In this document: piece by piece, positions 1 through 64,000 of the stretch
How the letters are laid out: each line of letters begins with the position of its first letter
How positions within the stretch are numbered: position 1 is the first letter of the stretch
Source of the DNA: Streptomyces sp. SLBN-118
GTDB lineage: Bacteria > Actinomycetota > Actinomycetes > Streptomycetales > Streptomycetaceae
Direction of reading: 5' to 3'
DNA length: 64,000 bases
NCBI RefSeq assembly: GCF_006715635.1
Contig: NZ_VFNP01000002.1
Coordinates: 3,410,001 to 3,474,000 of the forward strand
The notes under the pieces: model-generated
What the model was told of the DNA's origin: nothing
The model's input: only the letters and a program-made list of their open reading frames with translations
Databases searched by the model: none
Program-made: the position numbers and the translations under genes

Positions 1-1058
1 ACCCCGTGGACAACGGCGGGCACCCGGTGGGCGACTGGCGCGGCCGCAAGATCATCGACGCGATACTCGACGACCCGTCGGTCGGGGTGCTGATCTGTCC
101 CATCACCGGCCCGTTCCCGCCGATGAGCGACAAGCTCGCCCAGGACCTGGCGGACGCGGCGGAGGCCACGGACAAGCTGGTGTGCGTGGTGTGGGGATCG
201 CCGGTGGGTACGGAGGCGGCGTACCGCGAGACGCTGCTCGGGTCATCGCGCCTCGCCACGTTCCGTACCTTCGGCAACTGCATCACGGCCGTCCGCGCGT
301 ATCTGGACCACCACCGCTTCACCACCGGCTATCTCTCGCCCTTCGACGAGGCGCCGCGCACCCCCTCCCCCTCCTTCCGCAAGGCGCAGGCGCTGATGCG
401 CCCGGGCAAGCAGCTGAGCGAGCACGCGGCGAAGTCGCTGCTGCGGGCGTACGGAATCCGCGTGCCGCGCGAACAGCTGGTGACCAGCGCCGCCGCGGCG
501 GTCCGGGCCGCGGGCCTGGTCGGCTACCCCGTCGTCATGAAGGCGTCCGGGACACAGCTCGCCCACAAGACCGAACTGGGCCTGGTCAAGGTCGGGCTGA
601 CCTCGGCCAGCCAGGTACGTGACGCCTATCGCGAGCTGACCGACATCGCACGCTACGAGGGCGTGGACCTGGACGGGATCCTGGTCTGCCAGATGGTCGA
701 GCGGGGCGTCGAGATGGTCGTCGGCGTGACTCAGGACGCACTGTTCGGGCCGACGGTGGCGGTCGGCCTGGGCGGAGTGCTGGTCGAGGTGCTGCACGAC
801 ACGGCCGTACGCGTCCCGCCCTTCGGCGAGGACCAGGCGCGCGCGATGCTCGGCGAACTGCGCGGGTGCGCGCTGCTGGACGGGGTCAGGGGCGGCCCGC
901 CGGTGGATGTGGACGCGCTGGTGGAGGTCGTGCTGCGTATCCAGCGGATGGCCCTCGAACTGGGCGACGAGCTCTGCGAGCTGGACATCAATCCCCTGAT
1001 GGTACTGCCGCGCGGTCAGGGCGCCGTGGCACTGGACGCGCTGGCGGTGTGCCGGTGA
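1..1058 (+). CDS. ADP-forming acyl-CoA synthetase (acetate-CoA ligase family), C-terminal part
   Basis: The gene is cut by the left edge of the window; the reading frame is open from base 3. The visible 350 residues contain the end of a succinyl-CoA-ligase-like CoA-binding region (about residues 1-115) and an ATP-grasp domain (about 130-345). Typical pieces are YPVVMKASG, AHKTELGLV, VGLGG and a closing ELDINPLMV. The family makes an acyl-CoA from a carboxylate, CoA and ATP with release of ADP and phosphate. Many actinobacterial members lie in acid-catabolism clusters and have unknown substrates. The stop codon overlaps the GTG start of the next gene, so the two are translated together. The family is clear from motifs; the substrate is not. 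Confidence 0.85.
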   Translation, partial: PVDNGGHPVGDWRGRKIIDAILDDPSVGVLICPITGPFPPMSDKLAQDLADAAEATDKLVCVVWGSPVGTEAAYRETLLGSSRLATFRTFGNCITAVRAYLDHHRFTTGYLSPFDEAPRTPSPSFRKAQALMRPGKQLSEHAAKSLLRAYGIRVPREQLVTSAAAAVRAAGLVGYPVVMKASGTQLAHKTELGLVKVGLTSASQVRDAYRELTDIARYEGVDLDGILVCQMVERGVEMVVGVTQDALFGPTVAVGLGGVLVEVLHDTAVRVPPFGEDQARAMLGELRGCALLDGVRGGPPVDVDALVEVVLRIQRMALELGDELCELDINPLMVLPRGQGAVALDALAVCR

Positions 1059-1846
1059 GCGCCGACGTACTCCACCGCACGGAGGGCGGCGTCTCGTGGA
1101 TCACCCTCAACCGCCCCGAGGCGAAGAACGCCGTCACCTGGGACCAGCGGGAGAGGATCACCGAGCTGCTCGCCGCCGCCTCCGCCGACCCGGAGGTGCG
1201 GGCCGTCGTCATCACCGCGACCGGCACGGGCTTCTGTGCGGGCGCGGATCTGCGCGGCACCCCGCAGACCGCCCGGGAACGGGTCGCCGGGGACGTCGCG
1301 CGGACGATACGCCTGGGGGCGCAGCGACTGATCGGCGCGGTACTGGACTGCGAGAAACCCGTGATCGCCGCGGTGAACGGCACCGCCGCGGGCATCGGCG
1401 CGCATCTGGCCTTCGCCTGCGATCTGGTCCTGGCGGCCGAAACCGCCACGTTCATCGAGGTGTTCGTGCGCCGCGGTCTCGTCCCCGACGGGGGCGGGGC
1501 GTATCTGCTGCCCCGGCTGATCGGACCGCAGCGCGCAAAGGAGCTGATGTTCTTCGGCGACGCGCTCCCGGCGGCCGACGCCGAGCGGCTCGGCCTCGTC
1601 AACCGGGTCGTTGCGGTGGAGGAGTTGAACAAGACCGCGCACGAGTGGGCTCAGCGCCTGGCGGCAGGACCGACGCGCGCGATCGGGCTCGCCAAGCAGC
1701 TGGTGAATTCCTCGCTCGACGTCGACCGGACCGCAGCCTTCGCCGCGGAGGCCGCCGCGCAGGAGATCAACATGACGACGCGGGATGCGAACGAGGGCGT
1801 GGCGAGCTTCGTGGAGCGGCGCACGCCTGAGTACCGGGGGTTCTAG
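1055..1846 (+). CDS. Enoyl-CoA hydratase/isomerase family protein
   Basis: This is a 263-residue crotonase-fold protein. The GTG start at 1055 overlaps the previous stop as GTGA, which decides the start. Family motifs are the LNRPEAKNAV segment near residue 20, the oxyanion-hole region GFCAGADLRG near 65, and AVNGTAAGIGAHLAFACDLV near 105-125. In the stretch that carries the two catalytic glutamates of true hydratases (here FVRRGLVPDGGGAYLL) those positions do not look conserved. It may therefore be an isomerase or another crotonase reaction rather than a hydratase. It probably acts on the CoA ester made by the upstream synthetase. Confidence 0.85.
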   Translation: MSADVLHRTEGGVSWITLNRPEAKNAVTWDQRERITELLAAASADPEVRAVVITATGTGFCAGADLRGTPQTARERVAGDVARTIRLGAQRLIGAVLDCEKPVIAAVNGTAAGIGAHLAFACDLVLAAETATFIEVFVRRGLVPDGGGAYLLPRLIGPQRAKELMFFGDALPAADAERLGLVNRVVAVEELNKTAHEWAQRLAAGPTRAIGLAKQLVNSSLDVDRTAAFAAEAAAQEINMTTRDANEGVASFVERRTPEYRGF

Positions 1847-1973
1847 GTCGACACTCCCTGGAGCACCGGGGTCGCTGGAGCGTCCTCCCATTCATGGGCA
1901 ACTCACCCCAGCAGGGCCTGAGTTGGGTACTGACCGGTTGCTTTTCTGACATGCCACCGTCATTCTGTACCCG

Positions 1974-1989
1974 CGAGTAGATCTACTCG
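1974..1989. promoter_or_regulatory. Perfect 16-bp palindrome upstream of a secreted-protein gene
   Basis: CGAGTAGATCTACTCG is fully self-complementary and lies 80-95 bases before the TTG start at 2069. A partial second copy of the arm, GTAGATCGCTCG, follows at once. A dimeric repressor site is a reasonable guess. Nothing in the window says which protein binds it. Confidence 0.35.
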
Positions 1990-2068
1990 TGTAGATCGCT
2001 CGTGCACCGCTCTCACGCTCCATCCGAATGCGACCCCGGAAGCCCCCCACTCGCTTCAGGAGGACCTC

Positions 2069-3241
2069 TTGAGCAGTAGACATGCCCGGCCCAAACTCCT
2101 TGCCGGTGCCCTCATTTCCGTCAGCACTCTGGCCGCCGTCCAGCTTGCCGCGTTTCCCGCGGCAGGTGCCCCGGCAGGCACCGGGGCGGGTGACCGGGCG
2201 GCCGCCTCGGTCCCCTCGTCCCGCGCGGCAACCGCGGCCGCGGTCGGCCGCGTCGAGGACCGGACCGCCCGGGCGCTCGCCGCTTCGCTCGCCGACGCGA
2301 CCTGGCGCTCACAGGTACGTGATGCGGTCCTGGCCGACAAGCAGGGGGACCTGCGCGCGCTGACCGGCCGGCCCGCCGCGGCGCAGGCCGGAAAGCGCCT
2401 CACATCCTCGCTGGTCTCGGCCGACCGGCAGATCGCCGCCGCCAAGGGCCTCGGCGCGGACACCGGCTCCCTTCTGCGGTTGCGTCTGGCCGCGGACTCG
2501 ATGCGCAAGGACCTCAAGGCGGGCGCCGTTCCGCTGGTCGCCGCCGCCGAGGCCGACGATCACGCCAAGACGATCACCGCATACGACAGCAACGGCGCCG
2601 CCCACACCCTTGACGCGGGCAGGACACCCGACCGGCCCGTCTATGTGCTCGACATCGACGAGTCCAAGGCCCTTGCCGCGGGCATGAAAGTCATGCGCCA
2701 GGAGTTCGGCGAGCGCGGCCTGACAGCGCCGCGGGCGAGCACCACCGGTTCGGGCTTCTGGACCACGCGTATGACCGGCGTGGCGCTCTCGGACGACGAG
2801 GAGCCCTGGTTCAAGGGCGACGCCGAAGTCTATTCGCTGGTGACCGGCTTCGGCTCGGACGGCAGGGTCCGCGTCGACCCGGTCGAGATGCCCTACCTGG
2901 ACAAGGACGGGGTCGTCTACCACCCCAACCAGATCCTGGTGAACTGGTCCAACTACAAGTACAACCTCGCCGACGTCGTGATGATGGAGGAGGACGGCAG
3001 CACCAACTACCGCGACCTCGCCAAGGCCATCGCCGGAATCCTGCTCACCATCGCCGATCAGGGCGCCTACATCCCGTTGGTGAACGCGGTCCTCGATGCC
3101 ATTCCGGACGACTGGTGGACCGACGATCCGGACTACGTCGACTCCTGGTACACCCTCGCCAAGAACGACACGGGCCGCCGCGACGGCGCGCGCTCCAACG
3201 GCTGGATGACCCTCGAGCCGTACTACGTCCAGGGGTTGTGA
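2069..3241 (+). CDS. Secreted protein of unknown function (DUF3103-like)
   Basis: The product has 390 residues. The start is TTG, chosen because a strong AGGAGGA lies six bases upstream (2058-2064). Residues 1-35 form a signal peptide with a basic N-terminus, a hydrophobic core (LLAGALISVSTLAAVQLAA) and an AGA cleavage region. An Ala-rich helical stretch (about 40-150) is followed by a conserved globular part (about 190-390) with segments such as VYVLDIDESKALAAGMKV, WFKGDAEVYSLVTGF and YHPNQILVNWSNYKYN. I associate this part with the DUF3103 family from memory. No catalytic motif is visible. A strong terminator follows. Function unknown; export is well supported. Confidence 0.75.
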   Translation: MSSRHARPKLLAGALISVSTLAAVQLAAFPAAGAPAGTGAGDRAAASVPSSRAATAAAVGRVEDRTARALAASLADATWRSQVRDAVLADKQGDLRALTGRPAAAQAGKRLTSSLVSADRQIAAAKGLGADTGSLLRLRLAADSMRKDLKAGAVPLVAAAEADDHAKTITAYDSNGAAHTLDAGRTPDRPVYVLDIDESKALAAGMKVMRQEFGERGLTAPRASTTGSGFWTTRMTGVALSDDEEPWFKGDAEVYSLVTGFGSDGRVRVDPVEMPYLDKDGVVYHPNQILVNWSNYKYNLADVVMMEEDGSTNYRDLAKAIAGILLTIADQGAYIPLVNAVLDAIPDDWWTDDPDYVDSWYTLAKNDTGRRDGARSNGWMTLEPYYVQGL

Positions 3242-3289
3242 GACCTCGCCCGCCCCTGCGCTCACCCATGTTCTGAAGCGCTTGCCGTG

Positions 3290-3332
3290 ACGGCCCCTGC
3301 GGCCGGGCCGAACGCCCGGCCGCAGGGGCCGT
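3290..3332 (+). terminator. Rho-independent-type terminator
   Basis: A perfect 19-bp stem (left arm from 3290, right arm to 3332) has a 5-base loop, CGAAC, and is followed by a short T run. It ends the secreted-protein transcript 50 bases after its stop codon. Confidence 0.85.
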
Positions 3333-3417
3333 TTCGCAGGCCAGCCACCCATCAGCCGCGTCAACAACCCTCCGGGTCAATACAGCTAGGGCGTGGCAGC
3401 CCTCCACGGGGTTCCAA

Positions 3418-3434
3418 TCTGACGCCTCGTCAGG
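3418..3434. promoter_or_regulatory. Operator copy 1 of a 17-bp palindrome
   Basis: TCTGACGCCTCGTCAGG has two 7-bp half-sites with a 3-bp spacer and lies 13 bases before the flavin reductase start. The same design recurs at 11618, 16749 and 16827. Its size and symmetry fit a TetR-family site. The regulator is not identified. Confidence 0.6.
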
Positions 3435-3446
3435 TTCAATGAGGAT

Positions 3447-4055
3447 GTGATGGGACACGCAGGGATGGCGGCCACCGCCGTCCGATACCTCAGGTCGGTC
3501 GGGGCCCCCACGGCCACCGAGCCGTTCGACGCCTTGCCGCGCCCGGACCTGCGAGCCGTCGGCGACGACGAGCGGCTGCCCGTCGACCCGGGCGAATTCC
3601 GGCGCGTCCTCGGCCACTTCGCGACCGGCGTCACCGTCGTCACGGCTTACGACGAGGCGGGCCCTGCCGGTTTCGCCTGCCAGTCCTTCGCCTCGCTCTC
3701 CCTCGATCCCCCACTGATCGCCTTCATGGTCGCCCGCACGTCGACGACCTGGCCGCGCATCGCGGGCGCCGGAGCCTTCTGCGTCAACATCCTGGGCGCG
3801 CACCAGGGCGAGCTGTGCCGGGGCTTCGCGATCAGCGGCGCGGACAAGTTCGCGGGCGTCGGGTACGACCGCGCACCGGCGACCGGGTCGCCGCGCCTGG
3901 AATCCGTACCAGCCTGGATCGACTGCACGATCCAGGCGGTGCACACGGGCGGCGACCACCTGATCGTCGTGGGCCGGGTGGAAGCCCTCGGCGCCTGTGA
4001 GGACGGTGCGCCACTGCTCTTCCACCGGGGGACGTTCGGCCGCTTCACCGCGTGA
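3447..4055 (+). CDS. Flavin reductase domain protein (two-component monooxygenase reductase)
   Basis: The product has 202 residues. The C-terminal 150 form a flavin-reductase-like split-barrel domain: FRRVLGHFATGVTVVTAYD (about 50-68), the conserved SFASLSLDPPLIAFMV (about 77-92), FCVNILGAHQGELCRGFA, and HLIVVGRVEALG. Such proteins supply reduced FMN or FAD to a partner oxygenase (HpaC- or HsaB-like). No oxygenase is adjacent, so the partner is elsewhere or was lost with the neighbouring rearrangement. GTG at 3447 and ATG at 3450 are both possible starts. The operator copy just upstream links it to the acyl-CoA genes at 8.4-18.4 kb. The stop codon is followed in the same frame by a headless recombinase. 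Confidence 0.85.
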   Translation: MMGHAGMAATAVRYLRSVGAPTATEPFDALPRPDLRAVGDDERLPVDPGEFRRVLGHFATGVTVVTAYDEAGPAGFACQSFASLSLDPPLIAFMVARTSTTWPRIAGAGAFCVNILGAHQGELCRGFAISGADKFAGVGYDRAPATGSPRLESVPAWIDCTIQAVHTGGDHLIVVGRVEALGACEDGAPLLFHRGTFGRFTA

Positions 4056-4721
4056 GCGCGGAGCTCGCACGGCCTGGACGTACAGGAGAAGGCCGTCAAG
4101 GCGTGGGCCAAGACCAACGGTCACCGCATCGTTCACGTGTCGCGCGATGAGGGCGTGTCTGGTGCGACCGAAGCGCTTGACCGTCCGGGCCTGTCAGAAG
4201 CTCTGCTGCTCATCAGGGAGGGCGAGGCAGAGGGGCTGCTGATACCTCGGCTCGACCGGTTGGCCCGTGCGCTCACAGTGCAGGAAGCCACGCTTGCTGT
4301 GGTCTGGCGTGACGGCGGGAAGGTCTTCACCGCCGATGGCGGGGAGGTCCACCAGGATGACCCTGACGACCCGATGCGCACGGCCATGCGACAGGTCATC
4401 GGCGTGTTCGCCGAACTCGATCGGCGCATGGTGGTCAAGCGTCTCCGGGACGGGCGTGCGGCCAAGGCAGCATCCGGACGGAAGGCCGTTGGGGCGTACG
4501 CCTACGGCTTCCACGGGGACGGAGAGGGGCGAGAGCGTGACGCAGCACCCAACCCCACGGAGCAGGCCGCACAGGCCCGCATACTCGAACTGAGGGCGGA
4601 GGGGATGAGCTACCGGGCCATCGGTGCGCAGCTCGACTCTGAGGGCCTGCCCCCGCGCAGAGCCGCGAAGTGGAGTGCCATGACGGTTCGCTCCGTTTGC
4701 CAGCAGGCCGGGATCTCCTGA
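4056..4721 (+). pseudogene. Serine recombinase lacking its N-terminus
   Basis: Recognisable resolvase/integrase sequence starts around base 4068 (GLDVQEKAVKAWAK) and runs through RDEGVSGA, RLDRLAR, a segment before FAELDRRMVVKRLRDGRAAK, and a C-terminal helix-turn-helix-like part (GMSYRAIGAQLDSEG). The first 15-20 residues, which carry the catalytic serine, are missing. The frame runs straight back into the stop codon of the flavin reductase. An internal ATG at 4137 gives 194 residues but would still be inactive. It is the best evidence that the next 3 kb is a mobile-element remnant whose left end was deleted. Confidence 0.8.
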
Positions 4722-4941
4722 ACAGGCGCACAGCGGCACAGACAGGCCCTCGGCTTACGCCGGGGGCCGCTGTCAACCGTGGGTGTCTGACGCCGTCCGA
4801 CAGGCGTAACGATGCCTGCCCCTGCCGACCACGGGCTTACAGGGGCAGACGCAGCGGGTGCAGGTCGCTCGAACCGCTCCCCCTTCCAGCGCACCTCGGT
4901 CGTGGTGCTCGCCGTCCCTCAATGCGCCGGGGGTCTGTCGG

Positions 4942-5163
4942 TCACCCGTCCCGGACCACCATCGCGAACGATGTACAGAGACGCCGGAACCCCTTGTGTC
5001 CGCTTCGGCCCGTGTGGCTCATGCACTCCACGTCGACCGTCGCGCCGTCCGTAGAGGGCATGGCCGTCCACTTGCAGTGAAGGCACTCCGCTTCGAAGGT
5101 CACGTCGGTGTCCGGGTGCTGCGTGATCCGATGCTTCACGTACCGCATGACGGAGCGCACCAT
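4942..5163 (-). CDS. Small protein, DUF7848-like
   Basis: The product has 73 residues and starts at an ATG that shares one base with the stop codon of the upstream gene (TGATG), so it is probably translated by coupling. The sequence MRYVKHRITQHPDTDVTFEA, a CLHC pair and a later ECMSHTGRSGHKGF resemble small proteins found on Streptomyces integrative elements, which I recall as DUF7848. The two cysteine-containing stretches could bind zinc. Function unknown. Confidence 0.6.
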   Translation of the reverse strand: MVRSVMRYVKHRITQHPDTDVTFEAECLHCKWTAMPSTDGATVDVECMSHTGRSGHKGFRRLCTSFAMVVRDG

Positions 5164-5405
5164 CACTCGGCCCCGTGCTCTTCCCGCAGGTGCGTACGGA
5201 GAACGACGTTCGCATCGGACACCTTCGAGTAGTCCCCAACTGACCGGGCGTTGGTTCGATTCACAGCGATGCCGAGGCACGCGCCGCAACCGCCCACAGG
5301 GTCCGGCTCCCCGACCGGAGCTGTCACATGTACCGGCCCCGTCATCGTCGTCTTCGGTGTACTCATCCCGTACGGCCTCCCCGCCTGGATCTCGCTGTGA
5401 TCCAT
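5163..5405 (-). CDS. Small conserved-type protein of unknown function
   Basis: The product has 80 residues from ATG 5405; a shorter start at an internal ATG (MSTPKTTM) is also possible. It has a GGCGACLGI motif and a C-terminal VLRTHLREEHGAE. The gene follows the XRE/DUF5753 gene by 24 bases on the same strand and overlaps the next gene by one base, so it belongs to the element's operon. Function not recognised. Confidence 0.5.
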   Translation of the reverse strand: MDHSEIQAGRPYGMSTPKTTMTGPVHVTAPVGEPDPVGGCGACLGIAVNRTNARSVGDYSKVSDANVVLRTHLREEHGAE

Positions 5406-5429
5406 CCTTGGGGCTCTGGCCCAGCGTCC

Positions 5430-6261
5430 CTACCCTCTTTTCTCTTGAGGCAAGAACTCGTCTCGGATGCTCTCGACGAGGGCGCGCATGTCGTCGCCGT
5501 AGAGCGCCACGCCGGCGAATCGCTCGAAGGTGTCCACGTAGGTCTGCATGTCCCTGGGGTCCCGTGTCGTGATCTCCGAGTGGAACGTCTCGACGATCAC
5601 AAGCCGGTCATCGTGGATGCTGAAGCACGTCATGGGGAAGTCCGGCATCCGACCAGCCAGGGGCACCACCCCAACGGTCACGTTGGGGAGGCGGGACAGG
5701 GACACGAGCCGATCGAGTTGTACCGCCATCACGACTGGCTCGCAGATCAGCCACCGTAGGACGTGCTCACAGATCACGAAGTAGAACGACCGGCCGTCTT
5801 CGTAGAGCGTCGCCTGCCGCTCCATCCTCGCTGCCACCGTCCGAGCCTTGGTCTCGTCCGGCAAAGCTGGAGGCAGGGAGAACACCGCCGTGGTGTACTC
5901 CGGTGTCTGGAGGAGTCCGGGGATGAGTTGCCCCTGAAACAGCCTGAGAGCGGCTGTGTTGGTCGATGGCCTTGATCGTGTTCTGGTGCTTCCACGGGCC
6001 CATACGGCGCAGCAGGCGCCACGCTGTGGCCTCGGTGACCTCGGCTCGGGCAGTTTCGAGGAACTGTTCCTTCACCGTGTCCGAGACTCTGAGCGCGGAC
6101 AGGATCAGGTCGACGTCCTGAACAGTGGGCAGGGTCCGGCCGTTCTCGATCTTCGAGAGCTTCCCTGCGGACATGGAAGCCCTGCGGGCTACCGCGTCAC
6201 CGGTCAGTCCCGATGCTTCCCGCAGTGCCCGCAGGGCTCTCCCGATCGACTCCGTGGTCAG
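5430..6261 (-). pseudogene. XRE-family regulator with DUF5753 domain, frameshifted
   Basis: The N-terminal helix-turn-helix part (RALRALREASGLTGDAVARR, then KLSKIENGRTLPTV) reads in one frame from about 6261. The DUF5753 part (LFQGQLIPGLLQTPEYTTAV onward to EFLPQEKRG) reads in another. The switch is near 5945-5960 and fits loss of one base. The only in-frame start that gives the normal N-terminus is CTG at 6261, overlapping the previous stop as CTGA where ATGA or GTGA would be usual. Both features suggest decay, or errors in the sequence. Intact relatives are DNA-binding regulators often paired with small DUF397- or DUF6879-type proteins. Confidence 0.75.
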
Positions 6262-6782
6262 TGATGCCGCTCCCAGTAGGCCGCGAACGGCACGGCGCGG
6301 GTGAGCGCCACGTCGCGGTAACCCCGGTACTCCCTCAGCCGGTCGGCAGGCAGGAGCTCACCGCCGATGAACGCGCCCTCGGGGGTGTAGTGCATGCGGT
6401 ACACGTCACGGTCGTCGAAGAGCCAGAAGTCGTGATCGGGTAGGCCGGTCACCTTCTGCTCGGCAAGGTCAATGATCGCGATGGACTCCCCGGCCTTGAT
6501 GTTGCCGGGGTAAGCCGACAGCTCGTAACGCAGGTAGTCAGTCAGAGGGGAGCGCAGGACATGAACGCGGGACACGCTCTTGCCCTTGTCGGTCATCGAG
6601 CGCACCCATGGGTTGTCGCTCCACTCCGGGCTCATGTCCTCACCCGCGAGGAACCGAGCGATCTCTTCCCGCTCCTCCTCCACGTCGTACACGTCAAGCG
6701 TCTCCAGCCGGAACGCGGTCCGCTCGAAGGTCTCGAAGAGACGGCCGAACTCCTCACCGCTGAGCACGGAAGAACTCCTCAA
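6258..6782 (-). CDS. DUF6879-like protein
   Basis: The product has up to 174 residues. The core EEFGRLFETFERTAFRLETL, then LAGEDMSPEWSDNPWV, FWLFDDRDVYRMHY and a closing VPFAAYWERHH match what I know as the DUF6879 family, common next to XRE/DUF5753 regulators. ATG 6782 overlaps the upstream gene by 29 bases; GTG 6767 would reduce this to 14. The end overlaps the regulator start, so the pair is co-translated. Role unknown; it may be the regulator's partner. Confidence 0.7.
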   Translation of the reverse strand: MRSSSVLSGEEFGRLFETFERTAFRLETLDVYDVEEEREEIARFLAGEDMSPEWSDNPWVRSMTDKGKSVSRVHVLRSPLTDYLRYELSAYPGNIKAGESIAIIDLAEQKVTGLPDHDFWLFDDRDVYRMHYTPEGAFIGGELLPADRLREYRGYRDVALTRAVPFAAYWERHH

Positions 6783-6969
6783 GCACTGCGGCCGGAACCA
6801 CGACTGCCGTCTCGCCCTCGGGCAGGTCGAGCTGTGCCAGTCGCTCAGGATCGGTGATCACGTAGCCCTGCACCACGTAGTCCTTGCCGTCGTCCGTGCC
6901 CCAAAGCGTCGGGCACGTTCCGTTCTTGCAGTCCGGGTCTCCCGACAGCTTCCGCAACGGTGCGCCCAT
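6754..6969 (-). CDS. Small protein of an element operon
   Basis: The product has 71 residues: MGAPLRKLSGDPDCKNGTCP, then a VVQGYVITDPERLAQLDLPEGE segment and a C-terminal helix ending VLEEFFRAQR. It is the first gene of the DUF6879/XRE unit and overlaps it. The Cys-x4-Cys pair (CKNGTC) is the only feature of note. Similar short proteins sit upstream of DUF6879 genes in Streptomyces. Function unknown. Confidence 0.6.
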   Translation of the reverse strand: MGAPLRKLSGDPDCKNGTCPTLWGTDDGKDYVVQGYVITDPERLAQLDLPEGETAVVVPAAVLEEFFRAQR

Positions 6970-7138
6970 GGCTTTCCCCTCACGTCGACAGTCCTTGTCG
7001 CGTTCGATGCTTCTGGCTTACGGGCAGCATGGTCAAGATCCCCGGCTTTCCAGAACGGGAAAGTCGCTTGCTCGACGCGGCTCTACACGGGCTTGGGGGG
7101 CCGAGACGGATGGACGAGACCTCTGGTTCCCCAAAGCA

Positions 7139-7357
7139 TTACCACGCGAACTCCTCGTGCAGTGGCTCGATCAGCAGACCGGGCAGGGACGCGAAGGCCG
7201 CGGCGCCGATGATCGCCACAAAGGTGACGATCGCGACGAACCAGGCGCGATGAATACGGGGAGGCCGACGCAGGGTCCCCGGGCTGCCGTGCGAAGCGGT
7301 TGTCTCGTTCACGTCACTCAGCATCCGGGGGCGGACCTCCGCCAACGAGTGGCCCAA
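7139..7357 (-). pseudogene. MFS transporter, N-terminal fragment only
   Basis: Up to 72 codons remain. After a short cytoplasmic stretch comes a typical first transmembrane helix, HRAWFVAIVTFVAIIGAAAF, then ASLPGLLIEPLHEEFAW, which in family members continues with Ser-Arg-Gly-Thr. Here the frame meets TAA right after that Trp, and no later transporter sequence exists in the window. The fragment is divergent from the GlxA-type regulator, the usual layout for a regulator and its transporter. The break marks the right edge of the element remnant. Confidence 0.65.
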
Positions 7358-7383
7358 CAGACAGCATTCGATAGGATCGGGCC

Positions 7384-8367
7384 ATGGGTGATGACAGAAC
7401 GCACCGGGTTGTCGTGCTGGCCCTGACCGGGCTGCTCCCCTTCGAGCTGGGCATTCCGCACCGGATCTTCGGCCGCGCCAAGGACACGGACGGCCATCCG
7501 TTCTACGAGATCGTCACCTGCTCACTGAGCCCGGGCCCCGTCCGTACGGACGCCGACTTCGACATTCACGTCGAGCACGGCCCGGAGATCCTCGCCACGG
7601 CGGACACCGTCGTCGTCCCCGCCTCGTACGAGCTGGGTCCCGTCTTCGACGAGGGCCGGCTCACCGAGGAACTGGCCGACGCCCTCGCGCACATCCGGCC
7701 CGGCACGCGCATGGTTTCCATCTGCACCGGCGGTTACGTTCTCGCCGCCGCCGGGTACCTCGACGGACGGCCCGCCACCACCCACTGGTCGTCCGCCGAG
7801 CACTTCCAGCGGCTCTTTCCCTCCGTCAAGGTCGATGCAGATGTGCTCTTCATCGACGACGGTGACGTCCTCACCTCGGCGGGCGTCGCCGCCGGCATCG
7901 ACCTGTGCCTGCACATCGTGCGGCGCGACCACGGCACGGCCGTCGCCAACGACGTCGCGCGCCGCACCGTCGTACCGCCGCACCGCGACGGCGGGCAGGC
8001 CCAGTACATCCACCGGCCCGTCCCCGAACCGCAGTCGGCGACCACCACCGGCGCGCGGGAATGGGCGCTGAGTCGGCTCCACGAGCCGATCCAGCTGCGC
8101 GACATGGCCGACCGGGAGTCCATGTCGGTACGGACGTTCACCCGCCGCTTCCGCGAGGAGGCGGGCATCAGCCCCGGGCAGTGGCTGACGCGGCAGCGCG
8201 TGGAGCGGGCCAGGCATCTGCTGGAGTCCACGGATCTCTCCGTCGACCAGGTGGCACGGGACGCGGGCTTCGGTACGGCGCAGTCGATGCGGCAGCATCT
8301 GCAGGCGGCGCTGGGTGTCCCGCCGACCGCCTACCGCCGTGCGTTCCGCGCCGCCGCGGGCGGCTGA
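7384..8367 (+). CDS. GlxA-type transcriptional regulator (DJ-1/PfpI plus AraC domains)
   Basis: The product has 327 residues. Residues 8-170 form a DJ-1/PfpI-like amidotransferase fold with a conserved cysteine in SICTGGYVLAAAG (about 117). Residues 220-325 are an AraC-type double helix-turn-helix (MADRESMSVRTFTRRFREEA and VDQVARDAGFGTAQSMRQHL). The N-terminal domain is thought to sense small molecules and is usually not enzymatic in this family. It is divergently placed from the broken MFS gene, its probable former target. ATG 7384 is the only good start. Confidence 0.9.
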   Translation: MGDDRTHRVVVLALTGLLPFELGIPHRIFGRAKDTDGHPFYEIVTCSLSPGPVRTDADFDIHVEHGPEILATADTVVVPASYELGPVFDEGRLTEELADALAHIRPGTRMVSICTGGYVLAAAGYLDGRPATTHWSSAEHFQRLFPSVKVDADVLFIDDGDVLTSAGVAAGIDLCLHIVRRDHGTAVANDVARRTVVPPHRDGGQAQYIHRPVPEPQSATTTGAREWALSRLHEPIQLRDMADRESMSVRTFTRRFREEAGISPGQWLTRQRVERARHLLESTDLSVDQVARDAGFGTAQSMRQHLQAALGVPPTAYRRAFRAAAGG

Positions 8368-8405
8368 GCCCGCTGTGTGCGGCTGAAGCGGCGGCCTGAG
8401 GCGGT

Positions 8406-9455
8406 TCAGAAAGTCAGCACGCCCCGCGCCACCCGCCCATGGTGCGTGTCGTCCGCCGCCTTCGCGAAGTCCTCGACCGGATACGTCTCGGTCACCAGCT
8501 CGTCCAGCAGCAGCCGGCCCTGCCGGTACAGCTCCGCGTACAGCGCGATGTCGTGCTGCGGGCGCGAGGAGCCGTAACGGCAGCCCAGGATGGACTTGTC
8601 CAGGAACATCGCCGCGGGCACGAAGGACGCCTCAGCCGTCGCCGACGGCATCCCCAGCAGGATCGCCTGCCCGCGCCGGTCGAGCAGTTCGATCGCCTGC
8701 CGGATCAGGCCGACGTGCCCGACGCACTCGAAGACATGGTCCGCGCCGGTCGGGAGGGTGTCCCGCACGCCTTCGGCCGACGGAAAGAAGGCCGTCGCCC
8801 CGAACTGCCGGGCCGCGGCCTCCTTCGCCGGGTTCGAGTCGACGGCGACGATCGCGGACGCGCCCGCGATCCGTGCGCCCTGGATGACGTTCAGCCCGAT
8901 GCCGCCGGTCCCGATCACGACGACGGTGTCGCCGCGCTCCACCTTTGCCCGGTTCAGTACGGCTCCGACGCCCGTCAGAACCCCGCAGCCGATCAGCGCG
9001 GCTGACGTCAGCGACAGCGCGCTGGGGATCTTCACCGCCTGGACGGCCCTGACGATCGTGCGTTCTGCGAAGACGGAGCTGGAGGCGAACTGGAAGAGAG
9101 GTTCGCCGCCGCGGGAGAAGGGCTGCCCGGGACGGCCGATCGCCTTGCGGCACATCGTGGGACGGCCGCGGTCGCAGTCGGCGCAGGCGCCGCAGTTGGC
9201 GAGTGTGGAGAGCGAGACATGGTCGCCGGGCACGACATGACCGACGCCCGCGCCGACCGCCTCGACCACGCCCGCGCCCTCGTGTCCGAGGACGACCGGC
9301 ACGGGGAAGGGGATGGTGCCGTCGATCACGGACAGATCGCTGTGACACAGCCCGGCGGCGGCGACGGCGACCAGCACCTCGCCGGGCCCCGGGTCCCGTA
9401 TCTCCAGATCGTCGACCACCTGGGGCTGCTTGCCGTCGAAGACGACGCCTCTCAT
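8406..9455 (-). CDS. Zinc-dependent alcohol dehydrogenase
   Basis: The product has 349 residues of the medium-chain dehydrogenase family. The catalytic zinc ligands are in GLCHSDLSVIDG (Cys near 37) and GHEGAGVV (His near 60). The four structural-zinc cysteines are in CGACADCDRGRPTMC, and the NAD-binding motif is GTGGIGLNV. ATG 9455 overlaps the stop of the upstream acyl-CoA dehydrogenase gene as ATGA, which fixes the start and shows coupling. It probably oxidises an alcohol intermediate, or reduces an aldehyde, in the cluster's pathway. It is the last gene of the minus-strand unit that begins at the SDR gene. Confidence 0.9.
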   Translation of the reverse strand: MRGVVFDGKQPQVVDDLEIRDPGPGEVLVAVAAAGLCHSDLSVIDGTIPFPVPVVLGHEGAGVVEAVGAGVGHVVPGDHVSLSTLANCGACADCDRGRPTMCRKAIGRPGQPFSRGGEPLFQFASSSVFAERTIVRAVQAVKIPSALSLTSAALIGCGVLTGVGAVLNRAKVERGDTVVVIGTGGIGLNVIQGARIAGASAIVAVDSNPAKEAAARQFGATAFFPSAEGVRDTLPTGADHVFECVGHVGLIRQAIELLDRRGQAILLGMPSATAEASFVPAAMFLDKSILGCRYGSSRPQHDIALYAELYRQGRLLLDELVTETYPVEDFAKAADDTHHGRVARGVLTF

Positions 9456-10585
9456 CTCGGCTCCCTCGGTAGGCCGAGCACCCGCTCGGCGATGATGTTG
9501 CGCTGGATTTCGTCCGAGCCGCCGTAGATCGTGTCGGCGCGGGTGAAGAGGAACAGGTGCTGCAGTGCGTCGAGTTCGTATGGGCGCTCGCGGCTCCAGT
9601 CGTACGGGCCGATGGCCGCGGCGGCGCCCCGGACGGCCATGGCGAGTTCGCCGAGACGCCGGTGCCAGCCGCCCCACAGCAGCTTGGCGACGCTCGGTGC
9701 GCCGGGGTCATCCGAACTGCCCAGCGTGCGCAGGGCGTTCCAGCGCATGGTGCGCAGCTCGGCCCACTGGCGTACGAGCCGGTCCGCGAGCACGGGATCG
9801 CCCGCGGCGCCGCTCTGAAGGGCCAGCCGGATCACGCGCTCCAGCTCTTCGGCGAATCCGATCTGCTGGGTCAGGGTGGATACCCCGCGCTCGAAGCCGA
9901 GCAGGCTCATCGCGACCTGCCAGCCGTTGCCCTCGCCGCCCACGAGATGCTCGGCACGGGCCTCGGCGCCGTCGAAGAAGACCTCGTTGAACTCGCTCGT
10001 GCCGGTCATCTGGCGGATGGGGCGTACGTCGATACGGCCCGGCTGGTCCATGGGCACGAGGAGGAAGGAGAGACCATGGTGGCGCCGCGAGCCGGGCTCT
10101 GTCCTGGCCAGGACGAAGCACCAGTCGGCGTCCTGGGCGAGGGAGGTCCAGATCTTCTGCCCGTCGATCCGGTACGTGTCCTGGTCCCGGACCGCGGCGG
10201 TCCTGATCCCGGCGAGATCGGATCCGGCGCCGGGTTCGCTGTAGCCCTGGCACCAGAGCTCGTCGCCACGGGCGATCGCGGGCAGGAAGCGCGCCTTCTG
10301 CTGCTCGGTGCCGTGCTCGATGAGCGTGGGCGCGAGCAGGTTCTCGCCGATGTGGCCGACGCGGGCGGGGGCGCCGGCGCGGGCGTACTCCTCGGCCCAG
10401 ACGACCTGCTGGGTGAGATCGGCCCGCCGGTTCCCGTACCCGGCTTCGGCCCAGCCGATCCCGATCCAGCCGGCGAGGCCGAGCTCGCGTTCCCAGGCGC
10501 GGGGGGTGGGGACGGGGTGCGCGTCGAGCCAGGCGCGGGCGTCGGCGCGGAAGGCCTCGTCGGCTGGGCCGAACTCGAAGTCCAC
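9452..10585 (-). CDS. Acyl-CoA dehydrogenase
   Basis: The product has 377 residues. The GTG start at 10585 has GGGAG upstream and gives the usual N-terminus DFEFGPADEAFRADARAW. FAD-binding segments are WCQGYSEPGAGSDLA and IWTSLAQDADWC. The C-terminus IYGGSDEIQRNIIAERVLGL is of the type seen in the larger subunit of heteromeric actinobacterial steroid-type dehydrogenases. The usual glutamate of a YEG(T/S) base motif is replaced by glycine, so it may need a partner subunit. It lies 99 bases downstream of the SDR gene with no operator between, so they are probably cotranscribed. Confidence 0.9.
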   Translation of the reverse strand: MDFEFGPADEAFRADARAWLDAHPVPTPRAWERELGLAGWIGIGWAEAGYGNRRADLTQQVVWAEEYARAGAPARVGHIGENLLAPTLIEHGTEQQKARFLPAIARGDELWCQGYSEPGAGSDLAGIRTAAVRDQDTYRIDGQKIWTSLAQDADWCFVLARTEPGSRRHHGLSFLLVPMDQPGRIDVRPIRQMTGTSEFNEVFFDGAEARAEHLVGGEGNGWQVAMSLLGFERGVSTLTQQIGFAEELERVIRLALQSGAAGDPVLADRLVRQWAELRTMRWNALRTLGSSDDPGAPSVAKLLWGGWHRRLGELAMAVRGAAAAIGPYDWSRERPYELDALQHLFLFTRADTIYGGSDEIQRNIIAERVLGLPREPR

Positions 10586-10684
10586 GGTTTCTCCCAGGAG
10601 TTGTGCCGCGCATGCGACCTTCGGCCGCATGTCCTCAAGCGCCGCACGGGCTGGATATGCGGCTCGGCCGCACGGGCGGGCCTT

Positions 10685-11596
10685 CTATCCGTTCGGGCGG
10701 TCCCCCGACGCCGCCGCCCTCGCCATGTCCTCGACGCGCGCCAGCATCGGCATCGGGTCCACCCCCACCGTCCCCGGCAGGAAGTCCGCGATCTTCTCCG
10801 GGGTCCAGCCGCCCTCCGCGTATCCGGCCCGCAGTTCCCTCGGCTGCGCCCACACCGCGATCTTCGGGCCTGCGATCGTGTAGACCTGGCCCGTGATCCG
10901 TTCCTCGCGGGCGCGATCGGAGAGCAGGTAGACGACCAGCGCCGCCACATCCTCCGGCTCGCCGATCTCCTTGAGCTCCGTCGGGACGTTCGCGGACATG
11001 CGCGTACGGGCAACCGGCGCGACCGCGTTCGCCGTGACGCCGTATTTGCTGAGGCCCAGCGCCGCGCTGCGGACGAGTGAGATGATGCCGCCCTTCGCTG
11101 CGGAGTAGTTGGCCTGCGCCACGCTCCCCTGGTGGTTGCCGCTGGTGAAGCCGATCAGGGTTCCGGCGCCCTGTTTGCGCATCACCGCGGACGCCGCCCG
11201 GAAGACCGTGAACGTGCCCTTGAGATGGGTGGCGACCACCGGGTCCCACTCCTCCTCGGACATGTTGAAGAGCATCCGCTCGCGCAGGATCCCGGCCACG
11301 CACACGACTCCGTCGATCCGCCCGTACTCGGCGAGCGCGACGTCCACGAGCCGCCGGCCCCCGGCCATGGTGGAGATGTCGTCGGCAACGGCGACCGCTT
11401 CGCCGCCCGCCGCGACGATCTCCTTGACGACCGCCGACGCGATCTCGGACGTCGGCTCGCCGCCTCCGACCAAGACGCCGTAGTCGTTGACGACCACCCG
11501 CGCCCCGGCCGCCGCAGCGGCCAGTGCGACCGCCCGGCCGATGCCGCGGCCCGCGCCGGTGACGGCCACGACCTTGCCTGCCAAGAAGTTCCCCAC
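10685..11596 (-). CDS. Short-chain dehydrogenase/reductase
   Basis: The product has 303 residues. It has the Rossmann motif TGAGRGIGRA (about 13-22), the central Asp-Asp and VAGI region, the catalytic Ser of GFTSGN (about 153), YSAAKGG (Tyr and Lys at about 166 and 170) and a long C-terminal tail. The shape resembles the 3-hydroxyacyl-CoA dehydrogenase domain of MFE-2/17-beta-HSD4-type proteins, which fits beta-oxidation after the hydratase step. GTG 11596 is the start. It heads the minus-strand unit and shares the 11.6-kb promoter region and operator with the divergent cyclase gene. Confidence 0.88.
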   Translation of the reverse strand: MGNFLAGKVVAVTGAGRGIGRAVALAAAAAGARVVVNDYGVLVGGGEPTSEIASAVVKEIVAAGGEAVAVADDISTMAGGRRLVDVALAEYGRIDGVVCVAGILRERMLFNMSEEEWDPVVATHLKGTFTVFRAASAVMRKQGAGTLIGFTSGNHQGSVAQANYSAAKGGIISLVRSAALGLSKYGVTANAVAPVARTRMSANVPTELKEIGEPEDVAALVVYLLSDRAREERITGQVYTIAGPKIAVWAQPRELRAGYAEGGWTPEKIADFLPGTVGVDPMPMLARVEDMARAAASGDRPNG

Positions 11597-11617
11597 GTCC
11601 GGCCCCTTCCCGCGGTT

Positions 11618-11634
11618 TCTGACGGTTCGTTAGA
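11618..11634. promoter_or_regulatory. Operator copy 2 of the 17-bp palindrome
   Basis: TCTGACGGTTCGTTAGA lies in the 86-base gap between the divergent SDR and cyclase genes, so one bound dimer could control both. It differs from copy 1 at few positions, mostly in the spacer. Confidence 0.6.
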
Positions 11635-11682
11635 TTCTACGGTCAGTCGGACACGTGAGCACAAGCCCCAGGAGGCAGCCCG

Positions 11683-12609
11683 ATGTCACTCCCGGCCGAG
11701 TTCCACGAGATCGCCAAACGCGTCAACAACTGGGGCCGTTGGGGCGCCGACGACGAGATGGGCACGCTGAACCTGATCACGGACGACATCGTCAAAGCCG
11801 CCGCCGGGGCCGTCCGCAGCGGTCGTCGCGTCCCCCTCGCCCTCCCCCTCCACCAGGACGGCATCCAGACCGGCGTCATCCCGGGCCGGGTGAACCCCCT
11901 GCACACGATGGTCCAGATCAATCAGGAGCTCTTCGGCCCCGGCACCGTCGCCACCAGCGACGACGCCGTGACCATGGGGCTCCAGGCCGCGACCCACTGG
12001 GACGCCCTGACCCATGTCTCCCATTCGGGGAAGATCTACAACGGCCGTCCCGCCGACACCATCACCCCGCACACCCGGGCGCAGTTCAGCGGCATCGACA
12101 AGGCCATGTACATCGTCTCCCGCGGCGTCCTGCTCGATGTCGCGCGCGCCAAGGGACTGGACCGGCTGCCCGGCGGGCATGCCGTGACGCCCGAGGATCT
12201 GGACGAGGCGGCGGAGTTCGGCGGTGTCACCGTCGGGCCCGGTGACATCGTTCTCGTACGGACGGGACAGATCCAGGTCGTCCTGGGCGGCGACAAGCAC
12301 GCCTACGGCTATCCGTCCCCGGGCCTGTCGGTCCGCACCCCCGAGTGGTTCCACGCCCACGATGTCGCCGCCGTCGCGAACGACACCTTCACCTTCGAGA
12401 TCTTCCCGCCGGAGATCGAGGACCTCTGGCTGCCCGTGCATGCCCTCGATCTCGTCGAGATGGGCATGCTCCAGGGCCAGAACTGGAACCTGGAGAGCCT
12501 GTCCACCGCCTGTGCTGAGGACCGGCGGTATGCGTTCCTGCTGTCCGCGATGCCCGAGCCGTTCGTCGGTGCCACCGGAACCCCCGTCGCTCCGGTCGCG
12601 GTCCTGTGA
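11683..12609 (+). CDS. Cyclase-family metal-dependent hydrolase
   Basis: The product has 308 residues and resembles the PF04199 group (kynurenine formamidase and polyketide cyclase relatives). The family's metal-binding HxGTHxDxPxH-like region appears as HWDALTHVSHSGKIYNG (about 105-121), with further conserved HTRAQF and GDIVLVRTGQ segments. These enzymes hydrolyse amides or ring-opened intermediates. In an acyl-CoA cluster, hydrolytic ring opening or lactone hydrolysis is plausible. ATG 11683 is preceded by AGGAGG at about 11670, which supports the start. Confidence 0.82.
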   Translation: MSLPAEFHEIAKRVNNWGRWGADDEMGTLNLITDDIVKAAAGAVRSGRRVPLALPLHQDGIQTGVIPGRVNPLHTMVQINQELFGPGTVATSDDAVTMGLQAATHWDALTHVSHSGKIYNGRPADTITPHTRAQFSGIDKAMYIVSRGVLLDVARAKGLDRLPGGHAVTPEDLDEAAEFGGVTVGPGDIVLVRTGQIQVVLGGDKHAYGYPSPGLSVRTPEWFHAHDVAAVANDTFTFEIFPPEIEDLWLPVHALDLVEMGMLQGQNWNLESLSTACAEDRRYAFLLSAMPEPFVGATGTPVAPVAVL

Positions 12610-12612
12610 GGT

Positions 12613-13080
12613 CTACAGCGTGGTGACGAAGCCCCGCACTCCGGGCTCGTACACAGCCTCCGGTGCGCCCCGGCCCACCTCACACCGGTCCACCTCGCAC
12701 CAGATGGACTTGCCCGTGCCCTCCGGCTTCCAGCCCCACCGGTCGGCGAGGCCGTCGACCAGTTCCAGGCCGCGGCCGTTGGTGTCGTCGCCGTCGGCGT
12801 GCCGTGGCCGCGGCGGGCAGGAGCTGATGTCGGCGACCTCCACCCGTACCGTCCCGGCCTCGGTCACTCCCGCGCCGAAGAGCATGCGCAGAACCGCCGG
12901 ACATCCTGTGTGCACGACCGCGTTGGTGACCAGCTCCGAGATCAGCACGATCAGCGTCTCGGCCAGCGGCTCGTCGGCCCCTATCCCTGACCCTGCGAGC
13001 CGCGATCGCGCCCACCTGCGGGCTCGTCCCACCTCCGCGGGGTCGGGTCCGACTTCCAACTGAACCAGAAGCACCTGCAC
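12613..13080 (-). CDS. RsbW-like ATP-binding protein (HATPase_c, anti-sigma type)
   Basis: The product has 155 residues and is a single GHKL ATPase domain: N box ELVTNAVVHTG (about 49-59), a degenerate G1 region (VEVADISS), and the DTNGRGLELVDGLADRWG G2 region (about 98-115). Streptomyces genomes encode many such stand-alone proteins; most are thought to bind sigma factors or STAS antagonists, though few are tested. It is convergent with the cyclase gene (3-base gap) and has no clear partner beside it. Confidence 0.8.
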   Translation of the reverse strand: MQVLLVQLEVGPDPAEVGRARRWARSRLAGSGIGADEPLAETLIVLISELVTNAVVHTGCPAVLRMLFGAGVTEAGTVRVEVADISSCPPRPRHADGDDTNGRGLELVDGLADRWGWKPEGTGKSIWCEVDRCEVGRGAPEAVYEPGVRGFVTTL

Positions 13081-13469
13081 CGCTCACACCATCCGAACCG
13101 GCGGACACATCGCCTCGCGCCTCGACAAGGTCCTCGACCAGGTCACCGAACGTGACTCCGTTACGAGACAGCATGGTTGACGTACAGTCACCGCAACAAG
13201 CGCTTCGGGCATATTCCAGCGCGAAGGAGTACCCGTGGTGCATACTGTGCGACGCACGTTGCGGGGAGTCGAACACAGGCTCGCAGCCCGTACTCTCAGG
13301 GGGCGAGCGGCGCGCATTCCCGGGGCCGGAGTCGCCGCACCGGCAACACCGTGACACCTCTGCCTCGGAAGCACTCGCATCCAACGGAGGGTACCGGAGC
13401 GTGACCCCGACTCCGGGCCGTGACGAGTCATCCCAAGGACACAACCCGGTATCGACGCACAGTGACGCT
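13081..13469. other. Gap of about 390 bases; possible small ORF only
   Basis: The gap lies between the RsbW-like gene start and the end of the next acyl-CoA dehydrogenase gene. On the plus strand a GTG at 13235 with a good GAAGGAGT site opens a 39-codon frame ending at 13354. The product would be Arg- and Ala-rich and has no recognisable family. I see no RNA gene or clear terminator. Confidence 0.3.
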
Positions 13470-14393
13470 TCAGAGTGCTGAGGCCAAGGCATCGGCCTGG
13501 ATCTCCTCCGCCTCCGCGGCGGTCAGCCACATCTGCCCGCGCAGCCAGGCCCGTTTGAGATGCAGATGCACCTCCGCCTCCCATGTGAAGCCCATCCCGC
13601 CGTGCACCTGAAGACAGTCGCGGGCGTTGCGCACCGCGGCCTCGTCGGCGAGCAGCTTGGCGCCGGCGATCTCGGTGAAGTCCTCGGTGATGGCGGCTGC
13701 GTAGACGGCGCTGCGGGCCAGTTCCGTGCGTACGAGCATCTGGGCACACAGATGCTTGACTGCCTGGAAGCCGCCGATGGGCTGCCCGAACTGTTCGCGT
13801 TCCCCCGCGTATCGCACGGCCATGTCCGTGGTGCGGGCGGCGCTGCCGAGCTGCTCGGCAGCGGTCAGGAGCACGGTGTCCGGGCGTGGCGGGGCCTTCG
13901 GCGTCCCGTCCGGGATCCGGTGCAGGGGGGTGAGCGGGTCCATGGACCGCACGGGGCGGGTGTGGGGCAGGTCCTTGGGGCGCCGCGTGCGTATCCCGGT
14001 GCCGTGGATCACCAGGGCCGCGTCCGCCGCGGCGAAGTGCGTGATCAGCGAGCGCAGTTGGGTTGCGCAGGTGACGACGCAGGTGCCCTCCGCCGCCTCC
14101 GGGCTCCGCTCGGCGGCCACATGGGTCGCGACCAGTGGCCCGTTCAGCAGCGCCCGGCCCGCCTCCTCGAAGACCAGCACCGCCTCGGGCAGCCCGAGCC
14201 CGGCACCACCCTGCGCCTCGGGCAGGCGCAGCGAGAAGAACCCGGCCGCGCCGAGCTCGCGCCACAGCTCACGGTCGACCGTGCCGCCGCGGTCCACGGC
14301 GGCCCGCAGCGCCTCGGGTCCGAACCGGCCCGCCAACAATTCCCGTACGCCCCTCTGGAGGGCACGCTGGTCGTCGGTCAACCGGAAGTCCAT
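13470..14393 (-). CDS. Acyl-CoA dehydrogenase, short subunit-like
   Basis: The product has 307 residues, shorter than the usual 370-390. ATG 14393 shares a base with the stop of the upstream dehydrogenase (TGATG). The N-terminal domain starts MDFRLTDDQRALQRGV; the middle barrel is reduced and irregular, with no FAD-binding SEPxAGSD motif. The C-terminal helical domain is intact (RYAGEREQFGQPIGGFQAVK, CLQVHGGMGFTWEAEVHLHL) and keeps a glutamate where some family members have their base. This pattern matches the second subunit of mycobacterial alpha2-beta2 dehydrogenases (FadE27/FadE29 type). It probably works only with its neighbour. Confidence 0.85.
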   Translation of the reverse strand: MDFRLTDDQRALQRGVRELLAGRFGPEALRAAVDRGGTVDRELWRELGAAGFFSLRLPEAQGGAGLGLPEAVLVFEEAGRALLNGPLVATHVAAERSPEAAEGTCVVTCATQLRSLITHFAAADAALVIHGTGIRTRRPKDLPHTRPVRSMDPLTPLHRIPDGTPKAPPRPDTVLLTAAEQLGSAARTTDMAVRYAGEREQFGQPIGGFQAVKHLCAQMLVRTELARSAVYAAAITEDFTEIAGAKLLADEAAVRNARDCLQVHGGMGFTWEAEVHLHLKRAWLRGQMWLTAAEAEEIQADALASAL

Positions 14394-15526
14394 CAGCGCC
14401 CTTTCGGCAGGCCGAGGATCCGCTCGGCGACGATGTTCCGCTGGATCTGGGAGGTGCCCGCCGCGATGGTGTACGAGAGCGAGGAGAGCCGGTCGGCGGC
14501 CCACTGCCGGTCGAGGTCGAAGGCATCGGGTCCGAGAATCTGGGCGGCAGCCTCGTACAGCTCCTGGCGCGCGTGGGAGTAGCGGAGCTTGAAGACCGAG
14601 CCGCCGACGCCGGGAACGCCGCCGGTCTTCTGGGACTCGCTGACGTTCCACTGGATGAGCCGCCACAGGGCGCTGAACTCGGCGTTCAGGCGGCCGAGCC
14701 CGCGGCGCAGCACCCGATCGTCCCAGGTGCCGTTCGCGCGTGCGGCCGCGGCCAGTTCGCCGAGCGTACGGCGGCAGGCGACGACCTCTCCCACGAAAGC
14801 CGTGCCGCGCTCGAAGGAGAGGGTGACCATGGTGACGCGCCAGCCGTCGTTCTCCTCGCCGACCCGGTTGGCGACCGGCACCCGGACCTCGTCCAGGAAC
14901 ACCTCGGCGAACTCCGCCGACCCGGCCAGCGTGCGCAGCGGGCGGACCGTGACCCCGGGCGCGTCCATCCGCATGGCCAGCCACGAGATACCGCGGTGCC
15001 TGGGCGCGTCCGGATCAGTGCGCACCAGCAGCTCGCACCAGTCGGCGACCTCCGCGTGAGAGGTCCAGATCTTGGAGCCGGTGACGACATACGAGTCGCC
15101 GTCCCGTACGGCTTTCGTCCGCAGGGAGGCGAGGTCCGAGCCCGCGTCCGGCTCGCTGAAGCCCTGGCACCAGATCTCGTCGCCGCGCAGCACGGGCGGC
15201 AGCCAGCGTTCGCGCTGCTCGGCCGTGCCCTCGGCGGCGATCGTGGGGCCCGCGTGCAGCAGCCCGACGAAGTTCGCGCCGACATAGGGCGCGCCCGCCC
15301 GCTCGGTCTCCTCCAGGAAGATCAGGCGCTGGGTCGGGGAGGCGTCCCAGTGGACGTCCGCGTATCCGGCGTCGTACAGCATCCGCTGCCAGGTGGTGTC
15401 GTACGCCCGGCGGCCCGGCCAGTCCAGCGGGTCCGGCCGGGCGGACAGCTTCGGAAGCGAGAGGTCCAGCCACTCGCGCAGCCGCGCCCTGAAGGCCTCT
15501 TCCTCCTCCGTGTACGTCAGGTCCAT
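14393..15526 (-). CDS. Acyl-CoA dehydrogenase, FAD-binding subunit-like
   Basis: The product has 377 residues. ATG 15526 overlaps the amidohydrolase stop by one base. FAD-binding motifs are present (WCQGFSEPDAGSDLA, KIWTSHAEVADW). At the C-terminus the usual YEGTSEIQRN is AAGTSQIQRN, so the common catalytic glutamate is missing. The next gene, coupled by overlap, keeps a glutamate in its helical domain. Together they look like one heteromeric enzyme, as in mycobacterial ChsE enzymes that oxidise ring-bearing CoA esters. The substrate is unknown. Confidence 0.88.
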   Translation of the reverse strand: MDLTYTEEEEAFRARLREWLDLSLPKLSARPDPLDWPGRRAYDTTWQRMLYDAGYADVHWDASPTQRLIFLEETERAGAPYVGANFVGLLHAGPTIAAEGTAEQRERWLPPVLRGDEIWCQGFSEPDAGSDLASLRTKAVRDGDSYVVTGSKIWTSHAEVADWCELLVRTDPDAPRHRGISWLAMRMDAPGVTVRPLRTLAGSAEFAEVFLDEVRVPVANRVGEENDGWRVTMVTLSFERGTAFVGEVVACRRTLGELAAAARANGTWDDRVLRRGLGRLNAEFSALWRLIQWNVSESQKTGGVPGVGGSVFKLRYSHARQELYEAAAQILGPDAFDLDRQWAADRLSSLSYTIAAGTSQIQRNIVAERILGLPKGR

Positions 15527-16719
15527 CAACGGTCCAGGTCGAGGTCGAGCATGCGGATGGCGTTGCCGCGCATCAGCTTGTAGATCGTCTCGTCGTCCAG
15601 GCCCTTGACGTGGTCCAGCGCGACGTCCTTGGTGTGCGGGAAGGTCGAGTCGACGTGCGGGTAGTCGGTTTCGAAGGTGGCGTTGTCACGGCCGACGACG
15701 TCGAGGGACGCGACCCCGTGCTTGTCGCGGAAGAAGCAGCAGAACATCTGCCGGTAGTAGTACGTCGAAGGCGGTTCGGGGATCAGATCGCGCACCCCGC
15801 CCCAGGCCCGGTGCTCCTCCCACACGTCGTCGGCGCGCTCCAGGGCGTAGGGAATCCAGCCCATCTGGCCCTCGCTGTAGGCCAGCTTCAGCCGTGGGAA
15901 CTTCACCAGGACGCCGGAGAAGAGGAAGTCCATCATCGAGGCCATGGCGTTGTTGAAGCTGAGCGAGGCCTGCACGGCGGGCGGCGCGTCCGGCGAGGCG
16001 GCGGGCATCTGGGAGCTGGAGCCGATGTGCATGTTCACCACGGTGCCGGTTTCCTGGCAGATGGCGAAGAACGGGTCCCAGTAGCCGGAGTGGATCGACG
16101 GCAGCCCCAGACAGGTGGGGATCTCGGAGAAGGTCACGGCCTTGACGCCGCGTGCGGCATTGCGCCTGATCTCAGCGACGGCCAGGCCGATGTCCCAGAG
16201 CGGGATGATGCACAGCGGGATCAGCCGGCCGCCGCTGTCGCCGCACCACTCCTCGACCATCCAGTCGTTGTAGGCGCGTACGCAGGCGAGCGCGACCTCC
16301 TTGTCGTGGGCCTCGGCGAAGGTCTGCCCGCAAAACCGCGGGAAGGTGGGGAAGCACAGGCTCGCCTCGACATGGTTGAGGTCCATGTCCGCCAGGCGTT
16401 CCTTGGGGTCCCAGCACCCCCGGCGCATTTCCGCGCGGGTGATGCCTTCGAGGGTCATGTCGTCGCGGTCGAAGCCGACGGCGGCGATATTGCGCTTGTA
16501 CGGGAACTTGAGGTCCTCGTAGATCCACCAGTCGGTCGGGGGGCCGTCGGGATCCATGGTGATCCGGTATTTCCCGCCGATGTACGCGAGCTCGCCGATA
16601 CCCGCGGTGAGCGGCTGGGGGCCGCGGTCCCGGTACTTCGCCGGGAGCCAGGTCTCGAAGAGGTGGGCCGGCTCGATCACATGGTCGTCGACGCTGATGA
16701 TCCGAGGCAGTTCGGTCAT
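15526..16719 (-). CDS. Amidohydrolase family protein (ACMSD-like)
   Basis: The product has 397 residues of the amidohydrolase-2 type (PF04909). The early metal site is SVDDHVIEPAHLF (about 9-21), further metal-site histidines are in VVNMHIGSSSQ, and the late acidic site is ETDYPHVDSTFPHT (about 355). Relatives hydrolyse or decarboxylate aromatic or cyclic acids. Members of this subgroup often sit beside acyl-CoA dehydrogenase pairs in actinobacteria. It is the first gene of a three-gene, fully overlapping minus-strand operon under operator copy 3. Confidence 0.85.
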   Translation of the reverse strand: MTELPRIISVDDHVIEPAHLFETWLPAKYRDRGPQPLTAGIGELAYIGGKYRITMDPDGPPTDWWIYEDLKFPYKRNIAAVGFDRDDMTLEGITRAEMRRGCWDPKERLADMDLNHVEASLCFPTFPRFCGQTFAEAHDKEVALACVRAYNDWMVEEWCGDSGGRLIPLCIIPLWDIGLAVAEIRRNAARGVKAVTFSEIPTCLGLPSIHSGYWDPFFAICQETGTVVNMHIGSSSQMPAASPDAPPAVQASLSFNNAMASMMDFLFSGVLVKFPRLKLAYSEGQMGWIPYALERADDVWEEHRAWGGVRDLIPEPPSTYYYRQMFCCFFRDKHGVASLDVVGRDNATFETDYPHVDSTFPHTKDVALDHVKGLDDETIYKLMRGNAIRMLDLDLDR

Positions 16720-16748
16720 GGTGTCCCTCCGCGGTGCCCAGCACTCAA

Positions 16749-16765
16749 TCTGATGACCCGTCAGA
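16749..16765. promoter_or_regulatory. Operator copy 3 of the 17-bp palindrome
   Basis: TCTGATGACCCGTCAGA lies 30 bases before the amidohydrolase start on the minus strand. Confidence 0.65.
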
Positions 16766-16826
16766 TAGCAGGCTAGCCCCGCACCCCTGGACCGACAAGG
16801 CGGTGAGCTCTACGCTCTCGGCACGA

Positions 16827-16843
16827 TCTGACTACCCGTCAGC
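16827..16843. promoter_or_regulatory. Operator copy 4 of the 17-bp palindrome
   Basis: TCTGACTACCCGTCAGC lies 19 bases before the acyl-CoA ligase start on the plus strand. Copies 3 and 4 are 78 bases apart (start to start) in the same divergent promoter region, one for each direction. Confidence 0.65.
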
Positions 16844-16861
16844 AACGGAGGGTCACGGACG

Positions 16862-18373
16862 ATGAACGAGACCGCGCACGCCCTGGGCGCATCGCCCACC
16901 CTGTGGGAACTGGTCCGGCGCAGGGCGGCACTCACCCCCGACCGGCCCGTGTTCCTCCAGGGCGACCGCAGCCTCACCTTCGGCGAGCTGCGGGACCGCT
17001 CGGAGCGGGTCGCGGCCGGTCTGTACCAACTGGGCGTACGGCCCTCAAGCGTGGTCGCCTGGCAGCTGCCGACCCGGATCGAGACGGCTCTGCTCTCCTT
17101 CGCACTCGCCCGCATCGGCGCCGTACAGTCGCCGGTCATCCCCTTCTACCGGGACCGCGAGGTCGGCTTCGCGCTACGGGAGTCCAAGGCCGCGTACTTC
17201 GCCGTGCCCGGGACCTGGCGCGGCTTCGACCACGCGGGCATGGCGCACCGGCTCGCGCTGGAACTGCCCGAACCCCCGCTGGTCTTCGAGGCGTACGACA
17301 CGCTGCCCGACGCCGATCCGGCGGTGCTGCCACCGCCGCCGGAATCCGGGACGGACGTGCGCTGGATCTACTGGACCTCGGGCACCACATCCGATCCCAA
17401 GGGTGTGCTGCACACCGACCGTTCGCTGATCGCCGGCGGCGCGTGCCTGGCCCACGCGCTGCATCTGTCGGCCGACGACGTCGGCTCGATGGCCTTCCCC
17501 TTCGCGCACATCGCCGGGCCCGACTACACGGTGATGCTGCTGCTCTACGGGTTCCCCGCGGTGATGTTCGAGCAGTTCGCGCTGCCCGACGCGCTGGAGG
17601 ACTACCGCAGACACGAGGTGACCGTCGCGGGCGGATCCACCGCGTTCTACTCGATGTTCCTCGCAGAACAGCGCAAACAGCCCGGGCGGCCGCTGATCCC
17701 CAGCCTGCGGCTGCTGGCCGGGGGCGGGGCGCCCAAGCCGCCGGAGATCTACCACGCCGTCGTACGCGAGATGGGCTGCGGGCTCACCCACGGGTACGGG
17801 ATGACCGAGGTCCCCATGATCACCATGGGCGCGCCGGACGACACCGCCGACAACCTCGCCACGACGGAGGGCCGGCCGCCCGCGGGCATGGAGATACGCA
17901 TCGTCGACGGCGAGGTCCGTCTGCGCGGCGAGGCCGTCTGCCAGGGCTACCTGGATCCGGCGCAGTCCGCCGCGGCGTTCGACGGCGAGGGCTTCTTCAT
18001 CACCGGCGACCTCGGGCACGTCACGGAATCAGGGCATCTCGTGCTCACCGGGCGGCTGAAGGACGTCATCATCCGCAAGGGCGAGAACATCTCCGCGAAG
18101 GAGATCGAGGACCTGCTCCACGAGCACCCGGGGGTGGCGGACGCCGCCGTGATCGGCCTGCCGGACGCGGAGAGGGGGGAGCGGGTGTGCGCGGTGGTGG
18201 AACAGGAGACGGGCGCCGAGGAGTTGACGCTCGACGCCGTCACGTCGTTCTTGCGGGGGGCGGGGCTGTCGGTGCACAAGCTGCCGGAGCAGCTGGAGAT
18301 CACTGATGCGTTGCCTCGGAACGAGACCTTGCGGAAGGTGCTCAAGTACAGGCTGCGGGAGCGGTATTCGTGA
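16862..18373 (+). CDS. Acyl-CoA synthetase (AMP-forming)
   Basis: The product has 503 residues of the adenylate-forming superfamily: P-loop-like YWTSGTTSDPKG (about 165-176), HGYGMTEVP (about 312-320), FITGDLG, and the hinge and C-terminal motif GRLKDVIIRKGENISAKEIE. A conserved late lysine region (LPRNETLRKVLKYRL) is present. It activates a carboxylic acid to its CoA ester; the closest named types I think of are cyclohexanecarboxylate-CoA ligases. It would feed the divergent dehydrogenase pair. ATG 16862 has GGAGGG upstream (16847-16852). Confidence 0.9.
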   Translation: MNETAHALGASPTLWELVRRRAALTPDRPVFLQGDRSLTFGELRDRSERVAAGLYQLGVRPSSVVAWQLPTRIETALLSFALARIGAVQSPVIPFYRDREVGFALRESKAAYFAVPGTWRGFDHAGMAHRLALELPEPPLVFEAYDTLPDADPAVLPPPPESGTDVRWIYWTSGTTSDPKGVLHTDRSLIAGGACLAHALHLSADDVGSMAFPFAHIAGPDYTVMLLLYGFPAVMFEQFALPDALEDYRRHEVTVAGGSTAFYSMFLAEQRKQPGRPLIPSLRLLAGGGAPKPPEIYHAVVREMGCGLTHGYGMTEVPMITMGAPDDTADNLATTEGRPPAGMEIRIVDGEVRLRGEAVCQGYLDPAQSAAAFDGEGFFITGDLGHVTESGHLVLTGRLKDVIIRKGENISAKEIEDLLHEHPGVADAAVIGLPDAERGERVCAVVEQETGAEELTLDAVTSFLRGAGLSVHKLPEQLEITDALPRNETLRKVLKYRLRERYS

Positions 18374-18386
18374 ACGCTGCCGCCCC

Positions 18387-19703
18387 CTAGAGCCTGCTCA
18401 GCGACGCCGCCGCGAACAGCACGTCCTGGATCGCCTCCCGGTCGCCGTCCTGGCCCACCGCGGCTTCCTGCGGTGAGACATGCCCCGCTACCAGGCGGCA
18501 GAACTCCACGCCGTCCAGTGCGACTTGGGCCACCGCCTGGTCCGCCGATGCGACGGCCGCCGGTGAGTCCAGGGCGACGTACCAGTTCCCGCCTCCCGAG
18601 CCCTCGACCTCCAAGTGCAGGGAGCGGCCGGGAGCGCCCGCCGCCACCAGATGCCTGGCCGGTCCGGCGAGCCCCGCACGTCTGCGATCGGCGAGTGCCG
18701 CGGGCAGCAGCCGCGCCGCCAGGTCGATCATCCGGTGCAGATGGGAGCCGCTCGGCGGCTCATAGGGATAGTCCACCGCGTCCGCGATGTCGCCCGCGTG
18801 AATCCAGCACTCGAAGGCCCGGTCCAGCAGGGAGTCCCGCAGCGGCAGGGTGAAGTCACCGTACGACACGGACAGTTCGGCGACTCCGCGGCCCGCGAAG
18901 GACACCGTCCTGATCAGGCTGTGGCTCTGATCGCGCCACGGCTCGCGGACGGTGTGCGTGGGATGCAGGTCGGCGGTGCGCCAGTACGCCTCGGTGCGAT
19001 CCCCCGGCACCTTCGGTGCGTGCGCCCCGAGAGGATCGTCCAGGCCGAGCGCGCCCGCGACCAGGCCGTCGACGGTCATCAGATGCCCGATCACCCCGCC
19101 GACGGTCGTCCGGCGGCTCACCTGCCGCTCGCCCTCGAACCACTTGAGGCGCACCGGCGCGTGCCACTCCGACTCGCCGATGTCCCGCAGCAGCGCGTCG
19201 AGCCGCGCGGCCTCGGCGTCGTACGGAGTCGCCCAGGCAGGTACAGGGATACGCGCGGGCCTGCGCCCCAGACAGTTTTCCAGCACCCGGAAGCGCAGCA
19301 GCGGGTCGAGGTCCAGATCCCGGTCGGTGTGCAGCAGTGCGACGGCGTCGCGCAGCCGCAGGGCTTCTTCCGCGCAGGGCGCGCATTCGCCGAGATGTTC
19401 CTCGACGGCCGCGGTCTCCTCGGCGGAACAGGCGGACAGCGCCCACGCCCCGAGCAGCGACTTCAGCACGTTGTGGGACGGCCGTTCGACGGCTGCAGGA
19501 CGCGGCTCGGGCGCGGGCGGCACTTCGGGCGCCGTCTGTGGCACCGGCTCGGGCACGCCGCGGAGCGGCAACAGGCGCGCGGGCGGTTCCAGATCGTCCG
19601 CCGCCGGCCGCGGTCCCGGTATGCGCGGACCGCCCCGCACCTCGTCGCGGCCGTCGTCGCCGGAGCGGCCGCTTCCGCGGCCGCCGTCAAGTGGCCCGTT
19701 CAC
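18387..19703 (-). CDS. Anti-sigma factor: zinc finger fused to a mycothiol-dependent isomerase-like domain
   Basis: The product has 438 residues. A proline-rich N-terminus is followed by a zinc-binding anti-sigma domain (EEHLGECAPCAEEALRL, about 104-120; H-x3-C-x2-C). Residues 165-430 resemble the maleylpyruvate-isomerase/DinB-like fold (MDMPI; LKWFEGERQVSRRTTVGGVI, DRAFECWIHAGDIADAV). The ATG overlaps the sigma-factor stop as ATGA. The zinc finger should hold the sigma factor inactive in the cytoplasm. The fused domain suggests that release depends on thiol (mycothiol) state or a small ligand. No transmembrane helix is visible. Confidence 0.85.
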   Translation of the reverse strand: MNGPLDGGRGSGRSGDDGRDEVRGGPRIPGPRPAADDLEPPARLLPLRGVPEPVPQTAPEVPPAPEPRPAAVERPSHNVLKSLLGAWALSACSAEETAAVEEHLGECAPCAEEALRLRDAVALLHTDRDLDLDPLLRFRVLENCLGRRPARIPVPAWATPYDAEAARLDALLRDIGESEWHAPVRLKWFEGERQVSRRTTVGGVIGHLMTVDGLVAGALGLDDPLGAHAPKVPGDRTEAYWRTADLHPTHTVREPWRDQSHSLIRTVSFAGRGVAELSVSYGDFTLPLRDSLLDRAFECWIHAGDIADAVDYPYEPPSGSHLHRMIDLAARLLPAALADRRRAGLAGPARHLVAAGAPGRSLHLEVEGSGGGNWYVALDSPAAVASADQAVAQVALDGVEFCRLVAGHVSPQEAAVGQDGDREAIQDVLFAAASLSRL

Positions 19704-20281
19704 AAGGAGCGTCCGTATCGCGGCGGAGAGGAGCCTTCCAGCGGGCGCGTGTTGGCGGTGGACAGCAGCTGGAGGCCGAGCCGCAGCCGGCGCCTGGCCT
19801 CGTCCTCGGTGACCCCGAGGTCGGCCGCCGTCTGGCGGTAGTCCCTGCGCTGGAAGTACGCCAGCTCCAGTGCGTCCCGCAGGGGTGCGGGCATGGAGGT
19901 GACGATGTAGTCGGCGCGGGCGGCGACCGCTGCCCTGCGTACTTTCTGCTCCAGCTCCTCGGTGGTGCCCTCGCCGCCCTCGGCGAGGGCGGCGGCCTCG
20001 GTCTGGCGAAGCCGGTGCACGGCCTGGCTGTTGGTGAGCCTGGCCACCCAGGAACGCATCGAGCCGTGCTTGGGGTCGTAGGAGTCGGGGTTCTCCCAGA
20101 TGTAGCCGAAGACCTCGCGGGTCACCTGGTCGGCGGCCTCGTCGTCGTCGAGCACCCGGTGGGCGAGCATGTGCACCAGCGAGGCGAAACGGTCGTACAG
20201 CTCTCCGAGCGCGGCGGCCTCACCCCGCGCCAGCCGCTGCTGCATCCTGCGGTCCCAGCGCGGCGGTGTGTCCTTTGCCAT
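19700..20281 (-). CDS. ECF-family RNA polymerase sigma factor
   Basis: The product has 193 residues. Region 2 is ALGELYDRFASLVHMLAHRV to YIWENPDSYDPKHGSMRSWV; region 4 is DALELAYFQRRDYRQTAADL and DEARRRLRLGLQLL. ATG 20281 was chosen because it gives the normal N-terminus; an upstream start would add 36 poorly conserved residues. It is the first gene of the sigma/anti-sigma operon, and the neighbouring plus-strand STAS gene may add a further control layer. Confidence 0.9.
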   Translation of the reverse strand: MAKDTPPRWDRRMQQRLARGEAAALGELYDRFASLVHMLAHRVLDDDEAADQVTREVFGYIWENPDSYDPKHGSMRSWVARLTNSQAVHRLRQTEAAALAEGGEGTTEELEQKVRRAAVAARADYIVTSMPAPLRDALELAYFQRRDYRQTAADLGVTEDEARRRLRLGLQLLSTANTRPLEGSSPPRYGRSL

Positions 20282-20544
20282 GCGGCCCCCAAGCCTGTCC
20301 CCTGTGCCTGTCGCCTCTTCGAATGTAGTGCGCGCCGGCACGAACGCACGCCCCTTTATGGCAAGTGCGCCCCCGAGCGGGCCGTTCAATGGTAGGGCCG
20401 CTCCGTTCCCGGGGGCCCGCCCTGAGCTTCGTGTTTCAGGCGGGAGGGCCTGGGCAGTGGAGACGGGAAGGGCAGCCTCCGGATGTGTACGGCCGCACCA
20501 CAGCGGGCGCGGGTTTCCGGATCGGCGTAAGGAGAGTTCCGGTC

Positions 20545-20919
20545 GTGATGCTCAGGGTGGACGAGTCCCGGCAGGGCACGTGGACCGTGCTGCACGTGTG
20601 CGGCGAGCTCGATCTCATGTCCTCGCCCACGGTCCGGCGGCATGTCCACGACGCGGTCGCCGTCGGCCACCGCGATGTGGTGCTCGATCTCTCCGAGGTG
20701 CTCTTCTGCGACTCCAGCGGCGTCGGGGTGCTCATAGCGGCCCGCAGGTTGCTGCGCTCCTGCCGAGGCAGGATGCGCCTGATACTGCCCGCCCACGGCG
20801 CCGAGGAAGGCTCGCACGTCAACCGGGTGCTGGCCGCCCTGGGGGTGCGGCGCCTCTTCGAGGTGTATTCGGACACGGACGCGGCCACCGACGACGGGGC
20901 CCAGCCGCTGTCCGCCTGA
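20545..20919 (+). CDS. STAS-domain anti-sigma factor antagonist
   Basis: The product has 124 residues. GTG 20545 has AAGGAGAG eight bases upstream; ATG 20548 is the alternative. The STAS domain shows GTWTVLHVCGELDLMSSP and the phosphorylation-site loop VLFCDSSGVGVLIAARR with its conserved serine. Such proteins release sigma factors by binding GHKL-type kinases such as the two RsbW-like proteins in this window. It is divergent from the ECF operon, so the two may share regulation. Confidence 0.88.
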   Translation: MMLRVDESRQGTWTVLHVCGELDLMSSPTVRRHVHDAVAVGHRDVVLDLSEVLFCDSSGVGVLIAARRLLRSCRGRMRLILPAHGAEEGSHVNRVLAALGVRRLFEVYSDTDAATDDGAQPLSA

Positions 20920-21044
20920 TGTGGCGGTCACCGTGTGACGTCCTGCCGTTACCAGACGTACTCGTTGATGTCGCCATCCGGTCGTCGTCACGTAATTGGG
21001 GGAGTAGTTGTACGCGTCAGCGCTCGGAGTCGTACGCTCCCCGC

Positions 21045-21557
21045 ATGGACAGCGCAGAATACGAGCGCAAGATCGCTTCCCGCTTCGCCGCCTTCGACCA
21101 GGACGGCAACGGCTACATCGACCGTCAGGACTTCAGCGGGGCGACAGCCGCGCTGCTCGCCGAGTTCTCCACCACCGCCCGCTGTGACAAGGGCCAGGCC
21201 CTCTACAGCGGAGCGGAGGCGTTCTGGCAGGGCATGGCCGGGATCGCGGACGTGGACGGCGACCAGCGGGTCACCCGCCCCGAATTCATTACGGGCGCGG
21301 TGAAGAGACTGCGTGACAACCCCCAGCGGTTCGCCGAGATCGCCCGCCCCTTTCTCCACGCCCTGATCGACATCGCCGACGAGGACGGCGGCGGTGTGAC
21401 ACCGTCCGCCGCCGAGCGCGTGCTGAAGGTGCTGGGCGTCGAACCGTCGCTGGCGGCGGCGGTGGCGGTGGGCCTCGACGCGGACGGGGACGGCCGGATC
21501 GCGGAGGAGGAGATCCTGTCGGGCTTCGCGTCGTACTTCGTCACGCCGGAGCCGTAG
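21045..21557 (+). CDS. EF-hand calcium-binding protein (calerythrin-like)
   Basis: The product has 170 residues with four EF-hand positions: 18-29 (DQDGNGYIDRQD), 69-80 (DVDGDQRVTRPE), 112-123 (DEDGGGVTPSAA, degenerate) and 145-156 (DADGDGRIAEEE). Three loops keep the acidic ligands. Length and loop spacing match the cytoplasmic calerythrin/CabE type of Streptomyces, which buffers or senses calcium. No signal peptide or membrane segment. Confidence 0.92.
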   Translation: MDSAEYERKIASRFAAFDQDGNGYIDRQDFSGATAALLAEFSTTARCDKGQALYSGAEAFWQGMAGIADVDGDQRVTRPEFITGAVKRLRDNPQRFAEIARPFLHALIDIADEDGGGVTPSAAERVLKVLGVEPSLAAAVAVGLDADGDGRIAEEEILSGFASYFVTPEP

Positions 21558-21848
21558 CGATACGGGGCTCCGCCTCGGACCCTGGTGTCCTCAATTGAAG
21601 GACGGACTCACGGCGCAAAGGCAGCCGGCCCACTCAAGGATGATCACGGCGTCAATTGTGGCGTGCAGTGGCGTCGTTGGGCTCCGTTCGCAGGTGTCGT
21701 GCGGGCGCCCGCCATCCTGCCCCCCTTTGAGCAGGGGACGATGGCGGGCGCGGTCGATCACAAGGCTCTGCTCTTCTGTTGGCGATGGGTATGTTTAAGC
21801 TGCGTGTGAGCCGGTCAACGGGCTGGCTCAGGCGCCGCCACCGTTGAT

Positions 21849-22856
21849 TCAGGCGCGGGTGACACGGGCGTGCCAGACGTCACCGTCGCGGGTGAGACGC
21901 GCTGGGAGCTCGTGGGTACGGAGAGCCCCCTCTTCCAGCCACTCGTGGATCAAGGCACGGAGGATTTCGAGTGCCGGGGATTCGGCGTGGTCGGTGATGA
22001 TGTGCTCGTCGGTGACGATGGCCGCGTGGGCGGTGCCGTCCGGAGTGGGGGAGCCGATGCCGATGCCGGTGCCTTGGCCGATGGTCGCTTCGAGCAGGCC
22101 GGCGGGTTCGGCGGCGATCAGCCAGTTCTTCATGTGGAAGTAGTCGGAGTCCGGCACTGGGGTGGGCTCAACGTGAGCCGTCTCGCGCAGGGCGGCGAAG
22201 AGCGATGCCACGGTGCTGGGCTCGTGATCACCAAGGATCGCGAGCAAGAACTCTGGCCGCTGCGGATCGACAACGCGGGTAACGCTGCCTGGTGGGCTGG
22301 CCGCGATCATGGGGGTGTATCCGCCGTGGTGGATCTCGACTTGGTGTGGCTGATGCTTGTCATCAACGGTGATGCGGGCAATCGCATAGGCGCCCGGCAG
22401 GTCGGCGATGCGTACGCCGCAGAGAAGGATGCCGCCTGGCTTCAGTTGCTGGAGCCAGGCGTGTGGGATCGCCGGCGGAGTCGTGCCGACGAGGATGCGG
22501 TCATAAGGGGCACCTTGCGGATACCCGAAGAGACCGTCGCCGACAACCACGGTGACCTGGTGACCGTGCTCGGCGTAGAGCGCCTCGGCCCGCTTGGCGA
22601 GGCTGGGTTCGGTCTCAACGGCGGTGACCCGTCCGTCGGGGCCGCCCAGTTGGGCGAGGAGCGCGGCGGAGAGACCGGAGCCGATGCCGATGTCCATGAC
22701 GCGCGCACCAGGGCGGACATCGAGCATCCGCAGGTGCCGGTGGGTGACGACGGCAGGAGTGCACGGGCGTACGGCACGGCCGTCAGCGCCATGGAACTGC
22801 TCGGTCGGCACGGCGTAGATGGCGCGGTCGAGCTCTTGACTGGAGGTGTCGGGCAT
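21849..22856 (-). CDS. PIMT-like O-methyltransferase of a lasso peptide cluster
   Basis: The product has 335 residues. The N-terminal part is a protein-L-isoaspartate methyltransferase-like domain: an early Thr-Pro-Ala (CTPAVV), SAM motif VMDIGIGSG (53-61), VEKE-like AVETEPSLAKRA, and APYDRILVGTTPPAIPHAWL with LKPGGILL. The C-terminal 130 residues (AIVTDEHIITDHAESPALEI onward) are absent from housekeeping PIMT and match the extended form found in RiPP clusters. Known relatives methylate an Asp side chain in lasso peptides or graspetides, which then closes to an aspartimide. It is the last gene of the cluster, 15 bases after the peptidase gene. Confidence 0.88.
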   Translation of the reverse strand: MPDTSSQELDRAIYAVPTEQFHGADGRAVRPCTPAVVTHRHLRMLDVRPGARVMDIGIGSGLSAALLAQLGGPDGRVTAVETEPSLAKRAEALYAEHGHQVTVVVGDGLFGYPQGAPYDRILVGTTPPAIPHAWLQQLKPGGILLCGVRIADLPGAYAIARITVDDKHQPHQVEIHHGGYTPMIAASPPGSVTRVVDPQRPEFLLAILGDHEPSTVASLFAALRETAHVEPTPVPDSDYFHMKNWLIAAEPAGLLEATIGQGTGIGIGSPTPDGTAHAAIVTDEHIITDHAESPALEILRALIHEWLEEGALRTHELPARLTRDGDVWHARVTRA

Positions 22857-22871
22857 CGAGCGGTCCTCGGT

Positions 22872-23291
22872 TCAGATGCGAAGGGTGACGTGGAAGGGAC
22901 GGTCTGGGGTATTCGGCTCCCCGACAGGTTGGGTATCCGCTTCGACCCAGGCGTGGGACTCGCACGGGTCGAAGCGGCAGCCTATGCACCAGTCCACAGC
23001 CTTGCCGTGCAAAGCCGAGGCCATAAAGGCAGCCAGGGACATCTCCAGGCAGGCGGCGCGGCTGGGGAAGAACTGGCTGGCCCAGTCGCGTGCGGCAACC
23101 ACTCGTCCGGCTTCCGCTGCGGTCGCGGGGCGGCGGGTGCAGCGCTTGGCGGTATGGGCGAGGGCGAGGGTGACCCGTAGCGGGGCCACTTGCACCAGCG
23201 TGGTGGCCAGGGCGAGTGCGGCGATGGCCACGAAGCGGTCGGACAGGGGCGGACGGGCGGTCCGGGCGGGCACGGCCATGGGGATGCTCAA
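22872..23291 (-). CDS. Lasso peptide leader peptidase (B2 protein)
   Basis: The product has 139 residues from TTG 23291, which overlaps the previous stop as TTGA; ATG 23279 is the alternative. The transglutaminase-like catalytic residues of PF13471 are visible: Cys81 in SRAACLEMSLA and His113 in CESHAWVEA. A WCIGCRFDP segment precedes the histidine, as in the family. The enzyme removes the leader from the precursor delivered by the RRE protein. It lacks its own recognition domain, the normal split state in actinobacteria. Confidence 0.9.
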   Translation of the reverse strand: MSIPMAVPARTARPPLSDRFVAIAALALATTLVQVAPLRVTLALAHTAKRCTRRPATAAEAGRVVAARDWASQFFPSRAACLEMSLAAFMASALHGKAVDWCIGCRFDPCESHAWVEADTQPVGEPNTPDRPFHVTLRI

Positions 23292-23575
23292 CGGTGCCAC
23301 CTCCTTCGGGCGGGGACGTACAGCATGTGGCGGTCGCGGAGCTGCTGGGCGAGGTCTCGCATGTCGGCGCGTACACGGTCGGCATCGGCGCCGAACAGGG
23401 CTGCCACGTGATCGGCGGCCTCGTCGACGGTGGCGCCCTCGGCCAGGTATCGCCACCACAGAGCGCCGGAGAAGGTGAGGGCGTACCACCGCCCCCTGCC
23501 GCGCAGGTCGAGCAGCATGCCGCCGCGCTCTGTGATCGTGACGCGCACCGTGGGCGTTGGCCGGAGGTCAAGCAT
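23288..23575 (-). CDS. Lasso peptide RRE protein (B1, PqqD-like)
   Basis: The product has 95 residues and is a PqqD-like winged-helix fold: beta strands in VRVTITERGGMLLDLRGRGR, WYALTFSGALWWRYLAEG, then helices in VDEAADHVAALFGADADRV and DMRDLAQQLRDRHML. It binds the precursor leader at the YxxPxL motif and presents it to the peptidase. The gene overlaps the end of the cyclase gene by 8 bases and the start of B2 by 4. Confidence 0.92.
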   Translation of the reverse strand: MLDLRPTPTVRVTITERGGMLLDLRGRGRWYALTFSGALWWRYLAEGATVDEAADHVAALFGADADRVRADMRDLAQQLRDRHMLYVPARRRWHR

Positions 23576-25368
23576 GCGAAACCCCCGCCGCCGTGCTGAT
23601 GGGCGTGCTGGTGCGGTGCTGGCGCAGCCAAAGCTCGGCGGCGATGAGCGCTTCGAGCGCGGCAAGCTCTCCGGGTACGCCAGCCGCCAGACGGTCCAGT
23701 TCGACACAAGCGGCGGCGGCGTCGATCCAGCCTTCGGCGGCCAGTTCGCTGCTCGTGAGGAGATCACGCAGGGAATCGGCGTGCCGGCGCAGACCGGTAT
23801 AGGCGTTGCCGTCGTAGGCGCCTTTGGTGCGCCGCCGCAGAAGCCAGTCAGGTACGAGGTCGTGGAGGGCGACGCCGAGCAACGGCTTCTGAACGGTGGT
23901 GGAGGCGCGGGAGGACGCCGGTACGGCCATCGCCGCGCGGACGACGGCGTTATCGAGGTAGGGGGCGTGGTGCGGCAGGCCCAGCGCATGAGCTTGGTTG
24001 CGCAACTCTGCCTCGTACGTGCCGAATTCGCGCAGCTCAGCCCAGGCGCGGTGGCGGCTGGTGTCGATCGGGCGAATGCTGCAGTGTTCGGCCGCGATCG
24101 CGGCGCGTATCGAAAGGTGGCGGCGGGCTTCCGGGGTCAGCCAAGTGTGGAGCCCGGAAGCCCTGACCCAGTGGAGCCGGGCCGGGTGTTCTGGCCTCGA
24201 GCTGGTCGGGTTGCCGGCGATGTCCTGGGCGAGGTGCTGGAGGGCCATGGAGTGGGTGGTGCGCGAGAGTCGGACGGCCGCCACGACGACCGCGTACATC
24301 GGCAGATGGCGCAGACGGGCCCGGGCCAGAGAGCGTGGCCGATCAGCGCCGATGCGCTATGCCACGAGCCAGGTCGGCGAGGTAGTGCGGGGAGGTGGCG
24401 AGCAGGGTGTCGGCGCCGGAGCCGGTGAGGTGCACATCGCTGCCGTGGGCGATGCACGGGCGCTGATAAGCGGCGCGCATGCGCCACCGGGCGGCATCGG
24501 GAAACGGCTGGTCGGTAGAGGGGGCGTCCAACAGCCCGGCGAAGAACAGGCCCTCGTCGTCCGTCACGAGTGCGTGATGCAGGCCCGGCCGGTCCGCAGC
24601 CGCTCGCTGGGCGTACGCCACGTCCTCGTTGGTACTCGTGGCGTCCGCATCGGTGACGGCGAGGACGTCCGCGCCTGCGGTGCCAGTGGCCAGCAGTACC
24701 AGCGAGGTGGAGTCGAGGCCGCCGGAGAAGTCGGCGGTCAGCTTCCCTGCCGCTTGAGCTCGGCTGGTGACCGCAGCGACGAGCGCCTCGCGGAGTTCTG
24801 CCGCCGCCTCGGTGAAGCTCAGTGTTTGGGGTGCCTCGTACTCCTCGATAGAGTGCCGGCCATCGTTGTCGATGATGAGGACGTGGCCGCCGGGCAGGCG
24901 CCGTACGCCCGCGAACGCGGTTCCGTCTTCCGTGACTTCGGGCACGGTGGGGCACACGAGCCGCGCGGTCACCGAGGCATGGTCCAATTCCGCGCCAACA
25001 CGGCACGCAAGGGCTCGGGCCGACGTTGACCAGTGAGTGCGCTCGGGCGTCTCGAAGAAGTACACCGGACGCGTTCCGGCCACGTCGGTGATGACCGACG
25101 TCGTGGCCCCGTTGGCTGCCACCACCCAGTAGCTTCCGGGCCAGGCCGTCAGCGCTGACCACTGCCCGGAGCGGGCCGCGTGCAGCCCGTCGCGCAGCTG
25201 CCGCTCGGTGGCGTAGCAGTTACCCACGACCGCCACCCGTAACGATCCGCCGCTGACGACCCGATGCATGGTGCCGACCGGTGTGCCCTGTATGACGGGG
25301 GCGCGAGGGCCGGACCAGAGCGCCGACGAATCCGCCGACGGCTGTCCAGGGCTGCTCAAGCGGAACAT
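23568..25368 (-). pseudogene. Lasso cyclase (asparagine-synthetase-like), read in two frames
   Basis: The first frame (25368 to the stop at 24343) has the glutaminase-like N-terminal domain and the ATP-pyrophosphatase motif FSGGLDSTSL, and ends after TGSGADTLLATSPHYLADLARG. The second frame carries the rest of the synthetase domain (RARLRHLPMYAVVVAAVRLS onward to the stop at 23568) with EAELRNQ and HHAPYLDNAVV. The switch lies between 24343 and 24359 and fits one extra base. Joined, the protein is about 600 residues, the normal size. The cyclase activates the core Asp side chain and forms the macrolactam. A true frameshift would kill the cluster; a sequencing error is possible. Confidence 0.85.
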
Positions 25369-25439
25369 GCCTTCCCTTTCTGATGGCTGCCAGGTGCTGG
25401 GAGGAGCGGCATGCCCCGCCCAGCACCCGTCAGGTGGCC

Positions 25440-25586
25440 CTACTCGAAGTAGCGCCCCTTGTCGGCACTGTCCTCGGCGTACTTGCCAAGCGTCACCTTC
25501 GACACCACGTCCAGATCGATCAGCTGGGGAGCGGTGTAGCCCTCACGGACCTCGGAGCCCTGCTCTTCACTGACGTGCTCATTCAT
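25440..25586 (-). CDS. Lasso peptide precursor
   Basis: This 48-codon gene was found by translating the gap upstream of the cyclase. AAGGAAG lies a few bases before ATG 25586. The leader (residues 1-33) has the RRE-binding motif YTAPQL (17-22) and the conserved Thr32 two residues before the cleavage site. The predicted core is residues 34-48, GKYAEDSADKGRYFE. The only acidic residue that allows a 7-9-residue ring is core Asp9, giving a Gly1-Asp9 macrolactam. Arg12, Tyr13 and Phe14 are possible steric plugs. Asp6-Ser7 lies inside the ring. No cysteine, so it would be class II. Confidence 0.85.
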   Translation of the reverse strand: MNEHVSEEQGSEVREGYTAPQLIDLDVVSKVTLGKYAEDSADKGRYFE

Positions 25587-26133
25587 CCGTGCTTCCTTTC
25601 GTCGATGGGATGGGAGCCGCCTCCATTCCGTCCGTGGCGGACGGTCGTTGAGGCGGACATCTGGAGTCGGCGACGTAAGGTCGAGGGATTAGCCGCGAGC
25701 ATGCGATCACCTGGGGCAGCGCCGCGATGATCTTGAATTCGGCCCATACCACCTTGTGTTGTCCGGTCCTCTCAGTGCCCCAGCCGTCGGCGTACTTCGA
25801 GACGAGAAGGAGTCCCCGTCCGCTATCGCTGTCGTCGTCCGGTTCGCGGCGCTGTGGCAGGCCAGGCCCGGTGTCGTGGACCTCCACACGCAGCAGGTGA
25901 TCAGCGACCGAGATCCCCAGTAGAAATCCGGTTGCACTGCCGTCGCCATGCACCACCGCGTTGGTGGCAAGCTCCGACACACACAGGCGGACGTCATCGC
26001 ACCGATCCGCGATTCCCCAGTCTGCGAGCGTGCCCTTGGCGAACTCCCGTGCTGCACGTACCGATGCAGGGTCGTGGTCGAACGCCCACTGCCGCGCCAG
26101 TGGTTGCCCTGGGGCGCGTGGATCCGATGCCAT
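25579..26133 (-). CDS. RsbW-like ATP-binding protein upstream of the lasso precursor
   Basis: The product has 184 residues. The GHKL ATPase domain is in 1-135: N box ELATNAVVHGDG, G1 VHDTGPGLP, G2 DSGRGLLLVSKYADGWG. The last 50 residues are an irregular Pro/Arg-rich tail unlike the family. The stop overlaps the precursor ATG by 8 bases, so translation of the two is linked. It may be a regulator of the cluster, or simply the gene behind which the cluster was inserted. Confidence 0.8.
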   Translation of the reverse strand: MASDPRAPGQPLARQWAFDHDPASVRAAREFAKGTLADWGIADRCDDVRLCVSELATNAVVHGDGSATGFLLGISVADHLLRVEVHDTGPGLPQRREPDDDSDSGRGLLLVSKYADGWGTERTGQHKVVWAEFKIIAALPQVIACSRLIPRPYVADSRCPPQRPSATDGMEAAPIPSTKGSTDE

Positions 26134-26313
26134 GACGTCTCCGTCTCGGGTGGAAGTCCTTGTTCCGTGCGGTGCACCTCAACAGAACCGCCCCCCGCAG
26201 ACGCGAACCAGAGCAGAATTGCCGCACGGATGAGGCATTCATGACGCACAGCAGGGCATGACCTGTGGTGTTTCGACCTAGGAAAACGCAGTCACTCTCG
26301 GGAGATTCGACCC

Positions 26314-27469
26314 ATGGCGCTGAAACGGCACAGCTTCGTGCGCCGCCGCCTCACGGCGGGCTTCACGCAGGAGAGCTTGGCCGAGGCGTTGAACGTCGAG
26401 CGTTCCACCGTCTCCCGTTGGGAATCGGGGAAGGCGGCTCCGCAGCCGTACCTGCGGCCACGCCTCGCTGCTGAGTACCGACCAACTGAGTGAAGTCCTC
26501 GTGGTGAGGACCGACGACGAAGCGCCGGCCACCGAGCGGACCCGATACGCGATGCGCTACCCGTCACGAGTGGACCTCGTCACGATCGCCGAGTTACGAG
26601 GCGGCATGCAGACGCTTGCCGAGCGCTATGACCGGATGCCCTCCGCCACACTCCTCGGCCATGCGGGACAGCACGTCAGCCAAGTCACCTTCCTTGCCGG
26701 CGAAGCCCCAGCGGGGCGCGTGCAGCGGGAGATGCGCATTCTCCAGACCGACGCTGCCACCTTCATGGGCCAGCTGGTCTGGGACGCTTCCCAGCGTCAC
26801 GACCATGCGACCGCGCGGTCGTACTACGCGCAGAGTGTCGAGGTGGCGCGGCATCTGCGCGACCGGACTGCGGAGGGCCACGCCCTCTTACGTACGTGCT
26901 ACGTCGCTCTCTACGGTGCCAACGACTACCGCGAAGGGCTCGAACTCGCGCTGGAGACCGCCCGTACGACGCGATACACGAGTCATGTCCTCACTGGTCT
27001 TGCGATGCTGCACGCCGCTGAGGCGCACGCCTTCCTCCAAGAGGGCCGTCAATGCGAGCGAGCTCTGGCGGGCGCGGAAAGGCATCTGGAGCAGGCCAAC
27101 AGCTCGGACGCCGCCCATGATCTTCTCTCCCCCACCCACTTCGGACGGCTGGCGGGCTCCTGCTACCTCACCCTCGGCGACTACCGCAAAGCCCAGCGGC
27201 TTCTTGAGGAGACTGCGGCGGAGCTGCAGGACCGACGCAAGTCCCGCGCGATCGTCCTCGGCAATCTCGCGCTGTCCTGGATCCGCGAGGGAGACCTCGA
27301 CGCCGGGCTGGCCACGTTCAATGACGCCGTAAACGAACTGCAGGGCACCCGGGGAGGTGGTGGGATGAACATTGTCTTCCGGGCTGCCCGCGAGCTGCGT
27401 CCCTGGCGGAGCGAAGCGGCAGTGCAGGAGGCTCAAGACAGGCTCATGGCTCTGATGGAAGCGGCATGA
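26314..27469 (+). pseudogene. XRE-family regulator with TPR-like C-terminus, frameshifted
   Basis: ATG 26314, preceded by GGGAG, opens a helix-turn-helix (FTQESLAEALNVERSTVSRW) that stops at 26493. The rest (SLLSTDQLSEVLVVRT and a long TPR-like helical part with NYR/YALL repeats up to 27469) is in the next frame. The switch is near 26455-26470 and fits one extra base. GTG 26501 could still start a shortened protein without the DNA-binding domain. There are two TTA leucine codons (26594 and 26888), so expression would depend on bldA tRNA. It is divergent from the lasso cluster and may once have controlled it. Confidence 0.8.
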
Positions 27470-27479
27470 AGGGACCGAC

Positions 27480-28211
27480 GTGCTCACACGGGTAGATCAG
27501 GAAAAGCAGAGGGTACGCGAGCGCGTCTGGGATCTGCTCGATTCAGCCGACGCGATCCACGATGTCTCAGCGCGCGGGCGTATCCCGAACTTCAAGGGTG
27601 CCGAGCGTGCAGCGGACCGGCTTGCGAAGCTGCCCCAGTGGCGCGCCGCGCACGTCATCAAGGCCGTGCCGGACAAGGCCCAGCTCCCTGTACGCGCTCG
27701 TGCACTCAGCGAAGGCAGGACGGTGTTCATGGCTGTGCCCAAGCTCGCCGATGTACGCCCCTTCTACCTGCTGGACCCGGCCGCGCTGACCATTCCGCCC
27801 GCCGAAGCGGCATCGAGCAAGGTCGCAGCGTCCGTGGCCCCGAAAGTCGATGTCGAGACTCTGCGTCCCGTCGATATGGTGGTGGTCGGAAGCGTCGCGG
27901 TGAAACGCGCGGGCGTGCGCATTGGAAAGGGCGCCGGCTATTCGGATCTGGAATTCGCCTTTCTGATGGAAGGCGGGCTGATCAGCCCGGAGACGGTAGT
28001 AGTGACCACCGTCCACACCTTGCAAGTGCTGGACGAGGAACTACCCGCGACGGGACACGACTTCGGAGTGGACCTGATCGTCACGCCTGACGAGGTCATC
28101 ACTTGCCGCGATCCTCACCGCCCGAAGGGGCTGGTTTGGGAGCACTTGGACGCGGAGAAGATCGCATCCATCCCTGTCCTGGCGGCCCGCGCCCCTGCCA
28201 GCGGTCACTGA
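27480..28211 (+). CDS. 5-formyltetrahydrofolate cyclo-ligase-like protein
   Basis: The product has 243 residues from GTG 27480, 8 bases after the regulator stop, so probably cotranscribed with it. Family signs are RVWDLLDSADAIHD at the N-terminus, RIPNFKGAERAADRLAKL, VVVGSVAVKRAGVRIGKGAGYSDLE (the conserved GxGxGYxD-like loop), and VTTVHTLQVLDEELPATGHDFGVDLIVT. The protein is nearer to the MTHFS-domain (MTHFSD) group than to short housekeeping cyclo-ligases. In the island it may modify a small ligand; its substrate is not clear. Confidence 0.75.
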   Translation: MLTRVDQEKQRVRERVWDLLDSADAIHDVSARGRIPNFKGAERAADRLAKLPQWRAAHVIKAVPDKAQLPVRARALSEGRTVFMAVPKLADVRPFYLLDPAALTIPPAEAASSKVAASVAPKVDVETLRPVDMVVVGSVAVKRAGVRIGKGAGYSDLEFAFLMEGGLISPETVVVTTVHTLQVLDEELPATGHDFGVDLIVTPDEVITCRDPHRPKGLVWEHLDAEKIASIPVLAARAPASGH

Positions 28212-28215
28212 ACCG

Positions 28216-28518
28216 GTGAGCCATGCCAAGGCCGCCCTCACCTGGAACCAGCAGGCCGCCGCAATGCCACCCGGAGTGTTCACCCGCTCCGTCGGCATGC
28301 GTCTCGCGATCGTCGGAACCGCCCACCTCCAGGCCCGCGACATGGACCACGGCCTCGAACTCGGCCACCGTTCCGTCGACATCCTCGCCCGCGTCCAGTC
28401 CAGCCGAGCCAAGGACTACGTATCCGAGTTCAACGCCGCCCTCGCCCCTTGGCGCCGCGAACCGGCCGTCCGCGAGTTCATCCACCGAACCAGGAAGGAA
28501 CTCGGCGTCGCCGCCTGA
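28216..28518 (+). pseudogene. C-terminal fragment of an XRE/TPR regulator
   Basis: About 100 codons match the end of a family of Streptomyces helix-turn-helix regulators with TPR-like tails: HLQARDMDHGLELGHRSVDI, then ARVQSSRAKDYVSEFNAALA and PWRREPAVREFIHRTRKELG. The DNA-binding and middle parts are absent. The frame opens within the gap after the folate-type gene without a convincing ribosome site. It probably marks the right edge of the island. Confidence 0.6.
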
Positions 28519-28848
28519 CGAGCCCGAAGGTGCAGTCGGCGTGGTACGTCACCAGCTCAGCGGTCAGGAATCCACAGGGGCTTCCGGGCCTTGGCCAGTT
28601 CACCGTTGGAGTTCATCCGCCGCCGCACGTGAGCATGTGGCGACCCGGCAGCCGAGCGAGAAGGGTTCGACAGCAGGTGCATGTCCTCCCGGCGCAGGCC
28701 CCGGTGACCTCCACTCGGCGGAGGTGCTCCCCTGCAACGTCGGGCGCCGCGGGTGTGCGACGGCCGCGGCTGCCAGGACTGCGCGGCGCTTGCACGAACG
28801 GGCTCGTGCAGCCACCGGCCAGGTTCCCGTGCAGCGCGAGCCGCAGGC
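28519..28848. other. Gap of 330 bases with no recognised gene
   Basis: I looked on both strands and saw only short frames without family signs. On the minus strand there are a few codon-like stretches (for example VTYHADCTFGL) that may be debris of an older gene. The gap separates the island from the trypco2 locus. Confidence 0.4.
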
Positions 28849-29154
28849 CTACTCCCCGCCCACCGCCACGTTCGGGTTCCCGTCCCGTCCCTGTGGCTTG
28901 AGCTCGATCTGGATCGTGTGCGTCGACTCTCGCGCCGCCGAGCCGCCCCCGCCCGCCGTCAGCACGCCGATGCGCAGCTCCGCGCGTCCGCTGCCCTCGC
29001 GGCGGACCTGGACCGCGAACTCCAGGTTGACCTTCTCCACGCTGAACTTGAGGTCGCGTCCCTCGCCCGCTCGCTGGGCCCGTTCCAGCTCGTCGCGGAC
29101 CTGCCCGATCACCTCGGCCAGTCCCGCCACAGCGGCATCGTCACGCTCAGCCAT
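28849..29154 (-). CDS. Trypco2-domain protein
   Basis: The product has 101 residues. It matches the trypsin-co-occurring domain 2 pattern: an N-terminal helix LAEVIGQVRDELERAQRAGE, DLKFSVEKVNLEFAVQVRRE, and a strand pair ELRIGVLTAGGGGSAARE and THTIQIELKP. The domain is named for sitting beside trypsin-like proteases in predicted bacterial conflict or signalling systems; its role is unknown. Here it is 36 bases from, and divergent to, a trypsin-kinase fusion gene, just as the name predicts. Confidence 0.85.
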   Translation of the reverse strand: MAERDDAAVAGLAEVIGQVRDELERAQRAGEGRDLKFSVEKVNLEFAVQVRREGSGRAELRIGVLTAGGGGSAARESTHTIQIELKPQGRDGNPNVAVGGE

Positions 29155-29190
29155 CGCGCACCCCGTCTCCTGTAGTTATCGTTGTGAAGT

Positions 29191-32100
29191 ATGAGGGAGC
29201 CGTTGCACACGTCCAACTCGGTGTCGCCGGATGAGAGTTGGCGGGTCTGTCTGCTTCGTACGCGGGACCGCTCGGGCCGCCCGCTCGGCGCGGGGGTGCT
29301 GCTTCCCGGGGGACTGGTCCTCACGTGCGCCCATACGGTGCTCTCCCGGCCGGGACGCGAGGGCACCCGCACCCCCTTCGACACGGTCTATGTCGACGTG
29401 CCCGGCGCCGCCGCGCTGTCCGGTGAGGCGGCGGAGCCTCTGCGCGCCCGGCTGCTGCGGGAGTATCTGGTCCTGCCCACCGCGCACTTCAGCGGGGATC
29501 TCGCCCTGCTCAAGCTGGACCACGAGCCGCCGGTGCCGCATGCCGTGCTGCACCGCCAGATCCCGGCGCGCAATGAGCCCGTCCACTTCACCGGCTATCC
29601 CGAGGACCTGCCGGGCGGTGAGCATCTCGACGCCCGGCTGATGGGGCGCGGCGGGCCCGCGCACCGGCCCGAGTGGGTACAGCTGGACACCGAGGGCTCG
29701 CCCTATGTGGTCCGGCACGGCTACAGCGGCGGCGGGGTCGTGCACAGCCGCTCGCGCCGTCTCATCGGTATCGTGGCCCACCAGTTCGGCACCCCGCAGG
29801 CACCCGTGCGGCGGGAGCACGCTTACATGATCCCGACCGAGACGGTGCTCAAGCACCTGCCGCTGGAACGGCTCGGTCTGACCGTCACCGGCCCCCGCGC
29901 CGTCTCCCGCGATGTCGCCGTGGCACCCGACCGGACCGCGTCCGGCCGCGTCCCCGGTCTGCACCGCAGGCTCACCCGCTGGCTGGACGGCGAGCCGGAC
30001 ACCGACCCCGTGGAGCTGGTCTTCGCGGGTGAGGGCGAGCACGCGCTGCTGCACACGATCCGCTCGGCGCTCACCCTCGCCGACCGGGAGCAGAGCCCGC
30101 CGTCCGCGTCCGGGAGTACGGTCGGCGAGCCGCAGGTGGGCAGCATCGACATCGCCGTCGACGCCACCAACCGCACGGCCGAGGATCTCGCGGTCCACGC
30201 CGCCGAGCGGATCGGTCTGGAAGGCAGCGGCTCGCCCCGCGCGCTCCTCGCTCAGATCGCCGAGGAGAGCCCGTCACTGATCGCCGCCTTTCTCGCCGTC
30301 GACCGGTCCGCCTCCGAGGACGCGGAGATCACGGCTCTGCTGCGCGCCCTGCTCGCACGGGGCGACAGCCGGCTGCTGCTCGTCTTCAGCGATCCCGGCT
30401 CCCCGCTGCTCGCGCGTGTACGGAGCGAACTCCTCGGCCCCGGGTGGGCCGAGCGCCGCACGGACCGGCTCGCCGCTCGTGTGAACCGGCTCGCCGAAGG
30501 CGAGCTGCGATTACGGCAGCTGCCCGCGCGCCCGGCCACCGCGGGCCGTCCCGCACCCCGGCGCCCCGAGGACCGGTCGCCCAAGCTGCGCCGCGAGCTC
30601 GAACAGCTCTGCCGTGGCGGCCCGTTGTTCGACTCACCCGCACTGCCGCACGCCCTGTTCCGGCTCTCCGTCGACGTCGAGACGGCGCTCCTGGACGCCG
30701 AGGCCGCCGAGCAGTCGCTTGCCGGGCCGCTGGGCCCGCACGAGTTCGTCGTCGAGCCGCCGGGCGACGGGCTCACCGATCTGCCCGGGGTCGCCGTGCG
30801 CGACCCGGACGCCCTCGTCACCGCACCGGCGGGACCCCATCTGGCGGGCGGCGACCGGCTGCACCAGCAGTACGAGGTGGTGGGCCCGTTCGGCCAGGGC
30901 AGCCACGGGCAGGTGTATCTCGCCCGCGATCTGCTGCTGGACAACCGGCCGGTGGCGCTGAAGGGAATCCTCGACCCGGGCAATCCGGCCGCGGTCCTCC
31001 AGGCCCATCAGGAGCGGCTGCGGCTGGTCAGCCTCAACCATCCCTCGGTGATCCGGGTCGTCAACTACGCCCGTCATCCGTCGGCTTCGGCCGAGTTCAT
31101 CGTGATGGAGTTCGCCGACGGGGCGCCGCTGGAGTGGGTCGCGGCCCGTATCGGCGGGCAGCGTCCGCCGTTCTCCGGGCCCCGTGTGCGCGAGTTCATC
31201 GTCGTCTACGGGCTGCTGATCCTGGACGCGCTCAGCTATCTGCACGACCAGGAGGGCCTCGTCTACGGCGATCTCTCCCTCACCAACGTGCTGCACTGCG
31301 GCAACGGCATCAAGCTCATCGACGTCGCGGGCGTCCGCAGACCCGGCACACCGGGACCGGTCAGCCACCGCCCTCCGGAGACCGGCGCCTCGGGCGAGAT
31401 GACGACCGCGGGCGATCTGTACACCGTCGGCGCGGTCCTGGACGAACTGCTCGCCAAGGACCCCGTGCCGCCCGCCGACCTCGGCACCCAGTCCCTGGAG
31501 CGCGCCCTGCGGCGCGCCATGGCACGCGACCCCAAGCGGCGGTACGCCACCGCCCAGGAGATGGCGCTCCAGCTGCGCGGAGTACTGCGCGAACTGCGTT
31601 CCCTGCGGCTCGGCGAGGAGACCTTCGAACCGTCGCCGCTCTTCGACCCGGCCGCCACCGCCCTCGACGGGCAGCTGGGCAAGGCCCCGCCGCTGACCCG
31701 CTGGCGGGCCGACGGAAACGGCGGCCCGGGCGCGCAGGTGCCGGCGCCGGCCGAGGCCGCGGTGGCGCTGCCTGTGCCCAAGGCGGACCAGCAGGACCCC
31801 AACTGGAAGGAGCTGCAACGTACTTCGTACGCCGATCCGGCCGGTCTGCTCCAGCTCAGCGACGAGTGGCTTCCCTCTCCCGAACTGCACCTGCTGCGCT
31901 GCCGCCTCCATCTGGAGCTCGCCCGTGACCAGCAGCGCGGCCGCGACCAGCAGCTGGTCGCTGCGGCGATGGAGCTGGACCGGGCGGGGCGGCGGCTCGG
32001 CGACCGGGCGGCCTACGACTGGCGTCTGGACTGGCACCGGGGCCTGACCCGGCTCGCCCACGGCAGCGTCCGCCAGGCGCTGACCTGCTTCGACGACGTG

Positions 32101-32883
32101 TACGACGCGATTCCCGGCGAGTACGCGCCCAAGCTCGCCCTCGGCTACTGCCACGAGAAGCTCGCCGACTCCAGCCGGGACGAGGAGATCCGCGAAGGGC
32201 ACGAGCAGCAGGCCATGCGCTTCTACGACGCGGTGTGGCGGCGCAACCACGCGCTCGGGAGTGCCGCCTTCGGCCTGGCCCGTATACATCTGGCCCGCCA
32301 CAGCCCGGACCTGGCCCTCGCCTCGCTCGACGGCGTGCCGCCCGACTCGCGGCATCGCACCGCCGCCCGTACGGCGATGGTCCGTATCCACGCCGGCCCG
32401 CCCGCCGACGGGTCGCCGCCGACCGTGGCTTCGGCGGTGCGCGCCTACGCCGCCCTGCGCCGGCTCGTCAGCCACGAGGGCCTCACCGACCGGCAGGCGT
32501 ACGAACGGCTCACCGCCCAGCTCCTGGAGCTGCTGCTCGAACTGGTCGCCACCGCACGGGACAGGGACCCCCTGGAGGAGCTGCGTGGCTCGCTGCCGCC
32601 CGGGATCCCCGTACCCGCCGGTGAGCGGGAGCTGCGCGAACAGCTCTCCGCCTGCTACCGCAAGCTGGCCGAGCAGGCGCCGCGCACCGACCTCGCCGAG
32701 GACGCCGCGCTCGCGGAGGCGCTGCTCGACAATGCGTACCGCACGCGCCCCCTGGGACTGAGACACGACCGGGACGGGAAGGGGAACCGGCACCGCGGCT
32801 CCGGCGCGGGCCGCGGGCCGGGGTCCCTTGCGGTGTGGCTGCCGCGCCGGTTGCGGCTGCGCGATTCGGGGGAGGGCGCATGA
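29191..32883 (+). CDS. Trypsin-like protease fused to a PknG-like kinase and TPR domain
   Basis: The product has 1,230 residues. Residues 20-225 are a trypsin-like domain with His48 (TCAHTV), Asp103 (GDLALLKL) and Ser179 (GYSGGGVV). Residues 260-440 are a helical adaptor-like region. Residues 560-800 are a kinase: QGSHGQVYLA loop, Lys591 (PVALKGI), VYGDLSLTNV with Asp694 and Asn699, and Asp711 in DVAG in place of DFG. The C-terminal 400 residues are TPR-like and resemble PknG (YDWRLDWHRGLTRLAHGSVR). Like PknG it lacks the His of HRD. One TTA codon lies at 30511 (Leu441). No membrane segment. It starts an operon with the next two genes. Confidence 0.88.
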   Translation: MREPLHTSNSVSPDESWRVCLLRTRDRSGRPLGAGVLLPGGLVLTCAHTVLSRPGREGTRTPFDTVYVDVPGAAALSGEAAEPLRARLLREYLVLPTAHFSGDLALLKLDHEPPVPHAVLHRQIPARNEPVHFTGYPEDLPGGEHLDARLMGRGGPAHRPEWVQLDTEGSPYVVRHGYSGGGVVHSRSRRLIGIVAHQFGTPQAPVRREHAYMIPTETVLKHLPLERLGLTVTGPRAVSRDVAVAPDRTASGRVPGLHRRLTRWLDGEPDTDPVELVFAGEGEHALLHTIRSALTLADREQSPPSASGSTVGEPQVGSIDIAVDATNRTAEDLAVHAAERIGLEGSGSPRALLAQIAEESPSLIAAFLAVDRSASEDAEITALLRALLARGDSRLLLVFSDPGSPLLARVRSELLGPGWAERRTDRLAARVNRLAEGELRLRQLPARPATAGRPAPRRPEDRSPKLRRELEQLCRGGPLFDSPALPHALFRLSVDVETALLDAEAAEQSLAGPLGPHEFVVEPPGDGLTDLPGVAVRDPDALVTAPAGPHLAGGDRLHQQYEVVGPFGQGSHGQVYLARDLLLDNRPVALKGILDPGNPAAVLQAHQERLRLVSLNHPSVIRVVNYARHPSASAEFIVMEFADGAPLEWVAARIGGQRPPFSGPRVREFIVVYGLLILDALSYLHDQEGLVYGDLSLTNVLHCGNGIKLIDVAGVRRPGTPGPVSHRPPETGASGEMTTAGDLYTVGAVLDELLAKDPVPPADLGTQSLERALRRAMARDPKRRYATAQEMALQLRGVLRELRSLRLGEETFEPSPLFDPAATALDGQLGKAPPLTRWRADGNGGPGAQVPAPAEAAVALPVPKADQQDPNWKELQRTSYADPAGLLQLSDEWLPSPELHLLRCRLHLELARDQQRGRDQQLVAAAMELDRAGRRLGDRAAYDWRLDWHRGLTRLAHGSVRQALTCFDDVYDAIPGEYAPKLALGYCHEKLADSSRDEEIREGHEQQAMRFYDAVWRRNHALGSAAFGLARIHLARHSPDLALASLDGVPPDSRHRTAARTAMVRIHAGPPADGSPPTVASAVRAYAALRRLVSHEGLTDRQAYERLTAQLLELLLELVATARDRDPLEELRGSLPPGIPVPAGERELREQLSACYRKLAEQAPRTDLAEDAALAEALLDNAYRTRPLGLRHDRDGKGNRHRGSGAGRGPGSLAVWLPRRLRLRDSGEGA

Positions 32884-34022
32884 GGCTCCGTGAACGCGTC
32901 CGGCCCGTGCTCACCCGGCTCTTGGCCGCTCCTCGCGCCCTGCCCGCGCTGCGCGGGCTCTACCCGGCGCTGTGGCGGCGCGCCGCGGGCCGCCACAGCG
33001 CCGGGGGCAGCCTGCCGACGGCCGCGTTCCTGCGCCGCCGCATGCTCGTGCTGCCCGCGCTCGCCGTGGTCTCGCTCGCGCTCTCGGCTGCCGCCTACGC
33101 CGACGTCCACGGGCGTACGCAATGGCTGCGCGACCGGTGCGCACCCGCGCTGGTCGATCTGGCCCAGGCCCGGACCTCCCTCGAACTGGCCCAGGGACAG
33201 GCGGATGTGCGCCTGCTGCAGACGAAGAAGCCCGGTCTTGTCGAACTCGGCGAGACCTACCGCTCCCTGCTGACCGAGGCCACGCAGAGCCTCAGCCGGG
33301 TCGCCCGGTCGGGGGCTCTGCACAAGGGGCAGGAGCAGGAACTGCGGGTGGTCTCCGGCCTGGTCGTCGCCTACGGGGACAAGATCGCCTGGGCTGAGCG
33401 CAACCGTACGAGCGATGTCCTGCGCCGGGCCGGGGTCGCCTACGCCGAGGACATGCTGCGCGGCCGGCACCGTGCGGTCGCGCCGGGAACCGCGCAGGAG
33501 CCGATCTCCATCCTCGAACGCCTCCAGGAACTGGAGCGCCAGCTCCACCGGAAGAACCACGACCTGGCGGCCTGGAGCCCGCTCACACTGACCGGCGCGG
33601 CCGCCGCCGCACTGGCGGCCGTACTCTTCGCCTTCGTCCTGCTGGGCACGTCGGTCTTCCTGGTGGACCGACTGCGGCTGATCAGCGTGCAGTTGGCGGT
33701 GGCCGCGGTTCCGGTGCTGCTGACTCCCGTACTGCTGGCCTGCGGCGGGTTCGGGGAGCATGCCGCGCAGGAGCGGGCGCGTGCGGCCGTCGGCGGCCTC
33801 GACGCCGTGCCCGCCGGCGCCACGGCGCCGCGCCGGATCGAGTCGGCCGCGCAGGAGGCCAAGGCGGCGATGCGCGAGGCCCACCCGGAGGGCTGGTCGC
33901 TGACGGCGGGCATCGTCGTGCCGGCGGGCGGTGTCGGGGCGCTCGCCTGCGGCGTCACGCTCTTCCTCTACGGCCGCCCCTACCCGGCCGTCCGCACACG
34001 GCGAAAGCTCAGGAACGCATGA
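32880..34022 (+). CDS. Membrane protein of the trypsin-kinase operon
   Basis: The product has 380 residues. ATG 32880 overlaps the kinase stop as ATGA. Likely transmembrane helices are at about 55-74, 235-262, 267-290 and 341-364. Residues 85-230, between the first two helices, form a long mostly helical, charged region that may be a coiled coil outside the cell. No known domain is recognised. It could carry a signal between the lipoprotein encoded next and the cytoplasmic kinase. Confidence 0.8.
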   Translation: MRLRERVRPVLTRLLAAPRALPALRGLYPALWRRAAGRHSAGGSLPTAAFLRRRMLVLPALAVVSLALSAAAYADVHGRTQWLRDRCAPALVDLAQARTSLELAQGQADVRLLQTKKPGLVELGETYRSLLTEATQSLSRVARSGALHKGQEQELRVVSGLVVAYGDKIAWAERNRTSDVLRRAGVAYAEDMLRGRHRAVAPGTAQEPISILERLQELERQLHRKNHDLAAWSPLTLTGAAAAALAAVLFAFVLLGTSVFLVDRLRLISVQLAVAAVPVLLTPVLLACGGFGEHAAQERARAAVGGLDAVPAGATAPRRIESAAQEAKAAMREAHPEGWSLTAGIVVPAGGVGALACGVTLFLYGRPYPAVRTRRKLRNA

Positions 34023-35290
34023 CGCGCTTGAGGACACTGCTGGCCTGCCTGCTGCTCACCGCCGCCGCCGTGACGGCAGGCGGCTGTTCGGACGTGGCCG
34101 AGGAGCGCACCCTGGTCGTCCTCGGTCCGTGGACGGACGGCGAGGAGCGGCCGTTCGTGGAGGCTCTGCGGCGTATCGGCGAGCGGACCGGGCGCAGTTA
34201 CGTCTACAAGGGCACCCGTTCCCTGCGCGAGACGCTGCTCGCCCAGCTCCAGGCGGACGCACCGCCGGACCTGGCGATCCTGAGCAGCCCCGGCGATCTG
34301 GCCGAGTACGCCCGCACGGGCGACGCCTATCCGCTCCCCGAGAAGGTCGCCGGGGCCGCGGTCCCGCCCTGGGCGCCGGCCGTGACCGTCAGGAACGAGC
34401 GGGGCGAGGCTCGTACGCACGCCTACTGGGCTCCGGTGCGGGTGGATCTCAAGTCGCTCGTGTGGAGCCGCTGGGCGAGCGCCGGAAAGAAGGTCGACTG
34501 GTGCCTCGGCATGGGCTCCGGCGCCACGTCGGGCTGGCCGGGCACCGACTGGGTGGAGGATCTGCTGCTGCAGCGGCAGGGACCCGCGCAGTACGAGAGC
34601 TGGGCGACCGGGAAGACCTCGTGGCAGCTGACGAGGCCGGCCTGGGAGGAGTGGGGCAGGCTGCTGGCCGAGAACAACAAGGACGACGGCAGGGCCCTCG
34701 GCGCGGAGGGTCTGCGCTCGTCCTTCGACTTCGACCATGGCCGCTACGGGCTGCTGAACGGGGGAGGCCGCTGCACCCATGAGCACCAGGGCTCGTTCAT
34801 CCGCCGCCACTACGGCGACGACGTCCTGCCCGAGCCGACCGCCCGCTTCCTCGGGGCGCGGAGCGCGGGGAAAAGCGTCTACGAGGTCTCCGGCGACCTG
34901 GCCGCCGTCTTCAAGCCCGGCGCCGCGGCATGGGACCTGCTGGGCCGCCTCACCTCCCGCGAGGCACGCGAGGACTGGGCGGAGGCGGCGAAGCCCGGGG
35001 AGCGGCCCTACTTCCCCGGCGGCACGTTCGGCTCCGTACCCCTGTCGGGCAGCACGCGAGCCGTGCAGGACCTGCTCGACGGGGCGGGAGAGATCTGCCT
35101 GGACGCCTCGGACGCGATGCCGCCGACGCTGCGGGACGCGTTCTACCGGGCGGTCCTGGAGTTCCTCGGCGCGCCCCGGAGCGGGGCGCTGCTGACCCGG
35201 CTGCTGGAGCAGCTGGAGGCGGAGCGGCTGCTGCAGCTCAAGGAGGACGCGTTCGTCCTCGACGACCTCTGCGACAACGCGCCCTGGTAA
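34019..35290 (+). CDS. Solute-binding lipoprotein of the trypsin-kinase operon
   Basis: The product has 423 residues. The signal peptide ends in the lipobox TAGGC with Cys23. The body is an extracellular solute-binding fold (TLVVLGPWTDGEERPFVEAL, PPDLAILSSPGDLAEYARTG, then YFPGGTFGSVPLSGSTRAVQ). ATG overlaps the upstream stop as ATGA. No permease or ABC ATPase gene is near, so it is more likely a sensor subunit than part of an importer; this is inference. A MITE-like element begins 6 bases after its stop. Confidence 0.85.
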   Translation: MTRLRTLLACLLLTAAAVTAGGCSDVAEERTLVVLGPWTDGEERPFVEALRRIGERTGRSYVYKGTRSLRETLLAQLQADAPPDLAILSSPGDLAEYARTGDAYPLPEKVAGAAVPPWAPAVTVRNERGEARTHAYWAPVRVDLKSLVWSRWASAGKKVDWCLGMGSGATSGWPGTDWVEDLLLQRQGPAQYESWATGKTSWQLTRPAWEEWGRLLAENNKDDGRALGAEGLRSSFDFDHGRYGLLNGGGRCTHEHQGSFIRRHYGDDVLPEPTARFLGARSAGKSVYEVSGDLAAVFKPGAAAWDLLGRLTSREAREDWAEAAKPGERPYFPGGTFGSVPLSGSTRAVQDLLDGAGEICLDASDAMPPTLRDAFYRAVLEFLGAPRSGALLTRLLEQLEAERLLQLKEDAFVLDDLCDNAPW

Positions 35291-35295
35291 TCGAC

Positions 35296-35476
35296 CTAGG
35301 GCGTGTTTTGGAAGTGGCGCCGTCCGCCCGCAGGGCGGGCCCCGCGGCGTCTGGTGCGTGCAATCGCAAGGCGGAGGATCGCCCTCGTACTGGACGTACT
35401 TGGGCGACTCCGACAACACCGCGAGTGGGCGTGCCAGGCGTCGCGGGGCGGGCGAGACTTCCAAAACACGCCCTAG
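35296..35476. repeat. MITE-like element with perfect 20-bp terminal inverted repeats
   Basis: The left end CTAGGGCGTGTTTTGGAAGT (35296-35315) is the exact reverse complement of the right end (35457-35476). The 181-bp body has no ORF of note and contains further GC-rich hairpins. From memory, related palindromic elements occur in many copies in Streptomyces. It sits between two convergent genes and may also terminate both transcripts. Confidence 0.85.
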
Positions 35477-36324
35477 CCGAAGACGACGGTACGGCGGCCG
35501 TTTCGCAGGATCCGGTGTTCCGCGTGCCACTTCACCGCGCGGGCGAGCGCCTGGCACTCGACGTCGCGGCCGATCGCCACCAGTTGTTCCGGGGTGACCT
35601 GGTGGCCGACGCGTTCGACCTCCTGCTCGATGATCGGGCCCTCGTCGAGGTCGGCCGTCACATAGTGCGCGGTTGCACCGATCAGCTTCACACCGCGGGC
35701 GTGGGCCTGGTGGTACGGCTTCGCACCCTTGAAGCTCGGCAGGAAGGAGTGGTGGATGTTGATGATCCTGCCGCTCAGCTGCTTGCACAGATCGTCCGAG
35801 AGCACCTGCATATAGCGGGCAAGCACGACAAGTTCGACATTCTCGGCGCGTACCAGCTCCAGCACCTGCGCCTCGGCGGCCGCCTTGGTGTCCTTGGTGA
35901 CCGGAATGTGATGGAACGGGATGCCGTACGAAGTGACGAGCTCCTCGAAGTCCGTGTGATTGGAGACGACAGCGGCGATCTCCACCGGCAGCGCGCCCGT
36001 CCTCCAGCGGAAGAGCAGATCGTTGAGGCAGTGGCCGAACTTGCTGACCATCAGGATGATCCGCATCGGCTCCTCGGCGGGATGGATCTCCCAGTCCATC
36101 CGGAAGGACTCCCCGACGGCGGCGAAGCCTGCCCGCAGTTTCTCCACGGTCACCGGCTCGTCGGCCGAGAAGTGGACCCGCATGAAGAACAGACCCGTGT
36201 CCCGGTCCCCGAACTGCTGACTGTCCTCGATATTGCAGCCGGTGATGTAGAGATAGCTCGACACGGCATGCACAATGCCCTTTTTGTCCGGGCAGGAGAG
36301 CGTCAGGACGTACTGGTCAGTCAT
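35473..36324 (-). CDS. purU: Formyltetrahydrofolate deformylase
   Basis: The product has 283 residues. An N-terminal ACT domain (YVLTLSCPDKKGIVHAVSSY) is followed by the formyl-transferase-like hydrolase domain with FGHCLNDLLFRW, SNHTDFEELV, NIHHSFLPSFKGAKPYHQA (catalytic His-His) and ATAHYVTADLDEGPII (catalytic Asp). It hydrolyses 10-formyl-THF to THF and formate and so balances one-carbon pools. Its TAG stop lies inside the terminal repeat of the MITE-like element, so the native C-terminus may have been altered by the insertion. Confidence 0.95.
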   Translation of the reverse strand: MTDQYVLTLSCPDKKGIVHAVSSYLYITGCNIEDSQQFGDRDTGLFFMRVHFSADEPVTVEKLRAGFAAVGESFRMDWEIHPAEEPMRIILMVSKFGHCLNDLLFRWRTGALPVEIAAVVSNHTDFEELVTSYGIPFHHIPVTKDTKAAAEAQVLELVRAENVELVVLARYMQVLSDDLCKQLSGRIINIHHSFLPSFKGAKPYHQAHARGVKLIGATAHYVTADLDEGPIIEQEVERVGHQVTPEQLVAIGRDVECQALARAVKWHAEHRILRNGRRTVVFG

Positions 36325-36369
36325 CCTCGTAGACTGCCATATCCGCCGGTCCGGGCAGGACGACGTCCG

Positions 36370-36816
36370 TCAGGCGGACCGCGTCATGATACGGAGGACG
36401 TCCAGCGAGCGCGGCGGGGCGTCCGGGTCCTCGCCGTCACTGGACGCGAGGCGGACGTGTGCCTCACGGGCGGCCCGTACGGCCTCCGGCCAGCCATGAT
36501 GCTCCAGATACGCCGATACGGGAGCGTCCGCACCGACTTGGTGCATGATCCGCAGCACGCGCAGGACGGCGACGTCGACCAGGGCGGCCTCGCCCGAGTC
36601 GCGGAAGATCGTGCCGACGTACTTCTCGGCGGACCAGTTGTCCAGCCAGGTGTCCTCGACCAGGCGGTACACGGCGTCGGTGACGTCGCCGTACCCCTCG
36701 CGTCCGGCCAGCCAGCACTCCTGGTGGAAGACGGGATCGGAAAGCATGTGCAGCGCCGAGCGCACATTGCTGCGCCAGCGCCACCAGGGCATGTCATTGA
36801 GCGGCATGCCGCCCAT
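36370..36816 (-). CDS. Conserved Streptomyces protein of unknown function
   Basis: About 148 residues from ATG 36816 (MGGMPLNDMPWWRW); an earlier start would add 35 Arg-rich residues that look non-native. Conserved-looking segments are ALHMLSDPVFHQECWLAGRE, YRLVEDTWLDNWSAEKYVGT and SLDVLRIMTRSA. I recall similar proteins at the same locus in other Streptomyces. It is all alpha-helical in appearance with no catalytic motif, signal or membrane helix. Function unknown. Confidence 0.75.
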   Translation of the reverse strand: MGGMPLNDMPWWRWRSNVRSALHMLSDPVFHQECWLAGREGYGDVTDAVYRLVEDTWLDNWSAEKYVGTIFRDSGEAALVDVAVLRVLRIMHQVGADAPVSAYLEHHGWPEAVRAAREAHVRLASSDGEDPDAPPRSLDVLRIMTRSA

Positions 36817-36989
36817 GGTGGATGAGCGACGGCCGCGACGGGAAGAGGGGACCGAACCTTGCTGCACGCCGTCGATCGTACGTTCCCCCGCCGGACGCTC
36901 CGACCGCCCCCTGCAATTCACCTTCTCGTCACCCTTCGTTGAGCAACGCTCACTGCGCCGTTACCCGGGAGGAGGAAGCGTGTTTGACC

Positions 36990-38306
36990 ATGACCGGTTG
37001 GCGACGTTCCTCCTCCCCCCGCCCCTCCAGGACCGCACGGGTTCGCGCAGTATGGACGACCGCCACGGCAGCTGTGGCCGCCGGAACGTCGCTGGTGGCG
37101 GCCTGTGGCGTACTCCCTGGCGCCTCGGGGGGCTCCAGGGAGCCCGTCAAGGTGATGACCTTCGCGCCCGAGGACACCCGCACGACGAACATGCCGGGCA
37201 TGCCCGCGATGGCGAAGGCCTATGCCAAGTGGGCCAGGACACAGGGCGGCCTGGACGGGCACGAGCTGCGGGTCATCTCCTGCAACGAGGAGAACACCTC
37301 GACCGGTGCGGCCGCCTGCGCCCGGCGGGCGGTCAAGGAGGACGTGGTCGCGGTCGTCGGCTCCTACAGCCAGTTCGGTGACGCCTTCATGGCCCCCCTG
37401 GAGGCCGCCGGCATCCCCTTCATCGGCGGGTACGGGATTTCGGGCGAGGAGTTCACCAGCTACCTCTCCTACCCCGTCAACGGCGGCCAGGCATCCCTCC
37501 TCGCGGGCAACGGCCGGCAGCTCGCCGACGTCTGCGAGCGGGTCTCCCTGGTACGGCCCAACACCCTGGCGGGCGACGAACTGCCCCAGCTTCTCAACTC
37601 CGGCCTCTCGGAAGGCAGCCGCGGCAAGTCCACCGACATCCTGGCGGCCGAGGACGCGACCGACTACACCACGCAGGCCAAGCAGGCCCGCAAGAAGGCG
37701 GGGGCGAGTATCACGTTCGGGTCGGAGCGCCCCGGGTGTGTGACGGCGGCGCTCGGGGACCGTACCGAGACCTTCGTCGACTCCTTCCGGCGGCTGCCCG
37801 AGGACAACCGCAAGATCCGGATCTCCTCCGTCATGGGCAGTGTCGGCCAGCCGCTCATCGACCGCACGGGCGGCCGCAACGGCCCGCTCGAAGGCGCCTA
37901 CGTCACCGGCTGGTACCCCGACGCGGGCGATGCCCGCTGGAGCGAGATGGAGCGGGTGATCCGCGCCCACGCCTTCGGCGACAACCGGATCGACCCCGCC
38001 GACGCGGGCGTCCAGACCACCTGGATCGCGTACACCGTGCTGCGGACGGTCATCAAGTCGCTCAACGCGGAAAGGATCACCCCGGGGATGATCTCGAAGG
38101 CTCTGGACGACGGGGTGCAGGTGTCGACCGGCGGGCTCACACCCACGCTGCGCTGGGAGTACGAGGACATGCTCGGCACTCCCAGCTTCCCGCGGATCGT
38201 CAACCGCGGCGTGACCTTCCAAGTGGTGCGCGGCGGGCGGCTGGTGGCGCAGAAGCCGGGCTTCGTGGACGTCACCAAGACGATGACGGAGTCCTCGACC
38301 CTCTGA
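36990..38306 (+). CDS. ABC-type amino-acid-like substrate-binding lipoprotein
   Basis: About 438 residues. The lipobox LVAAC places the lipid Cys at residue 39. The body has the type I periplasmic binding fold of the Leu/Ile/Val-binding group (VISCNEENTSTGAAACARRA, VAVVGSYSQFGDAFMAPLEA, GAYVTGWYPD). GGGAGGAGGAAG lies at 36967-36978; with that spacing TTG 36984 is as likely a start as ATG 36990. No transporter genes adjoin it. It may be a receptor for branched-chain amino acids or amides. Confidence 0.85.
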   Translation: MTGWRRSSSPRPSRTARVRAVWTTATAAVAAGTSLVAACGVLPGASGGSREPVKVMTFAPEDTRTTNMPGMPAMAKAYAKWARTQGGLDGHELRVISCNEENTSTGAAACARRAVKEDVVAVVGSYSQFGDAFMAPLEAAGIPFIGGYGISGEEFTSYLSYPVNGGQASLLAGNGRQLADVCERVSLVRPNTLAGDELPQLLNSGLSEGSRGKSTDILAAEDATDYTTQAKQARKKAGASITFGSERPGCVTAALGDRTETFVDSFRRLPEDNRKIRISSVMGSVGQPLIDRTGGRNGPLEGAYVTGWYPDAGDARWSEMERVIRAHAFGDNRIDPADAGVQTTWIAYTVLRTVIKSLNAERITPGMISKALDDGVQVSTGGLTPTLRWEYEDMLGTPSFPRIVNRGVTFQVVRGGRLVAQKPGFVDVTKTMTESSTL

Positions 38307-38375
38307 GCCCGTCCGAGGGCCTGGCCCTTCCGAGGACCTCGCCCATCCGAGGACCTCGGAGAACCGCGAACGCTT

Positions 38376-40175
38376 CTACAGCTGGTCGCTGCGCCGCTTT
38401 GTGAGCCCGTACTTGTCGGCGATGTCGTTCCAGAGCCCGGAGGCTTCCTTCTTGGCCTTGCTCGCCTCGCCGCTGGCGCGGTTGGCCAGAGCGGTCTGGC
38501 CGGTGTTGCGCGCCCTGTCGTCCTTGCAGCCCTTCTTGCCCTTGACCTGCTGGGCCCAGGCCGCGTAGTGGTCGTCGGCCGAAGCGGACGCCTGCCAGGC
38601 CCTGGTGAGCGCCGAGGTCAGCTCGGCGTGGCTGGGCAGCTTGTCGACAGTGAGACCCCCCAGCCGGGTCACCAGACCGCGGCGCTGCTGCGCGGCGCCC
38701 TGCAGATCACTGGTCGCCTGGTCCAGGTCCTCGCACCGCTTGATGTTCTCCACCGAGCGGATCACCACGGAGCGGCTGTTGTTGCTGTCCGCGAGAAGCT
38801 TGTCCAGTGCCTCGGCCTGCGCCTTGGCGGGGTCGGCGGCGGACTGGGGGCTGTTGCTCGGGACGGGGGACGTGGCGGCGACGTTCTTGCCGGTGCCGGA
38901 GTCGTCCTTCTTGTCGTCCCCGCTGAACATCACCATGCTCACGCCGAGCCCGAGTACGGCACAGCCGACGACGACCGCCGCGATGACCGGCATACGCGAG
39001 GACCTGCGCGCGCGAGGTTCGGGGTCGAAGTCGTCCGGCTCGTACTGCGGCTGCTGGTACTGCTGTTGCTGGCGTTGCTGCTGCTGGAACTGCACCCGGG
39101 GCGCCTCGACGCGGGGCAACTGCTGGGTGGAGCCGGGAGTCTGAGCCCCGGGCGCGTCTGTACGGAAGAGGCTGTCGAACTCCGCGGGAGGCTGCCGGTC
39201 CCCCGGAGCCCCCGGCCGGATCCCGAAGGGCGCGGCGGTGGGCGCGGGTGGTACGGGCGCGATGTATTGCGTGGCATCTGCGTCGGACCCCGAAGCGGGC
39301 CCCGGTCCGGGCAGGGCGCCGAGGAACTGCGTCGACTCGGCGGGGTTCTGGGGCAGCGGCCCGCCCGGGGCGACCGGCGGGATGTACTGCGTGGCGTCGG
39401 AGTCCGCGCCGACGGCGGCGTGCGGGGGCAGGGCATCCGGAAGCGGCTGCGGCTGCGGCTGCGCGTGTGGCTGCGGCTGCGGCTGCGGCTGCGCACCGTA
39501 CGCCCCGGGCTGCGGCGGCAGCACCTGCGTGCCGTACTCGGCGCCGGTGGCCGGTCCCTGCGGGTATCCGCCCGGCGCGGCGGGGCCCTGCGGGGACAGC
39601 GGCTGACCGCCGTACCCGCCGGGGGCGGGAGCACCCGGCGCGGGCTGCGGCCGGCTGCCGTACTCGGCCTGGGCGGGCGGCCCCTGCGGAGGCAGCGGCT
39701 GGGCGCCGTATGCGCCCTGTGCCGGCGCCCCGGCAGGAGGCAGGGCCGGGGAGGACGCGCCCGACTCGCCCGACGGCTGGGCGTCGTACCCGCCCTGGGA
39801 GGCGGGCCCGTGCGGCGGAAACGCATGGGTGCCCCGCGGCTGCGCGTGCCCGCCGTACTCCGGGCCAGGCGCCGGCGACGGCTGCCCCTGCGGCATCGGC
39901 TGACCGCCGTACCCGGGCTGCGGAGCCTCGCCCCACCCGCCCTGCGTACCCTGCGCACCCTGACCGCCGGACATGTCCGGCATACCGGGCGCGCCGGGTC
40001 CATCCTGCCGCGGTCCCCACGGCTCGCCCCACGGACGGCCACCCGCCGGAGATGCCTGGGCCCCGGATACGCCCGGTATCAAGGGCTCGCTTCCGTCGGC
40101 GGGCAGCACGACGCCTTCGTGCGCGGGCCGAGCCGCAGACTGCTGCTGCTCGTCACCCTGTCCGCTTTGCGTCAC
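38376..40175 (-). CDS. Pro/Gln/Gly-rich single-span membrane protein
   Basis: The product has 599 residues. The first 390 are low-complexity (Gln-Pro, Pro-Gly-Gly-Tyr and Ala-rich repeats; the DNA has GGCTGC-type hexamer repeats at about 39443-39490). A transmembrane helix follows (MPVIAAVVVGCAVLGLGVSM, about 408-427), then an extracellular helical domain of about 170 residues ending in KYGLTKRRSDQL. Such tails are usually cytoplasmic interaction regions. Repeat length may vary between strains. Function unknown. Confidence 0.8.
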   Translation of the reverse strand: MTQSGQGDEQQQSAARPAHEGVVLPADGSEPLIPGVSGAQASPAGGRPWGEPWGPRQDGPGAPGMPDMSGGQGAQGTQGGWGEAPQPGYGGQPMPQGQPSPAPGPEYGGHAQPRGTHAFPPHGPASQGGYDAQPSGESGASSPALPPAGAPAQGAYGAQPLPPQGPPAQAEYGSRPQPAPGAPAPGGYGGQPLSPQGPAAPGGYPQGPATGAEYGTQVLPPQPGAYGAQPQPQPQPHAQPQPQPLPDALPPHAAVGADSDATQYIPPVAPGGPLPQNPAESTQFLGALPGPGPASGSDADATQYIAPVPPAPTAAPFGIRPGAPGDRQPPAEFDSLFRTDAPGAQTPGSTQQLPRVEAPRVQFQQQQRQQQQYQQPQYEPDDFDPEPRARRSSRMPVIAAVVVGCAVLGLGVSMVMFSGDDKKDDSGTGKNVAATSPVPSNSPQSAADPAKAQAEALDKLLADSNNSRSVVIRSVENIKRCEDLDQATSDLQGAAQQRRGLVTRLGGLTVDKLPSHAELTSALTRAWQASASADDHYAAWAQQVKGKKGCKDDRARNTGQTALANRASGEASKAKKEASGLWNDIADKYGLTKRRSDQL

Positions 40176-40314
40176 CGGGACTCCTACGTGTGGACCTACG
40201 GAATCGACGGCTCACGCTACCGGGTGACTCAGCCGCTCCGCACACGCGTGTGAGAGCGGTAACAAGACCGCTGCACAAGACGCTGGTAAAGTCCGCCGAT
40301 TCCCCGCAGCTCCC

Positions 40315-41697
40315 TCACGCCGCCTGGAGTTCGAGACGCGCCCCGAACTCGCGGACCGCCGGCTCCTCCCCGTACGGCTGAAGCCGCTGCTGGAGATCGT
40401 CCAGATATTCCGAACCCCGGCTGGAGCGCAGCCCGCCCAGCAGTTCCACCGCACGCGTGCCCGTGTGGCAGGCCTGCTCGACCTCCCGCTGCTGCACCTG
40501 AGCGGTGGCCAGCAGGACGAGCCCGATCGCCCGCCGCCTCGCCCGCGACTCCGGCAGGCCCTCAAGCGCGTGGGACGCATGGTGCGCGGCCGCCTCCGGC
40601 TGGCCGAGATCGCGGTAGCAGTGCGCCAGCTCGTCCGCGAGATAGGCCTGGTCGAAGTGGGCGATCCAGGCGGGGTCGTCGTCCGCCGACGGCTCGGCGC
40701 GCTCCAGCGCCCGCAGCGCCTTCCCGGCCACGTCGTGGCAGGTGCGCGCGTCCCCGAGCAGAGCGTGGCCGCGCGCCTCGGCCGCGAGGAACATCGCCTC
40801 GGCCCTCGGGGTGACCCTCCCCCGGGCGCCTTCCTGCGCGGCCCGCGCCAGCTGGGCGATCTCGCGCGGGTTCCCGAGCTGGGCCGCCAGATGGCTCATG
40901 GAGGCGGCCAGTACATAGCCTCCATATCCCCGGTCGCCGGCCGCCTGGGCCAGGCGCAGCGCCTGGATGTAGTAGCGCTGGGCGAGACCGGGCTGGCCGG
41001 TGTCGACGGCCATGTATCCGGCGAGCTCCGTCAGCCGGGCCGCCGCGGCGAACAGTTCGCGGCCGACCGATTCGCGGTACGAGCCCGAGAGCAGCCCGGA
41101 GACCACGCTGTTCAGGTAGTGCACGACGACCGGCCGGACATGCCCGCTGCCGAAGCGGTGGTCCAGCTCGGTCAGCGCCGCCGTCATCGCCCGTACCGCT
41201 TCGACGTCCGAGGGCCCCACCCGCGCCCCCGCCGTACGCGCCACCTGGGTGTCCGCGCCGGTGATCAGCCAGTCGCGGCTCGGCTCGACGAGCGCGGACG
41301 CGGCGACCGTGGAGCCGGACAGGAAGTCGCGGCGGCCGACATCACTGCGCCACAGCTCGCAGACCTGCTCGATGGCACCGAGCACGGTCGGCGAGAACTG
41401 CAGGCCGACGCCCGACGCGAGGTTCTTGCCGTTCGCCATGCCGATCTCGTCGATCGTGACCGTGCGCCCGAGCTTGCGGCCCAGCGCCTCGGAGATGATT
41501 CCCGGCGCCCGGCCGCGCGGCTGCTGTCCGCGCAGCCAGCGCGCCACCGATGTCTTGTCGTAGCGCAGGTCGAGACCCCGCTCGGCTCCCACCATGTTCA
41601 CTCGACGGGCGAGGCCGGCGTTGGAACACCCGGCTTCCTGAATGAGCGCCTGCAACCGTTCGTTCGGTTGTCGGGCGACGAGAGGCCTGGCTGCCAT
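40315..41697 (-). CDS. NsdA-like tetratricopeptide regulator
   Basis: The product has 460 residues. The N-terminus resembles a DNA-binding-like head (NERLQALIQEAGCSNAGLAR, YDKTSVARWLRGQQPRGRAP). The rest is TPR helices (AAARLTELAGYMAVDTGQPG, YYIQALRLAQAAGDRGYGGY). This layout fits NsdA-type proteins that repress differentiation and antibiotic production in Streptomyces, but several paralogues exist per genome and I cannot say which this is. It is divergent from the primase/polymerase-like gene. Confidence 0.8.
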   Translation of the reverse strand: MAARPLVARQPNERLQALIQEAGCSNAGLARRVNMVGAERGLDLRYDKTSVARWLRGQQPRGRAPGIISEALGRKLGRTVTIDEIGMANGKNLASGVGLQFSPTVLGAIEQVCELWRSDVGRRDFLSGSTVAASALVEPSRDWLITGADTQVARTAGARVGPSDVEAVRAMTAALTELDHRFGSGHVRPVVVHYLNSVVSGLLSGSYRESVGRELFAAAARLTELAGYMAVDTGQPGLAQRYYIQALRLAQAAGDRGYGGYVLAASMSHLAAQLGNPREIAQLARAAQEGARGRVTPRAEAMFLAAEARGHALLGDARTCHDVAGKALRALERAEPSADDDPAWIAHFDQAYLADELAHCYRDLGQPEAAAHHASHALEGLPESRARRRAIGLVLLATAQVQQREVEQACHTGTRAVELLGGLRSSRGSEYLDDLQQRLQPYGEEPAVREFGARLELQAA

Positions 41698-41963
41698 GAT
41701 TACCCCCTGAGGCCGCGATGATCCATGAAGTGATCAATGCCCGGCTGATGTCGGACAATGCAGACTTGGACTGAGTTGGTCGGGTATTTCCCTGACGCCC
41801 CGGTCCGCGTGACGCCCATTGGCAGTGGGTACCCGCCCGCCGCGGCCCGGCCCCATGCGCGCCCCCGCCCATGCACCCATGCGCCCCGCGTGCAGGATCG
41901 ATGCTCCCGGCCCCACCCGAGACCTGCCCGTAACCCAAGGTGATGGCGGGAGTTGAGTGTGAC

Positions 41964-42641
41964 GTGGAAGAGACCATCGGACTCACGGAAGCCGCACGGA
42001 TCCCCCAGCAGCGAGGTGAGCAGCTGCTGGACAGTGCCGTGCGGTACGCGGAAGAGCGGCACTGGGACGTGTTCCCGGGCACCTGGCTGGAGGCGGCGGA
42101 GGGCAGGGAACGCTGCTCGTGCGGCGACGCCGCGTGCCCGGCGCCCGGCGCCCATCCGGCAAGGCCGGACTGGGCGAACCAGGCGACCGGAAGCGCGGTC
42201 GCCGCGCGCCGGCTGTGGTCAAAGCACTCAAGGGCGTCGATCCTCCTGCCGACGGGGCGCACCTTCGACGCCCTCGAGGTCCCGGAGTCCGCGGGCTTCC
42301 TGGCGCTGGCGCGCCTGGAGCGGATGGACCTCCCGCTCGGCCCGGTGACCTGCACCCCCGACCGCCGGATGGTGTTCTTCGTCCTGCCCGGAGCGGCTCC
42401 CAAGGTCCCCGACATGATCCGCACCCTCGGCTGGACACCGAGCGGCCTCGACCTGATCGCGCGGGGCGAGGGCCACTATGTCGCCGCCCCTCCGACCCGG
42501 ATCGGCGGCCACGGCGCGGTGCAGTGGGCGCGCCGCCCCACCCCGGCCAACCGATGGCTGCCGGACGCCGACGAGTTGATCAGCCCCCTGGCCTACGCGT
42601 GCGGGCGGGACGCGGCCGCCGAACGGGCCCGGCGTGGATAG
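41964..42641 (+). CDS. Primase/polymerase N-terminal domain protein
   Basis: The product has 225 residues from GTG 41964 (GGGAG upstream), which gives the N-terminus EETIGLTEAARIPQQRG; ATG 41943 is the alternative. It resembles the bifunctional DNA primase/polymerase N-terminal domain (PF09250): LLDSAVRYAEERHWDVFPGT, a Cys pair (CSCGDAACPAPGAH), RASILLPTGRTFDALEVP and GLDLIARGEGHYVAAPPTRI. Chromosomal stand-alone copies are common in Streptomyces and their role is not settled. Catalytic acidic residues are not clearly complete. Confidence 0.8.
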   Translation: MEETIGLTEAARIPQQRGEQLLDSAVRYAEERHWDVFPGTWLEAAEGRERCSCGDAACPAPGAHPARPDWANQATGSAVAARRLWSKHSRASILLPTGRTFDALEVPESAGFLALARLERMDLPLGPVTCTPDRRMVFFVLPGAAPKVPDMIRTLGWTPSGLDLIARGEGHYVAAPPTRIGGHGAVQWARRPTPANRWLPDADELISPLAYACGRDAAAERARRG

Positions 42642-42707
42642 GACGCGCCGTACATAGGGTGGTCCCCGTACAGACATACCTACGGGGACTTCGAAGGGCA
42701 GGGCACC

Positions 42708-43529
42708 ATGCCGGACCAGGCAGTTGGAGCCGAGAAGGCGGGCGTAGCGCGAACAGCGCCGCCCGCCGTTCGCATTGAGGGACTGTGGAAGAGGTTCGGC
42801 GAGCAGATCGCGGTCGGGGGTATCGATCTCGAGCTTCCCGCCGGCAAGTTCATCGGCCTGGTCGGCCCGAACGGGGCGGGCAAGACCACAACCCTGTCGA
42901 TGGTTACCGGCCTGCTCCGGCCCGACCAGGGCCGGGTCGAGGTGTCGGGCCACGACGTGTGGCGCGACCCGGTCGAGGTCAAGTCCCGCATCGGCGTGCT
43001 GCCCGAGGGCCTGCGCCTGTTCGAACGGCTCTCGGGCCGTGAACTGCTCGCGTACAACGGGCGGTTGCGGGGGCTGCCGGGCGACGAGGTCGACCGGCGC
43101 GCAACGCAGCTGATGGACGTACTGGACCTGGCGGGCGCGCAGCACAAGCTGGTCGTCGACTACTCGACGGGCATGCGCAAGAAGATCGGTCTCGCGGCCG
43201 CGCTGCTCCACAACCCCGAAGTGCTGTTCCTGGACGAGCCGTTCGAGGGCGTCGACCCGGTCTCGGCACAGACCATCCGCGGCGTCCTGGAGCGGTACAC
43301 CGCCTCCGGCGCCACGGTCGTCTTCTCCAGCCATGTGATGGAGCTGGTGGAGTCGCTGTGCGACTGGGTGGCGGTGATGGCGGCCGGCCGGATTCGAGCG
43401 CACGGCCCGCTGGCCGAGGTACGCGGCGACGCACCCTCGCTGCAGAGCGCGTTCCTGGAGCTGGTCGGGGCCAACGACCGCGGCACCGGGGCGTCGCTGG
43501 ACTGGCTCGGCGGCGGTGGCGCCAGGTGA
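42708..43529 (+). CDS. ABC transporter ATP-binding protein
   Basis: The product has 273 residues. Walker A is GPNGAGKTTT (about 53-62), the signature is YSTGMRKK (about 155), Walker B is EVLFLDEPFEG (about 175-185) and the switch His is in FSSHVMELVE. It pairs with the membrane protein encoded next, whose GTG start overlaps its stop (GTGA). The pair is an exporter of unknown substrate. Confidence 0.92.
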   Translation: MPDQAVGAEKAGVARTAPPAVRIEGLWKRFGEQIAVGGIDLELPAGKFIGLVGPNGAGKTTTLSMVTGLLRPDQGRVEVSGHDVWRDPVEVKSRIGVLPEGLRLFERLSGRELLAYNGRLRGLPGDEVDRRATQLMDVLDLAGAQHKLVVDYSTGMRKKIGLAAALLHNPEVLFLDEPFEGVDPVSAQTIRGVLERYTASGATVVFSSHVMELVESLCDWVAVMAAGRIRAHGPLAEVRGDAPSLQSAFLELVGANDRGTGASLDWLGGGGAR

Positions 43530-45121
43530 GCACCTCCGCACTCACCCCGGTCTTCGTCCGACTCAAGCTGTCGCTGCTGCGCAACGGCCTGCGCCAGTCG
43601 TCCGGCCGCAGGGCCGCGTACATCTCGTCCGTCGTCGTGACACTGCTCTTCGCGGCGCTCCAGCTCATCGGCCTGATCGCACTGCGCGGAAACGACCACG
43701 CCGCGTCGGTGGTCGTGCTGCTGACCGGGGTGCTCGCCCTGGGCTGGGCGGTCATGCCGCTGTTCTTCCCGAGCGGAGACGAGACGCTCGATCCGACGCG
43801 TCTGGTGATGCTGCCGCTGCGGCCGCGACCGCTGGTATCGGCGCTGCTCGTGGCGTCGCTGGTGGGCATCGGGCCGCTGTTCACGCTCTGTCTTGCGGTC
43901 GGCTCCGCGTTCGCGACCGCTCACGGTGCGACGGCGGTTGTGGTGTCCGTGATCGCCGTGCCCCTCGCGCTGCTGGTGTGCGTGGCGCTCGCCCGCGCGG
44001 TCGCCGCGGCCAACATCCGCCTGCTGACCTCACGCAAGGGCCGCGACCTGGCCGTGCTCAGCGGCCTGGTGATCGCGGTGGGCATCCAGATCGTCAACTT
44101 CGGCGCCCAGCGACTCGGCGACGCGGGCGGCCTCTCGGCGCTCGACCCGGTGGCGGCGGTCCTGCGCTGGCTTCCGCCGGCGTCCGCGATCGGCGCCGTG
44201 GACTCGGCGAGCGAGGGATCGTACGCGGCCGCCGCCGGCCAACTCGCCCTGTCCGTAATCGCCCTGGCCCTGCTGCTGGGCTCCTGGCAGCGCAGCCTGA
44301 CGAAGCTGATGACGACCCCGGACGGCTCGACACTGGCGGCGGCCTCGGAGCCGACCCGCAAGGAGTCCACCTCCACCTTCCACCATCTGCTCCCCGAGGG
44401 CCGTACGGGCACGGTCATGCAGCGCAGCCTGCGCTATGTGTGGCGTGACCCGAAGACGAAGGCGGCCTGGGTGACGGCACTGGCGATCGGTCTGATCGTG
44501 CCGATGTTCAACGCCCTTCAGGGCACCGGCTCGGTCTACTTCGCCTGTTTCGCGGCGGGGATGCTCGGCATCCAGATGTACAACCAGTTCGGGCAGGACA
44601 CCTCGGCGTTCTGGATGGTCGCGCTGACCATCTCGTCCACCAAGGACGCGTACGCCGAACTGCGCGCCCGCGCCCTGGCGTTGCTGGTGATCACCCTTCC
44701 GTACACGGCGCTCGTCACGGTGCTCACTGCTTCTCTGCTGGGCAACTGGAAGGCTCTGCCGGAGGTGCTAGGCCTGTCCTTCGCGCTGCTCGGCGCGATG
44801 CTGGCGACGGGCGCGGTGGCCTCGGCCCGCTTCCCGTACTCGATCCCGCAGGACAGCGCGTACAAGAACGTCGCACCCGGGCAGGGCGGGCTGGCCTGGA
44901 TCTCGATCTTCGGCGGCATGATCTCGGCGGCGGTGCTGTGCGCACCGGTGATCACCCTGACGATCCTCCTGCACGCGAAGAGCGGCGAGTCGGCGACGTG
45001 GGTCCTGCTGCCTGTCGGCGCGGCGTACGGCCTGCTGATCGGCTGGGCGGGCGTAAGGCTGGCGGCGCCGCAGACGGCGAAGCGGCTGCCGGAGATCCTG
45101 ACGGCGGTCAGCAAGGGCTGA
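43526..45121 (+). CDS. ABC transporter permease
   Basis: The product has 531 residues from GTG 43526. About 12 hydrophobic segments are visible (for example YISSVVVTLLFAALQLIGLI, HAASVVVLLTGVLALGWAVM, TALAIGLIVPMFNALQG, YLLIGW-type C-terminal helix). It matches large ABC-2-like permeases that work with one ATP-binding partner. The substrate cannot be inferred. A strong hairpin follows the gene. Confidence 0.88.
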   Translation: MSTSALTPVFVRLKLSLLRNGLRQSSGRRAAYISSVVVTLLFAALQLIGLIALRGNDHAASVVVLLTGVLALGWAVMPLFFPSGDETLDPTRLVMLPLRPRPLVSALLVASLVGIGPLFTLCLAVGSAFATAHGATAVVVSVIAVPLALLVCVALARAVAAANIRLLTSRKGRDLAVLSGLVIAVGIQIVNFGAQRLGDAGGLSALDPVAAVLRWLPPASAIGAVDSASEGSYAAAAGQLALSVIALALLLGSWQRSLTKLMTTPDGSTLAAASEPTRKESTSTFHHLLPEGRTGTVMQRSLRYVWRDPKTKAAWVTALAIGLIVPMFNALQGTGSVYFACFAAGMLGIQMYNQFGQDTSAFWMVALTISSTKDAYAELRARALALLVITLPYTALVTVLTASLLGNWKALPEVLGLSFALLGAMLATGAVASARFPYSIPQDSAYKNVAPGQGGLAWISIFGGMISAAVLCAPVITLTILLHAKSGESATWVLLPVGAAYGLLIGWAGVRLAAPQTAKRLPEILTAVSKG

Positions 45122-45137
45122 AGGGCCGGGAAGGTCC

Positions 45138-45171
45138 GGAAACCCGCCAGCCGATCGGCTGACGGGTTTCC
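45138..45171 (+). terminator. Terminator hairpin after the ABC exporter genes
   Basis: A 34-base near-perfect palindrome (one mismatch, 45147 against 45162) lies 17 bases after the permease stop, between two convergent genes, so it may work in both directions. Confidence 0.75.
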
Positions 45172-45219
45172 GTACTCCAGTTGCACCCGGTCGCTCCGCT
45201 TACTCGGTTCGCGAGTTAC

Positions 45220-47325
45220 TCAGTTCGCGAGCAGCGACTCCAGTATCGATTCGTCCGGCGGCCGCACCCTCGCCCCGTCCCCGCTCGGGCACCACGGGTC
45301 GAGCCGGAGCCTGGCCAGATCGCGGCCGGCGACACCCCAGGCGTGCCAGGACGACCGTTCCCAGGCCAGCTGCGGCGGGTTGTACCAGCCGTCGCCGAGG
45401 CCGCCGAGCACCAACTGGGGCTCGTCGAGATCCGGTCCGATCCGGTAGACGAGCCCGCCGAACACGGAGGCGTACACCTGGTCGCGGTGAACGCTCAGCT
45501 CACCGTAGCTCGGCAGCCTGCCCGTCCGCAGGACCGTACGCGTCTGGAGGTCCATCGCGAACCAGGCGCCCGCGAGCCGTTTGTAGAGCCCGTACAGCAC
45601 GCCGTCACACACCTCGATGTGCTGAATGCTCGCGTACCCCTCGACCGGTGCCACCTCCCACAGCACCTCGCGGCGCCGCAGGTCGAAGGCGACGACCGTC
45701 GCGCTCGGCCGGGCCGGCGGCACGCTGCCGCCGCCCCAGGTGTCCCCGGCGAGGTAGGCGATCCGGCTGCGGGGCCGGTCGTCCAGCGCGACCGACATCA
45801 CGCTCTGGTCGGCGATCACGTCCTTGTAGACCTGGAGTCTGCACCGCCACGTGTCCACCACGGTCAGCGCGCCCTTGAGCAGGCCGACGCCCGGCGCGCT
45901 CGACAGCAGCAGGCCCTCGTGCCCGACGCGCGCGAAGTCCGTCGGCCGCTGCTGCTCGTGGTCGATGAAGCCCAGTGACCTGACCCTGCCGCGGTCCGGG
46001 TCGAGTTCGATCACCTCGGTGCTCGGGTACATCGCCGCGTACACCTTGCCGTCGATCACCCGAAGCTGTTTCGGCTCGCCCGCGACCGTGACCCGTTTGG
46101 GCGTGCAGCCGCTCTCCGGCCGGTGGGTCGTGATCGAGAAGTGCCCGCCGACATGGACCGTCCCGTGCTCCCCGTACGTCATGGACTGCACGGGATCCGG
46201 ACCGGACAGGCCCGCGTCGATCAGTTCGAGTATCTCCGACCGGCCGCCGGCCAGATCGAGCCACCAGAGCCGGCCGCTGCCCGCGCCGCCGAGCAGAGTC
46301 CTTCCTCCGTCGAGCGGCAGCAACGCGCGGTGCTCGTCGCCGCTCACCGGCGCGACGACCGGCACGAGCGTGTCGCCGTCCCGCCGGTAGACGGTTCCGG
46401 TGGGGCGGCCGACGCAGTACAGCGTGCCGTCCTCGGTCATCGTCATCGCGTCTATCAGCCGCTCGGCCGCGGGCGTCGCGATCACCCGTGCGTCGCTGCC
46501 GTCGGGCGCCATGTCGACGAGGTACTTGGTGAGTGCCGCGATCACCCGGCCGCCGCGGGCGATCATGGCGGCAGCGCCGCCGTAGGGCGCCGGTGTGAGG
46601 TTGGTCTTCACCCCGGTCGTCCGGTCGTAGGCGACGACATAACCGGACGGCAGCGTGCCCGCGTAGACGTACCGGTCGTCGGCGGCGATCGCGCGTACGT
46701 ACTGCTGGCCGGGCACGGCGTTGCCGAGATTGCGCAGGGTGCCGGTGGCCGGCTTGTACTCCCACACTTCGCCGCGCGGCGAAGTGCCCGCGTAGACCGT
46801 CCCGTCGGGCGCCGTGGTCAGACACCAGACGAAGCCGCCCGACGGACCCACCGTGGCGATCAGTTTCACCTCGCCGGTGGCCGGGTCGAAGCGGTAGATG
46901 TCAGGGAACGGGTAGGTCCCGAGGTAGACCTGCCCACCCGATACGGTCGCCGCCCAGCCGCCTTCACCGCGCCCGAGCCGGGCCGTTCTGATGAGGGTTC
47001 TGGACCTCAGATCGATCTCGCCGAGGAGCGGCGGGCTCTGACCGCGGGCGACGACGTACGCGCGGTCGCCGAGGCTTGTCATGCCTACTATCGCGGCCGT
47101 CAATGACGCCACGCCGTAGGTGGAAAGGGGAGGGTCCGAGCAGTCCTTCCCACTGGTCGTGCTCCTGTCACCGGTGGTGCTGGTCGCGCCGGCTCGGCCG
47201 GCTGGGTCTGCCGTGCTGGTTGTGCTTGCCGGTTGGGCGTTCGCCGTGCTCGGGACCGCGATCTGCCCCGCCACGGAGGCCAGGGCCAGCCCGGCCCCGG
47301 CATGCAATAACCGCCTGCGTTCCAT
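45220..47325 (-). CDS. Secreted beta-propeller (PQQ/NHL-like repeat) protein
   Basis: The product has 701 residues. The N-terminus MERRRLLHAGAGLALASVAG has consecutive arginines and looks like a Tat-type or Sec signal ending near ANA. The body is built of repeated strands such as VYLGTYPFPDIYRFDPATGE, VYAGTSPRGEVWEYKPATGT and VYAGTLPSGYVVAYDRTTGV, typical of seven- or eight-bladed propellers. No enzyme motif is apparent. It may bind carbohydrate or act as a scaffold outside the cell. Confidence 0.8.
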   Translation of the reverse strand: MERRRLLHAGAGLALASVAGQIAVPSTANAQPASTTSTADPAGRAGATSTTGDRSTTSGKDCSDPPLSTYGVASLTAAIVGMTSLGDRAYVVARGQSPPLLGEIDLRSRTLIRTARLGRGEGGWAATVSGGQVYLGTYPFPDIYRFDPATGEVKLIATVGPSGGFVWCLTTAPDGTVYAGTSPRGEVWEYKPATGTLRNLGNAVPGQQYVRAIAADDRYVYAGTLPSGYVVAYDRTTGVKTNLTPAPYGGAAAMIARGGRVIAALTKYLVDMAPDGSDARVIATPAAERLIDAMTMTEDGTLYCVGRPTGTVYRRDGDTLVPVVAPVSGDEHRALLPLDGGRTLLGGAGSGRLWWLDLAGGRSEILELIDAGLSGPDPVQSMTYGEHGTVHVGGHFSITTHRPESGCTPKRVTVAGEPKQLRVIDGKVYAAMYPSTEVIELDPDRGRVRSLGFIDHEQQRPTDFARVGHEGLLLSSAPGVGLLKGALTVVDTWRCRLQVYKDVIADQSVMSVALDDRPRSRIAYLAGDTWGGGSVPPARPSATVVAFDLRRREVLWEVAPVEGYASIQHIEVCDGVLYGLYKRLAGAWFAMDLQTRTVLRTGRLPSYGELSVHRDQVYASVFGGLVYRIGPDLDEPQLVLGGLGDGWYNPPQLAWERSSWHAWGVAGRDLARLRLDPWCPSGDGARVRPPDESILESLLAN

Positions 47326-47769
47326 GCGTCACTCCCTGAGACTCGGAGACCGTACTCAAGGTAGATGTGAACCGACGGACCGTCAGCGATCTCGCACGGG
47401 TCGGCCCAGAATGTCTTGCCGCTCGCCCCTGCCGGAGGAATTAGCACCCGTATACGTTCCGCCCCCGCATTCGGAACTCGGGACCGCCGCAAGGCCCCTG
47501 ACCGAGCGGCAGTTTCCAGACGATGCGGCTTCCCCGCGCAGAAAGTCGTCCGTACATCCGTGCAGCTCAGAGGATAGTTTCCTCTTGGACCACCGAAGAT
47601 CGTCCACATGCTGGACGCCTGGTCGCACCCGCTCCGAGCTGCCCGAACGACCATTCGGTCGACCTCGAACGAACGTACACGGCCGGAAACGCGCGATCGA
47701 TGTGCACTCACTGTCCGCATGCGCAAGACTCCCGACCGCAATCAACCCCCGAATGAAGGAGTTTCACAA
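47326..47769. other. Promoter region between the propeller and SSI genes
   Basis: This 444-base gap must hold the divergent promoters of both secreted-protein genes. It is less GC-rich than its surroundings. No frame has family features, and no RNA gene or obvious palindrome was recognised. GAAGGAG at 47755-47761 is the ribosome site of the inhibitor gene. Confidence 0.45.
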
Positions 47770-48243
47770 ATGCGTTACATCCACAACACAGTCGCCGCAG
47801 TCGCCACGGCATCCGCACTTCTGCTGACGGGCACCACCGCGACCGGCGTCGCCCAGGCCGCGCAGCCGACGCAGCAGCCCGCCCAGCAGCCCGTCCAGGC
47901 GAAGAGCCTGTACGCCCCCTCGGCCCTCGTCCTGACCATCGGCATGGGCGAGACCGCCGCGACCGCCACGGTGCAGCGCGCCGTCACCCTCACGTGTGCG
48001 CCGCGCCCCGAGGGCACGCACCCCTCCGCCGCGGCCGCGTGCACGGAACTGCGCACCGTCGACGGCCAGTTCACCGCGCTGGCGAAGAAGGAGTCGCACA
48101 AGATGTGCACGCGCCAGTGGAACCCCGTGGTGATCACCGCCGCCGGTGTCTGGCAGGGCAAGCGGGTGGACTGGTCGGCCCTGTTCGGCAACCCGTGCGA
48201 GATGGAAGGCAGCATGGCCGACAGCACGGTCTTTTCGTTCTGA
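47770..48243 (+). CDS. SSI-family subtilisin/trypsin inhibitor
   Basis: The product has 157 residues. The signal peptide is residues 1-30 (ALLLTGTTATGVAQA-A). The mature part has the SSI fold with four cysteines (76, 91, 113, 143), expected pairs 76-91 and 113-143. By comparison with SSI (Cys-Pro-Met-Val), the reactive bond here is in MCTRQWNPV: P1 is Arg115 and P1' Gln116. An Arg P1 points to trypsin-like targets. It is secreted and, in Streptomyces, controls extracellular proteases during differentiation. Start ATG 47770 has a good GAAGGAG. Confidence 0.93.
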   Translation: MRYIHNTVAAVATASALLLTGTTATGVAQAAQPTQQPAQQPVQAKSLYAPSALVLTIGMGETAATATVQRAVTLTCAPRPEGTHPSAAAACTELRTVDGQFTALAKKESHKMCTRQWNPVVITAAGVWQGKRVDWSALFGNPCEMEGSMADSTVFSF

Positions 48244-48252
48244 CCGGTCCGC

Positions 48253-48442
48253 TCACCCGAGGTTCCACGAGGCCGACAGTTCTCCCCCGCGGCGGATGGC
48301 CTCGAACCTGAACGTCACGAAAGCGACCTCGCCGACCGCCCAGCCGTTGCCGCCGCGGCTGAAGGCGGTCTCCCCTCGGGACCACCGACAACTCCGGTGT
48401 CCCGCTCAGGAGCTTCGCGATCCGGCGAGGCCCCTCACTCAT
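48253..48442 (-). pseudogene. Small frameshifted gene coupled to an alpha/beta hydrolase gene
   Basis: ATG 48442 overlaps the hydrolase stop as ATGA. The frame starts MSEGPRRIAKLLSGTPELSV and is lost near 48370; the next frame continues with NGWAVGEVAFVTFRFEAIRR and ends SASWNLG at 48253. Both parts have strong third-position GC, so the gene was real. One extra base explains the break. Joined, it would be about 63 residues. Family not recognised. Confidence 0.6.
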
Positions 48443-49314
48443 GGCGTCAACACGCCGTCCAGGAACGGTTCGATCGCCGTGCGCCAGCCCTCCGGCTGGT
48501 CGTAGTGCACCAGATGGCCCGCGTCCGCCACTTCCCCGTACTCGCCCCGGGGCAGGACCCGCACCATCTCCTGGGCTTCCGCGCGGCCCAGTTCGCCGTC
48601 CAGGCCGCGGACCACGAGCGTCGGGCACTGGACCTGGGCCAGTTCCTCCCAGTGGGCGTCGTGGACCCACGTCTCTCGGGACGTGAGCATCTGGCGGCGG
48701 GAGAAGACCGGACGCCAGCCGTCCGCCCGCTCCGCCATGACCTCCGCGAAGAACTCACCGCGCGCCGGATTGTTGCGCTCCACCCACGGGTCGTCCTCGC
48801 CGAACCACTTCCGTACGTCCGCCAGCGTCGCGAAGGGGACCGGCCAGGAGCGGAACCAGTCTTCCCATTCGCGCTGCGAGGCCGCCCCGAGCGCCGAGGC
48901 GCGCATGTCGCAGATGATCAGGGCCTGGACCAGGTCGGGGCGCTTGGCCGCGAGCTGCCAGGCGGTGAGCGCGCCCATCGAGTGGCCGATCAGGGTCACC
49001 GGGGCCAGGCCCAGCTGTTCGACCGCCGCCTCCGCGTCGGCCACGTACGCCTCGCGGGCGAAGGGGCCCTCGGCCGGCTTTTCACTGCGGCCGTGACCTC
49101 GCTGGTCGAGCGCGACCGCACGGTGGCGCTCGGCCAGCCAGCGGGCCGTAGAGGCCCAGTGCGAGGCGCGGCCCATCAGGCCGTGGAGCAGTAAGACCCC
49201 GGGGGAGCGCTCCGCCTCGCCGCGTCCCTTGGGCGGATCCGCGAACTCCCAGGCAGCCAGGCGAACTCCGCCGGCTCCGGTCACATCGATGCGCCGCACC
49301 ATCTGGCCTGGCAC
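48439..49314 (-). CDS. Alpha/beta hydrolase
   Basis: The product has 291 residues. It has the oxyanion segment LLLHGLMGRASHW, the nucleophile elbow LIGHSMGALTAW (Ser near 112), an Asp in the CPTLVVRGLDGEL region and a His in DAGHLVHYDQPEG. This is a complete catalytic triad for an esterase, haloperoxidase-like or epoxide-hydrolase-like enzyme; the substrate is unknown. GTG 49314 and ATG 49302 are possible starts. A LexA-like palindrome lies about 50 bases upstream. Confidence 0.88.
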   Translation of the reverse strand: MPGQMVRRIDVTGAGGVRLAAWEFADPPKGRGEAERSPGVLLLHGLMGRASHWASTARWLAERHRAVALDQRGHGRSEKPAEGPFAREAYVADAEAAVEQLGLAPVTLIGHSMGALTAWQLAAKRPDLVQALIICDMRASALGAASQREWEDWFRSWPVPFATLADVRKWFGEDDPWVERNNPARGEFFAEVMAERADGWRPVFSRRQMLTSRETWVHDAHWEELAQVQCPTLVVRGLDGELGRAEAQEMVRVLPRGEYGEVADAGHLVHYDQPEGWRTAIEPFLDGVLTP

Positions 49315-49362
49315 CCCCTTCTCTTCCCCGGTGGTCGAGCTCCGTCTCGTCCTGCCAGACTA

Positions 49363-49378
49363 TCGAACCTTTATTCGA
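49363..49378. promoter_or_regulatory. LexA-like (SOS box) palindrome
   Basis: TCGAACCTTTATTCGA matches the actinobacterial SOS consensus TCGAAC-N4-GTTCGA with one mismatch. It lies 49-64 bases before the alpha/beta hydrolase start. A single degenerate site is weak evidence. Confidence 0.35.
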
Positions 49379-49864
49379 AAACTGGCCTCCGGCGCGCAAC
49401 ATCGCTCATTCGAGTGACCGCGCTCAATGATTGACTCCCGTGGTCGTGGGGAGATCTTTTGCGGGAGGCGGGCCGCTCGGGGAAGACGGTCCGAGGGGAT
49501 TGACCTTGGGAGCTCGGGGCTCCGGGTCAGCACAGGGGAGGACAGGCCCCGGCGCCCATGGGCGCCGGGGCCCTCCTGCGAAGAGAGGACGAACGAGTCG
49601 TCGAGCGGGGAGTCCGGGCCGCGCGTGGTGGTGACGTTTTTCCCGGTGCACCGGACATGCCGAGCGCGCCGCGGTGCGCGCGGGGCGTACGACAGGCGCA
49701 TACCCAGATCCTCCCCCTGGCTTCGCCGGGTGGACCCCACCCCGGCCACGGGTCATATGCCTCAGCCACAGCGTGGCACGCGATTCGCCCGGGCGCTGCC
49801 ATTCCGGACGGAAAACGGTTACTGCTGGGTGAACAACAGCTACCGGCAGGCGTCGGCGAACGCC
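49379..49864. other. Gap of about 490 bases without a supported gene
   Basis: Frames on both strands lack family features. The gap contains the perfect 28-base palindrome at 49545-49572 that likely ends the desR-like transcript. Nothing else was recognised. Confidence 0.45.
49545..49572 (-). terminator. Perfect 28-base GC palindrome, probable terminator
   Basis: GGCCCCGGCGCCC pairs with GGGCGCCGGGGCC around an AT centre. It lies about 290 bases after the stop of the minus-strand iron-regulator gene, with no gene between. Confidence 0.55.
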
Positions 49865-50557
49865 CTACTGCTTGGCCACGAACACATGCGAGGCCACGTC
49901 CGCCTCCAGCTCCGCCGCCTCGCCGCTGCTGCCCACCAGCACTCCGCCCGCGGACTCCGTCACGCTGACCACCGAACCGGGCTGCACGCCCGCCCGCCGA
50001 AGTGTGTACATCAGCTGCGCATCCGTCTGGATCGGCTCCCCAATTCGGCGTACGACCACGGTCTTGCCGTCCACGCCCGGGTCCAGGTCGGCCAGCGAGA
50101 CCATGCCGTCGTCGAGGAACGGATCGGCCTCCGCCTTCTCGCCCAGCTCCTCCAGGCCCGGGATCGGGTTCCCGTACGGAGACTCCGTCGGGTGGCGCAG
50201 CAGCTCCAGGACCCGCCGCTCCACCGCCTCGCTCATCACATGCTCCCAGCGGCACGCCTCCGCGTGGACCTGCTCCCACTCCAGGCCGATCACGTCGACG
50301 AGCAGACACTCGGCGAGCCGGTGCTTGCGCATCACGCGCGTCGCCAGCCGCCTGCCCTCATCGGTCAGCTCGAGGTGTCGGTCCCCCGCGACCTGCACCA
50401 AGCCGTCCCGTTCCATACGCGCCACGGTCTGGCTCACCGTCGGGCCGCTCTGGTCGAGCCGCTCCGCGATACGGGCGCGCATGGGCACCACACCTTCCTC
50501 TTCGAGTTCGAGGATGGTGCGGAGATACATCTCCGTCGTGTCGATCAGTCCGGACAT
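49865..50557 (-). CDS. desR: DtxR/IdeR-family iron-dependent repressor
   Basis: The product has 230 residues. The winged helix (ARIAERLDQSGPTVSQTVAR) is followed by metal-site residues in exact DtxR numbering: Met10, His79, Glu83, His98, Cys102, Glu105 and His106. A C-terminal SH3-like domain (QPGSVVSVTESAGGVLVGSS) is complete. With Fe(II) it represses siderophore (desferrioxamine) and iron-uptake genes. The name desR is from my recollection of the S. coelicolor locus. No iron box was found in this window, so its targets are elsewhere. Confidence 0.9.
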   Translation of the reverse strand: MSGLIDTTEMYLRTILELEEEGVVPMRARIAERLDQSGPTVSQTVARMERDGLVQVAGDRHLELTDEGRRLATRVMRKHRLAECLLVDVIGLEWEQVHAEACRWEHVMSEAVERRVLELLRHPTESPYGNPIPGLEELGEKAEADPFLDDGMVSLADLDPGVDGKTVVVRRIGEPIQTDAQLMYTLRRAGVQPGSVVSVTESAGGVLVGSSGEAAELEADVASHVFVAKQ

Positions 50558-50801
50558 ACGTGCCCCTCGATGCTGTGACTTGGAAAACAGTCGTGCGCTG
50601 GCCCCGACTCAATTCTTGCGCATCCCACTGACAACCGTGCCGCGCCCGCCGAAGCCGGTCGGTGAGACCGTATTGACAGAGGAATGGTCCAGACCGCAAC
50701 GTGATCCGCGGCACTGGTATTCCCCCAGCAGTCCATGCACGTACTCCTTGTACTCCGTACGTACCCGTCCGCGTTCCCCACCCCCCGGAAAGGGCTCGGC
50801 G

Positions 50802-51557
50802 ATGAGCGAGAGCAAGCTGGCCGGTCAGTTCTTCGACGCCGCGATCGGTCTGCTGCAGCGCGTACGGGACGAGGAGGCCGCGAACGTCGCCGACGCCGGC
50901 ACCGCGATCGCCGACACCGTCGCCGCGGGCGGCCGCCTCTTCGCCTTCGGCGCCGGGCACTCCTCACTCGCCGCGCAGGACGTCGTCTACCGCGCGGGCG
51001 GATTCGCCCTCATGAATCTGCTCGCCGTCCCCGGTGTGGTGGGCGTCGACGTCATGCCCGCAACGCTGGGCTCGGCACTGGAGCGCGTGGAAGGCCTCGC
51101 GGGCGCGGCGCTGGACTCCAGCCCGGCCAGGTCCGGCGACGTACTCGTGATCATCTCCCTGTCCGGGCGCAACGCCCTGCCCGTGGAGATGGCCATGAAC
51201 GCGCGGGCGCTCGGGCTCAAGGTCATCGGCGTGACGTCGGTGGCGTACGCGGAGAAGACCACGTCGCGGCATGTCTCCGGCACCTTCCTGAAGGACCACT
51301 GCGACATCGTCCTCGACTCGAAGATCGCGGTCGGCGACGCGGAGCTCACCCACGAGGGCATCGAGGCGCCGTTCGCACCCGCGTCCACCGTCGTCACCAG
51401 CGCGCTGATGCAGGCGACGATGGCGGCGGCGGCCGAACGGCTCGTCGAGCGGGGAATCGAGCCGCCGCTGCTGCGCTCGGGGAACGTGGACGGCGGACAC
51501 GAGTGGAACGGACGCGTGATGACGGAGTACGGGGACCGGATCTTCTACCGCCACTAG
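50802..51557 (+). CDS. SIS-domain phosphosugar-binding protein
   Basis: The product has 251 residues from ATG 50802 (GGAAAGGG upstream). It is a single SIS domain: GGRLFAFGAGHSSLAAQDVV (the phosphate-binding loop), SGDVLVIISLSGRNALPVEM, and GLKVIGVTSVAYAEKTTSRH. It resembles sugar isomerase-like proteins (GmhA/DUF2529 group) of unclear substrate; some related proteins bind N-acetylglucosamine phosphates. It is divergent from the iron regulator. Confidence 0.88.
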   Translation: MSESKLAGQFFDAAIGLLQRVRDEEAANVADAGTAIADTVAAGGRLFAFGAGHSSLAAQDVVYRAGGFALMNLLAVPGVVGVDVMPATLGSALERVEGLAGAALDSSPARSGDVLVIISLSGRNALPVEMAMNARALGLKVIGVTSVAYAEKTTSRHVSGTFLKDHCDIVLDSKIAVGDAELTHEGIEAPFAPASTVVTSALMQATMAAAAERLVERGIEPPLLRSGNVDGGHEWNGRVMTEYGDRIFYRH

Positions 51558-51647
51558 CTAGGGCGGACGGGCCGTCCGTCCGGCGATCAGGGACACGGAA
51601 GCCCGCACCGAGCGGTTCGCAGTGCGGCAGGCGGCAGCGGGCGCCCG

Positions 51648-53033
51648 TCACTCCTCCGTCAGCAGCGCCAGGTCCAGCGACGCCGCTGCCAGCACCGCCA
51701 CACTCTCCGCATACATCGCGTCCGCCCGCTCGAACGCCGGCCGGCTCGTCCCCCGCAGGAACGTCACCACACCCAGCGTCCGCCCCCGGCTCCGCAGCAC
51801 CGCGCACAACGCGTGCACCGCGTCCCGAGGCCACTGGCGGTCCGCCCCCCAGTCACCCGTCGCCGCGGCCGGCGCGGGCGCGCTCGCCCGGACCGAACCG
51901 TTGCGGTCGGCCGCCTGGAGCGCCGGATGGCCCGGCGGATAGCGGACCGGGAACCCGCCGTCCGCCACCGGCACGCACGGGCCCGGCGCACCCGACGGGG
52001 TCGCCGCCGCCCGGATCAGGCGCTCCCCGTCCGGCTCCACCAGATCGATCAGCGCATGGTCCGCGAAACCGGCCAGCGCGAAGTCCAGATACGCCGTCGC
52101 CGCCTCCATCGGGTCCTCACACTCCGCCGCGGTCCGCCCCGCCCGGTGCAGCTGACTCGACCGGAAGCGCAGCCGGTCCGCCTCCTGCTCCGCCAGCTTC
52201 GACTCCGTCACGTCGTGGAACAGCCAGCCGACCCCGAGCGGGACCGGCTCCTCCGCCAGCGGCGAGGCAAGCCGCAGAAAACCACTCCGCCAGCACCGGC
52301 GCCGCTCCCCCTGCGCCGTGCCCAGCGTCACCCACAGGTCCGCGAGCCCCCGCGGCGCGCCCTCCGCCAGCACATGGTGGAGCGCGCCCTCCAGCTCCTC
52401 CACGCCCTGGACGACCAGCTCACCCAGCGGCCGCCCGAGCGGAGACGTACGCCCCGCCCCCAGCGCCCGCGCCGCGTAGCCGTTGACCACAGTCGGCCGC
52501 AGATCCACGTCGACCAGGACGACACCCCAGGACGCGTCGTCGAACAGCGCCTCACTCAGCGCGATCGACCGCTCCAGGTCGATCTGCGCATGCACCTCGC
52601 TGAAGGCGCAGTACACGCCCGCGGGCTTCCCGTCCGCGCCCAGCACCCGCGCCGACTGGGTCCGTACGAGAACCCGCCCACCGTCCTTGCGCAGCAGCGC
52701 GAACTCATGGACCTGCCGCCCGGGAGCAACCATGGCGGCCATCAGCCGCCCCTGCACCTCCTCGGCATCGGCGGTCCGCACCGCCCACCCCGCGAACCCG
52801 TGCCGCCCCACGGCCTCCTCGGAGGACCAGCCGAGAATCCGCTCGGCCTCGCGGTTCCAGTGCGTGATCGTGCCGCCGGCATCGAACGCGCACAGGGCGG
52901 CGTCCATCCCGTCGAGCAGCGCCGCAAGCAACTCCGACCCGGGCACCGGCGCCGAATCCTCCAACCCAGCGCCCTCCCGGTCCGGCTCGTCGGGCCCCAG
53001 CGCACTGGTGGTTTCACTCCTGGAAGCACTCAT
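51648..53033 (-). CDS. PAS/GAF sensory protein
   Basis: The product has 461 residues. Two PAS domains are visible: about 30-145 (ALCAFDAGGTITHWNREAER, GRHGFAGWAVR, HEFALLRKDGGRVLVRTQSA) and about 155-280 (WGVVLVDVDLRPTVVNGYAA). The last 150 residues are GAF-like (AATAYLDFALAGFADHALID). There is no kinase, phosphatase or cyclase output domain, so it either signals by protein contact or is a cut-down relative of SpoIIE-type PP2C sensors. No membrane helices. Confidence 0.82.
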   Translation of the reverse strand: MSASRSETTSALGPDEPDREGAGLEDSAPVPGSELLAALLDGMDAALCAFDAGGTITHWNREAERILGWSSEEAVGRHGFAGWAVRTADAEEVQGRLMAAMVAPGRQVHEFALLRKDGGRVLVRTQSARVLGADGKPAGVYCAFSEVHAQIDLERSIALSEALFDDASWGVVLVDVDLRPTVVNGYAARALGAGRTSPLGRPLGELVVQGVEELEGALHHVLAEGAPRGLADLWVTLGTAQGERRRCWRSGFLRLASPLAEEPVPLGVGWLFHDVTESKLAEQEADRLRFRSSQLHRAGRTAAECEDPMEAATAYLDFALAGFADHALIDLVEPDGERLIRAAATPSGAPGPCVPVADGGFPVRYPPGHPALQAADRNGSVRASAPAPAAATGDWGADRQWPRDAVHALCAVLRSRGRTLGVVTFLRGTSRPAFERADAMYAESVAVLAAASLDLALLTEE

Positions 53034-53147
53034 CCTGAACCCCCTGGCAGGACGTGTCCGCGCGAGCTGTGCACGTCAGATCATTCAACTGGAACGTGAC
53101 GCAGGACACACCCTGTTCCCGAAAATCGTTGTCTCCCGGAAATTCGC

Positions 53148-53176
53148 TTGTGGGGTTCCGGACCGCTTCCTAAGGT
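53148..53176 (+). promoter_or_regulatory. Candidate housekeeping promoter for a mini-ORF transcript
   Basis: TTGTGG (-35) and TAAGGT (-10) are separated by exactly 17 bases. This is a good match to the HrdB-type consensus and would start RNA near 53183, about 10 bases before the ribosome site of the 12-codon ORF. Confidence 0.55.
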
Positions 53177-53209
53177 GTGGGCCACACGGTGAAAGGAGGT
53201 GATCCGGAA

Positions 53210-53248
53210 GTGATGTCTTTTCGGATGCGTGAGGTGACTGCGGGCTGA
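53210..53248 (+). CDS. 12-codon mini-ORF with an extended ribosome-binding site
   Basis: GTG 53210 starts a 12-residue peptide (MMSFRMREVTAG). In front is AAAGGAGGTGATCC (53192-53205), which as far as I can judge matches the full complement of the 16S rRNA 3' tail, far more than an ordinary Shine-Dalgarno. A promoter lies just upstream and a hairpin terminator downstream (53313-53375), so a separate transcript of about 200 bases is likely. It could be a translated leader or a small RNA. Confidence 0.5.
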   Translation: MMSFRMREVTAG

Positions 53249-53312
53249 CGGCCCGTCGTCGCACTCTGTGTGCAGCCGACTGACCGTCGGCCGAAATTCC
53301 CAGCAGTCACCG

Positions 53313-53375
53313 ACCCGCGGGCTCGCCGGCACATCCGGCCGGCCCCTCCGCAAGGAGGGACCAGAGCCCGCGGGT
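53313..53375. terminator. Branched GC hairpin, probable bidirectional terminator
   Basis: ACCCGCGGGCTC (53313-53324) pairs with GAGCCCGCGGGT (53364-53375), followed by TTCT. The enclosed 39 bases form two smaller hairpins. It stands between the mini-ORF and the end of pdxH and may stop both. Confidence 0.65.
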
Positions 53376-53400
53376 TTCTGCGTTCATGGGCTCCCGCAGG

Positions 53401-54087
53401 TCACGGCGACAGCCGCTCCACCCGCCAGGCCGCCTCCTCCGCCCCCGTACGGACATACCGCAGCCTGTCGTGCAGCCGGTTCGCGTGGCCCTGCCAGAAC
53501 TCCACCGTCCGGGGTTCGACCCGGTAGCCGCCCCACTCCGGCGGGGCCGGGACCTGTTCGCCCTCGGGGTAGCGGGTTGCCAGTTCCTCGTATCTGCGCA
53601 GCAGCTCGTCGCGTGAGCCGATCACCGAGGACTGTTCGCTCGCCCAGGCGCCCAGCTGCGAGCCGTGCGGGCGGGTGCGGAAGTACGCGGCTGTCTCGTC
53701 GCGGCCGATGCGGGCCGCCGTGCCCGTGACGATGACCTGGCGGGCCAGTGGGTGCCAGGGGAAGAGCAGTGAGATGTACGGGTTCGCCGCGAGTTCCCGG
53801 CCCTTGCGGGAGGCGTAGTTGGTGTAGAAGACGAAGCCGTGCGCGTCGTACTGCTTCAGCAGCACCGTGCGCGAGGACGGGTGGCCGTCGGGGGTGGCGG
53901 TGGAGACGATCATGGCGTTCGGCTCGTGCAGGTTCACGGACGCGGCTTCCTTGAACCACCGGGCGAACTGGTCCATGGGGTCGTCGGCCAGATCCGTCTC
54001 CAGGAGGGGCGTGGAGCGGTACTGCTCGCGCATCACGGCGGGGTCGTGAGAGGCGGGAACCGGGTTCGGGGCGGCATGGTCGGTCAC
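53401..54087 (-). CDS. pdxH: Pyridoxamine 5'-phosphate oxidase
   Basis: The product has 228 residues from GTG 54087. It has the N-terminal [20 protein letters not shown], the FMN-binding [20 protein letters not shown] and [17 protein letters not shown], the PLP-contact region [20 protein letters not shown], and the C-terminal [14 protein letters not shown] motif. It makes PLP from PNP or PMP with FMN. No operon partner; it is divergent from citrate synthase. Confidence 0.93.
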
Positions 54088-54357
54088 GTGGCCATACTGC
54101 CGCAGGGGCCGAGTTTGCCCGGCACGGAGTGCCGCTAATCCTTCCCGCCGGGAATGGGGCAGTGTGCCGGATGTCACGCTTCCCCGCATGAGGCGGACCC
54201 GCCAAAATCTTGGGTCGGGCCACTGTGGCCTTCATACAGCAGGGGATATCGTGCCTGCCTCCCCGGCGGTTGGGTGACCACCTCCCGCACGGGGCATCAC
54301 CGGAGTGAGAGATCCACGCCGGCCCTTGCCTGTCGCACACATCGTGAGGAGCAGCTG

Positions 54358-55458
54358 ATGTCCGACTTCGTACCTGGGCTCGAGGGAGTCGTCGCGTTCG
54401 AGACGGAGATCGCCGAACCCGACAAGGAGGGCGGCTCCCTGCGCTACCGCGGTGTCGACATCGAGGATCTGGTCGGCCATGTCTCGTTCGGGAACGTGTG
54501 GGGACTGCTGGTCGACGGCGCTTTCAACCCCGGTCTGCCGGCCGCGGAGCCTTTCCCGATTCCCGTGCACTCCGGTGACATCCGTGTCGATGTGCAGTCG
54601 GCGCTGGCGATGCTCGCCCCGGTGTGGGGTCTGAAGCCGCTGCTGGACATCGACGAGGCTCAGGCCCGTGACGACCTGGCCCGTGCCGCGGTGATGGCCC
54701 TGTCGTACGTTGCCCAGTCGGCGCGCGGCCAGGGGTTGCCGATGGTTCCGCAGCGGGAGATCGACAAGGCCGAGTCCGTCGTGGAGCGGTTCATGATCCG
54801 CTGGCGCGGGGAGCCGGATCCGCGGCATGTCAGGGCTGTGGACGCGTACTGGACCTCGGCGGCCGAGCACGGCATGAACGCCTCCACCTTCACCGCGCGG
54901 GTGATCGCTTCCACGGGTGCGGATGTCGCGGCGGCACTGTCGGGCGCGGTCGGTGCCATGTCGGGGCCGCTGCACGGTGGTGCTCCCTCCCGGGTGCTCG
55001 GGATGATCGAGGAGATCGAGCGCACCGGTGACGCGACGGCGTATGTGAAGCGGGCCCTGGACAAGGGTGAGCGGCTGATGGGTTTCGGGCACCGGGTCTA
55101 CCGCGCCGAGGACCCGCGGGCGCGGGTCCTGCGCCGTACGGCCAAGGAGCTGGACGCGCCGCGGTTCGAGGTGGCCGAGGCGCTGGAGAGGGCCGCGCTG
55201 GAGGAGCTGCACAATCGCCGCCCGGACCGGGTTCTGGCGACGAACGTGGAGTTCTGGGCAGCCATCATGCTGGACTTCGCGGAGGTCCCGGCGCACATGT
55301 TCACGTCGATGTTCACCTGTGCCCGTACGGCGGGATGGTCGGCGCACATCCTGGAGCAGAAGCGCACGGGCCGGCTGGTGCGGCCCTCCGCGCGCTACGT
55401 CGGTCCCGCGGCACGGGACCCGCGCCAGATCGTCGGCTACGAGGACATCGCGGTCTGA
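54358..55458 (+). CDS. Citrate synthase (second copy type)
   Basis: The product has 366 residues from ATG 54358 with GAGGAGC upstream. It has LRYRGVDIEDLV, the catalytic HGGAPSRVLGM, GFGHRVYRAEDPRARVLR and FWAAIMLDFAEVPAHMFTSM (catalytic Asp). The length fits the short citrate/methylcitrate synthase-like group that Streptomyces carries beside the main citA. Substrate choice between acetyl- and propionyl-CoA cannot be read from sequence. Its last 22 bases overlap the convergent oxygenase gene. Confidence 0.9.
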   Translation: MSDFVPGLEGVVAFETEIAEPDKEGGSLRYRGVDIEDLVGHVSFGNVWGLLVDGAFNPGLPAAEPFPIPVHSGDIRVDVQSALAMLAPVWGLKPLLDIDEAQARDDLARAAVMALSYVAQSARGQGLPMVPQREIDKAESVVERFMIRWRGEPDPRHVRAVDAYWTSAAEHGMNASTFTARVIASTGADVAAALSGAVGAMSGPLHGGAPSRVLGMIEEIERTGDATAYVKRALDKGERLMGFGHRVYRAEDPRARVLRRTAKELDAPRFEVAEALERAALEELHNRRPDRVLATNVEFWAAIMLDFAEVPAHMFTSMFTCARTAGWSAHILEQKRTGRLVRPSARYVGPAARDPRQIVGYEDIAV

Positions 55459-56462
55459 CGCTCCTGAGTCAGCAGGTCCGCGTGATGGCGGGCGGCGACC
55501 AGCGGGTGTGCCCGCAGTTTTCCCTTGAGTTCGTTGCGTCCGTACTCCGCGAACAGCGGGTTGGCGGGGTCCGCGGTCACGCCCGGCGCCTTCGCCGCGT
55601 ACGGGAAGGGCAGCGGTTCGATACGGGCGTCCAGGCGTGGGTTGTAGAAGAACGGCACGGAGTAGCGCTCGACGGCGCCGGGCGGGCTGACCACACGGTG
55701 GTTGGTGGCCTTGAGATAGCCGTTGGTGGCGACTTCGAGGAGTTCGCCGAGGTTGACGACGAAGGCGCCTGGAAGGGGCGGCACCTCGTGGAACTGCCCG
55801 TCCGAGCGCTCGACCTGGAGTCCGCCTGTCTCGTCCTGGTGGAGCAGGGTCAAAAAGCCGTAGTCCTTGTGGGCGCCGACGCCCTGGCCGCCGTCGGGGC
55901 CGCTGCCCGGGTAGCGCACCAGCTTCAGATGGAGGTGGGCGCGGTCGCCGAAGATGTCGTCGTAGAAGCCGGGGGGAGCGCCGACGGCGGCGAGCAGTTC
56001 TTGCAGCAGCCTGTCGGCGACGGAGCTGAGCCGGTCCATCCAGGCGAGTGCGGCGGTACGCAGCCCGGGCAGGGCGGCGGGCCACTGGTTGGGGCCCTGG
56101 AGCCACCAGTAGCCGGGTTCGCCGGGGCCCGGCACGCGGGCGGGCCGTTCGGCGCCGATGTCGAGCTGGTCGCGCCAGTCCTGTGTGCCACCGGTGCGTT
56201 CGTCGCCGGTGCGCGTGTAGCCGCGGAAGTGGGGCGAGTTGATGTTGTCGATGGCGAGCCGGTCGGCCTCGGGCAGCGCGAAGAAGGCTCGCACGGCGAC
56301 GGTGAGGGCGGTGGTCTCGGCGTCGGTGACGCCGTGGCCGGTGAGCTGGAAGAAGCCGACGTCGTGGGCGGCGCTGTGCAGCTGGGCGTGCAGCAGGGCC
56401 CGGGCCTGGGAGCCGCGGTCGGCGGCCGAGAGGTCGATGACGGGAAGCTGGAGGTATGACAT
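55437..56462 (-). CDS. 2-oxoglutarate/Fe(II) oxygenase of the isopenicillin N synthase type
   Basis: The product has 341 residues from ATG 56462. The N-terminal DIOX_N part (LPVIDLSAADRGSQARALLH, GFFQLTGHGV) is followed by the Fe site: His and Asp in VGAHKDYGFLTLLHQDE, the second His in ATNHRVVSP, and the 2OG-binding Arg-x-Ser in ERYSVPFFYNP. All key residues are present. The substrate is unknown; relatives hydroxylate or desaturate small molecules. A short leader peptide lies 84 bases upstream, suggesting attenuation control. Confidence 0.9.
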   Translation of the reverse strand: MSYLQLPVIDLSAADRGSQARALLHAQLHSAAHDVGFFQLTGHGVTDAETTALTVAVRAFFALPEADRLAIDNINSPHFRGYTRTGDERTGGTQDWRDQLDIGAERPARVPGPGEPGYWWLQGPNQWPAALPGLRTAALAWMDRLSSVADRLLQELLAAVGAPPGFYDDIFGDRAHLHLKLVRYPGSGPDGGQGVGAHKDYGFLTLLHQDETGGLQVERSDGQFHEVPPLPGAFVVNLGELLEVATNGYLKATNHRVVSPPGAVERYSVPFFYNPRLDARIEPLPFPYAAKAPGVTADPANPLFAEYGRNELKGKLRAHPLVAARHHADLLTQERQTAMSS

Positions 56463-56545
56463 GGATGCATCCGCGGGGTGTACGGGTCCCTTGGGGCCAC
56501 CGGGGGTGGGGCGGGGCCAGGGGGAGACGGGGGCTGTGCGCTGGG

Positions 56546-56620
56546 TCAGACGGAGCGCGGACAGCCCATGCTCGTGACGCGGACGTAGTCCACGTGGCGG
56601 CGTCGTACGAGCAGAAGCAT
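56546..56620 (-). CDS. Leader peptide of the RRRHVD family
   Basis: ATG 56620 opens a 24-residue frame that ends at 56546, with the core LVRRRHVDYVRVTSMGC. Short peptides with this R-R-R-H-V-D core and late cysteine(s) are common Streptomyces leaders ahead of sulfur-related and other genes. Slow translation at Cys codons is thought to regulate the downstream gene. Here the cysteine codon is TGT near the end. It lies 84 bases before the oxygenase on the same strand. Confidence 0.65.
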   Translation of the reverse strand: MLLLVRRRHVDYVRVTSMGCPRSV

Positions 56621-56680
56621 TCGCCCAGGGTACTGCGCGGCGAGCGGTGGATGCGTGGCCGGCGCCACAGCCCCGTCGCC

Positions 56681-57259
56681 TCAGCCCAGGACCTCCTCCA
56701 GCAGCCGCCCCCACTGCCCCACCACCCGCTTGCGCCGTGCCGTGTCGTCCGTGAGCAGGTTCGCCAGGCCCAGCCCGCGGGCCATGTCCAGCAGGCCCTG
56801 CACGGTTTCCCGTACTCCGGGGTGTGACTCGTCGACCTCCAGCAGCTGGACGGCGATCCGGTGGGTCTCGCGGCCGACGCGTGCCTCCAGTTCCGTGACG
56901 CGTGAGCGCAGTTGTTCCTCGTTGGACGCGGCGACCCACAGGTGCAGGGCCGCCCGGAACAGCGGGCCCGTGTAGAGGTCGACGAGGGCCGCGACGACCG
57001 CGGTGCGGTCCTGCGTAGGGAGCGTGCGCAGGGCCTGCGAGCGCTCTTCAGCGACGTACTCGACGGCCGCCGTGAACAGGTCCTCCCTGGTCGGGAAGTG
57101 GTGCTGCGCCGCGCCCCGCGAGACTCCCGCCCGCTCCGCGACGACCGAGACGGTGGAGCCCGCCCAGCCGTGTTCGGCGAGGCAGGACACCGCGGCCTCC
57201 AGGAGTCGCTGCCGGGTCGCCCGGCTGCGGTCCTGTTTGGGGGAGGTCACCACACCCAT
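56681..57259 (-). CDS. TetR-family regulator of the acyl-CoA carboxylase operon
   Basis: The product has 192 residues. The helix-turn-helix is TRQRLLEAAVSCLAEHGWAG with VSVVAERAGVSRGAAQHHFP. The ligand domain is variable. The start overlaps the preceding hydratase by 13 bases, and it is the last gene of the minus-strand operon that starts beyond the right edge. It probably represses that operon and is released by an acyl-CoA. Confidence 0.9.
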   Translation of the reverse strand: MGVVTSPKQDRSRATRQRLLEAAVSCLAEHGWAGSTVSVVAERAGVSRGAAQHHFPTREDLFTAAVEYVAEERSQALRTLPTQDRTAVVAALVDLYTGPLFRAALHLWVAASNEEQLRSRVTELEARVGRETHRIAVQLLEVDESHPGVRETVQGLLDMARGLGLANLLTDDTARRKRVVGQWGRLLEEVLG

Positions 57260-58041
57260 GCGGGGTCCCGTCGTTCGAGGAAGGCCGTCATCCCTTCGCG
57301 GGCCTCGGCGGACGCGAACAGGGACGCCGAACGCTGCACCAGGTCCTCGGCGTCCCGGTCGAAGGCCTCCAGAACCCTGGCCGCCAGCAGTTCCTTCGAT
57401 GCGGCGAGGCCCTGCGGGGATGCCCGGCGCAGCCCGTCGAGCACCGGGGCGAGCGCCGCGTCCACGTCGTCGGCGGCGAGGGTGAGCAGTCCGGTGCGGG
57501 CCGCCTCCGCCGCGTCGAAGCGCTCGCCGGTGAGGTAGTAGCGCTCGGCCGCGCGCGGGTCCATGCGCGGCAGCAGGGGCAGGGAGATCACGGCGGGCGC
57601 GACCCCGATGCGAACCTCCGTGAAGGCGAAGTCCGCGCCCGTGGCGCCGGCCGCGATGTCACAGGCCCCGAGCAGGCCGATGCCGCCCGCCCGGACGTGC
57701 CCGGTGACGCGGGCGACGACCGGTTTGGGCAGGGTGACGATCTGCCGCAGCAGGCCGACGAAGGTGTACGGGTTGGGCGGGGCCTTCAGGTCCGCGCCCG
57801 CGCTGAACGTGGACCCGGTGTGGGTGAGCACCACGGCCCGTACGGACTCGTCCTTGGCGCAGTCCGCCAGCGCCTGCGCCAGCTCGCCGACCAGCCGCGC
57901 CGACAGGGCGTTGCGGTTGTTGCGGGTCCCCCCGCCGGAGGTAGGGGGAGAGTCCAGCGTCAGGGTGGCGATGCCGCGCTCGTGCGCGGTGGCGACGAGC
58001 GGCGGGCGCTCCGGCATGCCTTCCGGCGGGCTTTCCGTCAC
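57247..58041 (-). CDS. Enoyl-CoA hydratase/isomerase
   Basis: The product has 264 residues. GTG 58041 overlaps the ligase stop as GTGA. It shows SGGGTRNNRNALS, the oxyanion hole TFSAGADLKAPP, GHVRAGGIGLLGACDIAAGA and FTEVRIGVAPAVISLPLL (a Glu is present at the first catalytic position). It probably hydrates the product of the acyl-CoA dehydrogenase in the same operon. Confidence 0.9.
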   Translation of the reverse strand: MTESPPEGMPERPPLVATAHERGIATLTLDSPPTSGGGTRNNRNALSARLVGELAQALADCAKDESVRAVVLTHTGSTFSAGADLKAPPNPYTFVGLLRQIVTLPKPVVARVTGHVRAGGIGLLGACDIAAGATGADFAFTEVRIGVAPAVISLPLLPRMDPRAAERYYLTGERFDAAEAARTGLLTLAADDVDAALAPVLDGLRRASPQGLAASKELLAARVLEAFDRDAEDLVQRSASLFASAEAREGMTAFLERRDPAWVW

Positions 58042-59615
58042 GTGTTCTCCCTCTCCCGGTCCCTCAGCTCACGCCTGAGGATCTTTCCCGACACGGCGCG
58101 GGGTACCGCGCCGATGAATTCGACGCGGCGGATCTTCTTGTACGGCGCGACGCGTTCGGCGACGAAGGCGGTGATGTCGTCCTCGGTGAGGTCTTCGGCG
58201 GCCGTCTGCCGTACGACGTACGCCTTGGGGATCTCGTTCCCGTTCTCGTCGTACACACCGATCACCGCCGCGTCGGCGACGCCCTCGTGGGTGAGCAGCA
58301 GTGCCTCCAGCTCGGCGGGCGCGACCTGGAAGCCCTTGTACTTGATGAGTTCCTTGACCCGGTCGACGACGAAGAGCCAGCCGTCGTCGACCCGGCCTAT
58401 GTCGCCGGTGTGCAGCCAGCCGTCGGCGTCGATCATCCGGCCGGTGTCCTCGGGGCGTCCGAGATAGCCCTTCATCACCTGCGGGCCGCGGATCGCGATC
58501 TCGCCCTCCTCGCCGGGTGCGGCGTCCTTGCCGGGATCGTCGAGGGAGCAGATCCGCATCTCGGTCGACGCGATGAGTTTGCCGACGGTGCCGGGCGGCG
58601 CGTTCTCGGCTCCGAGGGGGACGAGGTGGGTGCCGGGCGAGAGTTCGGTCATGCCGTAGGCCTGGCCGATGGGCGGCAGCCCGAGCCGTTTCGAGCAGGC
58701 CGCGGCCAGATCGGCGTCCAGGGGTGCTGCCGAGCTGATGATGTATTCCAGCGAGGACAGGTCGAAGGACGCGACCGCCGGGTGTTTGGCGAGAGCGAGG
58801 ACGATGGGCGGGGCGACGTAGATGGCGTTGATGCGGTGCTTCTCGATCGCCGCGAGGAAGGTCTCCAGCTCGAAGCGGGGCAGTACGACGACGGTGGCGC
58901 CCTGCCGCAGCGGCGCGTTCATCAGCGCGGTGAGTCCGTAGATGTGGAAGAAGGGCAGTACGGCGAGGATGCGGTCGCCGGGGCCCATCGGCATCAGCGG
59001 GTGGAGCTGGGCGAGGTTGGTGGCGATCGAACGGTGGGTGAGCATCACGCCCTTGGGGATGCCGGTGGTGCCCGAGGAGTAGGGCAAGGCGGCGATGTCC
59101 TCGGCCGGGTCGAGGACGACATCCGGCTCCGGGGCGGCCCCGCCGAGCATGTCGAGGATGCTCACATGCCCGTCGGCGCGGTCGCAGACGAAGATCTCCT
59201 CGATGCCCGCGGCCAGTTCGGCGGCCCTGCGGGCGACTTCGAGCAGCGGCGAGACGGTGACGATCCAGCGGGCGGAGGAGTCACGCAGCTGCTTGGCGAA
59301 CTCCTCCGCCGTGGCGAGCGGATGGACGGTGGTGACCGAGGCGCCGGCGCGGGTCGCCCCGTAGAACACGGAGGGGTAGGCGACGGTGTTGGGGCTGTGC
59401 AGGGCGAGGACGTCGCCCTTGCGCAGGCCCGCGTCGGCGAGGGCTGCGGCGATGCGCCGGTGGAACCGGTCGAGCTGCGCGTAGGTGACGGTGGTGCCGT
59501 TCACGCCGTCGACCAGGGCGATCGCGTCGCCGTATTCGGCTGCCCGGCCGAGGACCGCGTCGTGGATCGGCTCGGTGACGGGCGTGACATCTGCGTACTC
59601 GCTCTGAAACACCAT
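58038..59615 (-). CDS. Acyl-CoA synthetase of the 4-coumarate-CoA ligase type
   Basis: The product has 525 residues. Motifs: LPYSSGTTGIPKGVMLTH (P-loop, about 183-200), QAYGMTELSPGTHL, the GEIAIRGPQVMKGYL region, WLHTGDIG, the hinge VDRVKELIKYKGFQVAPAEL and the catalytic-lysine region PRAVSGKILRREL. It activates a carboxylic acid for the pathway. In this operon, with an acyl-CoA carboxylase, a branched acid such as isoprenoid or leucine-derived is more likely than coumarate. ATG 59615 is the start. Confidence 0.92.
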   Translation of the reverse strand: MVFQSEYADVTPVTEPIHDAVLGRAAEYGDAIALVDGVNGTTVTYAQLDRFHRRIAAALADAGLRKGDVLALHSPNTVAYPSVFYGATRAGASVTTVHPLATAEEFAKQLRDSSARWIVTVSPLLEVARRAAELAAGIEEIFVCDRADGHVSILDMLGGAAPEPDVVLDPAEDIAALPYSSGTTGIPKGVMLTHRSIATNLAQLHPLMPMGPGDRILAVLPFFHIYGLTALMNAPLRQGATVVVLPRFELETFLAAIEKHRINAIYVAPPIVLALAKHPAVASFDLSSLEYIISSAAPLDADLAAACSKRLGLPPIGQAYGMTELSPGTHLVPLGAENAPPGTVGKLIASTEMRICSLDDPGKDAAPGEEGEIAIRGPQVMKGYLGRPEDTGRMIDADGWLHTGDIGRVDDGWLFVVDRVKELIKYKGFQVAPAELEALLLTHEGVADAAVIGVYDENGNEIPKAYVVRQTAAEDLTEDDITAFVAERVAPYKKIRRVEFIGAVPRAVSGKILRRELRDRERENT

Positions 59616-59664
59616 CGTGGGCCCCTCGCTGTGTCCTGCGTGTGGACGCCCAGAATCTCCTTTG

Positions 59665-60804
59665 TCAGTACGACTTGGGGAGACCCAGGGACTGGTGGGA
59701 TACGTAATTGAGGATCATCTCGCGGCTGACCGGGGCGATCCTTGCGACGCGGGCGGCGGTGATCAGGGAGGCGAGGCCGTACTCCCGGGTGAGGCCGTTG
59801 CCGCCGAGGGTGTGGACGGCCTGGTCGACGGCCTTCACACAGGCCTCGCCGGCCGCGTACTTGGCCATGTTGGCGGCTTCGCCCGCGCCGATGTCGTCGC
59901 CGGCGTCGTAGAGGCCCGCGGCCTTCTGCATCATCAGGCGGGCGAGTTCGAGCTCGATGTGGGCCTGGGCGAGGGGGTGGGCGATGGCCTGGTGGGCGCC
60001 GATGGGCTCTTTCCAGACCTGCCGCGTCTTGGCGTAGTCGATGGCGCGGGCGAGTGCGTACCGCCCCATCCCGATCGCGAAGGCGGCCGTCATGATGCGC
60101 TCGGGGTTGAGCCCGGCGAAGAGCTGGAGGAGTCCGGCGTCCTCGTCCCCGACGAGCGCGTCGGCGGGCAGGGTGACGTCGTCGAGGACCAGCTCGAACT
60201 GCTTCTCCTGGGCCTGCAGTTCCATGTCGATCTGCGAGCGCCGGAAACCTTCGGCATCGCGGGGGACGATGAAGAGGCAGGGCTTGAGCGCCGGTGCGGC
60301 CCCCGGAGAAGATGCAGTCTCGGTTCGGCCGACGATGAGCGTGGCGTCGGCAATGTCCACGCCCGAGATGAAGACCTTGCGCCCGGTCAGTACCCAGCCG
60401 TCGCCGTCACGGCGCGCGGTGGTCGTGATCCGGTGCGAATTGGACCCGGCGTCGGGCTCGGTGATGCCGAAGGCCATGGTGAGGCTGCCGTCGGCGAGCC
60501 CGGGCAGCCACGTGTGCTTCTGCTCCGGCGTTCCGAACCGGGCGATGACGCTGCCGCAGATGGCGGGTGAGACGACCATCATGAGCAGTGGACAGCCCGC
60601 GGCGCCCAACTCCTCCAGAACGATGGACAGTTCGGCCATGCCGCCTCCGCCGCCGCCGTGCTCTTCGGGGAGGTTCACGCCGAGATAGCCGAGCTTGGCG
60701 GCCTCGGCCCACAGCTGTTCGCGTTCGTAGCCGCGTCCGTGGCGCTGTCCGAGCGCGGCGACAGCGGCACGCAGTGCGGTGTGTTCCTGGCTCTCGATGG
60801 TCAT
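59665..60804 (-). CDS. Acyl-CoA dehydrogenase
   Basis: The product has 379 residues. ATG 60804 overlaps the carboxylase alpha stop as ATGA. FAD-binding segments are FGITEPDAGSNSHRI and GRKVFISGVDIADA. A catalytic glutamate is in HTLGGNGLTREYGL, the position used by isovaleryl- and long-chain-type enzymes. It has intact features, unlike the paired subunits at 13-15 kb. Confidence 0.92.
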   Translation of the reverse strand: MTIESQEHTALRAAVAALGQRHGRGYEREQLWAEAAKLGYLGVNLPEEHGGGGGGMAELSIVLEELGAAGCPLLMMVVSPAICGSVIARFGTPEQKHTWLPGLADGSLTMAFGITEPDAGSNSHRITTTARRDGDGWVLTGRKVFISGVDIADATLIVGRTETASSPGAAPALKPCLFIVPRDAEGFRRSQIDMELQAQEKQFELVLDDVTLPADALVGDEDAGLLQLFAGLNPERIMTAAFAIGMGRYALARAIDYAKTRQVWKEPIGAHQAIAHPLAQAHIELELARLMMQKAAGLYDAGDDIGAGEAANMAKYAAGEACVKAVDQAVHTLGGNGLTREYGLASLITAARVARIAPVSREMILNYVSHQSLGLPKSY

Positions 60805-62705
60805 GACGCGGTGTCCTCCTCCTGTGTGGCTTCGGCCGTTACTTCGTTGACGACGGCGAGCAGGGCGCCGACCTCGACCTGACGGCCGGGTACGGCGTGG
60901 AGCGCGGTGAGGATGCCGGAGGCGGGCGAGAGGATGCGGTGCTCCATCTTCATCGCCTCCAGCCATACGAGCGGCTGCCCCTGGGTGACCGTGGCCCCCG
61001 GGGCGAGCCCGTCACCGACGCGGACGACGGTTCCGGGCATGGGCGCGAGCAGCGACCCGGGCTCGGCCCGGTCCTGCGGATCGGTGAACCGGGGCCGCAC
61101 GGCGAGCGCGTGCGCGCCGGTGGGGCTGTCGATGTGGATGTACCCGTCACCGTGATCGGTGACGTCGAAGGGCCGCACGACACCGTCGATCTCCAGGCGC
61201 ACACGGTCCGGCCCGGCGTCGACGACCCGCACCCCGGGGTCGTCGACAAGCTCGAACCCGCCGCCGCGGGCGAGGCGATAGCGGACCTCGTGCTCGCCGT
61301 AGCCCTTGGCCTGCGGCTGCGAGGGCAGATTCCGCCAGGCTCCGGGCCGGGCCGCGGCATCGGCGATCGCGGCGGCGATCGCCGCGTACCGCTCCCCGTG
61401 GGCGGGCGCGGTGAGGGCGTCGAGGTGCCGCTCGTAGAACCCGGTGTCGAGCCGGGCCGCGGTGAAGTCGGGGTGCTCCAGCGACCGCACGAGCAGATCC
61501 CGATTGGTCGCGGGCCCGTGCACGCGCGCCCGCCGCAGGGCCTGCGCGAGCAGCCGCACGGCGGCGTCGCGGGCCGGGGCCCAGGCGACGACCTTGGCGA
61601 TCATGGGGTCGTAGTGCACCCCGACGGTGTCCCCGGCGGAGTACCCGGCATCGACGCGCAGACCGGGGGCGTCCGCCACGTCGAGCGCCCGCAGCACCCC
61701 CGTCTGCGGTGTCCATCCCGTCGCCGGGTCCTCCGCGTACAGCCTCGCCTCCACCGCGTGGCCCCGGGCTTCCGGTGGGGTTGCGGGGAGCTGCGAACCC
61801 TCCGCGACGCGCAGCTGGAGCGCGACCAGGTCGAGGCCGAACACCGCCTCCGTCACCGGGTGTTCGACCTGGAGGCGGGTGTTCATCTCCAGGAAGTGGG
61901 CGCGGCCCCCGGGGGAGATCAGGAATTCCACCGTGCCCGCGCCCCGGTAGCCCACCGCCCGCGCCGCCGTCACCGCCGATTCGTGGAGCGAGGAGACCAG
62001 GTCGGCAGGCACGCCCGGCGCCGGGGACTCCTCGATGACCTTCTGGTGGCGGCGCTGGAGGGAGCAGTCGCGCGTCCCCAGCGCCCATACCGTCCCGTAC
62101 GCGTCCGCCAGCACCTGCACTTCCACATGGCGCCCACGTTCGACGTAGGGCTCCAGGAACACCTCGCCGTCGCCGAAGGCCGACGCCGCCTCTGAGCCGG
62201 CCGCCTCCAACTCGGCGCCCAGACGGGACAGTTCGCGGACGACACGCATACCGCGGCCGCCGCCGCCCGCCGCCGCCTTGACCAGCAGCGGAAGGTCGGC
62301 CTCGGTGACCGTCGCGGGGTCGAGGGGCGCGCCGCCCATCAGTTCCTTCGCACGTGTCTTGGACGCCATCGCCTCGATGGCCGAGGGCGGCGGCCCGATC
62401 CACAGCAGGCCCGCGTCCGTCACCGCACGGGCGAACTCCGCGTTCTCCGACAGGAATCCGTACCCGGGATGCACCGCGTCCGCGCCCGCCGCCCGTGCCG
62501 CCTTCACGATCAGGTCGCCGCGCAGATATGTGTCGGCGGGCGCCGCCCCCGGCAGGCGTACGGCGGCGTCCGCCTCCCGCACATGCAGTGCCGACGCATC
62601 CGCGTCCGAGTACACCGCGACCGTCGCGATGCCCAGCTCGCGGCAGGTGCGAAAGACCCGGCAGGCGATCTCGCCCCGGTTCGCGACCAGCAGAGTGGAG
62701 ATCAT
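60801..62705 (-). CDS. Acyl-CoA carboxylase alpha subunit (biotin carboxylase plus BCCP)
   Basis: The product has 634 residues. Biotin carboxylase domain: LLVANRGEIACRVFRTCREL, the ATP-grasp KAAAGGGGRGMRVV and NTRLQVEHPVTE. A linker domain follows, and the C-terminal BCCP domain carries the biotin Lys in LEAMKMEHRI. It is one chain of an acyl-CoA carboxylase with the next gene. The upstream gene ends 7 bases before its start. It has the size of methylcrotonyl- or geranyl-CoA carboxylase alpha subunits. Confidence 0.94.
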   Translation of the reverse strand: MISTLLVANRGEIACRVFRTCRELGIATVAVYSDADASALHVREADAAVRLPGAAPADTYLRGDLIVKAARAAGADAVHPGYGFLSENAEFARAVTDAGLLWIGPPPSAIEAMASKTRAKELMGGAPLDPATVTEADLPLLVKAAAGGGGRGMRVVRELSRLGAELEAAGSEAASAFGDGEVFLEPYVERGRHVEVQVLADAYGTVWALGTRDCSLQRRHQKVIEESPAPGVPADLVSSLHESAVTAARAVGYRGAGTVEFLISPGGRAHFLEMNTRLQVEHPVTEAVFGLDLVALQLRVAEGSQLPATPPEARGHAVEARLYAEDPATGWTPQTGVLRALDVADAPGLRVDAGYSAGDTVGVHYDPMIAKVVAWAPARDAAVRLLAQALRRARVHGPATNRDLLVRSLEHPDFTAARLDTGFYERHLDALTAPAHGERYAAIAAAIADAAARPGAWRNLPSQPQAKGYGEHEVRYRLARGGGFELVDDPGVRVVDAGPDRVRLEIDGVVRPFDVTDHGDGYIHIDSPTGAHALAVRPRFTDPQDRAEPGSLLAPMPGTVVRVGDGLAPGATVTQGQPLVWLEAMKMEHRILSPASGILTALHAVPGRQVEVGALLAVVNEVTAEATQEEDTAS

Positions 62706-62712
62706 CAGTGCC

Positions 62713-64000
62713 TCACATCCGGAAGACGCCGAAGCCGCCGCGCGCGCCCTCGACCGGTGCCGTGTGGATCGCCGACAGGCACAGTCCGAGGACCGTACGG
62801 GTGTCGCGTGGGTCGATCACGCCGTCGTCGTACAGCCGCCCCGACAGGAACATGGGCAGCGACTCCGCCTCGATCTGCTGCTCGACCATCGCGCGCAGCC
62901 CCGCGTCCGCCTCCTCGTCGTACGGCTGCCCCTTCGCCTGCGCCGACGCGCGCGCCACGATCGACAGCACGCCCGCCAGCTGCTGCGGCCCCATCACCGC
63001 GGACTTGGCGCTGGGCCAGGCGAAGAGGAAGCGCGGGTCATACGCCCGCCCGCACATGCCGTAGTGCCCGGCTCCGTACGACGCGCCCATCAGTACCGAC
63101 AGATGCGGCACCTTCGAGTTCGACACCGCGTTGATCATCATCGCGCCGTGCTTGATGATGCCGCCCTGCTCGTACTCCTTGCCGACCATGTAGCCGGTGG
63201 TGTTGTGCAGGAAGACCAGCGGCACATCGCGCTGATTCGCCAACTGGATGAACTGTGCCGCCTTCTGGGACTCCGCCGAGAAGAGCACGCCCTGCGCATT
63301 GGCCAGCACGCCCACCGGATAGCCGTGCAGCCGCGTCCACCCGGTCACCAGGCTCGGCCCGTAGAGCGGTTTGAACTCGTCGAAGTCCGAGCCGTCGACG
63401 ATCCGCGCGACGACCTCGCGCGGATCGAAGGGCGTCTTCAGGTCCTCGGGCACGATCCCGAGCAGCTCGTCCTCCGCGTACTTGGGGGGCTCGGCCGGCC
63501 CCGGATCGCCGTGCGCCTTACGCCAGTTGAGGCGGGCGACCACACGTCGGGCCTGCCGCAGCGCGTCGGGCTCGTCGAGGGCGAAGTAGTCGGCGAGCCC
63601 GGACGTACGGGCATGCATCTCCGCGCCGCCGAGCGACTCGTCGTCGCTCTCCTCGCCCGTCGCCATCTTCACCAGCGGCGGCCCGCCCAGGAAGACCTTC
63701 GACTGCTCCTTGATCATGATGGTGTGGTCGGACATGCCGGGGACGTACGCGCCTCCGGCGGTCGAGTTGCCGAAGACGACCGCGATGGTGGGGATCCCGG
63801 CGGCCGACAGCCTCGTCAGATCGCGGAACAGCGCCCCGCCGGGGATGAAGATCTCCTTCTGGGACGGCAGATCAGCCCCGCCGGACTCGACGAGCGAGAT
63901 GCAGGGCAGCCGGTTGGCGTACGCGATCTCGTTGGCGCGCAGGGCCTTCTTCAGCGTCCAGGGGTTGGACGCCCCGCCGCGCACGGTCGGGTCGTTGGCC
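62713..64000 (-). CDS. Acyl-CoA carboxylase beta subunit (carboxyltransferase), 5' end outside the window
   Basis: About 428 residues are visible; the gene continues past the right edge. N- and C-terminal carboxyltransferase folds are seen: [40 protein letters not shown], and [20 protein letters not shown], then [20 protein letters not shown] and [18 protein letters not shown]. The last segments are typical of methylcrotonyl/geranyl-CoA carboxylases rather than acetyl- or propionyl-CoA ones. With the alpha subunit, dehydrogenase, hydratase and ligase it forms a leucine/isoprenoid-like degradation module. Confidence 0.92.

Follow-up and report, generated by a model that had tools for sequence, protein, structure and literature searches.

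Retention of a PIMT homologue in a probably decayed group 1 lassimiditide cluster of Streptomyces sp. SLBN-118

Within the window (the whole 64-kb stretch of Streptomyces sp. SLBN-118 DNA that was analysed), we found the genes of a lasso peptide cluster, with gene content, core, frame breaks and relatives all read directly from the sequence (Table 1). The original prediction of a 48-residue precursor with leader motif YTAPQL, Thr at -2, core GKYAEDSADKGRYFE, Asp6-Ser7 and Asp9 agrees with the open reading frame on the minus strand. Because the leader-plus-core pattern occurs only once in the window and 22 further precursor clusters match (E 1e-20 to 1e-6), the precursor is not a chance reading frame. 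All 23 precursor clusters, its own included, have Thr at leader position -2, and all 23 have Ser7. Of these 23, 22 carry an identical core behind very different leaders; mean pairwise identity across the 23 is 0.99 for the core and, compared ungapped, 0.49 over the final 30 residues of the leader. Core positions 6-9 read D-S-A-D, with the ring Asp at 9, and thus fit the group 1 motif D(T/S)AD. Core forms with Thr7 were found in L023, L042 and L044, the latter two being DTAD cores in homologous clusters from two other families of the class. Four core fragments gave no match in open full-text papers, a weak negative since supplements lay outside that search.

Table 1. Features of the lasso peptide locus (window coordinates)
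Feature	Position	Strand	Remarks
Extended PIMT homologue (PAMT), predicted Asp O-methyltransferase	21849..22856	-	335 aa
B2, transglutaminase-like leader protease	22872..23306	-	NF033537; start codon provisional
B1, PqqD-like leader-recognition protein	23288..23575	-	95 aa
Lasso cyclase C, C-terminal part	23568..24299	-	243 aa; other frame; NF033561 positions 350-559
Frame-disrupted junction within cyclase gene	24300..24360	-	
Lasso cyclase C, N-terminal part	24343..25368	-	341 aa; premature stop; NF033561 positions 19-345
Lasso precursor A	25440..25586	-	48 aa; 22 other precursor clusters matched
Core GKYAEDSADKGRYFE	25443-25487	-	Gly1-Asp9 ring and Asp6-Ser7 aspartimide, both predicted
Precursor leader	25488-25586	-	YTAPQL, Thr at -2
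ATPase-domain (RsbA/anti-sigma-like) protein	25579..26133	-	3' end overlaps precursor start
Divergent regulator, N-terminal helix-turn-helix fragment	26314..26493	+	Frame-broken
Divergent regulator, C-terminal part	26501..27469	+	Other frame

The extended PIMT-like methyltransferase expected at the cluster end is present, with a PCMT domain at residues 41-149 followed by a C-terminal extension. Its two top NCBIfam scores are to RiPP-associated methyltransferase families, both below cut-off, and the housekeeping family TIGR00080 (cut-off 159.05) gives 89.6 bits; the enzyme thus does not group with housekeeping PIMT, whereas such a grouping would have spoken against the original prediction. Near the C-terminus, the published consensus WXXXGXP is represented by WLEEGAL, in which W and G are kept and P is replaced by L; WLEEGAL recurs in L008, and L020 has WLDEGAL. 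For the structural model (pLDDT 93), the best fold match is 1DL5, aligned across 370 columns (E 7e-15, TM only 0.45, rmsd 11.9). Scoring of 8000 candidates yielded at least 66 PIMT proteins besides the window's own, and of the 66 listed, 57 entered the fold alignment and 63 (>300 aa) the tree.

Profile matches also bear out the expected helper genes: B1 scores 42.8 bits to PF05402 (cut-off 23.4) and 52.4 bits to NF033530 (below its cut-off of 70), and B2 lies above the NF033537 cut-off (84 bits versus 33). The order of the lasso genes at this locus is shared by L017, L018, L020, L022, L023 and L024. In three of these relatives (L017, L018 and L020) the ATPase-domain protein likewise adjoins the precursor, and the regulator is a single 388-aa frame; by alignment, the window regulator is 11 bases shorter than those three.

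The intact cyclase gene that had been assumed was not confirmed: in this sequence the NF033561 match is split over two open reading frames in different frames, neither of which reaches the family cut-off. The N-terminal part is 82% identical to L017 and 73% to L018, the C-terminal part 80% and 75%. Over the matched stretch the cyclase is one open frame in six of eight relatives (L017, L018, L020, L023, L024 and L042), and those of L022 and L044 are broken at points other than the window's. A profile search of the whole genome with NF033561 returned nine matching pieces, none above cut-off. As candidate substitutes we read two of the other NF033561 places; the weaker ones besides these lie on C1 and at C2:360508. 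L084 is an ordinary AsnB-like protein; L086 is a cyclase-like protein whose SGGxDS loop is not intact, leaving a small residual possibility that it stands in.

These breaks might be sequencing or assembly errors in a working cluster that makes the aspartimidylated lasso peptide. Such a reading would suit the open frames of the precursor, B1, B2 and PIMT homologue, a core that is the commonest form, and PIMT dN/dS values without relaxation. Nevertheless, we regard it as quite unlikely, given that two separate genes are affected, that the cyclase junction aligns with small gaps of opposite sign about 30 bases apart rather than a single homopolymer slip, that the regulator lacks 11 bases, that six flanking-gene queries match L008 without a frame change, and that the L022 and L044 cyclases are broken as well. 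Alternatively, the two cyclase frames could be made as separate chains that come together as an active enzyme, as the ATG at the start of the second frame and the match of each half to its own part of the Asn_synthase domain would allow. This is highly improbable considering the single frame in six of eight relatives, the different break points in L022 and L044, and the loss or scrambling, on a restart at that ATG, of about 20 middle residues that are present in L017.

The sister strain NBC_01481 (L008) lacks 3.64 kb matching window positions 22912-26551, which cover the precursor gene, the cyclase gene, B1 and the larger part of B2, and keeps the PIMT gene; the PIMT and the six flanking-gene queries each match L008 in one piece and with no frame change, and the EF-hand query, though in the wrong frame, matched end to end. 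Among 15 PIMT loci, six have a one-frame cyclase, three have an open PIMT gene beside a broken cyclase (the window, L022 and L044), four have PIMT and no lasso genes in the fetched stretch (L008, L019, L021 and L043) and two were not assessable, namely L040, whose contig stops short of the cyclase, and L041, close to a contig end and with the PIMT match itself split over two frames. The C-terminal cyclase half was run against the complete genomes of L008, L019 and L021; for L043 the search covered the fetched stretch. L019 and L021 have their orphan PIMT locus in common, where a dN/dS of 0.33 between the two indicates purifying selection. Between the window and L008 the PIMT dN/dS is 0.28, with 0.39-0.52 for strain pairs with whole clusters and lower values (0.04-0.17) for three flanking stretches; a B1 row of the run behind these flanking values and an L023 core row, both out of frame, were set aside. 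No small precursor was seen beside the orphan PIMT genes: among 28 small open reading frames close to the PIMT gene of L019, three matched L021, each of them overlapping that gene or its end, and the precursor query had no match in L019 or L021 in searches reaching E 1 and E 0.01.

Across wider genome sets, all six of the genomes with a cyclase of at least 55% identity among 392 Streptomyces also carry PIMT, two of nine PIMT-bearing genomes have no such cyclase, and a PIMT match at 1e-60 is missing from three of four genomes with a cyclase of 37-40% identity. The PIMT profile, run at 1e-60 on 396 genomes of the phylum, matched only the own genome; among 61 relatives, PIMT was matched in the own genome and G021. 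The cyclase at 1e-50 matched 37 of 355 genomes of the family, exceeding 55% identity only in the own genome and G021, with the remaining matches at 32-40%. A plasmid home for PIMT was rejected, with no match at 1e-40 in 72,556 plasmid records.

Taken together, we conclude that the locus probably holds a group 1 lassimiditide cluster that has decayed. By analogy with established lasso and lassimiditide pathways, B1 in relatives whose genes are whole, such as S. halobius with its intact cluster, would bind the leader via YxxPxL, B2 would cleave after the leader with its Thr at -2, and C would activate Asp9, closing a nine-residue Gly1-Asp9 ring around the tail KGRYFE. The PIMT homologue would then methylate the threaded peptide at Asp6, whose ester would collapse onto the Ser7 amide to give the aspartimide. 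In the window strain, C and the regulator are broken, and the precursor, B1, B2 and PIMT homologue are still readable. Because of these two frame-broken genes, Streptomyces sp. SLBN-118 probably does not make the mature peptide that the original prediction expected, so that mass spectrometry on this strain, as the earlier lead had proposed, would probably find nothing; the [M+H]+ values computed from the core are 1717.78 for the lasso, 1699.77 after loss of water (aspartimide) and 1731.80 for the methyl ester. The lack of decay signs in PIMT, B1 and B2 counts against a decayed cluster. Other points against are the P-to-L change in WXXXGXP, and Ser7 in place of Thr7, which could alter the outcome of hydrolysis.

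This last point admits a different product, mainly isoaspartate, if Ser7, unlike Thr7, fails to direct hydrolysis; the ring would gain one atom and could unthread. According to PMC13352647, lihuanodin with Thr7 changed to Leu prefers isoaspartate 3:1 and unthreads. Ser and Thr are chemically close, and Ser7 in every precursor cluster suggests that it works, which makes this outcome unlikely.

The PIMT homologue may itself be a protective enzyme, with aspartimidylation silencing the mature peptide so that non-producers gain against producing neighbours. This concerns the function of the enzyme and is compatible with the decayed-cluster explanation, which concerns the state of the locus. According to PMC13001092, the function of the aspartimide in these peptides is open and immunity is one untested guess. 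In favour are the orphan and broken-cyclase PIMT loci, the dN/dS at the common L019/L021 locus, the association of PIMT with close cyclases in the 392 Streptomyces and the report that TceM and LihM modify only the threaded peptide. We nonetheless hold this function to be a tentative possibility, as no bioactivity is known, an orphan enzyme could act on a different substrate or be a last relic, the numbers are small, and genomes with more distant cyclases mostly lack PIMT, though these cyclases may belong to other lasso families. More speculative still is the fuller version, in which PIMT of the lasso clade would serve as an immunity gene, survive the loss of its cluster and silence one widely shared, near-invariant peptide by aspartimidylation, with the window strain midway. 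If true, non-producers would keep PIMT as protection against producing kin. With an invariant core behind varied leaders and natural strains that have PIMT only, such as NBC_01481 and S. abyssalis with their orphan genes, the immunity guess becomes directly testable, and the orphan PIMT loci offer a genomic handle on the published idea that aspartimidylation protects the producer.

Compared with known systems, the D(T/S)AD motif, Asp9, the RiPP-type PIMT and the homologous DTAD clusters support, at sequence level, assignment of the chemistry to the group 1 lassimiditides. Because D-(T/S)-A-D at core positions 6-9 is their published hallmark and Ser7 is already reported, the cluster is of a described kind. 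Characterised members share with the present cluster Asp6-(Thr/Ser)7-Ala8-Asp9, the ring at Asp9 and an extended PIMT homologue, whereas this locus differs from their clusters in its frame-broken cyclase and regulator and in WLEEGAL instead of WXXXGXP. Against the two characterised peptides, compared by description rather than letter by letter, it has Ser7 instead of Thr7 and a 15-residue core. The PIMT of Thermotoga maritima (1DL5), placed in the RiPP PAMT clade by PMC10787088, likewise combines a PCMT domain with a C-terminal domain, yet is only 15-17% identical to the window enzyme, with a TM-score of 0.45 and an rmsd of about 12. The proposed Asp-Ser variant therefore stands relative to the two characterised peptides and is not new, since Ser7 occurs in 7 of 58 mined lassimiditides (Cao et al. 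2023, cited through PMC13001092); these share Ser at position 7 with the window core, which may be among them.

The original prediction had described a 48-residue precursor with the leader motif YTAPQL, Thr at leader position -2 and the core GKYAEDSADKGRYFE, and all of this is read in the sequence (see table).

Genes of the lasso peptide cluster and its regulator in the window
Feature	Position	Strand	Place in gene order
ATPase-domain protein	25579-26133	-	first of the cluster genes
Lasso precursor, 48 aa	25440-25586	-	after the ATPase-domain protein gene
Cyclase, two frames	25368 down to 23568	-	after the precursor
B1 (PqqD-like leader-recognition protein)	23288-23575	-	after the cyclase
B2 (leader protease)	22872 to about 23300	-	after B1
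PIMT homologue, 335 aa	21849-22856	-	last
Divergent regulator, split	26314-27469		

Given the usual lasso ring sizes, Asp9 is the sole residue of this core that can close the ring, and Asp6-Ser7 lies inside it, as proposed. The cyclase had been taken for a single gene, but this overlooked a split over two frames: the lasso cyclase profile NF033561 matches one ORF up to position 345 and a second ORF, in another frame, from position 350. In the window, sequence alignment sets small gaps of opposite sign about 30 bases apart. Six related loci (L017, L018, L020, L023, L024 and L042) have one open frame across the matched stretch; L022 and L044 do not. The divergent regulator is also broken, the window being 11 bases shorter where the frame of 388 aa is continuous in L017, L018 and L020. 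Six flanking-gene queries, including the first 600 residues of a 1230-aa protein, each aligned in one piece and without frame change to the sister strain Streptomyces sp. NBC_01481 (L008). Because the two broken genes stand beside unbroken ones, their sequences speak for real decay. The 1230-aa protein (29191-32883, forward strand) combines trypsin-like, protein kinase and PknG-type TPR domains, and its first 600 residues are 94% identical in the sister strain. Elsewhere, the cyclase of another Streptomyces cluster (L022:5167-6899) breaks close to the place of the window break, a cluster of the DTAD type in a 4.9-Mb single-contig genome (L044:5402-7160) has a frame-broken cyclase and an open PIMT, and the window's own genome encodes a cyclase-like protein with an altered SGGxDS-type loop (GADLSGGSASG; L086:1402-3762) that is perhaps no longer an amide-forming enzyme.

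The sister strain runs largely collinear with the window, the DNA being about 90-96% identical, and its sequence jumps from the match of 26552 to that of 22911. The absent 3.64 kb holds the regulator start, the ATPase gene, the precursor, the cyclase, B1 and most of B2, whose last 12 residues are still matched; the C-terminal cyclase half found no match better than 36% identity in that genome. A whole PIMT, 84% identical to that of the window, follows the jump. With dN/dS of 0.28 between the two strains, against 0.04-0.17 in three flanking stretches, this gene changes faster than its neighbours, yet not like a dead gene.

Besides the window and the sister strain, the 15 loci with a related PIMT that we compared comprise eight further ones found among 392 Streptomyces genomes and five among 394 genomes of the class. 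The cyclase is in one frame at the six loci named above and broken at three (the window, L022 and L044), at four (L008, L019, L021 and L043) the fetched stretch contains no lasso gene, and two (L040 and L041) were left unjudged for cyclase state. Among the 392 Streptomyces genomes, six have a cyclase at 55% identity or more (the window's own and the query's genome included), and every one of these has the PIMT, as does one of four with a cyclase at 37-40%; two of the nine PIMT-bearing genomes lack a cyclase above the 55% mark. The PIMT occupies the same site in L019 and L021, with about 86% identical upstream DNA, and their proteins fall in one supported set of eight in the tree, with other Streptomyces and unnamed proteins. 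By rough NG86 estimates, dN/dS is 0.33 for this pair (dS 0.66) and 0.39-0.52 in six strain pairs with whole clusters. In this small sample of loci, retention of the PIMT where lasso genes are lost or broken suggests a role apart from peptide production. The simplest bold reading of so few loci is protection, which PMC13001092 names as a possibility for aspartimide formation; possibly, a PIMT apart from lasso genes acts on other substrates instead. The window cluster and its relatives offer a useful natural experiment on the purpose of the aspartimide enzyme.

Grouping of the window PIMT with housekeeping enzymes was not seen: its top NCBIfam scores are the RiPP-associated TIGR04188 and TIGR04364, both below cut-off, and housekeeping families score lower still and below their own cut-offs. 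Its predicted structure is confident (pLDDT 93), and the top fold match over nearly the whole length, at a modest TM-score of 0.45 and large rmsd, is 1DL5, the Thermotoga maritima PIMT with an extra domain that serves as a reference for RiPP PIMTs in PMC13001092 and PMC10787088. The motif WXXXGXP, published in the former, fits in L017, L018, L019, L021, L022 and L023; the site reads WLEEGAL in the window and sister strain, WLDEGAL in L020 and WREAARP in L024. The window's own genome has six more PIMT-like matches (36-39% identity, open frames of 229-455 aa), which may be further methyltransferases of the RiPP-associated type.

Among about 5.8 billion proteins searched, 23 precursor clusters were recovered. 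In 22 of them (21 of 22 once the window's own is set aside) the sequence ends in exactly GKYAEDSADKGRYFE, although diverged cores are under-sampled since the search requires shared five-residue words; mean identity over the final 30 leader residues is 49%. Fetched loci add the cores GKYAEDSSDQGRYFE (L020), GRYAEDSQDQGRYFE (L022) and GKYAEDTQDKDRYFE (L023), a longer one beginning GTIAEDSQD (L024) and, from two other families of the class, GTAAHDTADMNTARYY (L042) and GAADDDTADMNTAKYY (L044). Asp6, Ser/Thr7 and Asp9 are constant in all precursors seen, and position 8 is variable. The chemistry originally proposed is that of the published lassimiditides, defined in PMC13001092 by D(T/S)AD at core positions 6-9, with Asp6 modified and Asp9 in the ring; 67 lasso clusters with such PIMT enzymes are counted in PMC10787088. 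Asp-Ser is indeed a variant, but one already reported, with Ser7 in 7 of 58 mined members according to PMC13001092. As a cluster, the window locus is ordinary: a known kind, probably decayed.
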